This document shows, one piece after another, positions 1 through 32,364 of a DNA stretch of 32,364 nt. The DNA is taken from IMG/VR virus record IMGVR_UViG_3300035670_000850, positions 1 through 32,364 of that record. The stretch is one strand, 5' to 3'. The translations under genes were made by a program, and so were the position numbers. Each line of letters opens with the position of its first letter. Positions within the stretch are counted from its first letter, which is position 1. Source of the stretch: a virus. Under the pieces are notes generated by a model. The model was given only the letters and a program-made list of their open reading frames with translations, made no database searches and was not told the origin of the DNA.

Positions 1-45
1 TGCTTGCTGAGTGGGAAAGCCTGTATTCGCAGTTGAAGTAGAATC
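1..45. repeat. Terminal direct repeat, left copy (circular contig)
   Basis: These 45 bases are identical to the last 45 bases of the window. They carry the final codons and TAG stop (39-41) of the primase-like gene that ends at 32360. The simplest reading is an assembly overlap of a circular or circularly permuted genome, with a unit length of 32,319 bp. A genuine 45-bp physical terminal repeat is possible but less likely, because the repeat cuts through a gene. Confidence 0.95.
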
Positions 46-50
46 GGCGC

Positions 51-2117
51 GTGGCTGGTGCGCGTACATTCGTTGTTCGGTTCGTCTCTGATACCGACAA
101 GGCTCTCGATGGGTTCAAGAAGCTCAATAACGGGCTGGCTGGGGTCGGCAATAGTGGCACGGTCGTTAGCCGTTCGTTCAAGGACATGTTCACGGGGGCT
201 GCGGTTGCGACGGCTGGGGTGTCGGCTGCGGTGGTTGGGGTTGCTGGTGCGTTGTATAAGGCGACGCAGGCTGCGGCTGAGGATCAGAAGAGTCAGGCAT
301 TGTTGGCCGATCAGTTGCAGAAGACGGTTGGTGCTTCGGATGCGTTGATTGCTTCGACTGAGCGGTTGATTGCTGAGCAGCAGGCGTTGACGGGTATTTC
401 GGATACCGACCTTCGTGATGCTCTTTCGATTCTTGTTCGTGGTACTGGTGACCTGACCAAGGCACAGAACCTCTTGTCAACTGCAATGGACATCAGTACC
501 GCCACCGGCAAGGACTTGAACAGCGTCAGCATCGCGTTGGCTAGAGGTGCGAACGGTCAGTTCACCGCGCTCACCAGGCTCGGCATCCCGATTGATGAGA
601 ACACGAAGAAGTCCAAGGATTTCAATCAGGTTCTTCGTGACTTGAACGATCAGTTTGGTGGTGCTGCGAAGACTGCTGCTGGCACGTTCCAAGGTCAGTT
701 GAAGATTCTGCAAGGCCAGTTCGGTGAGATTGTTGAGACGGTGGGGGCGGCCTTGTTGCCGTATCTGCAACAGTTCTCTGATTTCATTGTGACGAATGTG
801 GTACCTGCTGTTCAGCGCATTACGACGGTCATCGGCGAGAAGGGGTTGGTGGCTGCGTTCCAGCAGCTTGTCTATGAGTCTGGTCGAAGTGGCCCTGCTG
901 TGATTAGCGCATTTCGAGCGATCACGATTGGGGTTGCGGAGTTCGCCAATGTTGCTGCCAGAGCGTTCAATATCTCGAAGGCACAGTTCCAAATATTGAA
1001 AGGTGATGTTGTTGGTGCAGTCAAATCATTCGCTGCCGCCACGAAAGAGGTCATCGATACGGATGCTCTGCGCTCAGCGTTTGATGCGCTGGCCATCGGC
1101 ATCAATCATTACAAGCGTGAGGTGACGACGGCTGATCGGGCTGAGCGTGAGTTCAATGCAACCGGTCAGGCAACTGCCGATATCTTCGGTGAGGGTGGCG
1201 GCGGTGGCGGTAAGGGTGGGGTGGCTAAGACCGTCAAGACTGCGGCTGAGAAGTTGAAGATGTTGACCGAGGCTATTGATAAGTCGACGGCTGCGTCGAA
1301 GCGGTTGAAGTCGGCTGGGGAGTCTGTGGCTGATTCGCAGAAGTCTTTGGCTGATGCGACTTCGGAGCGTGAGAAGGCTCAGGCTGCGTTCAATCAGGCA
1401 GTGGCTGGGTATGGTGCGGATTCGCAGCAGGCTAAGGATGCTCAACGGAAGTTGGATGCGGCTCAGCGTGATGTGGCTCGGTCTGGGTTTAGGGTTGAGC
1501 AGGCTGTGTTTGCTGTGAAGGATGCGGAGAAGGAGTTGGCTGAGGTTCGTGCTGATCCTGAGTCGAATCCGCAAAAGATTCGTGAGGCTGAGATTCGTTT
1601 GGCTGAGGCGAAGTTGGCTGTGACTGATGCGACGGATGCGCAGTATGAGGCGACGAAAGATTTGGGTGAGGCTCAACGGTTCTTGAATGAGCAGGTATCT
1701 GGTGCGATCCCTGGGTCTGCTGTGTATGAGGAGTTGGCTTCGGATTTGGCTGACGCAAAGGAACGTGAGGCCGATATGACGAGGCGTGTTGCTGACGCTA
1801 TCGATGCTCAGCGTGAGGCGTTGGATGCGTACAATGAGTCGCTTCGTGTGCAGTTGGATTTGACTAAGCAATTCCCGAAGGTATCGGCTGGTGTGCCGAA
1901 TCCGTTTGCGTCTGAGCTTGCTTCTATTCAGCAGACTCAGAATGCTCCTCGTGCCGGTATTGTCGCAGCACCGACGGTTGCGGTGACGGTGAACGCTGGG
2001 TTGGGTGCATCAGGTCAGGAGGTTGGGGCTGAGATTGCTGAGTATTTGCGTCAGTATGCGACGGTTTCTGGGGTTCAGTTCTCGAATGGTTCTACCGGCG
2101 CATTGTTTGGAAGGTAG
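51..2117 (+). CDS. Tail tape measure protein
   Basis: This 688-residue protein is the longest tail gene and should set tail length and form the core of the siphovirus tail tube. The N-terminal half has tape-measure features: an alanine/valine-rich hydrophobic stretch at about residues 48-70 and another near 225-250. A glycine-rich hinge lies near 378-388, followed by a long charged Ala/Glu/Lys/Asp coiled coil from about 395 to 610. GTG at 51 is the chosen start and has no clear Shine-Dalgarno. On the circular map it begins 9 bases after the primase-like gene stop, so translational coupling is likely. By the usual rule of about 1.5 angstrom per residue, it predicts a tail near 100 nm. Codons are strongly G/T-ending, unlike the next gene. 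Confidence 0.9.
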   Translation: MAGARTFVVRFVSDTDKALDGFKKLNNGLAGVGNSGTVVSRSFKDMFTGAAVATAGVSAAVVGVAGALYKATQAAAEDQKSQALLADQLQKTVGASDALIASTERLIAEQQALTGISDTDLRDALSILVRGTGDLTKAQNLLSTAMDISTATGKDLNSVSIALARGANGQFTALTRLGIPIDENTKKSKDFNQVLRDLNDQFGGAAKTAAGTFQGQLKILQGQFGEIVETVGAALLPYLQQFSDFIVTNVVPAVQRITTVIGEKGLVAAFQQLVYESGRSGPAVISAFRAITIGVAEFANVAARAFNISKAQFQILKGDVVGAVKSFAAATKEVIDTDALRSAFDALAIGINHYKREVTTADRAEREFNATGQATADIFGEGGGGGGKGGVAKTVKTAAEKLKMLTEAIDKSTAASKRLKSAGESVADSQKSLADATSEREKAQAAFNQAVAGYGADSQQAKDAQRKLDAAQRDVARSGFRVEQAVFAVKDAEKELAEVRADPESNPQKIREAEIRLAEAKLAVTDATDAQYEATKDLGEAQRFLNEQVSGAIPGSAVYEELASDLADAKEREADMTRRVADAIDAQREALDAYNESLRVQLDLTKQFPKVSAGVPNPFASELASIQQTQNAPRAGIVAAPTVAVTVNAGLGASGQEVGAEIAEYLRQYATVSGVQFSNGSTGALFGR

Positions 2118-2120
2118 CCG

Positions 2121-3998
2121 ATGCCAGCAACAATGAACTGGGGGGAAACACTCAAAGTGCTTCTTGATGTCGGCTTCCTCACCGACGCATTCAAGCTCAA
2201 CACTTCAGTCCTTGACGGCACCGACAAACTTGACGGAACCACAGACTTCGTAGACATCACCCAATATGTCCAATCGGTGAACATCAATCGTGGCCGATCA
2301 AGCCAACTCGACACCTTCAACCCTGGCACCCTCTCCATCGTCGCCGACGACCGTGCAGCCAACCGCTACTTCGACCCCATCAACACCGCATCCCCCTGGT
2401 ATCAAGGCTCACTCGGCATCGCTCCACGTCGAGCCGTCGAAGTCTACGGAGGCTCAGCCGGAACCGCAGCCCTCTTCAAAGGCTACGTCTACGACCTCAA
2501 CATCGACTACGACATGCCGAACCTCTCAACCGCCACCATCCTCGCAGTCGACGCACTCACCCAACTCGGACAAACCAACCTCAACGCCTTCAACCCATCC
2601 AGCCAACTCACCTCAGCCCGAGTCTCCGCCATCCTCGACCGCCCCGAAGTTGCCTGGTCAACCGCACTCCGATCCATCGGCACAGGTGTCGCCACCTGCG
2701 GAACCGTCGCCTACGAAGACCAAACCAACGTCCTTCAAGCGTTGCAGGCCGTACAACTCGCAGAGAACGGCAGACTGTTCGCCAATCGCAACGGCCAAGT
2801 CGAGTTCGATCAGCGCATCACCGCAACATTCTCTACCGCTATCGCCAACCTTGGTGGCACCGCAGGCACCGCCATCCCCATCCAAACCCTAACCACCGTC
2901 TACGGTGCCGAAACCGTCCTCAACCGAGTCTCCGTCCAAATCTCCGGTGGCACCGCATCCAGCGTCGCCAACGGCACCGCATCCCAGGCAGAGTACGGAA
3001 TCAAAAACTTCTCCCTCACCGACATCCCACTCGTCAACGACACAGCAGGCTCAGCCCTTGCCTCAAACCTCCTCACCAACTACCAAAACCCTGAAGTGCG
3101 ATTCGATGAAGTCTCGTTCATCGTCAACCCGCTCACCGACGCCCAAACCGAACTTGTCGCCACCTTCGATGTCGGCTCAGTCCTCACCGCCACAAAAACC
3201 TTCACAACCGGCAGCCCAACCAGCGTCACCAAGAACGTCGTCATCGAAGGCATCCAACATGTCCTCACCCCATCCCGCCACGACATCCGACTCCGCCTCG
3301 GTCAGATCGATGTCCTCACCCCATTCATCCTCGCTGGGTACACCACGACCACGACCCGCACCAACCTCGTCACTAACCCCAACTTTGAGACGAACACGAC
3401 GGGATGGGGTAGTACAGGTGCGGCATCCATAGCCCGCATCACGACGGACGCATATATCGGAACCGCATCAGTACAAGTAACACTTACCAACCCAGGCAAC
3501 GGCGCAGGCCTCCAAAACTTCAGTCCTAGCAGCATTCGCATTCCTGTTTCAGCTAATAGCAATTACATTATTTCTGCTTATGTCAAACAAACATCAGGAA
3601 CAACGATCGGCGTCGATATTGACACCTACTACTATGACGCTTCAAATGTGCTAATTAGTTCATCGGACGGCGCAAACACTTCGCTGACCGCAAGTTGGCA
3701 GCGCATCAGTCGGAGTATCACAACTCCCGCCAATACCGCATACTTGGGTGTTGCAATACCATGCCAACAGGCATACACAGGAACCTTTGTTTATCTCGTA
3801 GATGCCGTACTAATTGAAACAGGCTCAACCCTTCTTCCCTATTTTGATGGCACCTACGCCGACACCTACAGCGGCTACACACTCACCAGCCAAGCATGGA
3901 CAGGCACCGCCAACGCCTCAACCAGCACCGCCACATGGGGACTAACCAGCTCATTCGTCGGCTCCGAACTTGACGACCCCACAATCGGCCTCTACTAG
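2121..3998 (+). CDS. Minor tail protein with C-terminal carbohydrate-binding-like domain
   Basis: This 625-residue protein directly follows the tape measure gene, the usual place for a distal tail or baseplate protein. Residues about 40-130 (VDITQYVQSVNINRGRSS, then a DDRAANRYFDP segment) match the N-terminal pattern of actinophage minor tail proteins. From about residue 410 a second module begins with TNLVTNPNFETNTTGW, the typical opening of CBM_4_9-like jelly-roll carbohydrate-binding domains, and runs to about 580. Within it the DNA at roughly 3500-3850 is visibly more AT-rich and loses the strong C-ending codon bias of the flanks. That suggests the binding domain was exchanged recently. 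It probably contacts host surface glycans. Confidence 0.8.
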   Translation: MPATMNWGETLKVLLDVGFLTDAFKLNTSVLDGTDKLDGTTDFVDITQYVQSVNINRGRSSQLDTFNPGTLSIVADDRAANRYFDPINTASPWYQGSLGIAPRRAVEVYGGSAGTAALFKGYVYDLNIDYDMPNLSTATILAVDALTQLGQTNLNAFNPSSQLTSARVSAILDRPEVAWSTALRSIGTGVATCGTVAYEDQTNVLQALQAVQLAENGRLFANRNGQVEFDQRITATFSTAIANLGGTAGTAIPIQTLTTVYGAETVLNRVSVQISGGTASSVANGTASQAEYGIKNFSLTDIPLVNDTAGSALASNLLTNYQNPEVRFDEVSFIVNPLTDAQTELVATFDVGSVLTATKTFTTGSPTSVTKNVVIEGIQHVLTPSRHDIRLRLGQIDVLTPFILAGYTTTTTRTNLVTNPNFETNTTGWGSTGAASIARITTDAYIGTASVQVTLTNPGNGAGLQNFSPSSIRIPVSANSNYIISAYVKQTSGTTIGVDIDTYYYDASNVLISSSDGANTSLTASWQRISRSITTPANTAYLGVAIPCQQAYTGTFVYLVDAVLIETGSTLLPYFDGTYADTYSGYTLTSQAWTGTANASTSTATWGLTSSFVGSELDDPTIGLY

Positions 3999-4010
3999 AA
4001 TCAGAACACT

Positions 4011-4220
4011 ATGGCAGGGCTTGGACGCAAACAATGGTCAGCCGGTGACACCCTCACCGCAGCCGACGTCAACGGATACTTGATGGAACAAATGGTGATG
4101 GTGTTCGCAGGCACCGCCGCACGAGCCTCAGCCATCCCAACCCCATCCGCAGGAATGTGTAGCTACTCAACCGCCTACGGCTTCGTCGTCTACAACGGCT
4201 CAGCCTGGGTGAGCGTGTAG
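4011..4220 (+). CDS. Small tail-tip protein, short paralogue of the next gene
   Basis: The 69-residue product is almost the same as the first 69 residues of the following gene: both contain WSAGDTLTAADVNGYLM, FAGTAARASAIPTPSAGM and YNGSAW. This motif set recurs at the N-termini of phage tail-fibre-like proteins, where it probably acts as an attachment or trimerisation head. Here the copy ends right after the head module and carries no distal domain. It may be a separate tail-tip subunit or a remnant of a fibre gene that lost its tip. The function is inferred from position and from the longer paralogue. Confidence 0.7.
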   Translation: MAGLGRKQWSAGDTLTAADVNGYLMEQMVMVFAGTAARASAIPTPSAGMCSYSTAYGFVVYNGSAWVSV

Positions 4221-4233
4221 ATTAGGAGACATC

Positions 4234-5280
4234 ATGCCAGGTCTTGGAAAGAAAACATGGTCAGCGGGGGACACCCTCACCGCAGCTGACGTCAACGGCT
4301 ATCTGATGGATCAGGCCGTCATGGTGTTTGCCGGAACCGCAGCCCGCGCCTCAGCCATCCCCACACCTTCGGCTGGGATGGTTGCGTATTCGACTGCCAC
4401 AGGTTTGCAGGTTTATAACGGGTCGGCTTGGGTTGATGTGTCGACTGGGTATGGTTCGGCGACTGGTGGTTCTGGTACGGCTGTCGGTACTGCGATCAGC
4501 GGAACGAACTACAACGTGCATACGTTCACAGCTGATGCGAATCTTGTTGTGACCAAGGCTGGGTTGTTTGATTTCTTGTTGTTTGGTGGCGGAGGTGGTG
4601 GTGCTGGTTCACAAAGTGGGACGAGTCGACCTGCGGGTGGTGGTGCTGGCGGCGGCAAATTACAAACGACCATGTATCTTGCTGCTGGAACCTATGCGGT
4701 AACCGTTGGTGCTGGTGGTGCTGGCGGTACCGATGGTCAATGGGGGGCACTTGGTGGGGCATCAAGAGTAGGTGCTGCTTTGGCGGTCATTGGTGGTGGC
4801 GGTGGTCGTAGTCCATTTGCCATTGCTAATGGTGGAGATCCTCGTGGTGGTTCTGGTGGTGGCGGTGCTGGAAATACTGGATTCACAACTGGTATCACAA
4901 GCGCATATTCGTCAACCGATTATGGATATTCCGGTGGAAACGGTGCGAATGATTCGGCTGGTGGTGGTGGAGGAGGAGCTGGTGGAATTGGCTCAAACAA
5001 TTCATCAACAACAGGTGGTGCTGGTGGAGTTGGATTTGATGTGAGCGCGTTCATAGGAGGCGCGACACTATACAAGGCCGCTGGCGGTGGTGGTGGTGGA
5101 ACAACTGGTGGTGCTGGTGGTTCTTCGATTGGTGGGACTGGTGGTTCGTCAGGTGTTGCTGGTGCAGCAGCATCAGCTAATACCGCCTCTGGTGGAGGTG
5201 GTGGAGGTCAGCCATCTGGAGCAGTTTATTCTGGAGGAAATGGTGGATCTGGCATTGTCTATGTCAGGTACAAGGTATGA
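4234..5280 (+). CDS. Glycine-rich tail fibre / receptor-binding-like protein
   Basis: This is a 348-residue protein. Residues 1-69 repeat the preceding small protein. From about residue 95 a domain opens with a HTFTADANLVVTKAGLFDFLLF segment and then becomes extremely glycine-rich, with runs of GGGGG and GGAGG to the C-terminus (GIVYVRYKV). This is the pattern of the glycine-rich tip domains seen in phage adhesins, which present polyglycine sandwiches to host receptors. An upstream AGGAG (about 4224) supports the ATG at 4234. Codon use flips from C/A-ending to G/T-ending near 4370, close to the module boundary. Receptor binding is inferred. Confidence 0.75.
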   Translation: MPGLGKKTWSAGDTLTAADVNGYLMDQAVMVFAGTAARASAIPTPSAGMVAYSTATGLQVYNGSAWVDVSTGYGSATGGSGTAVGTAISGTNYNVHTFTADANLVVTKAGLFDFLLFGGGGGGAGSQSGTSRPAGGGAGGGKLQTTMYLAAGTYAVTVGAGGAGGTDGQWGALGGASRVGAALAVIGGGGGRSPFAIANGGDPRGGSGGGGAGNTGFTTGITSAYSSTDYGYSGGNGANDSAGGGGGGAGGIGSNNSSTTGGAGGVGFDVSAFIGGATLYKAAGGGGGGTTGGAGGSSIGGTGGSSGVAGAAASANTASGGGGGGQPSGAVYSGGNGGSGIVYVRYKV

Positions 5281-5510
5281 CCGCTCAATACTTCGCTCAA
5301 CTTGACGACAACAATGTGGTGACTCATGTTGCTGTCGTAACTGCTGACTTCATGGCCGAGAACCCTGAGCGTTACCCTGGACGCTGGGTAGAAACATTCT
5401 TCGACACCGCAGGCAAGACGTATGCGGGTGTCGGCTTCACCTATGACGAAGATACGGACAACTTCGTTGCACCACCGCCGCCAGAACCGATCACGCCTCC
5501 GGCTGAGTAG
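5277..5510 (+). CDS. Small conserved tail-associated protein
   Basis: This 77-residue protein starts in an ATGA overlap with the glycine-rich gene stop. It has the sequence style of a small protein common in aquatic phages: MTAQYFAQLDDNNVVTHVAVV at the N-terminus, then NPERYPGRWVETFFD, then a short YAGVGFTYD segment and a proline-rich tail (APPPPEP). In those phages it lies beside tail-fibre genes and is thought to be structural or an assembly factor. The function here is not established. Its 3' part overlaps the candidate start region of the next gene. Confidence 0.7.
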   Translation: MTAQYFAQLDDNNVVTHVAVVTADFMAENPERYPGRWVETFFDTAGKTYAGVGFTYDEDTDNFVAPPPPEPITPPAE

Positions 5511-6780
5511 GCTTGCGCTACTTCTTCCTGCGTTAGCGTTCGCGTTCTTCCCACAATCAGCTCAGGCTGAAATGTTGCCTGGGCTGGTGGTTACGGCCTA
5601 TGAGATTCCTCCGTCGTATCCGGTGAGGGATGATGAGACGTATCCGGTGTGCAACATCTATGTCGAATCGAACATCAATCAGGCTTGGGGTGGTGGGTCG
5701 GTTGGTGGGTGTCGTGCTGATTGGGTGATGTTGCATTATCAGGGGTTCATTCAGATTCCTGAGCATGAGTCGATTGAGTTCATGGTGGCCGCTGATGATG
5801 GTGGGACGGTTGAGATTGCTGGGGTGGAGGTTGGTACTTGGAATCTGAAAGGGTGTTCGTGGTCGCAGACCATAACGCTGTCCGTTATGCCAGGCGAGTA
5901 TGCGTTGGATGGCTGGTTCTATGAGGCTGGTGGCAGCACATGCTTTATGCTGGCTTGGAAGATTGACGACGGATATTGGGAGATAGTTCCAGCATGGGCA
6001 TATACAACGGAATCCACCCCGACGACGACGACCTCTACTACTACTGTCCCCGAAACGACTGTCCCTGCCACCACCACCACTTCTACGACGCTTCAGGAAA
6101 CCTCAACCAGTCAGCCGACCACAACGACGACTGAACCTGAGCCGTCTATAACGAGCGTCGAGACGACTTCAACAGTTGCCGATACAACAACGTCAACAAC
6201 ACAAGCACCAGCACCTGTTTGGGTGCCTCCAGCAACCACAACAACGGAAGTAGCAACCACCACAACGACATCTCAACCTCCAACTGAAACAACTGTAACT
6301 ACTGAGACAACTCAGCCTAGACCGTCAACGACCATCCCTCAAACGACGGTCGCTCAAACCAGCATCCCCACAACGAGCATCCCTGACACGACGACAAGCA
6401 GCTCGACGACGCTCGTCATGGATACGACGACGACCATGCCATCGATCCAGCCGAGCATGAGCAACCAGCAGATTCTCCAACAAGCCATCAATCCTTCCGT
6501 AGTCGAATCCCTCTCAACCACCGAAGCCGAGATTCTATTCGCCGGACTAGACGAGGAATCCGTCACAGAAGACCAGGCAGCCCTCATCATCCAAGCCCTC
6601 GACGAAGCACCCGACGAAGTGAAACAAGCGTTCGAGGAGAACGTCAATGTGTTCTCAGGCCTCTGGTCGTCTTACAAGATGGTGGGTCAAACGATCAGCG
6701 TCGCGGAACGAGTGACGCTTGTGGCGGTTGCGAATACAATGGGAGCAGCAACGGCAGTCCTGCGTAGACGGAACGGCTAA
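5422..6780 (+). CDS. Secreted PA14-like protein with Thr-rich linker
   Basis: Translated from ATG 5422 the product has 452 residues. Arg-rich residues 20-30 precede a hydrophobic core (LALLLPALAFAFF) and a likely signal-peptidase site SAQA/E near residue 49. Residues about 50-195 form a Trp- and Cys-containing module with a PA14-like core (FIQIPEHESIEFMVAADDGGTVEIAG). A mucin-like Thr/Ser/Pro stretch follows (about 200-350), then an acidic helical region and a C-terminal segment (ERVTLVAVANTMGAATAVLRRR) that ends with basic residues. The start is unclear: ATG 5443 and TTG 5467 are alternatives, none with a good Shine-Dalgarno, and the beginning overlaps the preceding gene. The layout resembles actinobacterial cell-surface proteins. 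Sugar binding, virion decoration or superinfection exclusion are possible roles. Confidence 0.7.
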   Translation: MRVSASPMTKIRTTSLHHRRQNRSRLRLSRLALLLPALAFAFFPQSAQAEMLPGLVVTAYEIPPSYPVRDDETYPVCNIYVESNINQAWGGGSVGGCRADWVMLHYQGFIQIPEHESIEFMVAADDGGTVEIAGVEVGTWNLKGCSWSQTITLSVMPGEYALDGWFYEAGGSTCFMLAWKIDDGYWEIVPAWAYTTESTPTTTTSTTTVPETTVPATTTTSTTLQETSTSQPTTTTTEPEPSITSVETTSTVADTTTSTTQAPAPVWVPPATTTTEVATTTTTSQPPTETTVTTETTQPRPSTTIPQTTVAQTSIPTTSIPDTTTSSSTTLVMDTTTTMPSIQPSMSNQQILQQAINPSVVESLSTTEAEILFAGLDEESVTEDQAALIIQALDEAPDEVKQAFEENVNVFSGLWSSYKMVGQTISVAERVTLVAVANTMGAATAVLRRRNG

Positions 6781-6992
6781 TGATACGCAGAATCATCAAG
6801 GAACTGTTAGCACTTGGGCTAACCATCGGGGCATCGCTCATCACCCTCATCACCCTCTCCGGCGCAGTCCAAACCTGGGCACTCCTGTTCACGCTGATTG
6901 GGTTCGCACTACACTTGTTGAACGTAGCCATAACCGATGAAGGAGGGGAAAGTGAACCAACCCCAAGTGAAGCAGAACCCGACCATCGCTAA
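6780..6992 (+). CDS. Small membrane protein, holin candidate
   Basis: The 70-residue product has two hydrophobic segments (about 8-28 and 30-52) separated by a short turn, and an acidic/polar C-terminus (EGGESEPTPSEAEPDHR). Its size and topology, and its place just upstream of the endolysin gene, fit a small class II-type holin. Its start overlaps the previous stop (TAATG). The next small gene also has hydrophobic segments, so which of the two forms the lysis pore cannot be decided from sequence alone. Confidence 0.6.
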   Translation: MIRRIIKELLALGLTIGASLITLITLSGAVQTWALLFTLIGFALHLLNVAITDEGGESEPTPSEAEPDHR

Positions 6993-7203
6993 GTTCCTCG
7001 ACCTCCTCCAGCGACTCTTCTCGCTGTTCCTGGCCACAGCACTCCCAGCCGTCACCACCGGTGCCGTCATCGGAGTCTCCGTCGCCAAGTCAGCGATCAT
7101 GGCTGGTGCGATGGCTGTCATCGCAGTCGTCCAGAAGCTCGCCGCCGCCTCCGTCGATGGTGAGTTGACCGCAGACGAAATCAAGGCATCGTTCCAGAAG
7201 TAA
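6952..7203 (+). CDS. Small membrane-associated protein of the lysis region
   Basis: GTG 6952 is chosen because AAGGAGGGG sits immediately upstream (6940-6948). A longer reading from ATG 6937 would place that ribosome-binding sequence inside the gene. The product is 83 residues: a short polar N-terminus, an amphipathic helix (FLDLLQRLFSLFLATALPAV), a small-residue-rich hydrophobic helix (GAVIGVSVAKSAIMAGAMAVIAVVQKL), and a C-terminal DGELTADEIKASFQK segment. It overlaps the upstream gene by 41 bases. It could be a holin or an antiholin partner of its neighbour. Confidence 0.65.
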   Translation: MNQPQVKQNPTIAKFLDLLQRLFSLFLATALPAVTTGAVIGVSVAKSAIMAGAMAVIAVVQKLAAASVDGELTADEIKASFQK

Positions 7204-7206
7204 GCC

Positions 7207-7746
7207 ATGTCAAAGTACCCTGTCGTCCCCGTCAAACTTTGCTCATGCCTGAAAGGAGTGAAGCCTGGTGAACTACCAGCGAAACTCCTCCGAGGCATCG
7301 AAGGCAAAGGGAAACTTCACCATTGTGCGGCTGATGCATACGAGGCTATGGATGCTGCTGCTAATGCAGCAGGCATCGACCTCTCCCCAACCAGCCAAGC
7401 CGACACCTACCGCTCGTTGGAGACGCAAGAATATGGGTTCTATCAGCGATACACCGACACACCCAAGCCAGCCCTGATGAAGCAGAAGCCACGCATCTAC
7501 AAAGGCAAGGCGTGGTATCTGAAGAAAGGGATGGCACCAATGGCTGTGCCAGGCACCTCAAACCACAACCTCGGGATCGCCATCGACATCAAAGACGCCA
7601 CCGGCAACCGTCTTGCCTGGCTTCTCGCCAACGAACACCTCTACGGCTTCAGCCACGAACTCGACTCAGAACCCTGGCACATCCGATACGTCGCAGGCGA
7701 CGCAACCCCTGATGCTGTGAAGGCTTGGAAGGCGACGCAGGTCTGA
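7207..7746 (+). CDS. Endolysin, M15-family (VanY/D,D-carboxypeptidase-like) peptidase
   Basis: This 179-residue protein carries the zinc peptidase M15 signature: SNHNLGIAIDI with ligands His120 and Asp127, and EPWHIRY with catalytic Glu155 and ligand His158. M15 endolysins cut peptide cross-links of peptidoglycan. There is no signal peptide, so release through a holin is expected, consistent with the two small membrane proteins just upstream. Cysteines at 12, 14 and 40 are additional and unexplained. No separate cell-wall-binding domain is visible beyond the N-terminal 60 residues, which may serve that role. The gene begins three bases after the preceding stop. Confidence 0.9.
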   Translation: MSKYPVVPVKLCSCLKGVKPGELPAKLLRGIEGKGKLHHCAADAYEAMDAAANAAGIDLSPTSQADTYRSLETQEYGFYQRYTDTPKPALMKQKPRIYKGKAWYLKKGMAPMAVPGTSNHNLGIAIDIKDATGNRLAWLLANEHLYGFSHELDSEPWHIRYVAGDATPDAVKAWKATQV

Positions 7747-7747
7747 C

Positions 7748-8005
7748 ATGGATTGGGGTGTCGTTCTCGCAGCGTTACTCACAGCTGTCGGTGGAATCAT
7801 CACCACCCTTCTGATGATGTCACGCAAAGAGAACCGTGACGACCACGCAAAAGTGATGGAAACCATCGACAGGATCGGTGGAAAACTGGACAGGCTGGAC
7901 ACTAAGTTAGGGGAACACATCGACTGGCATTTCAAGGAGGCCACAAATGGGGAAGTTCCTCGAAGAAATAAAGTCGTCCGTCAACGGGCGGCCAAGCGTA
8001 CTTGA
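7748..8005 (+). CDS. Single-span membrane protein with coiled coil
   Basis: This 85-residue protein has an N-terminal hydrophobic helix (about 4-24, VVLAALLTAVGGIITTLLMM), a basic stop-transfer patch, and a heptad-like charged helix (VMETIDRIGGKLDRLDTKLGEHI). A similar layout occurs in phage lysis-associated membrane proteins placed right after endolysins. It could be a holin-like accessory or a spanin-like factor, but no family is recognised. The last 59 bases overlap the next gene, which has its own strong ribosome-binding site inside this one. Confidence 0.6.
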   Translation: MDWGVVLAALLTAVGGIITTLLMMSRKENRDDHAKVMETIDRIGGKLDRLDTKLGEHIDWHFKEATNGEVPRRNKVVRQRAAKRT

Positions 8006-8174
8006 CCAAATCCTCGCAGACCTACCCAAACAGGACGCGACAGACCTACAAGCAGCCCTAGCCGACCCAACCATCTCGGCCATGCAAATCACCCGCGCAC
8101 TCAACAAGCGTGGACACAAAATCTCATCCAGCGTCATCTACCGGCACAGGGAGAAACTCAATGAGTCTCGCTGA
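7947..8174 (+). CDS. Small helix-turn-helix-like protein
   Basis: The 75-residue product has a C-terminal segment (ISAMQITRALNKRGHKISSSVIYRHREKL) that reads like a helix-turn-helix or winged helix with a basic recognition helix. Similar small proteins with the ALADPTIS...ITRALNKRG pattern occur in actinophages. AAGGAGG lies seven bases before the ATG and supports this start although it is inside the previous gene. The 3' end overlaps the phosphoesterase gene, so the two are probably co-translated. It may bind DNA, but the target is unknown. Confidence 0.65.
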   Translation: MGKFLEEIKSSVNGRPSVLDQILADLPKQDATDLQAALADPTISAMQITRALNKRGHKISSSVIYRHREKLNESR

Positions 8175-9168
8175 CGACATCGGCGCACAAGCCGAAATCG
8201 CTGAACTCCGCCAAGCCCTACGCCAAGCCCAACAAAAAGAAGCCCGAGCCAAGAAACGCTCAGACGACCTCGTAGAAGCCGTCTACCAAGCCGCCCGAGA
8301 CGCAGCCCGAGCCGTCCCCAACCATCGCATCATCACCCCACGCAAAGATAAGCGGAAGGGGAAGGCTGAGGTGGCGTTGGTTCACGCTACGGATTGGCAG
8401 TTGGGGAAGCGTACCGTGTCGTTCGGGATTGAGACGTTGGGTTCTCGGATGGAGCAGTTCACCAGCAAGGTGTTCGAGTTGACGGAGATTCAGCGGGCGC
8501 ATCATCCGGTCAAGGAATGCGTCGTGATGTTCGGTGGCGACATGGTGGAAGGTATTGGCATCTTCCCAGGGCAGGCCTACGAGGTCGAAGCCCACCTGTT
8601 CGACCAGTTGTTCGAGGCATCTCGGGTGATGGAGTCGATGGTGGCTTCGTTGGCTGGGTTCTTTGAGAAGGTGCATGTGGTGTGCGAGTTCGGCAATCAC
8701 GGTCGCCTCGGTCGCAAGGGCGACATGCCAGCAGGAGACAACATTGACCGTATGGCGTATCGGATCGCCTCCGAACGCACCGCTCACCTCAAGAACGTCA
8801 CCTGGCAGATGTCGGGGGACTGGTATCAGATCGTCACCGTCGGCAACTACAAAGCACTCCTCGTACACGGCGACGAAATCAACTCATTCGGTGGCAACAC
8901 CCCAGCCTTCGGCATTCTCCGCAAAGTGAACGCCTGGTCAACCGGCGTCGTCGAAGACTTCCTTGACTGCTACATGGGTCACTTCCATACGCCGATGACG
9001 TTGACGATGGCGAACTCGGGACGCATCTTCGTCACCGGCTCACCCGAATCCCACAACGAATACGCCCGAGCGTTCATCGCAGCTATCGGCCAACCATCCC
9101 AACGCCTCCACTTCGTTGACCCTGTGAAGGGTCGGGTTGCTGCGGAGTACGTCGTATGGCTCGACTAG
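8161..9168 (+). CDS. Calcineurin-like metallophosphoesterase with N-terminal coiled coil
   Basis: The start at ATG 8161 gives 335 residues. Residues 1-50 are a charged Ala/Gln/Glu/Arg coiled coil. From residue 70 the metallophosphoesterase motifs appear in order: HATDWQLG (Asp78; the usual DxH His is replaced by Gln80), FGGDMVEG (Asp127), EFGNHGRLG (Asn179-His180), LLVHGDE (His236) and YMGHFHTP (His274, His276). This fold binds two metals and hydrolyses phosphodiesters or phosphomonoesters. In phages such enzymes may act as DNA nucleases or nucleotidases. The HTH gene upstream overlaps it. Codons change from C/A-ending to G/T-ending at about 8345, the point where the catalytic domain begins. 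Confidence 0.85.
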   Translation: MSLADDIGAQAEIAELRQALRQAQQKEARAKKRSDDLVEAVYQAARDAARAVPNHRIITPRKDKRKGKAEVALVHATDWQLGKRTVSFGIETLGSRMEQFTSKVFELTEIQRAHHPVKECVVMFGGDMVEGIGIFPGQAYEVEAHLFDQLFEASRVMESMVASLAGFFEKVHVVCEFGNHGRLGRKGDMPAGDNIDRMAYRIASERTAHLKNVTWQMSGDWYQIVTVGNYKALLVHGDEINSFGGNTPAFGILRKVNAWSTGVVEDFLDCYMGHFHTPMTLTMANSGRIFVTGSPESHNEYARAFIAAIGQPSQRLHFVDPVKGRVAAEYVVWLD

Positions 9169-9443
9169 TCCCCTACAGCGTCGTCCTCGTGGAGTGGGCT
9201 GATGCCCATTGTTCCGAAGGTGGCTGGATTGACTTGGACGAATACAAGGATGATGGTGAGGTGATCGTTTCGACGGTCGGGTTCTTGATCCCTGTGGGGG
9301 ATGAGGGGGCTAAGGAAGGCCATGTGACGGTGTGGCAGTCGATTGCTGATGGGGATGGGATTCACGGGTTCCATATCCCTGTTCAGATGGTGCGGAATGT
9401 GACGGTTCTGTCGGGGTTGGGGCTGGAAACCCTTATGAAATAA
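9156..9443 (+). CDS. Small hypothetical phage protein
   Basis: The 95-residue product has no catalytic motif that I recognise. It contains VEWADAHCSEGGWIDLDEY near residue 12 and VSTVGFLIPVGDEG near 37, a pattern I associate with a widespread small phage protein of unknown function. Its start overlaps the phosphoesterase stop by 13 bases. It ends the leftward transcription block: after it come about 100 untranslated bases with a promoter candidate. Confidence 0.65.
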   Translation: MARLVPYSVVLVEWADAHCSEGGWIDLDEYKDDGEVIVSTVGFLIPVGDEGAKEGHVTVWQSIADGDGIHGFHIPVQMVRNVTVLSGLGLETLMK

Positions 9444-9469
9444 GGCTCAAAAAAATCTGCCAAAAATAC

Positions 9470-9498
9470 TTGCGTTTGTCTTACAGACCCCTTAGATT
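9470..9498 (+). promoter_or_regulatory. Candidate sigma70-type promoter for the early region
   Basis: TTGCGT (9470-9475) and TAGATT (9493-9498) are separated by exactly 17 bases in a noncoding gap. The next gene starts 45 bases downstream with a strong Shine-Dalgarno. This is one of the few gaps in an otherwise tightly packed genome, so a transcription start here is plausible. Confidence 0.5.
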
Positions 9499-9505
9499 GA
9501 AGTCA

Positions 9506-9522
9506 TCGGGGAAACGCCCCGA
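9506..9522 (+). promoter_or_regulatory. Leader hairpin upstream of 9543 gene
   Basis: TCGGGG (9506-9511) and CCCCGA (9517-9522) pair perfectly around a five-base loop. The hairpin lies between the candidate promoter and the AAGGAGGGA ribosome-binding site (about 9530-9538). It could stabilise the 5' end of the transcript or tune translation. Confidence 0.45.
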
Positions 9523-9542
9523 GTCTCACAAGGAGGGACACA

Positions 9543-9776
9543 ATGAACATCTGGGGCTACGAAGTCACAAAAGCAGAACCAATGACCGGCGCAAAATACA
9601 TCGCCAACGAATACACCCTGACCGGCAAGCGCGGCGCAAAGTACGTCACCTGGAGATGGAACATCGATGGCAAGCCAAGCAGCCACTTCCAAATCATGCG
9701 CCAATATGACGGCGTGTTCGTCAAGATTCAGGGCAACTCATTCATCCCAGTCGAGTTGTTCGAGGCGGTGAGCTGA
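9543..9776 (+). CDS. Small hypothetical early protein
   Basis: The 77-residue product begins MNIWGYEVTKAEPMTGAKY and is mostly polar, with predicted strands (KYVTWRWNID, HFQIMRQYDGVFVKIQG). No family is recognised. It is the first gene after the promoter candidate, has a strong AAGGAGGGA ribosome-binding site, and overlaps the next gene by ATGA. First genes of phage early operons often encode host-takeover proteins, but nothing in the sequence shows this directly. Confidence 0.65.
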   Translation: MNIWGYEVTKAEPMTGAKYIANEYTLTGKRGAKYVTWRWNIDGKPSSHFQIMRQYDGVFVKIQGNSFIPVELFEAVS

Positions 9777-9937
9777 TGCCGGCCAAATACCCAACCCTCA
9801 CCATCCGTCTCCCACAAGAGACGCTCGATGCGCTCAGAATCGAAGCCCAGCAACACGAATGCTCGGTCGCTGAGATCGTCAAGAACGCCATCACCTTGTA
9901 TTACAAATCTGAGTACGGGCAGACAGCCACCCACTAA
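9776..9937 (+). CDS. Ribbon-helix-helix DNA-binding protein
   Basis: This 53-residue protein starts in an ATGA overlap with the preceding stop. It matches the ribbon-helix-helix (Arc/MetJ, CopG-like) pattern: a short strand TLTIRLPQE, a first helix TLDALRIEAQQHE, a turn (CSVAEI) and a second helix VKNAITLYYKS. Such proteins bind DNA as dimers through the paired strands and often repress their own operon. The hairpin and promoter around it are natural candidate targets. No toxin partner is visible next to it. Confidence 0.75.
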   Translation: MPAKYPTLTIRLPQETLDALRIEAQQHECSVAEIVKNAITLYYKSEYGQTATH

Positions 9938-9984
9938 GATTCAGGGTGGCTGATCGACCCGCCTATCTTGGGTTTCGGATCGCC

Positions 9985-10013
9985 CGCACACCCTCCCCTC
10001 CTTGGGGTGTGCG
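9985..10013 (+). promoter_or_regulatory. Intergenic hairpin before lytic transglycosylase gene
   Basis: CGCACACCC (9985-9993) and GGGTGTGCG (10005-10013) form a perfect 9-bp stem with an 11-base loop in the gap between 9937 and 10043. No T-run follows, so it is not a classic intrinsic terminator. It may limit readthrough or act at the RNA level ahead of the secreted enzyme gene. Confidence 0.5.
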
Positions 10014-10042
10014 TCATTATCGGACAACAGGAAGGACACAAC

Positions 10043-10525
10043 TTGCGCCAACTGACTGCAAGCCTCATAGCCCTACTCACCCTCGGCACAGGCATCGCCT
10101 ACGCCCAAACCCCCAACAACACCCCACCCCAAGACCTTGCGCCCCTCACAGGCGTTCCTAGAGGCCTCAGAGAGCCTTCTAGCCCCACCCAACCACCCCT
10201 CCCGAAAGGGGTTCCGGCAGACGAAACGAAACGCTGCCCCAACCTTGAACCACTCATCGCCGAATACCAGCTACCCGTCGAAGTGTTCTCCTACATCGCA
10301 TGGCGTGAATCTCGATGCAACCCGAAGGCACACAACAAGACGCTCAACAAAGACGGCTCGCAGGACAGGGGCGCGTGGCAGGTCAATTCCAGTTGGATCA
10401 CCGTCACAGCCACACAATGCAAATCCAAACGAGGCGACCTCAGCGTTCTCTTCAATGTGCGTTGCAACCTGGCTGTCGCCAAATACCTCTATCAAAACGG
10501 CGGTCTAGGCCATTGGAGTTTGTGA
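10043..10525 (+). CDS. Secreted lytic transglycosylase / lysozyme-like protein
   Basis: The TTG start is chosen because AGGAAGGA lies six bases upstream and the reading then opens with a good Sec signal peptide (RQLTASLIALLTLGTGIAYA/Q, about 21 residues). After a Pro-rich linker, residues about 65-160 resemble the SLT/goose-lysozyme fold: IAWRESRCNP contains the catalytic Glu89, followed by GAWQVNSSW and LGHWSL. Such enzymes cleave the glycan chain of peptidoglycan. Because it has its own signal peptide and sits in the early region, away from the M15 endolysin, a role other than simple lysis is possible. It may also be a second lysis enzyme. Confidence 0.8.
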   Translation: MRQLTASLIALLTLGTGIAYAQTPNNTPPQDLAPLTGVPRGLREPSSPTQPPLPKGVPADETKRCPNLEPLIAEYQLPVEVFSYIAWRESRCNPKAHNKTLNKDGSQDRGAWQVNSSWITVTATQCKSKRGDLSVLFNVRCNLAVAKYLYQNGGLGHWSL

Positions 10526-10551
10526 CCATCCACCACTTGTGAACATGAATG

Positions 10552-10577
10552 CCCTAAGGTCGAGGATGACCCTAAGG
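10552..10577 (+). repeat. Direct repeat CCCTAAGG x2 in a leader
   Basis: CCCTAAGG occurs at 10552-10559 and 10570-10577, 18 bases apart, in the 60-base gap before the next gene. The second copy overlaps the ribosome-binding site AAGGAGG. It could be an operator or a translational control site, or coincidence. Confidence 0.4.
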
Positions 10578-10585
10578 AGGGCAAC

Positions 10586-10855
10586 ATGGAAAACCCAAAC
10601 CGTAACAAGCTCATCATGCTCGGAGCCGCAGTAGTTCTACTGTGGGGCTGGGCAATACTCCCACCAGCAGAAGACATCCCAGACCAAGTGAAAACCGAGT
10701 TCGACTGGGTGCTATTCGGCCTGATGAACCTCGTCGCAGTCGTGTTCGCACACATCTGGATCAGCGCACCAGCAAGGGAACAGAAGCGTCGTGAGCAGTA
10801 TCAACTTCGACGCGAGTTGAAGGCTGCGAAGCGTCGCCACCCAACCGCCCGATGA
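10586..10855 (+). CDS. Two-span membrane protein
   Basis: The 89-residue product has two hydrophobic helices (about 9-26, LIMLGAAVVLLWGWAILP, and 41-60, VLFGLMNLVAVVFAHIWIS) and a strongly basic C-terminal tail (REQKRREQYQLRRELKAAKRRH). AAGGAGGGC is well placed before ATG 10586. The topology fits a holin-like or superinfection-exclusion membrane protein. It follows the secreted transglycosylase gene, and the pair could act together on the envelope. No family is recognised. Confidence 0.65.
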   Translation: MENPNRNKLIMLGAAVVLLWGWAILPPAEDIPDQVKTEFDWVLFGLMNLVAVVFAHIWISAPAREQKRREQYQLRRELKAAKRRHPTAR

Positions 10856-11127
10856 ACGTCCACATCGTTGATCTGTGGTCGGAAGGCGATCAGGTATTCA
10901 GACCGAACAAACCCGCATGGCATGACCTCGCGGAATGTCACGGTCGGCATCACTTGTTCTTCTCCGACCGCAGAGACGACATTATCGAAGCCAAACAACT
11001 CTGCCAATACTGCCCAGTACGACAAACCTGCCTCGATTATGCGATAGCAGGTGACGAGCATGGCATTTGGGGTGGTCTGACTACGATGGAACGCCAACGC
11101 TACGTTCAAGCAAGGAGCCACAAATGA
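10852..11127 (+). CDS. whiB: WhiB-family iron-sulfur transcriptional regulator
   Basis: This 91-residue protein has the four cysteines of the Wbl family (Cys29, Cys51, Cys54, Cys60; CQYCPVRQTC) that hold a [4Fe-4S] cluster, followed by the GIWGG turn (residues 71-75) and a basic C-terminus. Wbl proteins bind the primary sigma factor and modulate transcription. Phage copies are known to redirect host expression and in some cases affect septation or superinfection. Start and stop overlap both neighbours by ATGA. This gene is the strongest evidence for an actinobacterial host. Confidence 0.93.
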   Translation: MNVHIVDLWSEGDQVFRPNKPAWHDLAECHGRHHLFFSDRRDDIIEAKQLCQYCPVRQTCLDYAIAGDEHGIWGGLTTMERQRYVQARSHK

Positions 11128-11495
11128 CATCCCCTCAGAAACGCAAAGGCTCGGCAGCTGAACTCGCTGTCGCTAAATGGTTGAAAGAGTGGGGTTGGGT
11201 CAATGCTGAGCGTTCCCGTGCCGGATGGCAAGACGACCGAGGCGACATCGAAGGCGTCCCAGGGGTCTGCATCGAAGTCAAGAACCAAAAACAGTTTGAC
11301 ATCCCAGGCTGGCTTGAAGAACTAAGGGTGGAGATGGAGAACGCTGACGCTTGGACTGGCACCCTGATCGTAAAGCGTCGAGGCTCAATGGATGTCGATG
11401 AATGGTACGCAATCATGCCTGCTTGGGTATGGGCGTCCCTGCTCGCCGCTATCGACTTCGGCGACAACTCCAACACACCCCCGAGGAATGATTGA
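11124..11495 (+). CDS. PD-(D/E)XK nuclease, Holliday-junction-resolvase-like
   Basis: This 123-residue protein has the layout of small resolvase-type nucleases: KGSAAELAVAKWLKEWGW (candidate Glu in the first helix), then ERSRAGWQDDRGDIEGVPGVCIEVKNQ, where GDI and EVK supply the Asp and Glu-x-Lys of the PD-(D/E)XK core. Related Hjc-like and VRR-NUC-like enzymes cut branched DNA during recombination or before packaging. The ATGA overlap with whiB indicates coupled translation. The last codons overlap the next promoter candidate. Confidence 0.75.
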   Translation: MTSPQKRKGSAAELAVAKWLKEWGWVNAERSRAGWQDDRGDIEGVPGVCIEVKNQKQFDIPGWLEELRVEMENADAWTGTLIVKRRGSMDVDEWYAIMPAWVWASLLAAIDFGDNSNTPPRND

Positions 11496-11519
11496 CACGC
11501 ACCTCAAAAGGTGTAAAGT
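11492..11519 (+). promoter_or_regulatory. Candidate promoter with internal inverted repeat
   Basis: A perfect TTGACA (11492-11497) is followed after 16 bases by TAAAGT (11514-11519). The spacer contains the inverted repeat CACCT (11500-11504), four bases, AGGTG (11509-11513), a natural operator position. The -35 box overlaps the stop codon of the nuclease gene. Transcription would begin about 35 bases before the next start codon. Confidence 0.65.
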
Positions 11520-11562
11520 TCAGAACCCCAAGATTCCCAAGCCATAAGGAGGCCTGCGAAAC

Positions 11563-12693
11563 ATGACAACCGACGACTTCAACATCGAAGAAGCCCCGAA
11601 AGACCGATGGGGCAGATACAAGATTGAGCGACCAGACGGCAAGACCGTCGGCTACACCCGAGTCACCACCATCGCCAAGACGTTGAGCGACACCGCATCG
11701 CTCGCCGACTGGAAAGTACGCATGGCTCTGACCGGAGTCGTACAACGCCCCGACCTGTTGGCACAGGCATCGACGGCGATCAGCGACCGCGACAAACTCA
11801 ATCGCATCGCCAACGAATGCATCGACGCTGCGGGTGCGTACAGTCGAGCGAACCTCGGCACCGCACTTCACGCCATCACCCAGCAGATTGACCTTGGGCT
11901 GAAGCCACAAATCCTGCCAGGCTTACAGGAAGACATTGAGACGTATCGCATCGCTACACAGGCGTATGGGATCGAGATGCTGTCCGACTTCATTGAAGTT
12001 CTCCTCATCCACGATGATCTGGAATACGCCGGTACCGCCGACCGCATCGTCAAAACCATGAGCGGAGAACTCGTCATCTTCGACCTGAAGACAGGCACCT
12101 CGCTCGATTACGCGCACGGCGAAATCAGCATCCAGCTCGCCGCCTATGCGAACGCCCAATGGGTGTACGACTGGAAGACCGGCACACGAACCCCGATGCC
12201 TAAGATCAACAAGACGAAAGGCATCATCTGTCACCTGCCAGCAGGCGAAGGACGATGCGACTTCTACGAAGTCAACATCGAAGCAGGACTCGAAGCACTC
12301 CACCAGTCGCTCGCTGTACGCAACTGGCGTAAGCGTAAAGACCTGTTCAAGCCGTACAAGTTCTCCGAAGAGAAGCGGAGGGTTGTCGAGCCTGCGGAAA
12401 GTCCGATTCCGCAGGCCGACATCACCGCCCGACGCACCTGGCTCACCAACCGCATCGTCGCACTCCCAACCGATGCCCAAGCCACCGTGCGCCTCTACTG
12501 GCCGCAAGACACGCCACGCATCGCCGACGCAGACATGGACGGACTCACCCGCATCGTCAAAATCGTCGAACAAGTCGAAGCAGAAATCGATCACCCGTTC
12601 GGCGAAACCGACCCAACCCTTCCACGCACCCGCCGGAAGAAGCGTGTCACCGACACGTTTGAGGATGCGATGAGCGGAGGCAACAATGGCTGA
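11563..12693 (+). CDS. RecB/Cas4-like PD-(D/E)XK exonuclease
   Basis: This 376-residue protein shows the RecB-nuclease motif series: GTALHAI (His103), FIEVLLIH (Glu145), YAGTADRI (Asp160), VIFDLKTG (Asp174, Lys176) and QLAAYA (Gln191, Tyr195). These residues bind metal and cut DNA from an end. In actinophages such exonucleases work with an annealase or SSB in recombination and replication. A long C-terminal part (about 230-376) has no motif I recognise. AAGGAGG stands nine bases before the ATG, and the promoter candidate at 11492 drives the gene. The 3' end overlaps the next gene by 8 bases. Confidence 0.87.
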   Translation: MTTDDFNIEEAPKDRWGRYKIERPDGKTVGYTRVTTIAKTLSDTASLADWKVRMALTGVVQRPDLLAQASTAISDRDKLNRIANECIDAAGAYSRANLGTALHAITQQIDLGLKPQILPGLQEDIETYRIATQAYGIEMLSDFIEVLLIHDDLEYAGTADRIVKTMSGELVIFDLKTGTSLDYAHGEISIQLAAYANAQWVYDWKTGTRTPMPKINKTKGIICHLPAGEGRCDFYEVNIEAGLEALHQSLAVRNWRKRKDLFKPYKFSEEKRRVVEPAESPIPQADITARRTWLTNRIVALPTDAQATVRLYWPQDTPRIADADMDGLTRIVKIVEQVEAEIDHPFGETDPTLPRTRRKKRVTDTFEDAMSGGNNG

Positions 12694-12940
12694 ACGACCA
12701 GCACTCCCGACGTACCCGTTCGGATACGGCATCGATGCTGATGAGGCGATCCAGCGCATCCGGCGCATCAACGCTGTCTCACAAGGCGACCCGAACAACA
12801 AGAACTTCATGGCTGTCGTCGTCGAAGAACTAGAGATGGACTTCGCCATGTTGCGTGAGATGGATTGGGAATCGTTCATGGATGCCGCTACGGTTCGCAT
12901 GGCGACACTCGTGAACATCGTCAAGGACGCGAAACCATGA
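12686..12940 (+). CDS. Hypothetical protein
   Basis: The 84-residue product is soluble and slightly acidic, with two likely helices (ADEAIQRIRRINAVSQ and AVVVEELEMDFAMLREMDWESFMDAATVRMATLVNIVKD). No family is recognised. It overlaps the exonuclease gene upstream and shares an ATGA junction with the next gene, so it probably belongs to the same recombination/replication operon. Confidence 0.65.
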   Translation: MAERPALPTYPFGYGIDADEAIQRIRRINAVSQGDPNNKNFMAVVVEELEMDFAMLREMDWESFMDAATVRMATLVNIVKDAKP

Positions 12941-13386
12941 GCATCCTCAACGACTTCGAGGGCGACATGATGGATCAGAACCCAGAGGACATCGCCTCGG
13001 TCGAGACACTCAAGTCACTCATCGCCACACTCCAAAACCGCAACCGCGCCGACTTCTACTCAGCCCTGCAATATGCGGAGCAGGGTGGCTGCGGGTTCGG
13101 TTCGGAAATCAACTCGCGTCGAAGGTTCGAGATCGCCAGAGGTATCTACTGGCTCATCACCTCAAACCAATTCGACACCGACCTGATTCGTGACCTTGCG
13201 GGGTTCGCATCAGGACTCACATACGGCAAGGTCGCGGACGGCCTCGCCAACATGAACGCGAAAGAAGCGGCACGGTTCGCTGAAGCGTGTTTCATGTTGA
13301 GCGTGAACGCCTACGACCTGACGTATGACCCGCAAACCAGCAAGTTCCAAATCATCCCTAAAACCTCTGAAGGAGGCATGCAATGA
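12937..13386 (+). CDS. Hypothetical protein of recombination operon
   Basis: ATG 12937 is chosen over upstream in-frame starts because it overlaps the previous stop as ATGA. The product is 149 residues. It has several helices (TLKSLIATLQNRNRADFY, RFEIARGIYWLITSN, EAARFAEACFMLSVNAYDL) and no recognised motif. Its position between a RecB-like exonuclease and an SSB-like protein makes a recombination partner possible, but it is short for a RecT-type annealase. It ends within the start of the SSB-like gene. Confidence 0.65.
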   Translation: MSILNDFEGDMMDQNPEDIASVETLKSLIATLQNRNRADFYSALQYAEQGGCGFGSEINSRRRFEIARGIYWLITSNQFDTDLIRDLAGFASGLTYGKVADGLANMNAKEAARFAEACFMLSVNAYDLTYDPQTSKFQIIPKTSEGGMQ

Positions 13387-13784
13387 CCGACGTATTCATG
13401 AGCGAAGGCGGGAGCAAATATCCTGCCCTCAAGTTCGAGAACGTCAACGACACCCACACAGGGCGTGTCGTCGAAGTGAAGAAACTCGAAGACCGCGATC
13501 CGGACGGCAACGTCAAGACCTGGCCGAACGGGGACACCCGATTCGTGTTCGTGTTCACCGTCGAAAACAACGGCGAGTTCGGCAACATCTGGGCACGAGG
13601 CAACATGGTGAAGGCAATCCGTGAAGCAGCTCAGGCTGCGGGTCTGTCCACCATGATCGGCGCAACCCTCACCGTCAAGTATTCCGGTGATGGAGAAAAG
13701 AAGAAGGGATTCAACGCACCGAAGCTCTACAAGGCTAAGGTCGAGGCACCCAAGCCACAGGACGCGTCAACCGAACTGTGGTGA
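13383..13784 (+). CDS. Single-stranded-DNA-binding-like protein (OB-fold candidate)
   Basis: This 133-residue protein has alternating strands expected of an OB fold (YPALKFENVNDTHTGRVVEVKKL, TRFVFVFTVE, IGATLTVKYSGDG) and the segment GFNAPKLYKAKVE that I associate with actinophage SSB-like proteins. The C-terminus is short and acidic with a terminal aromatic residue (DASTELW), loosely like SSB tails that recruit partners. Its place after the exonuclease fits. The assignment rests on pattern and context, not on a definite motif. A strong hairpin follows the stop codon. Confidence 0.6.
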   Translation: MTDVFMSEGGSKYPALKFENVNDTHTGRVVEVKKLEDRDPDGNVKTWPNGDTRFVFVFTVENNGEFGNIWARGNMVKAIREAAQAAGLSTMIGATLTVKYSGDGEKKKGFNAPKLYKAKVEAPKPQDASTELW

Positions 13785-13788
13785 AATC

Positions 13789-13841
13789 GTGACAGGCAGG
13801 TGGCACCTCCCCATCCCCCCGATGCGCCACCTGCCTGTCAC
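13789..13841. terminator. Perfect 16-bp intergenic hairpin
   Basis: GTGACAGGCAGGTGGC (13789-13804) and its exact reverse complement (13826-13841) flank a 21-base C-rich loop. The stem starts five bases after the SSB-like gene stop. No U-run follows on either strand, so an intrinsic terminator is only one option. An RNA-processing site, a protein-binding palindrome or a single-strand initiation structure are others. The next gene's ribosome-binding site begins about 15 bases downstream. Confidence 0.6.
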
Positions 13842-13865
13842 ACCCCCACCCAACTAGGAGACAAA

Positions 13866-13997
13866 GTGACGATCACCGACCTAAGGAACACCATCAAGTT
13901 CCTGCAAAGACTCGTCGTAGGACAGTCTGAACAAGACACATTCTTCAAGACCCTCAAAGCATTGGAAACAGAACTACAAAGGAGAACCAAGAAATGA
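13866..13997 (+). CDS. Small helical protein
   Basis: The GTG start has AGGAG five bases upstream, just after the large hairpin. The 43-residue product is one predicted amphipathic helix pair (ITDLRNTIKFLQRLV and FFKTLKALETELQRRTKK). No family is recognised. Its stop overlaps the next start, as for most genes in this run. It may be a small regulator or subunit. Confidence 0.55.
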   Translation: MTITDLRNTIKFLQRLVVGQSEQDTFFKTLKALETELQRRTKK

Positions 13998-14215
13998 GCA
14001 ATCCATTCGACCCCACCTACGGCTTGTCCGGTGACATGGGACTAATTCTTGCCAAGGCTGGCTGGTTGCTATGCAAAGGCATCAATCCACTTGGAAATGA
14101 GGTGGCATATTTCTGTCACCCAAATACTGGTCAAATTAGACAAGCCAATCTTCGTAGAGGCGACGAATGGGCTGCAATTAGTTGCATTATTGACATCACG
14201 GAGGAAAACAAATGA
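13994..14215 (+). CDS. Small hypothetical protein with AT-richer composition
   Basis: The 73-residue product begins MSNPFDPTYGLSGDMG and contains two cysteines that do not form a CxxC pair. No family is recognised. Codon use is unlike its neighbours: many A/T-ending codons (ATT, AAT, CTT, AGA) in a region otherwise dominated by C-ending codons. That suggests a later arrival. It joins its neighbours by ATGA-type overlaps. Confidence 0.6.
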   Translation: MSNPFDPTYGLSGDMGLILAKAGWLLCKGINPLGNEVAYFCHPNTGQIRQANLRRGDEWAAISCIIDITEENK

Positions 14216-14436
14216 CATACGACCCCGAAACACTCCACCAACTCAACGTCGAGAACCAGTTACGCATCAGCGAACTCTCAACCGCACTCGAACGAGTCAC
14301 CGCCGAGCGCGACCAGCTCAGCCAAGCCCTCCTCAGCGCAGTCGCCCAGTTGGAGGAAACCAAGACGATGCTGACGCAACTCAAGTCCGACATCTCACGC
14401 CTCCAAGTCCTCATCGCCACCGGAGGTGAACTGTGA
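14212..14436 (+). CDS. Small coiled-coil protein
   Basis: The 74-residue product is nearly all heptad-like helix (ELSTALERVTAERDQLSQALLSAVAQLEETKTMLTQL...), so it should form a dimeric or trimeric coiled coil. No family is recognised. GGAGG precedes the ATG and its start overlaps the previous stop. A structural or scaffolding role in a replication complex is possible but not shown. Confidence 0.6.
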   Translation: MTYDPETLHQLNVENQLRISELSTALERVTAERDQLSQALLSAVAQLEETKTMLTQLKSDISRLQVLIATGGEL

Positions 14437-14501
14437 GAGTCGAAGTAGCAGCAGCGTTCGTATTCGGACTCGCAATCGTCCTCATCATCCTGGCGTCCTG
14501 A
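14433..14501 (+). CDS. 22-residue membrane microprotein
   Basis: A GTG start overlaps the previous stop (GTGA) and has CGGAGG about seven bases upstream. The predicted peptide is a single hydrophobic span (AAAFVFGLAIVLIILAS) after a short charged start. It sits between two genes in an otherwise continuous overlapping chain and fills the gap to the next ATG, which supports translation. Peptides this small are hard to prove by sequence alone. Confidence 0.45.
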   Translation: MRVEVAAAFVFGLAIVLIILAS

Positions 14502-14502
14502 C

Positions 14503-14775
14503 ATGAACATCCTCGAAGAAGCAGACTTCCTCATCAACGGCCAACGCCAAGACGACTACGGGCATCCGCTCGACGACTTCAGTCGCACCGCCAAAATCTG
14601 GTCAGCCATTATCGGCATCCCCATCACCGCCGAGCAGGTCGCCCTGTGCATGGTGGGTGTCAAGATCAGCCGTGAATGCAACCTGCACAAAGAAGACAAC
14701 CTGATCGACGCAGCCGGATACCTCGGCACACTCCAGATGCTGATCGAAGAACAAGAACGACGGGACAACCTGTGA
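14503..14775 (+). CDS. DUF6378-like phage protein
   Basis: The 90-residue product matches the pattern of the DUF6378 family of small phage proteins: ILEEADFLINGQRQDDYGHPLDDF at the start, then AEQVALCMVGVKISRE, then HKEDNLIDAAGYLGTLQML. The family is common in actinophages and other phages. Its conserved acidic and histidine residues suggest a nucleotide-related role, but no activity is established. It has overlapping neighbours on both sides or one-base gaps. Confidence 0.7.
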   Translation: MNILEEADFLINGQRQDDYGHPLDDFSRTAKIWSAIIGIPITAEQVALCMVGVKISRECNLHKEDNLIDAAGYLGTLQMLIEEQERRDNL

Positions 14776-14999
14776 TCTGGCTCATCCTGTATCTCGCCTG
14801 CGTCATCTACACGTTCCCGAAAGCCGTCAAAGTGCTAGTCAAACATAACGACGAATACGGCTACGGCGACGAAATGGACTATGTGCTGATCGGCCTACTT
14901 GCAATCGCACTCAGCGCAGCATTCCCAGTCTGCATCGCGGCATATCTTGTCTACCGATACGTCAAACGAGTCGAACGCAAAGAAGGACTAGACCGATGA
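14772..14999 (+). CDS. Small two-span membrane protein
   Basis: GTG 14772 overlaps the preceding stop (GTGA). The 75-residue product has an N-terminal hydrophobic helix (IWLILYLACVIYTF) and a second one (YVLIGLLAIALSAAFPVCIAAYLVY), separated by a polar loop, with a basic C-terminus (KRVERKEGLDR). No family is recognised. It could serve in envelope modification or membrane tethering of the replication machinery. Confidence 0.6.
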   Translation: MIWLILYLACVIYTFPKAVKVLVKHNDEYGYGDEMDYVLIGLLAIALSAAFPVCIAAYLVYRYVKRVERKEGLDR

Positions 15000-15166
15000 C
15001 CCACGCAGCCGTCTGCTTGAAATGCCAACACCTCGTCAAACACAACCCAAAACAACTCGAAGGCTGCCGATGCGACCCAGACGCACCAACCTGGATCGCC
15101 ATCACCCAAGACGGCCGACTCCTCACCATGAGCCACGCCAACTACGCTGAACTCTCCGATGAGTAA
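14996..15166 (+). CDS. Small zinc-finger-like protein
   Basis: The 56-residue product has two cysteine pairs (CLKC at residues 7-10 and CRC near 24-26), suggesting a small metal-binding knuckle, followed by a strand-rich end (WIAITQDGRLLTMSHANYAEL). The ATG overlaps the previous stop (ATGA). Similar small Cys-pair proteins are common in actinophage early regions and are of unknown function. Confidence 0.6.
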   Translation: MTHAAVCLKCQHLVKHNPKQLEGCRCDPDAPTWIAITQDGRLLTMSHANYAELSDE

Positions 15167-15245
15167 CGGACAACGCCAACCCTGCCCATGCAACCCACAC
15201 CCCCACCCCTGGTGCGGAGACAGAGGAATAGAAGACGATGACTGA
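15159..15245 (+). CDS. 28-residue Cys/His/Pro microprotein
   Basis: ATG 15159 lies inside the end of the previous gene, and the stop overlaps the next start. The peptide carries CPCNPHPHPWC, three Cys and two His in 11 residues, enough to bind one metal. Start and stop overlaps at both ends fit the operon's chain pattern. No clear ribosome-binding site is seen, so translation would depend on coupling. Confidence 0.4.
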   Translation: MSNGQRQPCPCNPHPHPWCGDRGIEDDD

Positions 15246-15465
15246 CCCAATATCCGACTACATCGAAGCACAAGCACAAGCCCACGTCACCGCCTACGTC
15301 ATCGTCGCCACCACAGAAACCCTCACCGGCGAACAATCATTCTGGGTCGCCTGCCAAACCAACCAAACCGCCTCAACCACCCTCGGCCTCCTCGAATCAG
15401 CTAGCGCAGCAGAAAAACTACGAATCGCCAAACTGTTCATCGCCAACGACGACGACACCGACTAA
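15238..15465 (+). CDS. Small hypothetical protein
   Basis: The 75-residue product (MTDPISDYIEAQAQAHVTAYVIVATT...) ends in an acidic NDDDTD tail. It contains a likely strand-helix-helix arrangement and no known motif. AGAGGA about nine bases upstream supports the ATG. It ends the chain of overlapping small genes; a 38-base gap with AAGGAGG then leads to the HTH pair. Confidence 0.6.
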   Translation: MTDPISDYIEAQAQAHVTAYVIVATTETLTGEQSFWVACQTNQTASTTLGLLESASAAEKLRIAKLFIANDDDTD

Positions 15466-15503
15466 CCTCAACCCACCCCAACTCACAACGCAAAGGAGGC
15501 GTC

Positions 15504-15746
15504 ATGAGAAAACGCAACGAACGGTATCTCCCCGTCCAACCCCTACTCAAGCTCTTCCCACCCGGAACAAGCGACGGAATGATCGCCGACACATTCGGCA
15601 TCGCACGAACATCCATCGTCCGATGGCGCAACCAACCAAACATCTGCATCAATGAATACGACGCCGACCGATACGCAATCACCCTCGGCCTACACCCAAT
15701 CGAAATCTGGGACAACTGGCTACAACTCGACGAGATCGCATCATGA
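15504..15746 (+). CDS. HTH DNA-binding protein A of a tandem pair
   Basis: This 80-residue protein has a helix-turn-helix with the segment DTFGIARTSIVRWRN and the C-terminal signature LGLHPIEIWDNW, a combination typical of actinobacterial phage-like HTH regulators. The recognition helix is basic. It is paralogous to the next gene: both share MRK at the start, IVRWRN in the middle and HPxEIWxNW at the end. AAGGAGG is well placed before the ATG. It may act as a repressor or replication-control protein. Confidence 0.78.
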   Translation: MRKRNERYLPVQPLLKLFPPGTSDGMIADTFGIARTSIVRWRNQPNICINEYDADRYAITLGLHPIEIWDNWLQLDEIAS

Positions 15747-15985
15747 GAAAAAACAAGGCATACTGCTTCCCCGCCCGCAACCTGCTGGAGAAGCTCGGCA
15801 TCGATCAAGATTCCAGACTGCTCGCAGAAATCGTCGGCGTAGAACGAGCCACCATCGTCCGATGGCGCAACACAGGCTCCAACTTCACCTGGTTCCAAGC
15901 CGATGAAATCGCAGTACGCCTCGGCTACCACCCGATGGAAATCTGGCCTAACTGGATCGACGAATCATTGAAAGCAGCATCATGA
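15743..15985 (+). CDS. HTH DNA-binding protein B of a tandem pair
   Basis: The 80-residue product is a diverged duplicate of the preceding gene, identical in length and collinear: EIVGVERATIVRWRN in the HTH and LGYHPMEIWPNW near the end. The recognition-helix neighbourhood differs (ERAT versus ARTS), so the two may bind different sites or form a heterodimer. It starts in an ATGA overlap with its partner. Their position just upstream of the replicase suggests control of replication or early transcription. Confidence 0.78.
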   Translation: MRKNKAYCFPARNLLEKLGIDQDSRLLAEIVGVERATIVRWRNTGSNFTWFQADEIAVRLGYHPMEIWPNWIDESLKAAS

Positions 15986-16170
15986 AGTTCAAGCACACCC
16001 AAGCCTCACAAGCAGGAACACAAACCCTGTGGAGCTGCGCCTACTGCGGATCAGTCATCTGCATCCCCAGCGGTCGAGGCAAACCACACGGAAACTGCCC
16101 ATCCTGCGACCGGAACGACTGGTCACAAGTAGAAGCACCGATCGCCATGTTCGACAAGGAAACAGCATGA
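15982..16170 (+). CDS. Zinc-ribbon protein
   Basis: This 62-residue protein has CAYC (about residues 19-22) and CPSC (about 39-42), separated by a basic GRGKPHGN loop, the layout of a four-cysteine zinc ribbon. Such small ribbons bind nucleic acid or act as protein adaptors. It overlaps the HTH gene upstream and the replicase gene downstream, both by four bases. A role with the replicase is inferred from this position only. Confidence 0.7.
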   Translation: MKFKHTQASQAGTQTLWSCAYCGSVICIPSGRGKPHGNCPSCDRNDWSQVEAPIAMFDKETA

Positions 16171-18281
16171 CCAACAGAATGCTCCAAGCCGCGCTCAGCT
16201 ACGCCCAACTCGGCATCCGAGTCATCCCCATCAAACCAGGCATGAAATACCCGCCCATCAACGAATGGCAAAACCAAGCCACCACCAACCCCGACACCAT
16301 CACCGAATGGTGGAACGACACCTACCACGGCTACGGCATCGGCATCGCCACAGGACGCACAACCAACGGCCACATCTTCGTCCTCGACGTCGATGATCGA
16401 GACGAATACAAAGGCTCCGACACCCTCCACGACCTCGAACAAACCTACGGACAACTCCCCGAAACCGTCGAAGCCACCACCGGCACAGGCGGACGCCACC
16501 TCTACTACTACAGCCCCACCGAAATCCGAAACAACGCAGGCACACGCCTCGGCAAAGGACTCGACATCAGAGGCGAAGGAGGCCAAGTCCTCGCCGACCC
16601 AACCCTCCACCCAAACGGCCGACCCTACACCTGGAACATCGGACAATCCCCACACGACCGCAAACCAGCCCACGCCCCTGATTGGTTGATCCAGCTCCTC
16701 ACCAAACAACCCGAACCCATCAAACCACCCACCACACCCGACACCTTCCTCAACGACCCCACAACCCCCTCAGCCCGCTACAACGCCGAAACCACATGGG
16801 AACAACTCCTCATCCCCGACGGCTGGACACTCGTCAAAACAGACCGACACGGCGAACAACACTGGACACGCCCAGGCAAAGACCCACGCGAAGGCACCTC
16901 AGCCACCATCGGACACAACGGCAACGACGCCCTCATCGTCTTCACCAGCGCAATCCCCTGGCTCCCAGAAGGCGGCTACAACCGATTCGGCTACTACGCA
17001 GCCCGACACCACAACGGCGACTGGAAACAAGCCGCCCACACCTACCTCCAAACCCAACCCACCCAACCCAACCAACCCCCAACCCAAACCACCCCAGACG
17101 AACTCCACAACATGCTCATCAACTGGCACGACTTCTGGCAAGGAGAACACACCACAGAAGACTGGATCGCCAAACCCCTCATCGCCCGAGGCAGACAAAC
17201 CGCCCTCTTCGCAGGAGCCAAAACAGGCAAATCCTGGATCACCCTCAACATCACCGCAGCCCTCGCAACCGGCAAACCCATCCTCGGTCAACCCCCCCAA
17301 CCACCAGTCCACACCCTCTACCTCGACTACGAAATGACCCAAGCCGACCTCATGGAACGCCTCGAACAATTCGGCTACACCGAAGACGACGACTACTCCC
17401 ACCTCCACTACGCCCTCATCCCATCCCTCCCCCCACTCAACACCTACGAAGGAGCCACAGCCCTCACCAAACTCTGCGAACTCACCAAAGCCGAAGTCGT
17501 CATCATCGACACCACCGGCAGAGCTATTGAAGGCGAAGAAGACAAAGCCGACTCCTACCGAGCCTTCGCCCGAACCACAGGCCTCGCATTGAAGAAAGCT
17601 GGCATCGCCCTCGTCCGAACCGACCACGCAGGCAAAAAAGTCGGCCAAGGACAACGAGGCTCCTCAGCCAAAAACGACGACGTAGACATCGTCTATCGCC
17701 TCGACAAGACCGACGAAGGCGTCCGGCTCGTCCGAACCCACTCACGCATCAGCTGGTGCCCCGAAAAGGTAGACCTCATCGTCGAAGACTTTGACGACAT
17801 CACCACCATCCGATACAAAGCCCCCAGCAACCGAGGCTTCACCGCCCAAGCCATCGACCTCGCCCGACGCCTCGACCAACTCGGCTACCCCCTCGACCTA
17901 GGGGTGAATGAAACCATCAAACTGGCCAAAGAGCAGGGCATCACCCTCGGACGAAAGACCCTCGTCTCCGAGGCGATCCGATGCCGAAAGCAACCCAAAC
18001 CAGACCCACTTGAGGTGGTTCCCACTTTTGACCCCTCTCACGGGAACCACCTGAAAACGGGAACCACTTGGGAACCACCTCGGGAACCACTTGGGAACCA
18101 CCTCACCAAACCCAGCGCGCATAAGGGAACCACCCCACCCCCCTATAGGGGGGTGGTGGTTCCCATGCCCGACCCTGATGACTTGTCATACAATTCAGAA
18201 ACGGGAACCACCCCCCATAATTCGTTCCAATCGGATCACATCGACCCAACCGACCCCGACCATCTCGACCCCCTCTGGTAG
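16167..18281 (+). CDS. Prim-pol / RecA-like ATPase fusion (replicative primase-helicase)
   Basis: ATG 16167 gives 704 residues. Residues 1-190 match the bifunctional primase/polymerase (AEP) domain: GIRVIPIKPGMKYPP, FVLDVDDRD with metal-binding Asp74 and Asp76, and TTGTGGRHLYYY with His111. From about residue 330 a RepA/DnaB-like RecA-fold ATPase follows, with Walker A GAKTGKS (350-356), Walker B VVIIDTTG (Asp448), RTDHAGKK (484-491) and RGSSAKNDD. It should prime and unwind phage DNA. The last roughly 90 residues are low complexity because their DNA is built of iterons. Codons are extremely C/A-rich with few G bases on this strand. Confidence 0.9.
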   Translation: MTNRMLQAALSYAQLGIRVIPIKPGMKYPPINEWQNQATTNPDTITEWWNDTYHGYGIGIATGRTTNGHIFVLDVDDRDEYKGSDTLHDLEQTYGQLPETVEATTGTGGRHLYYYSPTEIRNNAGTRLGKGLDIRGEGGQVLADPTLHPNGRPYTWNIGQSPHDRKPAHAPDWLIQLLTKQPEPIKPPTTPDTFLNDPTTPSARYNAETTWEQLLIPDGWTLVKTDRHGEQHWTRPGKDPREGTSATIGHNGNDALIVFTSAIPWLPEGGYNRFGYYAARHHNGDWKQAAHTYLQTQPTQPNQPPTQTTPDELHNMLINWHDFWQGEHTTEDWIAKPLIARGRQTALFAGAKTGKSWITLNITAALATGKPILGQPPQPPVHTLYLDYEMTQADLMERLEQFGYTEDDDYSHLHYALIPSLPPLNTYEGATALTKLCELTKAEVVIIDTTGRAIEGEEDKADSYRAFARTTGLALKKAGIALVRTDHAGKKVGQGQRGSSAKNDDVDIVYRLDKTDEGVRLVRTHSRISWCPEKVDLIVEDFDDITTIRYKAPSNRGFTAQAIDLARRLDQLGYPLDLGVNETIKLAKEQGITLGRKTLVSEAIRCRKQPKPDPLEVVPTFDPSHGNHLKTGTTWEPPREPLGNHLTKPSAHKGTTPPPYRGVVVPMPDPDDLSYNSETGTTPHNSFQSDHIDPTDPDHLDPLW
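18014..18212. repeat. Iteron array, nine copies of GGGAACCAC(C/T), candidate replication origin
   Basis: Forward copies of GGGAACCACC or GGGAACCACT start at 18042, 18059, 18070, 18082, 18093, 18125 and 18203. Reverse copies lie at 18014-18023 and 18155-18164. Copies 18059-18081 and 18082-18104 form an exact tandem repeat of a 23-base double unit, so spacing alternates 11 and 12 bases, close to one helix turn. The array lies in the coding 3' end of the replicase gene. Clustered, helically phased iterons beside a replication initiator gene are a standard origin design. Confidence 0.75.
18125..18164. promoter_or_regulatory. Large GC-rich palindrome within the iteron array
   Basis: Two oppositely oriented iterons (18125-18134 and 18155-18164) are joined by C6-TATA-G6. 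The arms are 18125-18143 and 18148-18164, a 17-bp near-perfect stem with a two-base bulge around a TATA loop. The inner 20 bases, CACCCCCCTATAGGGGGGTG (18137-18154 plus flanks), are symmetric. It could extrude as a cruciform, or bind a dimeric initiator, or stop transcription after the replicase gene. Confidence 0.7.
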
Positions 18282-18287
18282 CCCCCC

Positions 18288-18593
18288 ATGCCCATCCACC
18301 GCCCCTGCCTCACCTGCCATCGACTCACCATCAACCCACGACGCTGCGACACCTGCCAAGCCACCTGGCAAGCCCAGCGACCCAAGCCCTACCGACCCCA
18401 CTACCGAGGCAACTACGCAGCCCGAGCCAAGGCGGTGAGGGAGACGGCCACCCAATGCTGGATATGTGGCGAAGGCGCACGAGTGGACGACCCTTGGACA
18501 GCCGATCACGTCCACCCAGGCGACACTTCACCAGACGCCCTACTCCTCCCAGCCCACCGCACCTGCAACTCTCGTCGCGGGAATCGCGCATGA
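18288..18593 (+). CDS. HNH endonuclease next to terminase
   Basis: This 101-residue protein has an N-terminal zinc knuckle pair (CLTC near 7-10, CDTC near 20-23) and an HNH core: CWICGEG, TADHVHPGD (catalytic His region), LLPAHRTCNSRRGNR. Small HNH enzymes encoded beside the terminase in HK97-like cos phages are needed for DNA end processing and head packaging. Its location directly before terS fits that role, so a cos site close by is expected. A homing role is less likely in this position. Confidence 0.85.
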   Translation: MPIHRPCLTCHRLTINPRRCDTCQATWQAQRPKPYRPHYRGNYAARAKAVRETATQCWICGEGARVDDPWTADHVHPGDTSPDALLLPAHRTCNSRRGNRA

Positions 18594-18618
18594 CCCCCCA
18601 CCGGCAGTCTCGGGGGGT
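18593..18618. promoter_or_regulatory. C6/G6 hairpin after HNH gene, candidate cos region
   Basis: ACCCCCC (18593-18599) and GGGGGGT (18612-18618) form a 7-bp stem with a 12-base loop, right at the HNH stop codon. The noncoding stretch from 18594 to 18710 continues with G tracts (GGGG, GGGGG) that could also form a G-quadruplex. Cohesive-end sites of cos phages often lie between the HNH and terS genes, so this is the best candidate region. The cut itself cannot be seen. Confidence 0.4.
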
Positions 18619-18710
18619 GGGGTCGGACTGGGGGCGCGCAGACGCCTATGACCTATGCCGTTGCACGACACGGGCGGGGTTGGTGGACGGGGTACGGCTA
18701 CCCTTGTGGA

Positions 18711-19253
18711 ATGGCAACGAAGTCAACGGGTGTGGGTCGCGGGAACAAGGCCGAGCCGGTCGAGCGTCGTCGAGCCAGGGGCGCACGGATTCGGAACGGT
18801 TTGGCTGCTGCGCCGATGCCTGGTTCAGCGTTAGCGACCGTCGACCTGGACGAGCTGCCGGAGCCGCCGGTGGAGTTGGGGGATGTTGGGGCTGCGTATT
18901 GGGTGACGTATTGGGCGGCTGGTCGTCGGCATTTGTCGGAGCTGCACGACGCCCCGCTGATGACGAGGTTGTGTCGGAACTTCGACAAGATCGCCGAGTT
19001 GGAGGCGTGGCTTGGGGACGATGTGGAGCGTCGCTGGTATGTGTCTCCGAATGGGCAGGTTGTGACGCATCCGGCGGTGAAGCAGATCGAGCAGATGGAT
19101 GCTCAGAACACAGCCTGGATGTCGCTGCTGGGGTTCACGCCGAGCGACCGTGCCAGGTTGGGGTTGGCGGAGATAAGGGTTGCGAATGAGCTTGATGCCT
19201 TCAGGAAGCGTAAGGCCAACGTGGTCGACGGCGAGGTTGTCTCAGAAGTCTGA
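18711..19253 (+). CDS. terS: Terminase small subunit (P27-like)
   Basis: The ATG at 18711 gives 180 residues. It resembles P27-family small terminases: a basic Gly/Arg N-terminus (GRGNKAEPVERRRARGARIRNG), PEPPVELGDVGAAYWVTYWAAGRR, a helical centre (LMTRLCRNFDKIAELEAWL) and a conserved C-terminal helix (GFTPSDRARLGLAEIRVANELDAF). It recognises phage DNA and recruits the large subunit. An in-frame ATG at 18648 would add 21 residues without a better ribosome-binding site. The C-terminus overlaps the beginning of terL. Confidence 0.85.
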   Translation: MATKSTGVGRGNKAEPVERRRARGARIRNGLAAAPMPGSALATVDLDELPEPPVELGDVGAAYWVTYWAAGRRHLSELHDAPLMTRLCRNFDKIAELEAWLGDDVERRWYVSPNGQVVTHPAVKQIEQMDAQNTAWMSLLGFTPSDRARLGLAEIRVANELDAFRKRKANVVDGEVVSEV

Positions 19254-20655
19254 CGGTTTGCTGGTTGCTGATTTCGCTTCGACGTTTCTGCATGTGTCGA
19301 AGGGTGTGAGGGCTGGGGAGGCGTTGGTGTTGACGGACTGGCAGCGTGAGTTGTTGGTGTCATTGTTTGAGCGTCGGGCTGACGGGATGCTCCGCTATCG
19401 ACGCAGCCTGATCGGTCTGGGCAGGAAGAACGGCAAGTCGCTTATCGGGTCGCTGATTGCGCTGTATGGGTTGATTGAGGGTGAGCCTGGGGCTGAGGTG
19501 TATTCGGCGGCTGGCGATAGGCAGCAGGCGAGGGTGGTGTTCAATGAGGCTCGCTGGCAGGTGCAGCAGTCGGCTGCGTTGTCGGGTGTGTGCAAGGTGT
19601 ATCGGGACGCGATTGAGGTGCCGTCGACTGGGGCGGTGTATCGGGTGCTGTCATCGGATGCGAAACTTCAGCAAGGCCTCAACCCATCAACGGTGATATT
19701 CGATGAGTTGCATGTGCAGCCGAATGATGACTTGTGGGATGCGTTGACGTTGGCGTCGGGTGCGAGACGTGACCCGATGATTGTGGCTATCACGACGGCT
19801 GGGCATGACTTGGACACGATTTGTGGGCGGCTGTATACCTACGGTCGGCGCATCATCGCAGGCGACCAGGACGATGAGCGGTTCGGGTTCTTCTGGTGGG
19901 AAGCACCCGAGGGCTGTGCCACGCATGATCGGGATGCGTGGCTGGCTGCGAACCCGAACTTGGCTGAGGGTTTGTTGTCGTTGGAGGACATGGAGATCAG
20001 CATGAACCAGACGGCCGAGATCGCGTTCAGGCGATACCGGTTGAACCAATGGGTTCGGACTGAGGGCGAATCGTGGCTACCCGCCGGTGCGCTTGACCAA
20101 TGCATCTCCGACCTCGAGCTGGACAAAGACCTGCCCGTGTTCGTCGGGATCGACATGGCGTTGAAGCATGACTCGATTGCGGTGGTGACGGCACAGCCAC
20201 AGCCATCGGGTCGCATTGTGTGTCGGGCGAAGATTTGGCATCCTGACGCTCACGCGATGGATGTGTCGGCTGTGGAGGCGTATTTGCGTGACTTGAATCG
20301 TGAGTGGCAGGTGATGGAGTTCGCCTATGACCCTGCGTTCTTTCAGCGTTCAGCTGAGGCGTTGGCTGATGACGGGTTGAACATGGTGGAGTTCCCGCAG
20401 TCCACAGCCCGCATGGTGCCAGCGTGTGGGACACTCTATGAGATGATCGTGAATGGCACGTTGGCTATCAACGCTGACCCGATGTTTATCGATCAGATGT
20501 TGAGTCCGGCGCAACGTCAAACCGACACGGGTTGGCGTTTGTCGAAAGGTAAGTCGAAGCGCAAGATTGACGCTGCTATCGCGACGGCGTTGGCGGTTGA
20601 TCGTGCGACTCGAAGGCAGGAAGTCGCCCCGACCCCTGGGTTCTTTGTAGTCTAG
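19186..20655 (+). CDS. terL: Terminase large subunit
   Basis: This protein is about 489 residues and combines the packaging ATPase and nuclease. Walker A is GLGRKNGKS (77-85), Walker B VIFDELH (Asp173-Glu174), and the coupling region ITTAGHD follows. The RNase-H-like nuclease starts at VFVGIDMALKHDS (Asp323), with further acidic residues in AYDPAFF and a basic KGKSKRKID near the end. The beginning is uncertain: TTG 19180, ATG 19186, ATG 19195 and TTG 19237 are in frame inside the end of terS, and homology begins only around DGLLVADFASTFL. Codons here are G/T-rich, opposite to the replicase gene. Confidence 0.93.
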   Translation: MSLMPSGSVRPTWSTARLSQKSDGLLVADFASTFLHVSKGVRAGEALVLTDWQRELLVSLFERRADGMLRYRRSLIGLGRKNGKSLIGSLIALYGLIEGEPGAEVYSAAGDRQQARVVFNEARWQVQQSAALSGVCKVYRDAIEVPSTGAVYRVLSSDAKLQQGLNPSTVIFDELHVQPNDDLWDALTLASGARRDPMIVAITTAGHDLDTICGRLYTYGRRIIAGDQDDERFGFFWWEAPEGCATHDRDAWLAANPNLAEGLLSLEDMEISMNQTAEIAFRRYRLNQWVRTEGESWLPAGALDQCISDLELDKDLPVFVGIDMALKHDSIAVVTAQPQPSGRIVCRAKIWHPDAHAMDVSAVEAYLRDLNREWQVMEFAYDPAFFQRSAEALADDGLNMVEFPQSTARMVPACGTLYEMIVNGTLAINADPMFIDQMLSPAQRQTDTGWRLSKGKSKRKIDAAIATALAVDRATRRQEVAPTPGFFVV

Positions 20656-20669
20656 AGAGGATGCTCATC

Positions 20670-20816
20670 ATGCTGTTCTTCGAGTTGCTTGCCCTCACAC
20701 TCATCGCAGTTGGGGTATTCTTGATCTCAGTTCCAGTAGGCCTGATTTGTTCGGGTCTGATGGTGCTTCTATTGGTGTTCGCAGCAGAGCGTGGTGAGAG
20801 GAAGAAGTCGAAATAA
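20670..20816 (+). CDS. Small membrane protein between terL and portal
   Basis: ATG 20670 is preferred over ATG 20661 because GAGAGG lies nine bases upstream. It gives 48 residues. Most of it is a hydrophobic hairpin (LALTLIAVGVFLISVPVGLICSGLMVLLLVFAA) ending in a basic tail (ERGERKKSK). The stop overlaps the portal start (TAATG). Small membrane proteins at this position have no agreed function. It could anchor early head assembly to the membrane. Confidence 0.6.
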   Translation: MLFFELLALTLIAVGVFLISVPVGLICSGLMVLLLVFAAERGERKKSK

Positions 20817-22162
20817 TGTTGTCGCGTCTGTTGCCTGGTGGAGAGAACCGAGCTGTTTCTTTTCAATCGTTGTTCGCTGCTGGTGACGGGTTCACCGTAT
20901 CGACGAACGCTGGCACGGTCATCACGCAAGCCGAGTCACTCAAGATTGAAGCGGTCTATGCGTGTGTGCGTCTCATCGCCGACTCCATCTCCACACTCCC
21001 CGTCGACACCTTCATCCGTGTCGATGGTGAGCGTCGCCCATTCCGCCCACGCCCAACATGGCTCGATTACCCCGAGTCAGGTGTAACCCGCACCGAACAC
21101 TTCCAACAAGTTCTTGTCTCTCTTCTGTTGGATGGCAACTCGTTCACCCGTGTCATTCGGGATGATGCTGGGGTTGCTGGGTTGGTGGTGTTGAATCCTC
21201 AGCGTGTCGAGTGTTCCCGTGACCGTGTGACTCGTCGCCCGATCTACATCTTCGAGCAGCGTGATGTGATTCAGGCTGAGGACATGATTCACATCACCGA
21301 GTTGCGTATGCCTGGTGAGTTGCGTGGCCGTTCACGAATCGATCTGGTGAAAGAGAATCTTGGGTTGGCGAAAGCGTTGGAGGAGTTCGCTGCACGATTC
21401 TTCGGACAAGGCTCATCAGCGTCCGGCATCATCGAGTTTCCAGGCAACCTGACTCGTGAGCAGGCGAAAGATTTGGTGGACGGCTTCGAGCAAGGCCACA
21501 AAGGTTTGCGTCGTTCGCATCGTCCAGGCATCCTGTTCGGTGGCGCAACCTTCAACAAGACCACCGTCGATAACGATTCGGCACAGTTCCTAGAGTCGCG
21601 ACGCTTCGCGGTTGAGGAGATTGCTCGCACGTTCCGTTGCCCACCGTCGATGCTGGGTGTGACGACGCCTGGTGCGATGTCGTATGCGTCGGTGGAACAG
21701 AACGGCATTCACTTCGTTCAGCACACGCTCCGCCCCTACATCGCCAAGATCGAGGACGGCTATCAGAAGATTCTGGACAACCGTGCGTTCCTGCGATTCA
21801 ATGTGGACGGTCTGCTCCGAGGCGACCAAGCCTCGCGTTACGCAGCGTTCTCCACCGGTATTCAGGCTGGCTTCCTCTCCATCAACGACATCCATCGCAT
21901 CGAGGACATGTCGCCAGTCGAAGGCGGAGACTCCTACCGTGTACCACTCGCCAACGTCGACATCAACGCAGCGAACCTTGCTGAGTTGGATCGAAAGAGC
22001 TTGATCGCTCAGCGTCTCATCCTCGCAGGCTTCGACCCAGCACAAGTCCTGTCTGCGCTTGAGTTGCCTGCCATCAACCACACAGGCCTCCCATCCACAC
22101 AGTTGCAACCAATCTCCACCGTGAACCCAGCCGACCCTGCCGCCGCATACGAGGTCGAGTAG
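20816..22162 (+). CDS. Portal protein (HK97 family)
   Basis: The 448-residue product carries the HK97-type portal features: ESLKIEAVYACVRLIADSISTLPVDTF near residue 42, DGNSFTRVIRDDAGVAGLVVLNPQRVE, a FGQGSSASGIIEFPGNL turn, and FRCPPSMLGVTTPGAMSYASVEQNGIHFVQHTLRPYIAKIED in the stem/crown region. Twelve copies form the ring through which DNA is packaged and to which the tail is joined. It follows terL and precedes the protease, the standard order. Confidence 0.93.
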   Translation: MLSRLLPGGENRAVSFQSLFAAGDGFTVSTNAGTVITQAESLKIEAVYACVRLIADSISTLPVDTFIRVDGERRPFRPRPTWLDYPESGVTRTEHFQQVLVSLLLDGNSFTRVIRDDAGVAGLVVLNPQRVECSRDRVTRRPIYIFEQRDVIQAEDMIHITELRMPGELRGRSRIDLVKENLGLAKALEEFAARFFGQGSSASGIIEFPGNLTREQAKDLVDGFEQGHKGLRRSHRPGILFGGATFNKTTVDNDSAQFLESRRFAVEEIARTFRCPPSMLGVTTPGAMSYASVEQNGIHFVQHTLRPYIAKIEDGYQKILDNRAFLRFNVDGLLRGDQASRYAAFSTGIQAGFLSINDIHRIEDMSPVEGGDSYRVPLANVDINAANLAELDRKSLIAQRLILAGFDPAQVLSALELPAINHTGLPSTQLQPISTVNPADPAAAYEVE

Positions 22163-22440
22163 TGGCCTTCTATAGCGGTGTCACCGCTGTCGGCACCGCT
22201 CCAACAGTTGTTGACGGCGTTCTCATCAACGCCGCCGGTGGAAACCCGTACAAGATGCACATCAAGAACAACGACAACACCGATGCGGTCTACATCGGTG
22301 GTAGTGCCGTGACCACTTCGACCGGTTACAGGTTGGACAAGCTGGAGGCGTTGGACTTGATTATCTCTCCAACCGATCTGCTGTACGCGATCTCAGGCAA
22401 AGACGGTCACAACATCTCTTGGTTGACGGAGCCTGTCTGA
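22162..22440 (+). CDS. Small beta-rich head protein
   Basis: GTG 22162 overlaps the portal stop by one base. The 92-residue product is strand-rich (AFYSGVTAVGTAPTVVDGVLI, MHIKNNDNTDAVYIGGSAVTTSTGYRL, DLIISPTDLLYAISGKDGHNISWLTEP). I recognise this pattern from actinophage head regions, where it may decorate or stabilise the virion. No enzyme motif is visible. The stop overlaps the start of the protease gene (TGATG), so the head genes appear translationally coupled. Confidence 0.65.
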   Translation: MAFYSGVTAVGTAPTVVDGVLINAAGGNPYKMHIKNNDNTDAVYIGGSAVTTSTGYRLDKLEALDLIISPTDLLYAISGKDGHNISWLTEPV

Positions 22441-24032
22441 TGCCGTACTACATCAGCAACACAAACCCGAACTGCTCAGGTTGGACTGTCGAGAAGGAGG
22501 ACGGTGAAGTGATCGGCTGTCACGGAACGAAACAGGACGCCATCGATCAGATGGTCGCGGTATCTATCGCTGAGGACATGGAGCCTGGTGGCGAGCGAGC
22601 ATTACCGAACGAACTGACCGAAGGCGACTTCGTGCGCTGGGATTCGTCCGGTGGCACGGCTCGAGGTCGCATCGAACATGTGATGCGTGAAGGCACGTTG
22701 GGTGTGCCTGGCACCGAGTTCAGCATCGAGGCGACAGAGGACGATCCTGCTGCGCTCATCCGAATCTATGAGGAGTATGACAACGGTTGGCGACCCACAG
22801 AAGTTCTCGTCGGCCACAAGTTCTCCACACTGACCAAGATTGATCCGCTTCCCGAACCAATCGAGGAAGAGGACGAGATCGAAGATGAGGACGAGTCCGA
22901 GGATCGTGTCGAGCAGAGAGAGGTGAATCTGGATGTCCCCCAATACATCAGGTCAGCAGCCCGAAAAGGGTTGGATTATTACGGGAAGAGCCTTGCAGGT
23001 GCAGGCGTTGTGGCTCGTACTGTTCGTGAAGCCCGCGAGATGGCTCAAGGACGGATTTCGGAAGACAAAGTTATTCGTGCAAACGCTTGGGCAGCTCGAC
23101 ATCTAGTTGACTTGGATGTGCCTCGCAACACTAACCCAGACAACGACGAGTTCCCTGGTGCCGGTGCAGTCGCCTTCTACCTCTGGGGTATCGACCCGAC
23201 AGACCCGCAACCTGCGATGAATTGGTTTGAGGAGAAGTCGGATGCGATCAAAGCGGATCGTGAGGAGGCCGACAGGTCGTTCGCGTTCCATCGCAAACCA
23301 GAACAGAAGTCAACTATTGTGGATGCCATGACTGAACAGGTCGAGACGCGCAGGGTCACGTTCAACGAGTTCGAGCTTCGTGCCGCCCCGAAGGGTGATG
23401 GCATGTCGTTCACCGGCTATGCCGCAGTCTTCAACTCTGACTCGGAGCCGTTGCCGTTCATCGAGCGCATCATGCCTGGCGCGTTCGCCAAGTCGTTGCG
23501 TTCACGGAACAATATCCGAATGTACATGAACCATGACTCCAGCATGTTGCTCGCCACGACCCGTGCCAAGACGCTTCGTTTGCAGGAAGACTCGAAGGGT
23601 TTGCTCGTCGATGCCGACCTGCCCGACACGACCGTTGGCCGTGACCTGTCGGTGCTGATGCAACGCAAGGATGTGGATTCAATGTCGTTCGGGTTCACCG
23701 TCCCCTCTGGTGGCGACACTTGGAGCGATGACGGGATGCAACGTACCTTGAAGCAGATTCGCCTGTTTGAGGTGTCGGTTGTGACAGGCTTCCCCGCTTA
23801 TGCGGCTACGTCTGCTTCGGTGCGGTCGTTTGATGCGTTGGCTCAGCGAACCGGCATGGATGCCGATCAGTTGGCTGTCGCCATCACGAACCTTGAAGCA
23901 GGTCAGACTTTGACCCCCGATCATGCTGCGTTGTTGCGTGAGACTGTGGCGAAACTTGAGCCACAACCCGAGGCCGCTCCCGCCACGATTGGCATCATGG
24001 CGAAGCACCTTGAACTGTTGAAGAACATCTAG
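22440..24032 (+). CDS. Multidomain prohead protease
   Basis: ATG 22440 gives 530 residues, more than twice the size of a plain HK97-type protease. Residues 1-47 form a small GWTVEKEDGEVIGCHGTKQDA module. Residues about 52-115 resemble the HVA1/TUDOR-like fold (LTEGDFVRWDSSGGTARGRIEHV). An acidic linker (EEEDEIEDEDESEDR) follows. Residues about 155-265 are a helical module (YIRSAARKGLDYYGKSLAGAG to FPGAGAVAFYLWGIDP). The protease proper lies at about 300-475, with FTGYAAVFN, NHD (His365) and MSFGF (Ser416) as likely catalytic elements. It cleaves scaffold and capsid protein during head maturation. Confidence 0.87.
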   Translation: MPYYISNTNPNCSGWTVEKEDGEVIGCHGTKQDAIDQMVAVSIAEDMEPGGERALPNELTEGDFVRWDSSGGTARGRIEHVMREGTLGVPGTEFSIEATEDDPAALIRIYEEYDNGWRPTEVLVGHKFSTLTKIDPLPEPIEEEDEIEDEDESEDRVEQREVNLDVPQYIRSAARKGLDYYGKSLAGAGVVARTVREAREMAQGRISEDKVIRANAWAARHLVDLDVPRNTNPDNDEFPGAGAVAFYLWGIDPTDPQPAMNWFEEKSDAIKADREEADRSFAFHRKPEQKSTIVDAMTEQVETRRVTFNEFELRAAPKGDGMSFTGYAAVFNSDSEPLPFIERIMPGAFAKSLRSRNNIRMYMNHDSSMLLATTRAKTLRLQEDSKGLLVDADLPDTTVGRDLSVLMQRKDVDSMSFGFTVPSGGDTWSDDGMQRTLKQIRLFEVSVVTGFPAYAATSASVRSFDALAQRTGMDADQLAVAITNLEAGQTLTPDHAALLRETVAKLEPQPEAAPATIGIMAKHLELLKNI

Positions 24033-24163
24033 TAACTTTTAGTTACTGCATCGAATGAGCGGAGCCGCCTTCGGTGTTGCTGATCGCGGAGCCGCGACAG
24101 GCTAACCCTCCTGCGTATCCACAATCATCAACATCATCCCTACGGGGAGAAGGAATAACTACC
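24033..24163 (+). promoter_or_regulatory. Leader of the major capsid gene
   Basis: This 131-base gap has a weak hairpin over the protease stop (AGTAAC/GTTACT around TTTTA) and two copies of GCGGAGCCGC about 30 bases apart (near 24059 and 24090). An AGAAGGA ribosome-binding site lies nine bases before ATG 24164. It is one of the longest gaps in the structural region. A separate promoter for the highly expressed capsid gene would be logical, but no convincing -35/-10 pair is visible. Confidence 0.35.
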
Positions 24164-25342
24164 ATGAAGGAATACATCGACCGCCAGGTCGAGATTCGCA
24201 ACCGCGCCTGGAACGAGGCAAAGTCGATTCTCGATAAGGCAGCAGCAGAGAAGCGTGACCTCACCGCTGAGGAATCGCAGACCTACGAGCGCATCTCCAA
24301 GGAACTCGACGAGCGTGCCAACACGATCGCCAAGCTCCGTGAGGATGAGGCTCGCGAACTTCGTCTCGATGCCGCAACCCGCGAAATCGCTGACCAGGCT
24401 CGCCCAGTCGCACAGGCACCAGTCGCCGACGATGCCGCCATCCTCCGCTCACTCATCTCGGGTGAGAAGCGTGGCCACTCGTTCGAGCGTCGCGATGTCG
24501 TCAAGACCAGCACCGGCGCACCAGTCCCCACCTCGTTCTACGATCAGGTCATCATGAAGGCTCGCCTCGTCGCGCCAGTCCTCCAGACCTCGACCGTCCT
24601 GAACACCGCAGGTGGCGAGAACCTCCAGATCCCGTCGCTGTCCACCTACTCGGTCGGCACGATCAACGCTGAAGGTGCCGCAATGGGCGAGAGCGACCCA
24701 GCATTCAACGCGTTCATCACGTTGAGCGCATACAAGTATTCGTTCCTGACGCAGGTTTCCGAAGAACTCCTCACCGACTCTGGTGTCGACTTCCTCGGCT
24801 TCCTCGCCGATCAGGTCGGAAACGCGCTCGGCTACGCAGTCGGCTCCGCCCTCACGGTCGGCACCGGCACGGTTGAGCCAAAGGGAATCGTCACGGCCTC
24901 GGCTGTTGGCGGAACCGCAGGCACCGCAACGGCGTTCACCGCAGACAACCTCATCGACCTCCTCTACTCCTTGGATGGTGCAGCACGCAACCTCCCAGGC
25001 GTGGGCTGGATGATGAACGGCAAGTCGATCGGTGCAGTCCGCAAGTTGAAGGACACCGCTGGCAACTACGTCTTCCAGCCGTCCCTCGCAATGGACAGCC
25101 CAGACATGTTGCTCGGCAAGCCCATCTACGAGAACCCGTCGATGGCCGATGTCGCAACCGGCACCAAGTCCGTCATCGTCGGACACCTCCCGTCGTACTT
25201 CGTACGCACGGTCGGTGGCCTTCGCCTCGACAGGTCGGATGAGTACGCGTTCAACGCAGGCCTCATCACCTTCCGCGCACAGTTCCGCGTGGACGGCAAC
25301 CTGCCGCAGACGAGCCACATCAAGCACCTGCTCCAGCCGTAA
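24164..25342 (+). CDS. Major capsid protein (HK97 fold)
   Basis: ATG 24164, preceded by AGAAGGA, gives 392 residues. Residues 1-105 are the charged coiled coil of a delta/scaffolding domain (AEKRDLTAEESQTYERISKELDERA). The capsid fold follows, with VPTSFYDQVIMKARLVAPVLQTSTVL, the ESDPAFNAFITLSAYKYSFLTQVSEEL segment of the E-loop/spine region, GTGTVEPKGIV and RFDGNLP-like RVDGNLPQTSHIKHL at the end. It is processed by the upstream protease and builds the icosahedral shell. A strong terminator-like hairpin follows, consistent with high expression. Confidence 0.95.
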   Translation: MKEYIDRQVEIRNRAWNEAKSILDKAAAEKRDLTAEESQTYERISKELDERANTIAKLREDEARELRLDAATREIADQARPVAQAPVADDAAILRSLISGEKRGHSFERRDVVKTSTGAPVPTSFYDQVIMKARLVAPVLQTSTVLNTAGGENLQIPSLSTYSVGTINAEGAAMGESDPAFNAFITLSAYKYSFLTQVSEELLTDSGVDFLGFLADQVGNALGYAVGSALTVGTGTVEPKGIVTASAVGGTAGTATAFTADNLIDLLYSLDGAARNLPGVGWMMNGKSIGAVRKLKDTAGNYVFQPSLAMDSPDMLLGKPIYENPSMADVATGTKSVIVGHLPSYFVRTVGGLRLDRSDEYAFNAGLITFRAQFRVDGNLPQTSHIKHLLQP

Positions 25343-25381
25343 CGCTGAAGCGAGTGCAAGCCACCTAACGGTGGTGTAAGT

Positions 25382-25422
25382 TTGAGGGGCGGGTCGGACA
25401 CGCAGGGCGACCCGCCCCTCAA
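25382..25422 (+). terminator. Strong hairpin terminator after capsid gene
   Basis: TTGAGGGGCGGGTCG (25382-25396) pairs perfectly with 25408-25422, a 15-bp GC-rich stem with an 11-base loop. It is followed by TCCATTTCCCC, a weak T tract. A smaller hairpin, CCACC (25361-25365) with GGTGG (25370-25374), precedes it. The position right after the capsid gene fits a partial terminator or an mRNA-stabilising 3' end. Confidence 0.7.
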
Positions 25423-25455
25423 TCCATTTCCCCTGCAACCTGCGAAGGAGTCTGC

Positions 25456-26763
25456 GTGAATGCTCGTCATCGTCAACAACACGCCGGTCGAGTTACCCGA
25501 CCTGGAAGCGGAATTGCTGCTGCGTCGGGGCGTAGCGCACTTGCCGGAAGTAGCCGACCAGCCTCTTCCGAATCGTTACGAATCCTCTTCTACTCGAACG
25601 CCCCGTTCGCCCCGACCGGCTACGGCACCCAAACCGCGCAGCTCGTCCCGAGGCTCATCCAAGAAGGGAACGAAGTAGCGATCCACGCCATGTATGGCAT
25701 CGAGGCGGTGCCGTCAATGTGGAACGGGATCAAGATGTATCCGCGTGGGATGGCACCATATTCGGATGATGTGGTGACAGCGCATTGGATGGACTGGTCG
25801 AACGGCAACAAGAACCTGCCACCGATGCTGATGACCTTGTTCGATGTGTGGGTATTGAAGTCGGCGTCACTTGACATCATCCCGAACATCGCATCGTGGG
25901 TGCCTATCGATCATGCTCCTTGTCCGCCTGAGGTGGTGGCGTTCTGTCAGCGTAAGAACGTGAAACCGATTGCGATGTCCCAGTTTGGGAAACGAATGTT
26001 GGAGGCTCAGGATGTTGAGTGTTTGTATGCGCCTCACGGCATTGAGGATGTGTTCAAGCCGACGGCCAAGTGGAGCAACGGTCAACAGGAGTTGACTGGT
26101 CGACAGATCATGGGTATCCCTGACGACAAGTTCGTGGTGATGATGAACTCTGCCAACAAGGGTGTGAACCCGTCACGCAAGTCATTCGCTGAGAACATTC
26201 TGGCGTTCGCCATCTTCGCCCAAACCCGACCCGATGCGATCCTCTATCTGCACACCGAGTCGATGGGTTCGATGGGTGGAATCAACCTGATGCACCTGTT
26301 GGACGCTTGCGGGTTGAAGCCTGAGCAATACAAGATCATCGACCAGTACGCCTATCGGATGAGTGTCCCGCAGGGTGCGCTGGCTGCCATCTATTCGGCT
26401 GCTGACGTGTTGTTGGCTTGCTCGATGGGTGAGGGGTTTGGGATTCCTGTGGTTGAGGCTCAGGCGTGTGGGACTCGGGTGATCGTGTCGGATTACACCG
26501 CCCAGCCGGAGTTGGTTGGGTCGGGTTGGAAGGTGGAGACGCAACCGTTCTGGGATGCGGCACAGAAAGCCTGGTTCTGCACCCCACAGGTACCATCCAT
26601 CGTGGATGCCCTGAGAGCCTCCTACGAGGCTCCTAGAGGGGCGGATAAGGCCGCTGTGGAGTTTGCTAGCCAATACTCCGCAGATCGCGTCTATGAGGCT
26701 CATTGGAAGCCAATCATGAAGGAGTTGTCGGCATGGTGCCGGTCATCGTCATCCCAGTCCTGA
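25456..26763 (+). CDS. Glycosyltransferase, GT4-like (GT-B fold)
   Basis: Reading from GTG 25456 gives 435 residues. The glycosyltransferase domain begins at about residue 42 (LRILFYSNAPFAPTGYGTQTAQL). The donor-binding end has SMGEGFGIPVVEAQACGTRVIVSD with the E-x7-E motif (Glu326, Glu334) and a following E(L)VGSGW. Such enzymes transfer a sugar from a nucleotide donor. Residues 1-41 are low-complexity Arg/Ala/Ser/Gly, and the same DNA codes a better-looking protein in another frame, so the real N-terminus is in doubt. It heads a cassette with two more glycosyltransferase-like genes and a methyltransferase. Confidence 0.85.
   Translation: MNARHRQQHAGRVTRPGSGIAAASGRSALAGSSRPASSESLRILFYSNAPFAPTGYGTQTAQLVPRLIQEGNEVAIHAMYGIEAVPSMWNGIKMYPRGMAPYSDDVVTAHWMDWSNGNKNLPPMLMTLFDVWVLKSASLDIIPNIASWVPIDHAPCPPEVVAFCQRKNVKPIAMSQFGKRMLEAQDVECLYAPHGIEDVFKPTAKWSNGQQELTGRQIMGIPDDKFVVMMNSANKGVNPSRKSFAENILAFAIFAQTRPDAILYLHTESMGSMGGINLMHLLDACGLKPEQYKIIDQYAYRMSVPQGALAAIYSAADVLLACSMGEGFGIPVVEAQACGTRVIVSDYTAQPELVGSGWKVETQPFWDAAQKAWFCTPQVPSIVDALRASYEAPRGADKAAVEFASQYSADRVYEAHWKPIMKELSAWCRSSSSQS
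25460..25678 (+). CDS. Small ORF overprinting the glycosyltransferase start
   Basis: ATG 25460 has AAGGAG nine bases upstream. The first 34 residues (MLVIVNNTPVELPDLEAELL, then LRRGVAHLPEV) look like a genuine small phage protein of the kind found after capsid genes. The rest (SSSTRTPRSPRPATAPKPRSSS) looks like a shadow of the glycosyltransferase frame. It may be a real short gene, or the original N-terminus of the enzyme joined to it by a -1 shift. No classic slippery heptamer is evident at the transition near 25560-25600. Confidence 0.55.
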   Translation: MLVIVNNTPVELPDLEAELLLRRGVAHLPEVADQPLPNRYESSSTRTPRSPRPATAPKPRSSSRGSSKKGTK

Positions 26764-27401
26764 ACCGATACGACCTCCTCGAACGATGCCTAGCCTCTAT
26801 TGACTACCCCGTAGACACGCTCATCATCATTGACAACGGTGGACAGGCAAGCCTGTGGGGTTGCCCTTGGCTGGTCGATCATCGCCAAATCGACGACTAC
26901 CGAATCTGGTCAATGCCCAGCAACCTCGGTGTCGCAACCTCATGGAACCTCAGCATCAAGGCAACGCCCTACAGCAAGGACGGTTGGCTGCTGCTGAACT
27001 CCGATGCTTGGTTCGAGCCTGGTGCATTACAGCAGTTTCACGGTGAATGTAGCCCAGACACGATCACGCTTGCCGGTCATCCAGGCTGGGCTTGCGCTCA
27101 TGTTGGACGCAACGTAGTCGGCAAGATTGGCCTGTTCTGCGAGAACTTCCATCCCGCCTACTTTGAGGACAACGACTTCGAGCGTCGAGCGCAAGCACAC
27201 GGAATCCCAATCGTTCACTCGTCAGCGAAAGTAAATCACGACAACTCCTCGACCATCGCTTCTGACCCGTCTCTAGCTGAAGCGAACACGAAGTCCTTTC
27301 AGGCGAATCAAATGCTGTATGAGAAGCGTTGGGCGAACGGTGTTCCTGCTCATGAGGAGTGGGATTTGGATAGAAGGGTGGAGTTAGGTTGGGACAGATA
27401 G
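26733..27401 (+). CDS. Glycosyltransferase, GT2-like (GT-A fold)
   Basis: AAGGAG eight bases before ATG 26733 sets the start. The 222-residue product has the GT2 beginning VIVIPVLNRYDLLERCLASI, IIIDNGG, NLGVATSWNLSIK and LLLNSDAWFEPGAL, where Asp91 is the likely metal ligand of a shortened DxD motif. A later ENFHPAYFEDNDFERRA segment carries the usual acidic (E/D)D acceptor-site residues. It should add a sugar to an acceptor, probably together with the adjacent GT4 enzyme. It overlaps that gene by 31 bases. Confidence 0.85.
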   Translation: MVPVIVIPVLNRYDLLERCLASIDYPVDTLIIIDNGGQASLWGCPWLVDHRQIDDYRIWSMPSNLGVATSWNLSIKATPYSKDGWLLLNSDAWFEPGALQQFHGECSPDTITLAGHPGWACAHVGRNVVGKIGLFCENFHPAYFEDNDFERRAQAHGIPIVHSSAKVNHDNSSTIASDPSLAEANTKSFQANQMLYEKRWANGVPAHEEWDLDRRVELGWDR

Positions 27402-27910
27402 TTGTTGTTGCTACGACGCCTGGGCGTGAGCATTGGTTGTCTGATTGCTTGAAGTCGTTGGGTGATCGTGAGGTTCTGGTGTTGCGTCAGGCGGGGACGT
27501 GGGAGTTGGGGAAGATTCAATGGCTGTATGAGAACACCGCGCTCGACAGGTTTCTGTTCCTGCACGACACGGTGGTTGTGAAGGACGGGTCGTTCATCGA
27601 TGAGGCGTTCAGTCATCCTGGGTCGGTGGCGTTGACGAATGACCCTGGCTGGTTCGGGATGTTCATGGGTATCTATACACGGGAAACCCTCAGCAAGGTT
27701 CACCTATTTTCGCCGGTGACGCAGAGGGATTCGATTCGCGCTGAGGTGGAATGGACTCGGACTTATCATGAGGCCGAGCCGACGGCACATCTGTTGTTCA
27801 ACGATTTCACGGATCGGCATGCTCGGGGTCGCAAAGAGGAACGCTATGGTCGAATCAACCTCGTACTGGAGAACGATTATCTCATCAAATACAAGGGAAC
27901 CTGGTCTTGA
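27389..27910 (+). CDS. Glycosyltransferase-like protein (GT-A type)
   Basis: TTG 27389, preceded by GGTGGAGTTAGG, gives 173 residues. It starts with a strand (GQIVVVATTPGREHWLSDCLKSL) and has a FLFLHDTVVVKDGSFIDEAF segment with an HD pair in the place of the DxD of GT-A enzymes, then NDPGWFGMFMGIYTRE. It is shorter than typical GT2 proteins. It lies between the GT2 and methyltransferase genes, overlapping both, so it most likely belongs to the same sugar pathway. Assignment to a defined family is not secure. Confidence 0.65.
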   Translation: MGQIVVVATTPGREHWLSDCLKSLGDREVLVLRQAGTWELGKIQWLYENTALDRFLFLHDTVVVKDGSFIDEAFSHPGSVALTNDPGWFGMFMGIYTRETLSKVHLFSPVTQRDSIRAEVEWTRTYHEAEPTAHLLFNDFTDRHARGRKEERYGRINLVLENDYLIKYKGTWS

Positions 27911-28596
27911 TTCTTGACGAGTTACGCCAGTTCGCGTTGGGGCAGGATTGCTACGCCGACGCTGGTGAACCCGACGACAGGTATGAACATACACATATCA
28001 CCGATCAAGTCATTGACGAGGTGCTGGGTAGGGTGAAGCCGAGGTTCTGGTTGGAGCTTGGCACGATGTTGGGTGGGTCGGCGATCAAGGTGGCTCGACG
28101 TATTGAGGCACAGGGGTTGGATTGTGCGGTGGTGTGTGTCGATCCGTTTTGTGGTGATGTGAATATGCATCATTGGGAGTTGGAGTTGGCTAAGTCTGGG
28201 GGTTGGCGGTTCTTGCAGTTGCGGAATGGTAGGCCGACCATCTTTGAGCGGTTCGCGGCGAATGTGGTGGCGGCTGGGTTGACGCATCGGATTCATCCAA
28301 TTCACGCGACTTCCATTGTGGGGATGCGGTTTCTGGAGCGGATTCATCAGATCGGCTATTTGAGTGGGTTGCCGGATGTGGTGTATTTGGATTCGGCTCA
28401 TGAGGTTGGGGAGACGTTGTTGGAGTTGCGGATGGCGTGGTCGATTCTGTCGGCGGGTGGGGTGTTGATGGGGGATGATTGGGATTGGGTGGCGGTGCGT
28501 CGGGATGTGCAGGTGTTCACCGATGAGGTGGGTGTGGATGTTGAGTTGCGTGAGAACAACCAATGGATTCTCAGCAAACCGCGTGGGATAGCATAG
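27907..28596 (+). CDS. Class I SAM-dependent methyltransferase
   Basis: TTG 27907 overlaps the preceding stop. The 229-residue product has the SAM-binding glycine motif FWLELGTMLGGSAIKVA (residues 48-63), CVDPFCGD (acidic residue after strand 2), DVVYLDSAHEVGETLLELRMAW, and GGVLMGDDW near residue 180. This order fits Methyltransf_24 or cephalosporin-hydroxylase-like enzymes that often O-methylate sugars. With the upstream glycosyltransferases it could cap or modify a glycan on the virion. The codons are the most G/T-rich in the window. Confidence 0.8.
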   Translation: MILDELRQFALGQDCYADAGEPDDRYEHTHITDQVIDEVLGRVKPRFWLELGTMLGGSAIKVARRIEAQGLDCAVVCVDPFCGDVNMHHWELELAKSGGWRFLQLRNGRPTIFERFAANVVAAGLTHRIHPIHATSIVGMRFLERIHQIGYLSGLPDVVYLDSAHEVGETLLELRMAWSILSAGGVLMGDDWDWVAVRRDVQVFTDEVGVDVELRENNQWILSKPRGIA

Positions 28597-28600
28597 AGCC

Positions 28601-29098
28601 GTGACAATCACGAAGTGGCATCGCGGAACAATTGCCCAATGTCTTATTTGCGACTCAAGATTTGCACAAATCAGGCCAAGTCATGTGACCTGTTCTTACA
28701 TCTGCTCCTATACGAAACAAAACAAACGTAGAGCCTCCAAGCTCAATATGGGCAAATGTCGTAGATGTTCTATCTCTTTACGAGAACGTAAATCAAACGC
28801 AATATATTGCAGCAAAACCTGTAAATCAATGGATCATACGGCCAAACATCGCGCCCGCACTCGAACTGTCTCTATTGCCAGACGATATGAAATCTATGAA
28901 AGAGACGGTGGGAAGTGTTACATGTGCGCTCAAGATATATCTCTGAAAAATGCCGAATTGGATCATCTAATTCCAGTTTCACGGGGCGGATCGTCCGACC
29001 CGTCAAATATTGCGTTGTCTTGTAGGGGATGCAACCGTCGCAGAGGCACTAATGTAGGAGAACAGCAAATGTTGAAATTGTCGGAGATTCAGGAATGA
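28601..29098 (+). CDS. HNH endonuclease, homing type
   Basis: GTG 28601 gives 165 residues. Two N-terminal zinc-binding segments (CLICDSRF, CSYIC and CRRCSISL with CSKTC) precede a typical HNH domain: RRYEIYERDGGKCYMCAQDI, LDHLIPVSRGGSSDPSNIALSCRGCNRRRG. The DNA is clearly more AT-rich, with A/T-ending codons (ATA, AAA, TCT), unlike both neighbours. That marks a recent arrival. It sits between the methyltransferase and connector genes, a common place for free-standing homing endonucleases. Confidence 0.9.
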   Translation: MTITKWHRGTIAQCLICDSRFAQIRPSHVTCSYICSYTKQNKRRASKLNMGKCRRCSISLRERKSNAIYCSKTCKSMDHTAKHRARTRTVSIARRYEIYERDGGKCYMCAQDISLKNAELDHLIPVSRGGSSDPSNIALSCRGCNRRRGTNVGEQQMLKLSEIQE

Positions 29099-29718
29099 TT
29101 ACAAATGGCTATGCGACACGCAACCAGATCAAGGCTGCGCTCCGCATCGGCACAGCCGACACGCTTGACGACGACCTGATTGATAACTGTGCTGAGGCTG
29201 CGAGCCGTCTCATTGACGGGTATTGCAACCGCCAGTTCTGGTCTGTTGGTTCTGCGACTGCGCGTATCTTTACGGCTGAGTCTGAGTTCACCTGCTCGAT
29301 TGATGACGTGTCCGGTACGGCGATCACGCTCCAAACCTCAAGCCTTGGTGACGGCGTGTTCGACATTACTTGGACGACAACCGACTATCAGTTGGAACCG
29401 TTGAATGGTGTCCTCGATGGGTTGACTTGGCCATACGATCGCATCCGTGCAGTCGGCGACTATCTATTCCCCACCCTGAATGCTAACTACGGTGAGCAAG
29501 CATTGGTGAAGGTGACTGCGACATTCGGTTGGCCTTCGGTTCCTTCAACGGTGACGCAGGCGACGATCATTCAGGCGTCACGAATCTTCAAGCGTTACGA
29601 CTCGCCACTCGGGGTGGCTGGGTTCGGTGACATCGGTGCGATCCGTGTGTCACGCTTCCTTGACCCTGATGTCGCGCAGCTCGTCGAACCGTATCGACGA
29701 ATGCGGATGTTTGCGTGA
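29095..29718 (+). CDS. Head-tail connector protein (gp6-like)
   Basis: The 207-residue product begins NGYATRNQIKAALRIGTADTLDDDLIDNCAEAASRLIDGYCNRQF, the helical start typical of HK97 gp6-like connectors, followed by a strand-rich centre (DYQLEPLN, YLFPTLN, VKVTATFGWPSVPSTVTQATIIQASRIFKRYDSP) and VAQLVEPYRRM. It joins the portal to the tail. Its ATG overlaps the end of the HNH gene, so the HNH gene appears to have been inserted just ahead of it. Confidence 0.87.
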   Translation: MITNGYATRNQIKAALRIGTADTLDDDLIDNCAEAASRLIDGYCNRQFWSVGSATARIFTAESEFTCSIDDVSGTAITLQTSSLGDGVFDITWTTTDYQLEPLNGVLDGLTWPYDRIRAVGDYLFPTLNANYGEQALVKVTATFGWPSVPSTVTQATIIQASRIFKRYDSPLGVAGFGDIGAIRVSRFLDPDVAQLVEPYRRMRMFA

Positions 29719-30128
29719 GCGCAGCAACCACCGTCACCCAAATCAAAGAAGGCCTCCAGACTCGTCTGGCGACCATCCCTGGGCTTCGTGCCTATGCTCA
29801 GCAACCGGACAACATCAATGCTCCGTTCGCTTGGCCGATGCTGGAATCCATCACTTACAACGGTGCGATGGGCGGGGGTCTGGTTATCCATACGTTCACG
29901 GTGTCGGTTGTGGTGGGTCGCGCTGCGGAACGCTCAGCACAGAACGCCTTGGACGGGTATCTGTCCTATCAGGGTGCGACTTCGGTTCGGGCTGCGATTG
30001 AGGCTGATCGGACGCTTGGTGGTGTCGTACAGAACCTCATCGTCGAAACTGCCTCGAACATTTCGACGATGGACGGGAACGATACGACCTATCTCATGGT
30101 GGACTTTAGGGTGGTTGTGTACGCCTAA
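29715..30128 (+). CDS. Tail terminator / neck protein
   Basis: GTG 29715 overlaps the connector stop (GTGA). The 137-residue product has the outline of small tail terminator or minor neck proteins: a first helix (TVTQIKEGLQTRLATI), strands (LESITYNGAMGGGLVIHTFTVSVVVGR), a helix (AERSAQNALDGYL) and a C-terminal strand pair (TYLMVDFRVVVYA). It sits between connector and major tail protein genes, where this function is expected. The identification is mainly positional. Confidence 0.7.
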   Translation: MSAATTVTQIKEGLQTRLATIPGLRAYAQQPDNINAPFAWPMLESITYNGAMGGGLVIHTFTVSVVVGRAAERSAQNALDGYLSYQGATSVRAAIEADRTLGGVVQNLIVETASNISTMDGNDTTYLMVDFRVVVYA

Positions 30129-30131
30129 CCC

Positions 30132-30161
30132 TTGAGAGGGTGAAGCGTTGGGGTGTAGTGT
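30132..30161 (+). promoter_or_regulatory. Weak candidate promoter before major tail protein
   Basis: TTGAGA (30132-30137) and TAGTGT (30156-30161) are separated by 18 bases in the 84-base gap before the major tail gene. The -10 match is poor. The gap and the expected high expression of the gene are the main support. CGGAAGG and CAGGAG (about 30192-30205) supply the ribosome-binding site. Confidence 0.3.
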
Positions 30162-30212
30162 TGTGGTTTGTAATCCAACCCCTCTAGTGCCGGAAGGCAG
30201 GAGTCACCAACA

Positions 30213-30638
30213 ATGGCAAAGCAAGTTCTGACGAATGTCAATGTCACTTTCGGCACCGCTGCAACTGACATTTCCTCATACGTCGCAGCAGTCACCCTCA
30301 ACCTGACGGCTGCGGAAATCCCAACCACCAACTTCGGTTCGTCGGGCGCAGTCACCCGCATCCAAGGCCTGAAGGATCACTCGGTCACGATCGATCTCCA
30401 CCAGGACTACCCGACGATCGAGAAGTTGTTCTACGACGCCTTCGCCGCAGGCACCCCTGTTGCGATGACCGTCAAGCCGAACGGCACAGCCGCTGCTGGT
30501 TCCAGCAATCCGCAATATGCATTCAATGTGCTTCCGGTGTCCTGGACACCTGTGGCCGGAGCCGTGGGAGAGCTCGCGACTGCCAGCATCACCTGGCCAA
30601 TTGACGGCAACGTCACCAAGACCGGCACCGGCGCATAA
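30213..30638 (+). CDS. Major tail protein
   Basis: The 141-residue product is strand-rich and starts AKQVLTNVNVTFGTAATDISSYVAAVTLNLTAAEI, typical of actinophage tail tube proteins. GLKDHSVTIDLHQDYPTIEKLFYDAFAAGTPVAMTVKP and FNVLPVSWTPVAGAVGELATASITWPI follow. It forms the tail tube. Its position directly before the tail assembly chaperone gene supports the call. There is no Ig-like C-terminal extension. Confidence 0.88.
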   Translation: MAKQVLTNVNVTFGTAATDISSYVAAVTLNLTAAEIPTTNFGSSGAVTRIQGLKDHSVTIDLHQDYPTIEKLFYDAFAAGTPVAMTVKPNGTAAAGSSNPQYAFNVLPVSWTPVAGAVGELATASITWPIDGNVTKTGTGA

Positions 30639-30672
30639 CTTTCATCACAACCCTTACCTGCGGAGGTAACAA

Positions 30673-30963
30673 ATGAAACTGCCACTTGAAGTGGTCAGCG
30701 CATCAGACGGCTCAACCCGAATCGTCATCGCCACATTCCCAGACTTCATCGCCTACGAGCAGAAGTTCAGCAAGAGTGTCGCAAAGTTTGAGGATGGTTT
30801 GTCGCTCACCGATCTAGCGTTCCTCGCTTGGCATGCTGAGCATCGCACCAAGAAGACAGGGTTGGACTTCGACTCCTGGTGCAACGAGCAAGAGGCGATG
30901 ACTTTGGGAGATGCAGCGCAAGCCGTGATCGCCCCTTTGGAGAGCAGTCAGCCCATTGGCTGA
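30673..30963 (+). CDS. Tail assembly chaperone, upstream frame (gpG-like)
   Basis: The 96-residue zero-frame product begins KLPLEVVSASDGSTRIVIATFPDFIAYEQKF and is mostly helical (LTDLAFLAWHAEHRTKKTGLDFDSWCNEQEA). Its position between major tail and tape measure genes, and the frameshift at its end, identify it as the G-type tail assembly chaperone. A good GGAGG lies before the ATG. The short form ends at TGA 30961-30963; a fraction of ribosomes should shift into the downstream frame. Confidence 0.85.
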   Translation: MKLPLEVVSASDGSTRIVIATFPDFIAYEQKFSKSVAKFEDGLSLTDLAFLAWHAEHRTKKTGLDFDSWCNEQEAMTLGDAAQAVIAPLESSQPIG

Positions 30964-31082
30964 TCGCATATCTGTCCTGCGAGACAGGTATCGCTCCGTC
31001 GGTGTTGCTGGCTGAATCACCCAGAATGCTTTACACGATGGTCGGCTATCTCCGATGGAGAGCCGTCCACCTCAACAGGTAA
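30673..31082 (+). CDS. Tail assembly chaperone, frameshifted long form (gpGT-like)
   Basis: A -1 shift at CCCTTTG (30933-30939) joins the first 89 residues of the upstream frame to 47 more residues, starting GEQSAHWLIAYLSCETGIAP and ending at TAA 31080-31082, for 136 residues in total. The extension (ETGIAPSVLLAESPRMLYTMVGYL) has the pattern of the T part of lambda-like gpGT proteins. The long and short forms together hold the tape measure protein during tail assembly. The downstream frame has no good start of its own. Confidence 0.85.
30933..30939 (+). other. Programmed -1 frameshift site CCCTTTG
   Basis: In the upstream frame this reads C-CCT-TTG, matching the slippery rule X-XXY-YYZ. After slipping, tRNAs re-pair on CCC and TTT and reading continues with GGA in the -1 frame. 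It lies eight codons before the zero-frame stop and at the start of the region where the -1 frame stays open with chaperone-like sequence. Confidence 0.85.
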
Positions 31083-31091
31083 TCTCAGAAC

Positions 31092-31622
31092 ATGGCGTTC
31101 TACGGTGTTCCACTTGGTCGTGCGTCTCGTGTCGCCATCGCACCCCAAGCTGGGAAACCCGCTGTCCTCATTGACGGTCTAGCCGACTTCCTCCGTAAGG
31201 CTGCCAAGATGGATGACCGGTTCAACTCGCATATGCGCGAGGCGGCTCGAGGGGTAGCCCAGCAGATTGTGGATGAGGCCAAGGTTGAGGCATCTACCGT
31301 GACCCGTAGCCGTCAGGCTGTGGAGGTGATGAGGGGGATGAAGCCGTATAACGACAGGATTCCTGCCGTCAAATTGTCGCAGTCCTCAAACTTTGTGTCG
31401 GAGTCTCGACCGAATCGAACGAGGAAACGCAAGGTGACTCGGGGTGACGTGTTCTTCGGTGCCGAGTTCGGTGGCGGTGTCAGACCCACGACCCGCCAGT
31501 TCTTGAGGCATCGAGGCAGATCAGGCTATTTCTTCTGGCCTACCGTCCGAAAGATGAAAGACAAGATCGCCCAGGACTATCTGGCTGCGATAGATAGGGT
31601 TCTCAGGACTCTTGCCGATTAG
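31092..31622 (+). CDS. HK97 gp10-like tail component
   Basis: The 176-residue product resembles gp10-type neck or tail completion proteins: a central helix (GLADFLRKAAKMDDRFNSHMREAARGVAQQIVDEAKVEA), a basic loop (SRPNRTRKRKVTR), FFGAEFGGGVRPTTRQFLRHRG, and a C-terminal FFWPTVRKMKDKIAQDYLAAIDRVL. Such a gene normally precedes the major tail protein. Here it follows the chaperone, an unusual order. Because the call relies on pattern, another tail function remains possible. Confidence 0.65.
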   Translation: MAFYGVPLGRASRVAIAPQAGKPAVLIDGLADFLRKAAKMDDRFNSHMREAARGVAQQIVDEAKVEASTVTRSRQAVEVMRGMKPYNDRIPAVKLSQSSNFVSESRPNRTRKRKVTRGDVFFGAEFGGGVRPTTRQFLRHRGRSGYFFWPTVRKMKDKIAQDYLAAIDRVLRTLAD

Positions 31623-31650
31623 TTGACTTTCCGTGCCGGTTGGCTAGGGT
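31623..31650 (+). promoter_or_regulatory. Candidate promoter upstream of the primase-like gene
   Basis: TTGACT (31623-31628) and TAGGGT (31645-31650) are separated by 16 bases, with the -35 box touching the stop codon of the preceding gene. The same spacing occurs in the promoter candidate at 11492. The -10 box is G-rich but fits the TAnnnT pattern common in Actinobacteria. Transcription would start just before the ribosome-binding site GAGGAGGGG. Confidence 0.5.
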
Positions 31651-31670
31651 GGGGGTGAGGAGGGGTGGGT

Positions 31671-32360
31671 ATGGCGGTTTGGTTTAGTTCGGTGAAGGCG
31701 GTTCAGCCCCAGCCGTTGGCGTCGTCCTGGTCGCAGCTCAAAGAGTTGCTCATGTTCCATGAGGAGAATGAGGTGAAGTCGGCTGGGGCGTTGTGGTCGC
31801 CTGTCACCTATTACGAGAATACGACTCGCGGGAACAGGAATGTTCGGTTTGTGGAGTCGCTGGTGGTGGACTTGGATGGTTCGTCGTTTGAGTCGGCTCG
31901 GTTGGATGGGTTGGAGTGGTTTGCGTATTCGACGTATTCGCATCGGTTGGATGATCCGCACTATCACCTGGTGTTGCCGTTGGCTGAGCGTGTGCCTGCT
32001 GGGTTGTGGCGGGCGGTGTGGTTGGAGATGGTTGAGCGTCTCAATCTTCCTGCCGACCCACAGACGAAAGACCCTGCCCGACTGTTCTATCTCCCTCAAC
32101 ACGCACCGGATGCACCGTTTGAGTTTCATGAGGGTTCGGGTGTTCTGCTTGATACGTCGTTTGATTGGGATGATGTTCATTCGTCTCGACCTGTGGTGCG
32201 TCAGGCTAGGAATCCTCGGAAGGTTCGGGCTGGTGCGGAGATGTTGTCGGAGGGTTGGTGGGCTTCTGCTGATGTGTCGTGTTGGGCTGGGTTGGAGGGC
32301 AAGGAGTTGTATCGGGTGATGCTTGCTGAGTGGGAAAGCCTGTATTCGCAGTTGAAGTAG
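31671..32360 (+). CDS. AEP-primase-like protein in the tail operon
   Basis: ATG 31671, preceded by AGGAGGGG, gives 229 residues (GTG 31665 is an alternative). The sequence follows the catalytic core of archaeo-eukaryotic primases: WSPVTYYEN, FVESLVVDLDG with an Asp67-x-Asp69 metal pair, FAYSTYSHRLDDPHYHLVLPL with candidate His91, His97 and His99, and KDPARLFYLPQHAPD with Arg. A helical C-terminus of about 60 residues follows. No helicase domain is attached. It lies immediately before the tape measure gene and apart from the other replication genes, so either it serves replication from an odd place or it has a tail-linked or early-infection role. Confidence 0.7.
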   Translation: MAVWFSSVKAVQPQPLASSWSQLKELLMFHEENEVKSAGALWSPVTYYENTTRGNRNVRFVESLVVDLDGSSFESARLDGLEWFAYSTYSHRLDDPHYHLVLPLAERVPAGLWRAVWLEMVERLNLPADPQTKDPARLFYLPQHAPDAPFEFHEGSGVLLDTSFDWDDVHSSRPVVRQARNPRKVRAGAEMLSEGWWASADVSCWAGLEGKELYRVMLAEWESLYSQLK

Positions 32361-32364
32361 AATC
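32320..32364. repeat. Terminal direct repeat, right copy (circular contig)
   Basis: This sequence is identical to bases 1-45. It includes the last codons of the primase-like gene and its TAG stop (32358-32360). Joining the ends places the tape measure start nine bases after that stop, which makes a continuous and sensible operon, and so supports circular closure. Confidence 0.95.

Follow-up and report, generated by a model that had tools for sequence, protein, structure and literature searches.

The initiator O of phage lambda, which is neither a helicase nor a primase, has its iterons inside its own gene. In gene O of lambda and Stx phages, additional iterons lengthen the encoded protein (PMC7466680). 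In SaPI elements, as far as the work of Ubeda 2007 is recounted in PMC7581432, the initiator helicase uses its C-terminal domain to recognize short iterons that immediately follow its gene. ORF904 of pRN1 combines a PrimPol, a helicase, and a C-terminal DNA-binding domain, and a stem-loop lies just 3' of its gene; the stem sequence of such stem-loops is not conserved between relatives (PMC4234260). In RSF1010, RepC, RepA, and RepB' act with oriV and ssiA/ssiB in iteron reading, helicase function, and priming at stem-loops, and the alpha protein of phage P4 is at once a primase, a helicase, and a winged-helix binder of origin repeats (PMC4234260).

The window analyzed here is a 32,364-nucleotide stretch of viral DNA (IMG/VR record IMGVR_UViG_3300035670_000850), in which a repeat array combines traits of lambda-type intragenic, SaPI Rep-type, and pRN1-type origins. 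The parts are known, and their combination was not found within the literature searched. As in lambda and the Stx phages, the iterons lie inside the initiator's own gene in the window and in many relatives, while in other relatives they lie outside it. The lambda origin is located mid-gene beside an AT-rich region, whereas the window array is located at the 3' end, around a hairpin, and in relatives can lie outside the coding region. The SaPI Rep/ori and SCCmec Cch2 origins also pair an initiator helicase with iterons next to its gene, and the SCCmec origin has inverted repeats too. However, the SCCmec primase is a separate protein, whereas the PrimPol, the helicase, and the putative origin reader form one chain here; a RecA-like helicase and an array that mostly overlaps the gene set the window apart from both systems. 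The pRN1 ORF904 origin (and phage BIP-1) shares the domain order and a stem-loop with an unconserved stem, but the pRN1 helicase is of the SF3 type and iterons are absent there, whereas in the window the ATPase is AAA_25/RecA-like and iterons surround a shorter hairpin. RSF1010 uses three separate proteins instead of one, and its likeness was drawn via RepA (1nlf), with RepC outside the comparison. P4 alpha, which has a TOPRIM primase rather than a PrimPol, was likened by description and not by sequence.

The initiator gene (16167-18281, plus strand) encodes 704 aa. Its Prim-Pol domain (residues 9-173) matched the whole Pfam profile (PF09250, E 6.7e-43, positions 1-158 of 158), and the AAA_25/RecA-like ATPase (residues 322-491) matched PF13481 with E 9.2e-21. 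In an AlphaFold model the ATPase part resembled RSF1010 RepA (1nlf, TMt 0.66), which supports a RecA-like fold close to that protein, and ORF904 of pRN1 was the only PrimPol structure matched by the PrimPol part. Structure models place three helices at residues 560-571, 580-589, and 597-607 (17844-17987, plus strand); these form the putative iteron-binding domain. Fold searches with this C-terminal domain returned no confident match, only weak helical ones, the best with Z 4.6 to a ribosomal protein. The remaining residues 612-704 (18000-18278, plus strand), with pLDDT <50 for 612-644 and 648-704, form a predicted disordered tail whose coding DNA overlaps the array. A plasmid collection searched with the ATPase and C-terminal part contained no relative. 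Upstream of the initiator, two adjoining and mutually similar 80-aa HTH-like genes were observed (15504-15985), and 124 of 219 loci contained a homologue.

The pattern GGGAACCACY matched exactly at nine sites in the window, all within 18014-18212, with no copy elsewhere in the window, and a backwards control pattern gave 0 matches. Seven sites are on the plus strand and two on the minus strand, as the sequence-only reading had counted for about 200 bases, and the array overlaps the C-terminal coding part of the prim-pol/ATPase gene, as it had also stated. The sequence GGGAACCACC occurs on the plus strand at 18042-18051, 18070-18079, 18093-18102, 18125-18134, and 18203-18212 and on the minus strand at 18014-18023 and 18155-18164; GGGAACCACT occurs on the plus strand at 18059-18068 and 18082-18091. 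The tightest spacing was 11, 12, and 11 bp, in agreement with the helix-turn spacing proposed for the densest part. When every codon was resampled from the initiator gene's own synonymous usage, leaving the protein unchanged, the 9-mer GGGAACCAC occurred 0.49 times on average and at most 4 times in 2000 redraws, compared to nine observed copies. Short direct repeats are clustered here beyond chance, as in iteron-type origins. Because the copies sit in all three reading frames, the peptides that they encode differ (GNHL, TGTT, WEPP/REPL, and VVP).

Two opposed iterons, at 18125-18134 and 18155-18164, form the left and right outer arms of a 40-nt hairpin (18125-18164) with the inner stem CACCCCCC-TATA-GGGGGGTG. 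A 17-bp near-perfect palindrome with opposed iterons as its ends had been described at this place; the opposed iterons were confirmed, but the structure is actually a hairpin with two 17-nt arms (18125-18141 and 18148-18164) that are 88% complementary and have 6 nt between them. DNA folding gave z = -5.4 for this hairpin in a sample of eight segments, of which two (L179 and L203) were placed off their own hairpins and were disregarded. A hairpin score of at least 8 was reached by 81% of the arrays of 104 relatives compared to 3.9% of shuffled segments, and 30 distinct inner stems were present among these relatives. This comparison indicates that the hairpin structure is kept in relatives while the stem sequence is rewritten. 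The box AAACCCAGCGCGCATAAGG (18108-18126, plus strand) comes after the last direct iteron and before the hairpin. Boxes like AAACCCA...AAGG, a pattern drawn up after the data had been seen, were found in 30 of 84 arrays against 2.4 expected by shuffling; they were common to several iteron classes and did not follow the iteron class.

Scans of IMG/VR and bacterial genomes yielded about 160 unique relatives of the initiator. In nearly all relatives with an intact 3' region, an array comes after the part encoding the last helix, and the layout was kept in more than 100 relatives while the repeat word changed by lineage. At least 15 distinct words each exceeded all 100 shuffles. The relatives' words include GGGAACCAC, CGGAACCAC, GGGTACCAC, GAACCGCC, GGGGACAC, ACGGCGTGA, AACAAGCA, CTGACGCAC, CCGCGACG, GGCGCGGT, GGGGCGCG, and CGGCACGC, among others. 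The spacing 10-18-12-11-(32)-hairpin was common to the GGGAACC and CGGAACC classes. In L199-L226, in L152, and in the L161-L183 group, the stop codon precedes the array, which is non-coding and located just downstream. Only weak arrays were present in L056 and L020, and none was found at the gene end in L154 and L155. In the cultured Streptomyces phage mu1/6, the 3' end of the helicase gene gp21 carries eight copies of ACCTGCCC and a hairpin (L310:3900-4320), which the phage record does not annotate; the terminase lies 4.6 kb further on. The gp21 protein, annotated only as DNA helicase, has a DnaB-like N-terminus, compared to the PrimPol here.

We propose, with a probability of roughly 0.8, that the array is the iteron-plus-hairpin replication origin of an actinobacterial cos phage and is read by the C-terminus of its cognate initiator. 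The origin suggested by the sequence-only reading is well supported by the comparison, namely by the conserved place, the lineage-specific words, the conserved spacing, and the hairpin with its rewritten stem. Further support came from DnaA boxes beside the arrays of some lineages and from the co-variation of the word with the initiator C-terminal domain. All 13 exact TTATCCACA DnaA boxes in 1.04 Mb of relatives' DNA were located in the array zone, which makes up 11% of that DNA; three were in L026, and others were in L065, in L273, and, at one homologous position, in the L270 group. An exact DnaA box is absent from the window itself, and the DNA by its array is nowhere strongly AT-rich, reaching at best 54% AT (18175-18224). 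An Rfam scan of the window gave no match. A WhiB-like gene (10852-11127, PHROG 472) and the occurrence of relatives in actinobacterial contigs point to an actinobacterial host.

Iteron-word distance correlated best with distance in initiator residues 557-611 (0.547), followed by AAA (0.487), PrimPol (0.435), HNH (0.328), and TerS (0.321). The partial Mantel value was 0.625 for HTH given TerS and 0.147 for TerS given HTH. The word tracks the initiator C-terminal domain better than the terminase, although linkage would account for part of the correlation, as no coding DNA lies closer to the array than that domain. We do not propose a single-residue code, with H in the CGGAACC class and R in the GGGAACC class, since a single ancestral change may underlie the pattern and H occurs with another word in L158/L160.

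In window coordinates, relatives' contigs stop at the position matching 18652 or begin at 18663, and the 10 nt in between, CTATGCCGTT, are missing. We infer that 18653-18662, which lies between the HNH gene and the small-terminase gene, is a cos site; its overhangs are probably 3', because the ten bases are absent at both contig ends. A GC-rich hairpin, TGACCCCCCACCGGCAGTCTCGGGGGGTGGGGT (18592-18624), was observed right after the HNH gene, and almost all contigs of relatives carry it at their right end; it is a candidate terminator or packaging element.

A flip in strand composition had been taken as a further sign of an origin. The window was read as a 32,319-bp circle on account of a 45-bp exact terminal repeat, and cumulative GC skew on this circle had its minimum at 18602 and its maximum at 2145, half a circle apart. 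The flip is thus real and near the array, but its minimum is 390 bp past the array and 50 bp from the cos site, and it fits the HNH/terminase boundary and the cohesive end better. The minimum was located 321-668 bp after the gene in 8 of 11 genomes; G013, G014, and G016 had it at another place or below significance, and the detrended minimum of mu1/6 fell at the terminase and not at the array. GC skew was therefore rejected as proof of an origin and counts as weak support.

Because the cohesive end is only 440 bp downstream, the array might instead be a cosB/pac-like site recognized by the terminase for packaging. The cos position derived from contig ends and the HNH and TerS genes directly after it would agree with such a site. 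However, the array stays with the initiator in relatives whose HNH/TerS genes are 0.6-4.6 kb off or not found nearby (L063, L064, L270, L152, L153, and mu1/6), so that co-location with the terminase gene and cos, as for a cosB/pac site, was not observed. Furthermore, cos separates the array, located at the right end, from TerS, and the word distance follows the initiator C-terminus rather than TerS. We consider a packaging site improbable.

Plasmid iterons often serve as operators too, and it is conceivable, if quite unlikely, that binding of the array by the initiator, or by an HTH protein encoded upstream, controls transcription without any origin function. Small HTH-like genes are located upstream, and one weak promoter-like match was found at 18194-18221. 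However, the array is located at the 3' end of the gene, the region contained two promoter-like matches compared to 0.7 expected, which is little, and the hairpin and the DnaA boxes suit an origin better. A promoter/terminator scan showed nothing notable at the array. The additional proposal of an autoregulatory site was unsupported, as about 1.85 kb separates the gene start from the array, at which no promoter was shown.

A centromere-like partition site of a phage-plasmid would also be compatible with direct repeats, of which parS sites can consist. We regard this as very unlikely, since no ParA/ParB-like family was found among the window proteins scanned against PHROGs and Pfam, a scan that left some small ORFs outside.

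The reading of the array as an origin is further addressed by what is conserved in the tail. Between the window and its close relatives L010, L012, and L014, the iteron bases were 95-98% identical and the inner hairpin 100% identical, compared to 52-71% for the other bases of the tail and 86-96% for the core gene before the tail. In L013, one 23-bp unit was lost and the reading frame with it, and nine sites were still kept. Because the iterons are conserved above the intervening bases and the array is non-coding in some lineages, selection acts on the DNA rather than on the encoded peptide. The overlap with the initiator gene is incidental, because the array lies past the stop codon in several lineages and the tail is predicted to be disordered. 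Whether the iterons persist in relatives while the protein tail varies had been put forward as a check, with conservation of the peptide but not of the DNA repeats as the contrary outcome; the alignment gave the opposite, with DNA repeats kept and peptide lost, in favor of the origin. That the array is a low-complexity coding repeat made by slippage, with no role at the DNA level, is extremely unlikely: it does lie in a disordered tail and units are gained or lost, as in L013, but three frames are used, iteron bases and not the peptide are conserved, the word is replaced together at spaced sites, and the array persists outside coding DNA.

A working order for such an origin, modeled on P4 alpha, SaPI Rep, RSF1010, and pRN1 (PMC4234260, PMC7581432), can be outlined from the anatomy and conservation shown here. 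The C-terminal three-helix domain of the initiator would bind the iterons, and the RecA-like helicase would assemble on the array. DNA would then open at the hairpin that the two opposed iterons flank, or next to it, and there the PrimPol domain would make the first primers; host DnaA may assist in lineages with DnaA boxes. In the window the reading frame continues through the proposed origin, whereas in sister lineages it ends before it. More tentatively, and with the odds somewhat against it, a single polypeptide might read the iterons, load itself as helicase, and prime in the extruded hairpin with no host DnaG or helicase loader, and lineages might switch specificity by replacing all iterons and the C-terminal domain together.

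To our knowledge, the origins of uncultivated actinobacterial phages have hardly been mapped. No description of these arrays was found in the open-access literature, a coverage outside which most subscription papers fall. The arrays offer a rule for finding origins, in which iterons and a hairpin follow the last helix of a PrimPol/RecA-like initiator, and a natural library of at least 15 matched initiator/iteron pairs. Therefore, the specificity code of the initiator, and its change while all iterons change too, become directly testable, and the cultured phage mu1/6 is a laboratory entry point.

Two other regions of the window were also recorded. An ORF at 31665-32360, beside the tape-measure gene, resembles phage primase families in their N-terminal part (PHROG 9765, E 2e-18) and had no Pfam match. 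Two glycosyltransferase genes (PHROG 2170 and 29879) and two unassigned ORFs occupy 25456-28596, between the major capsid and head-tail connector genes.
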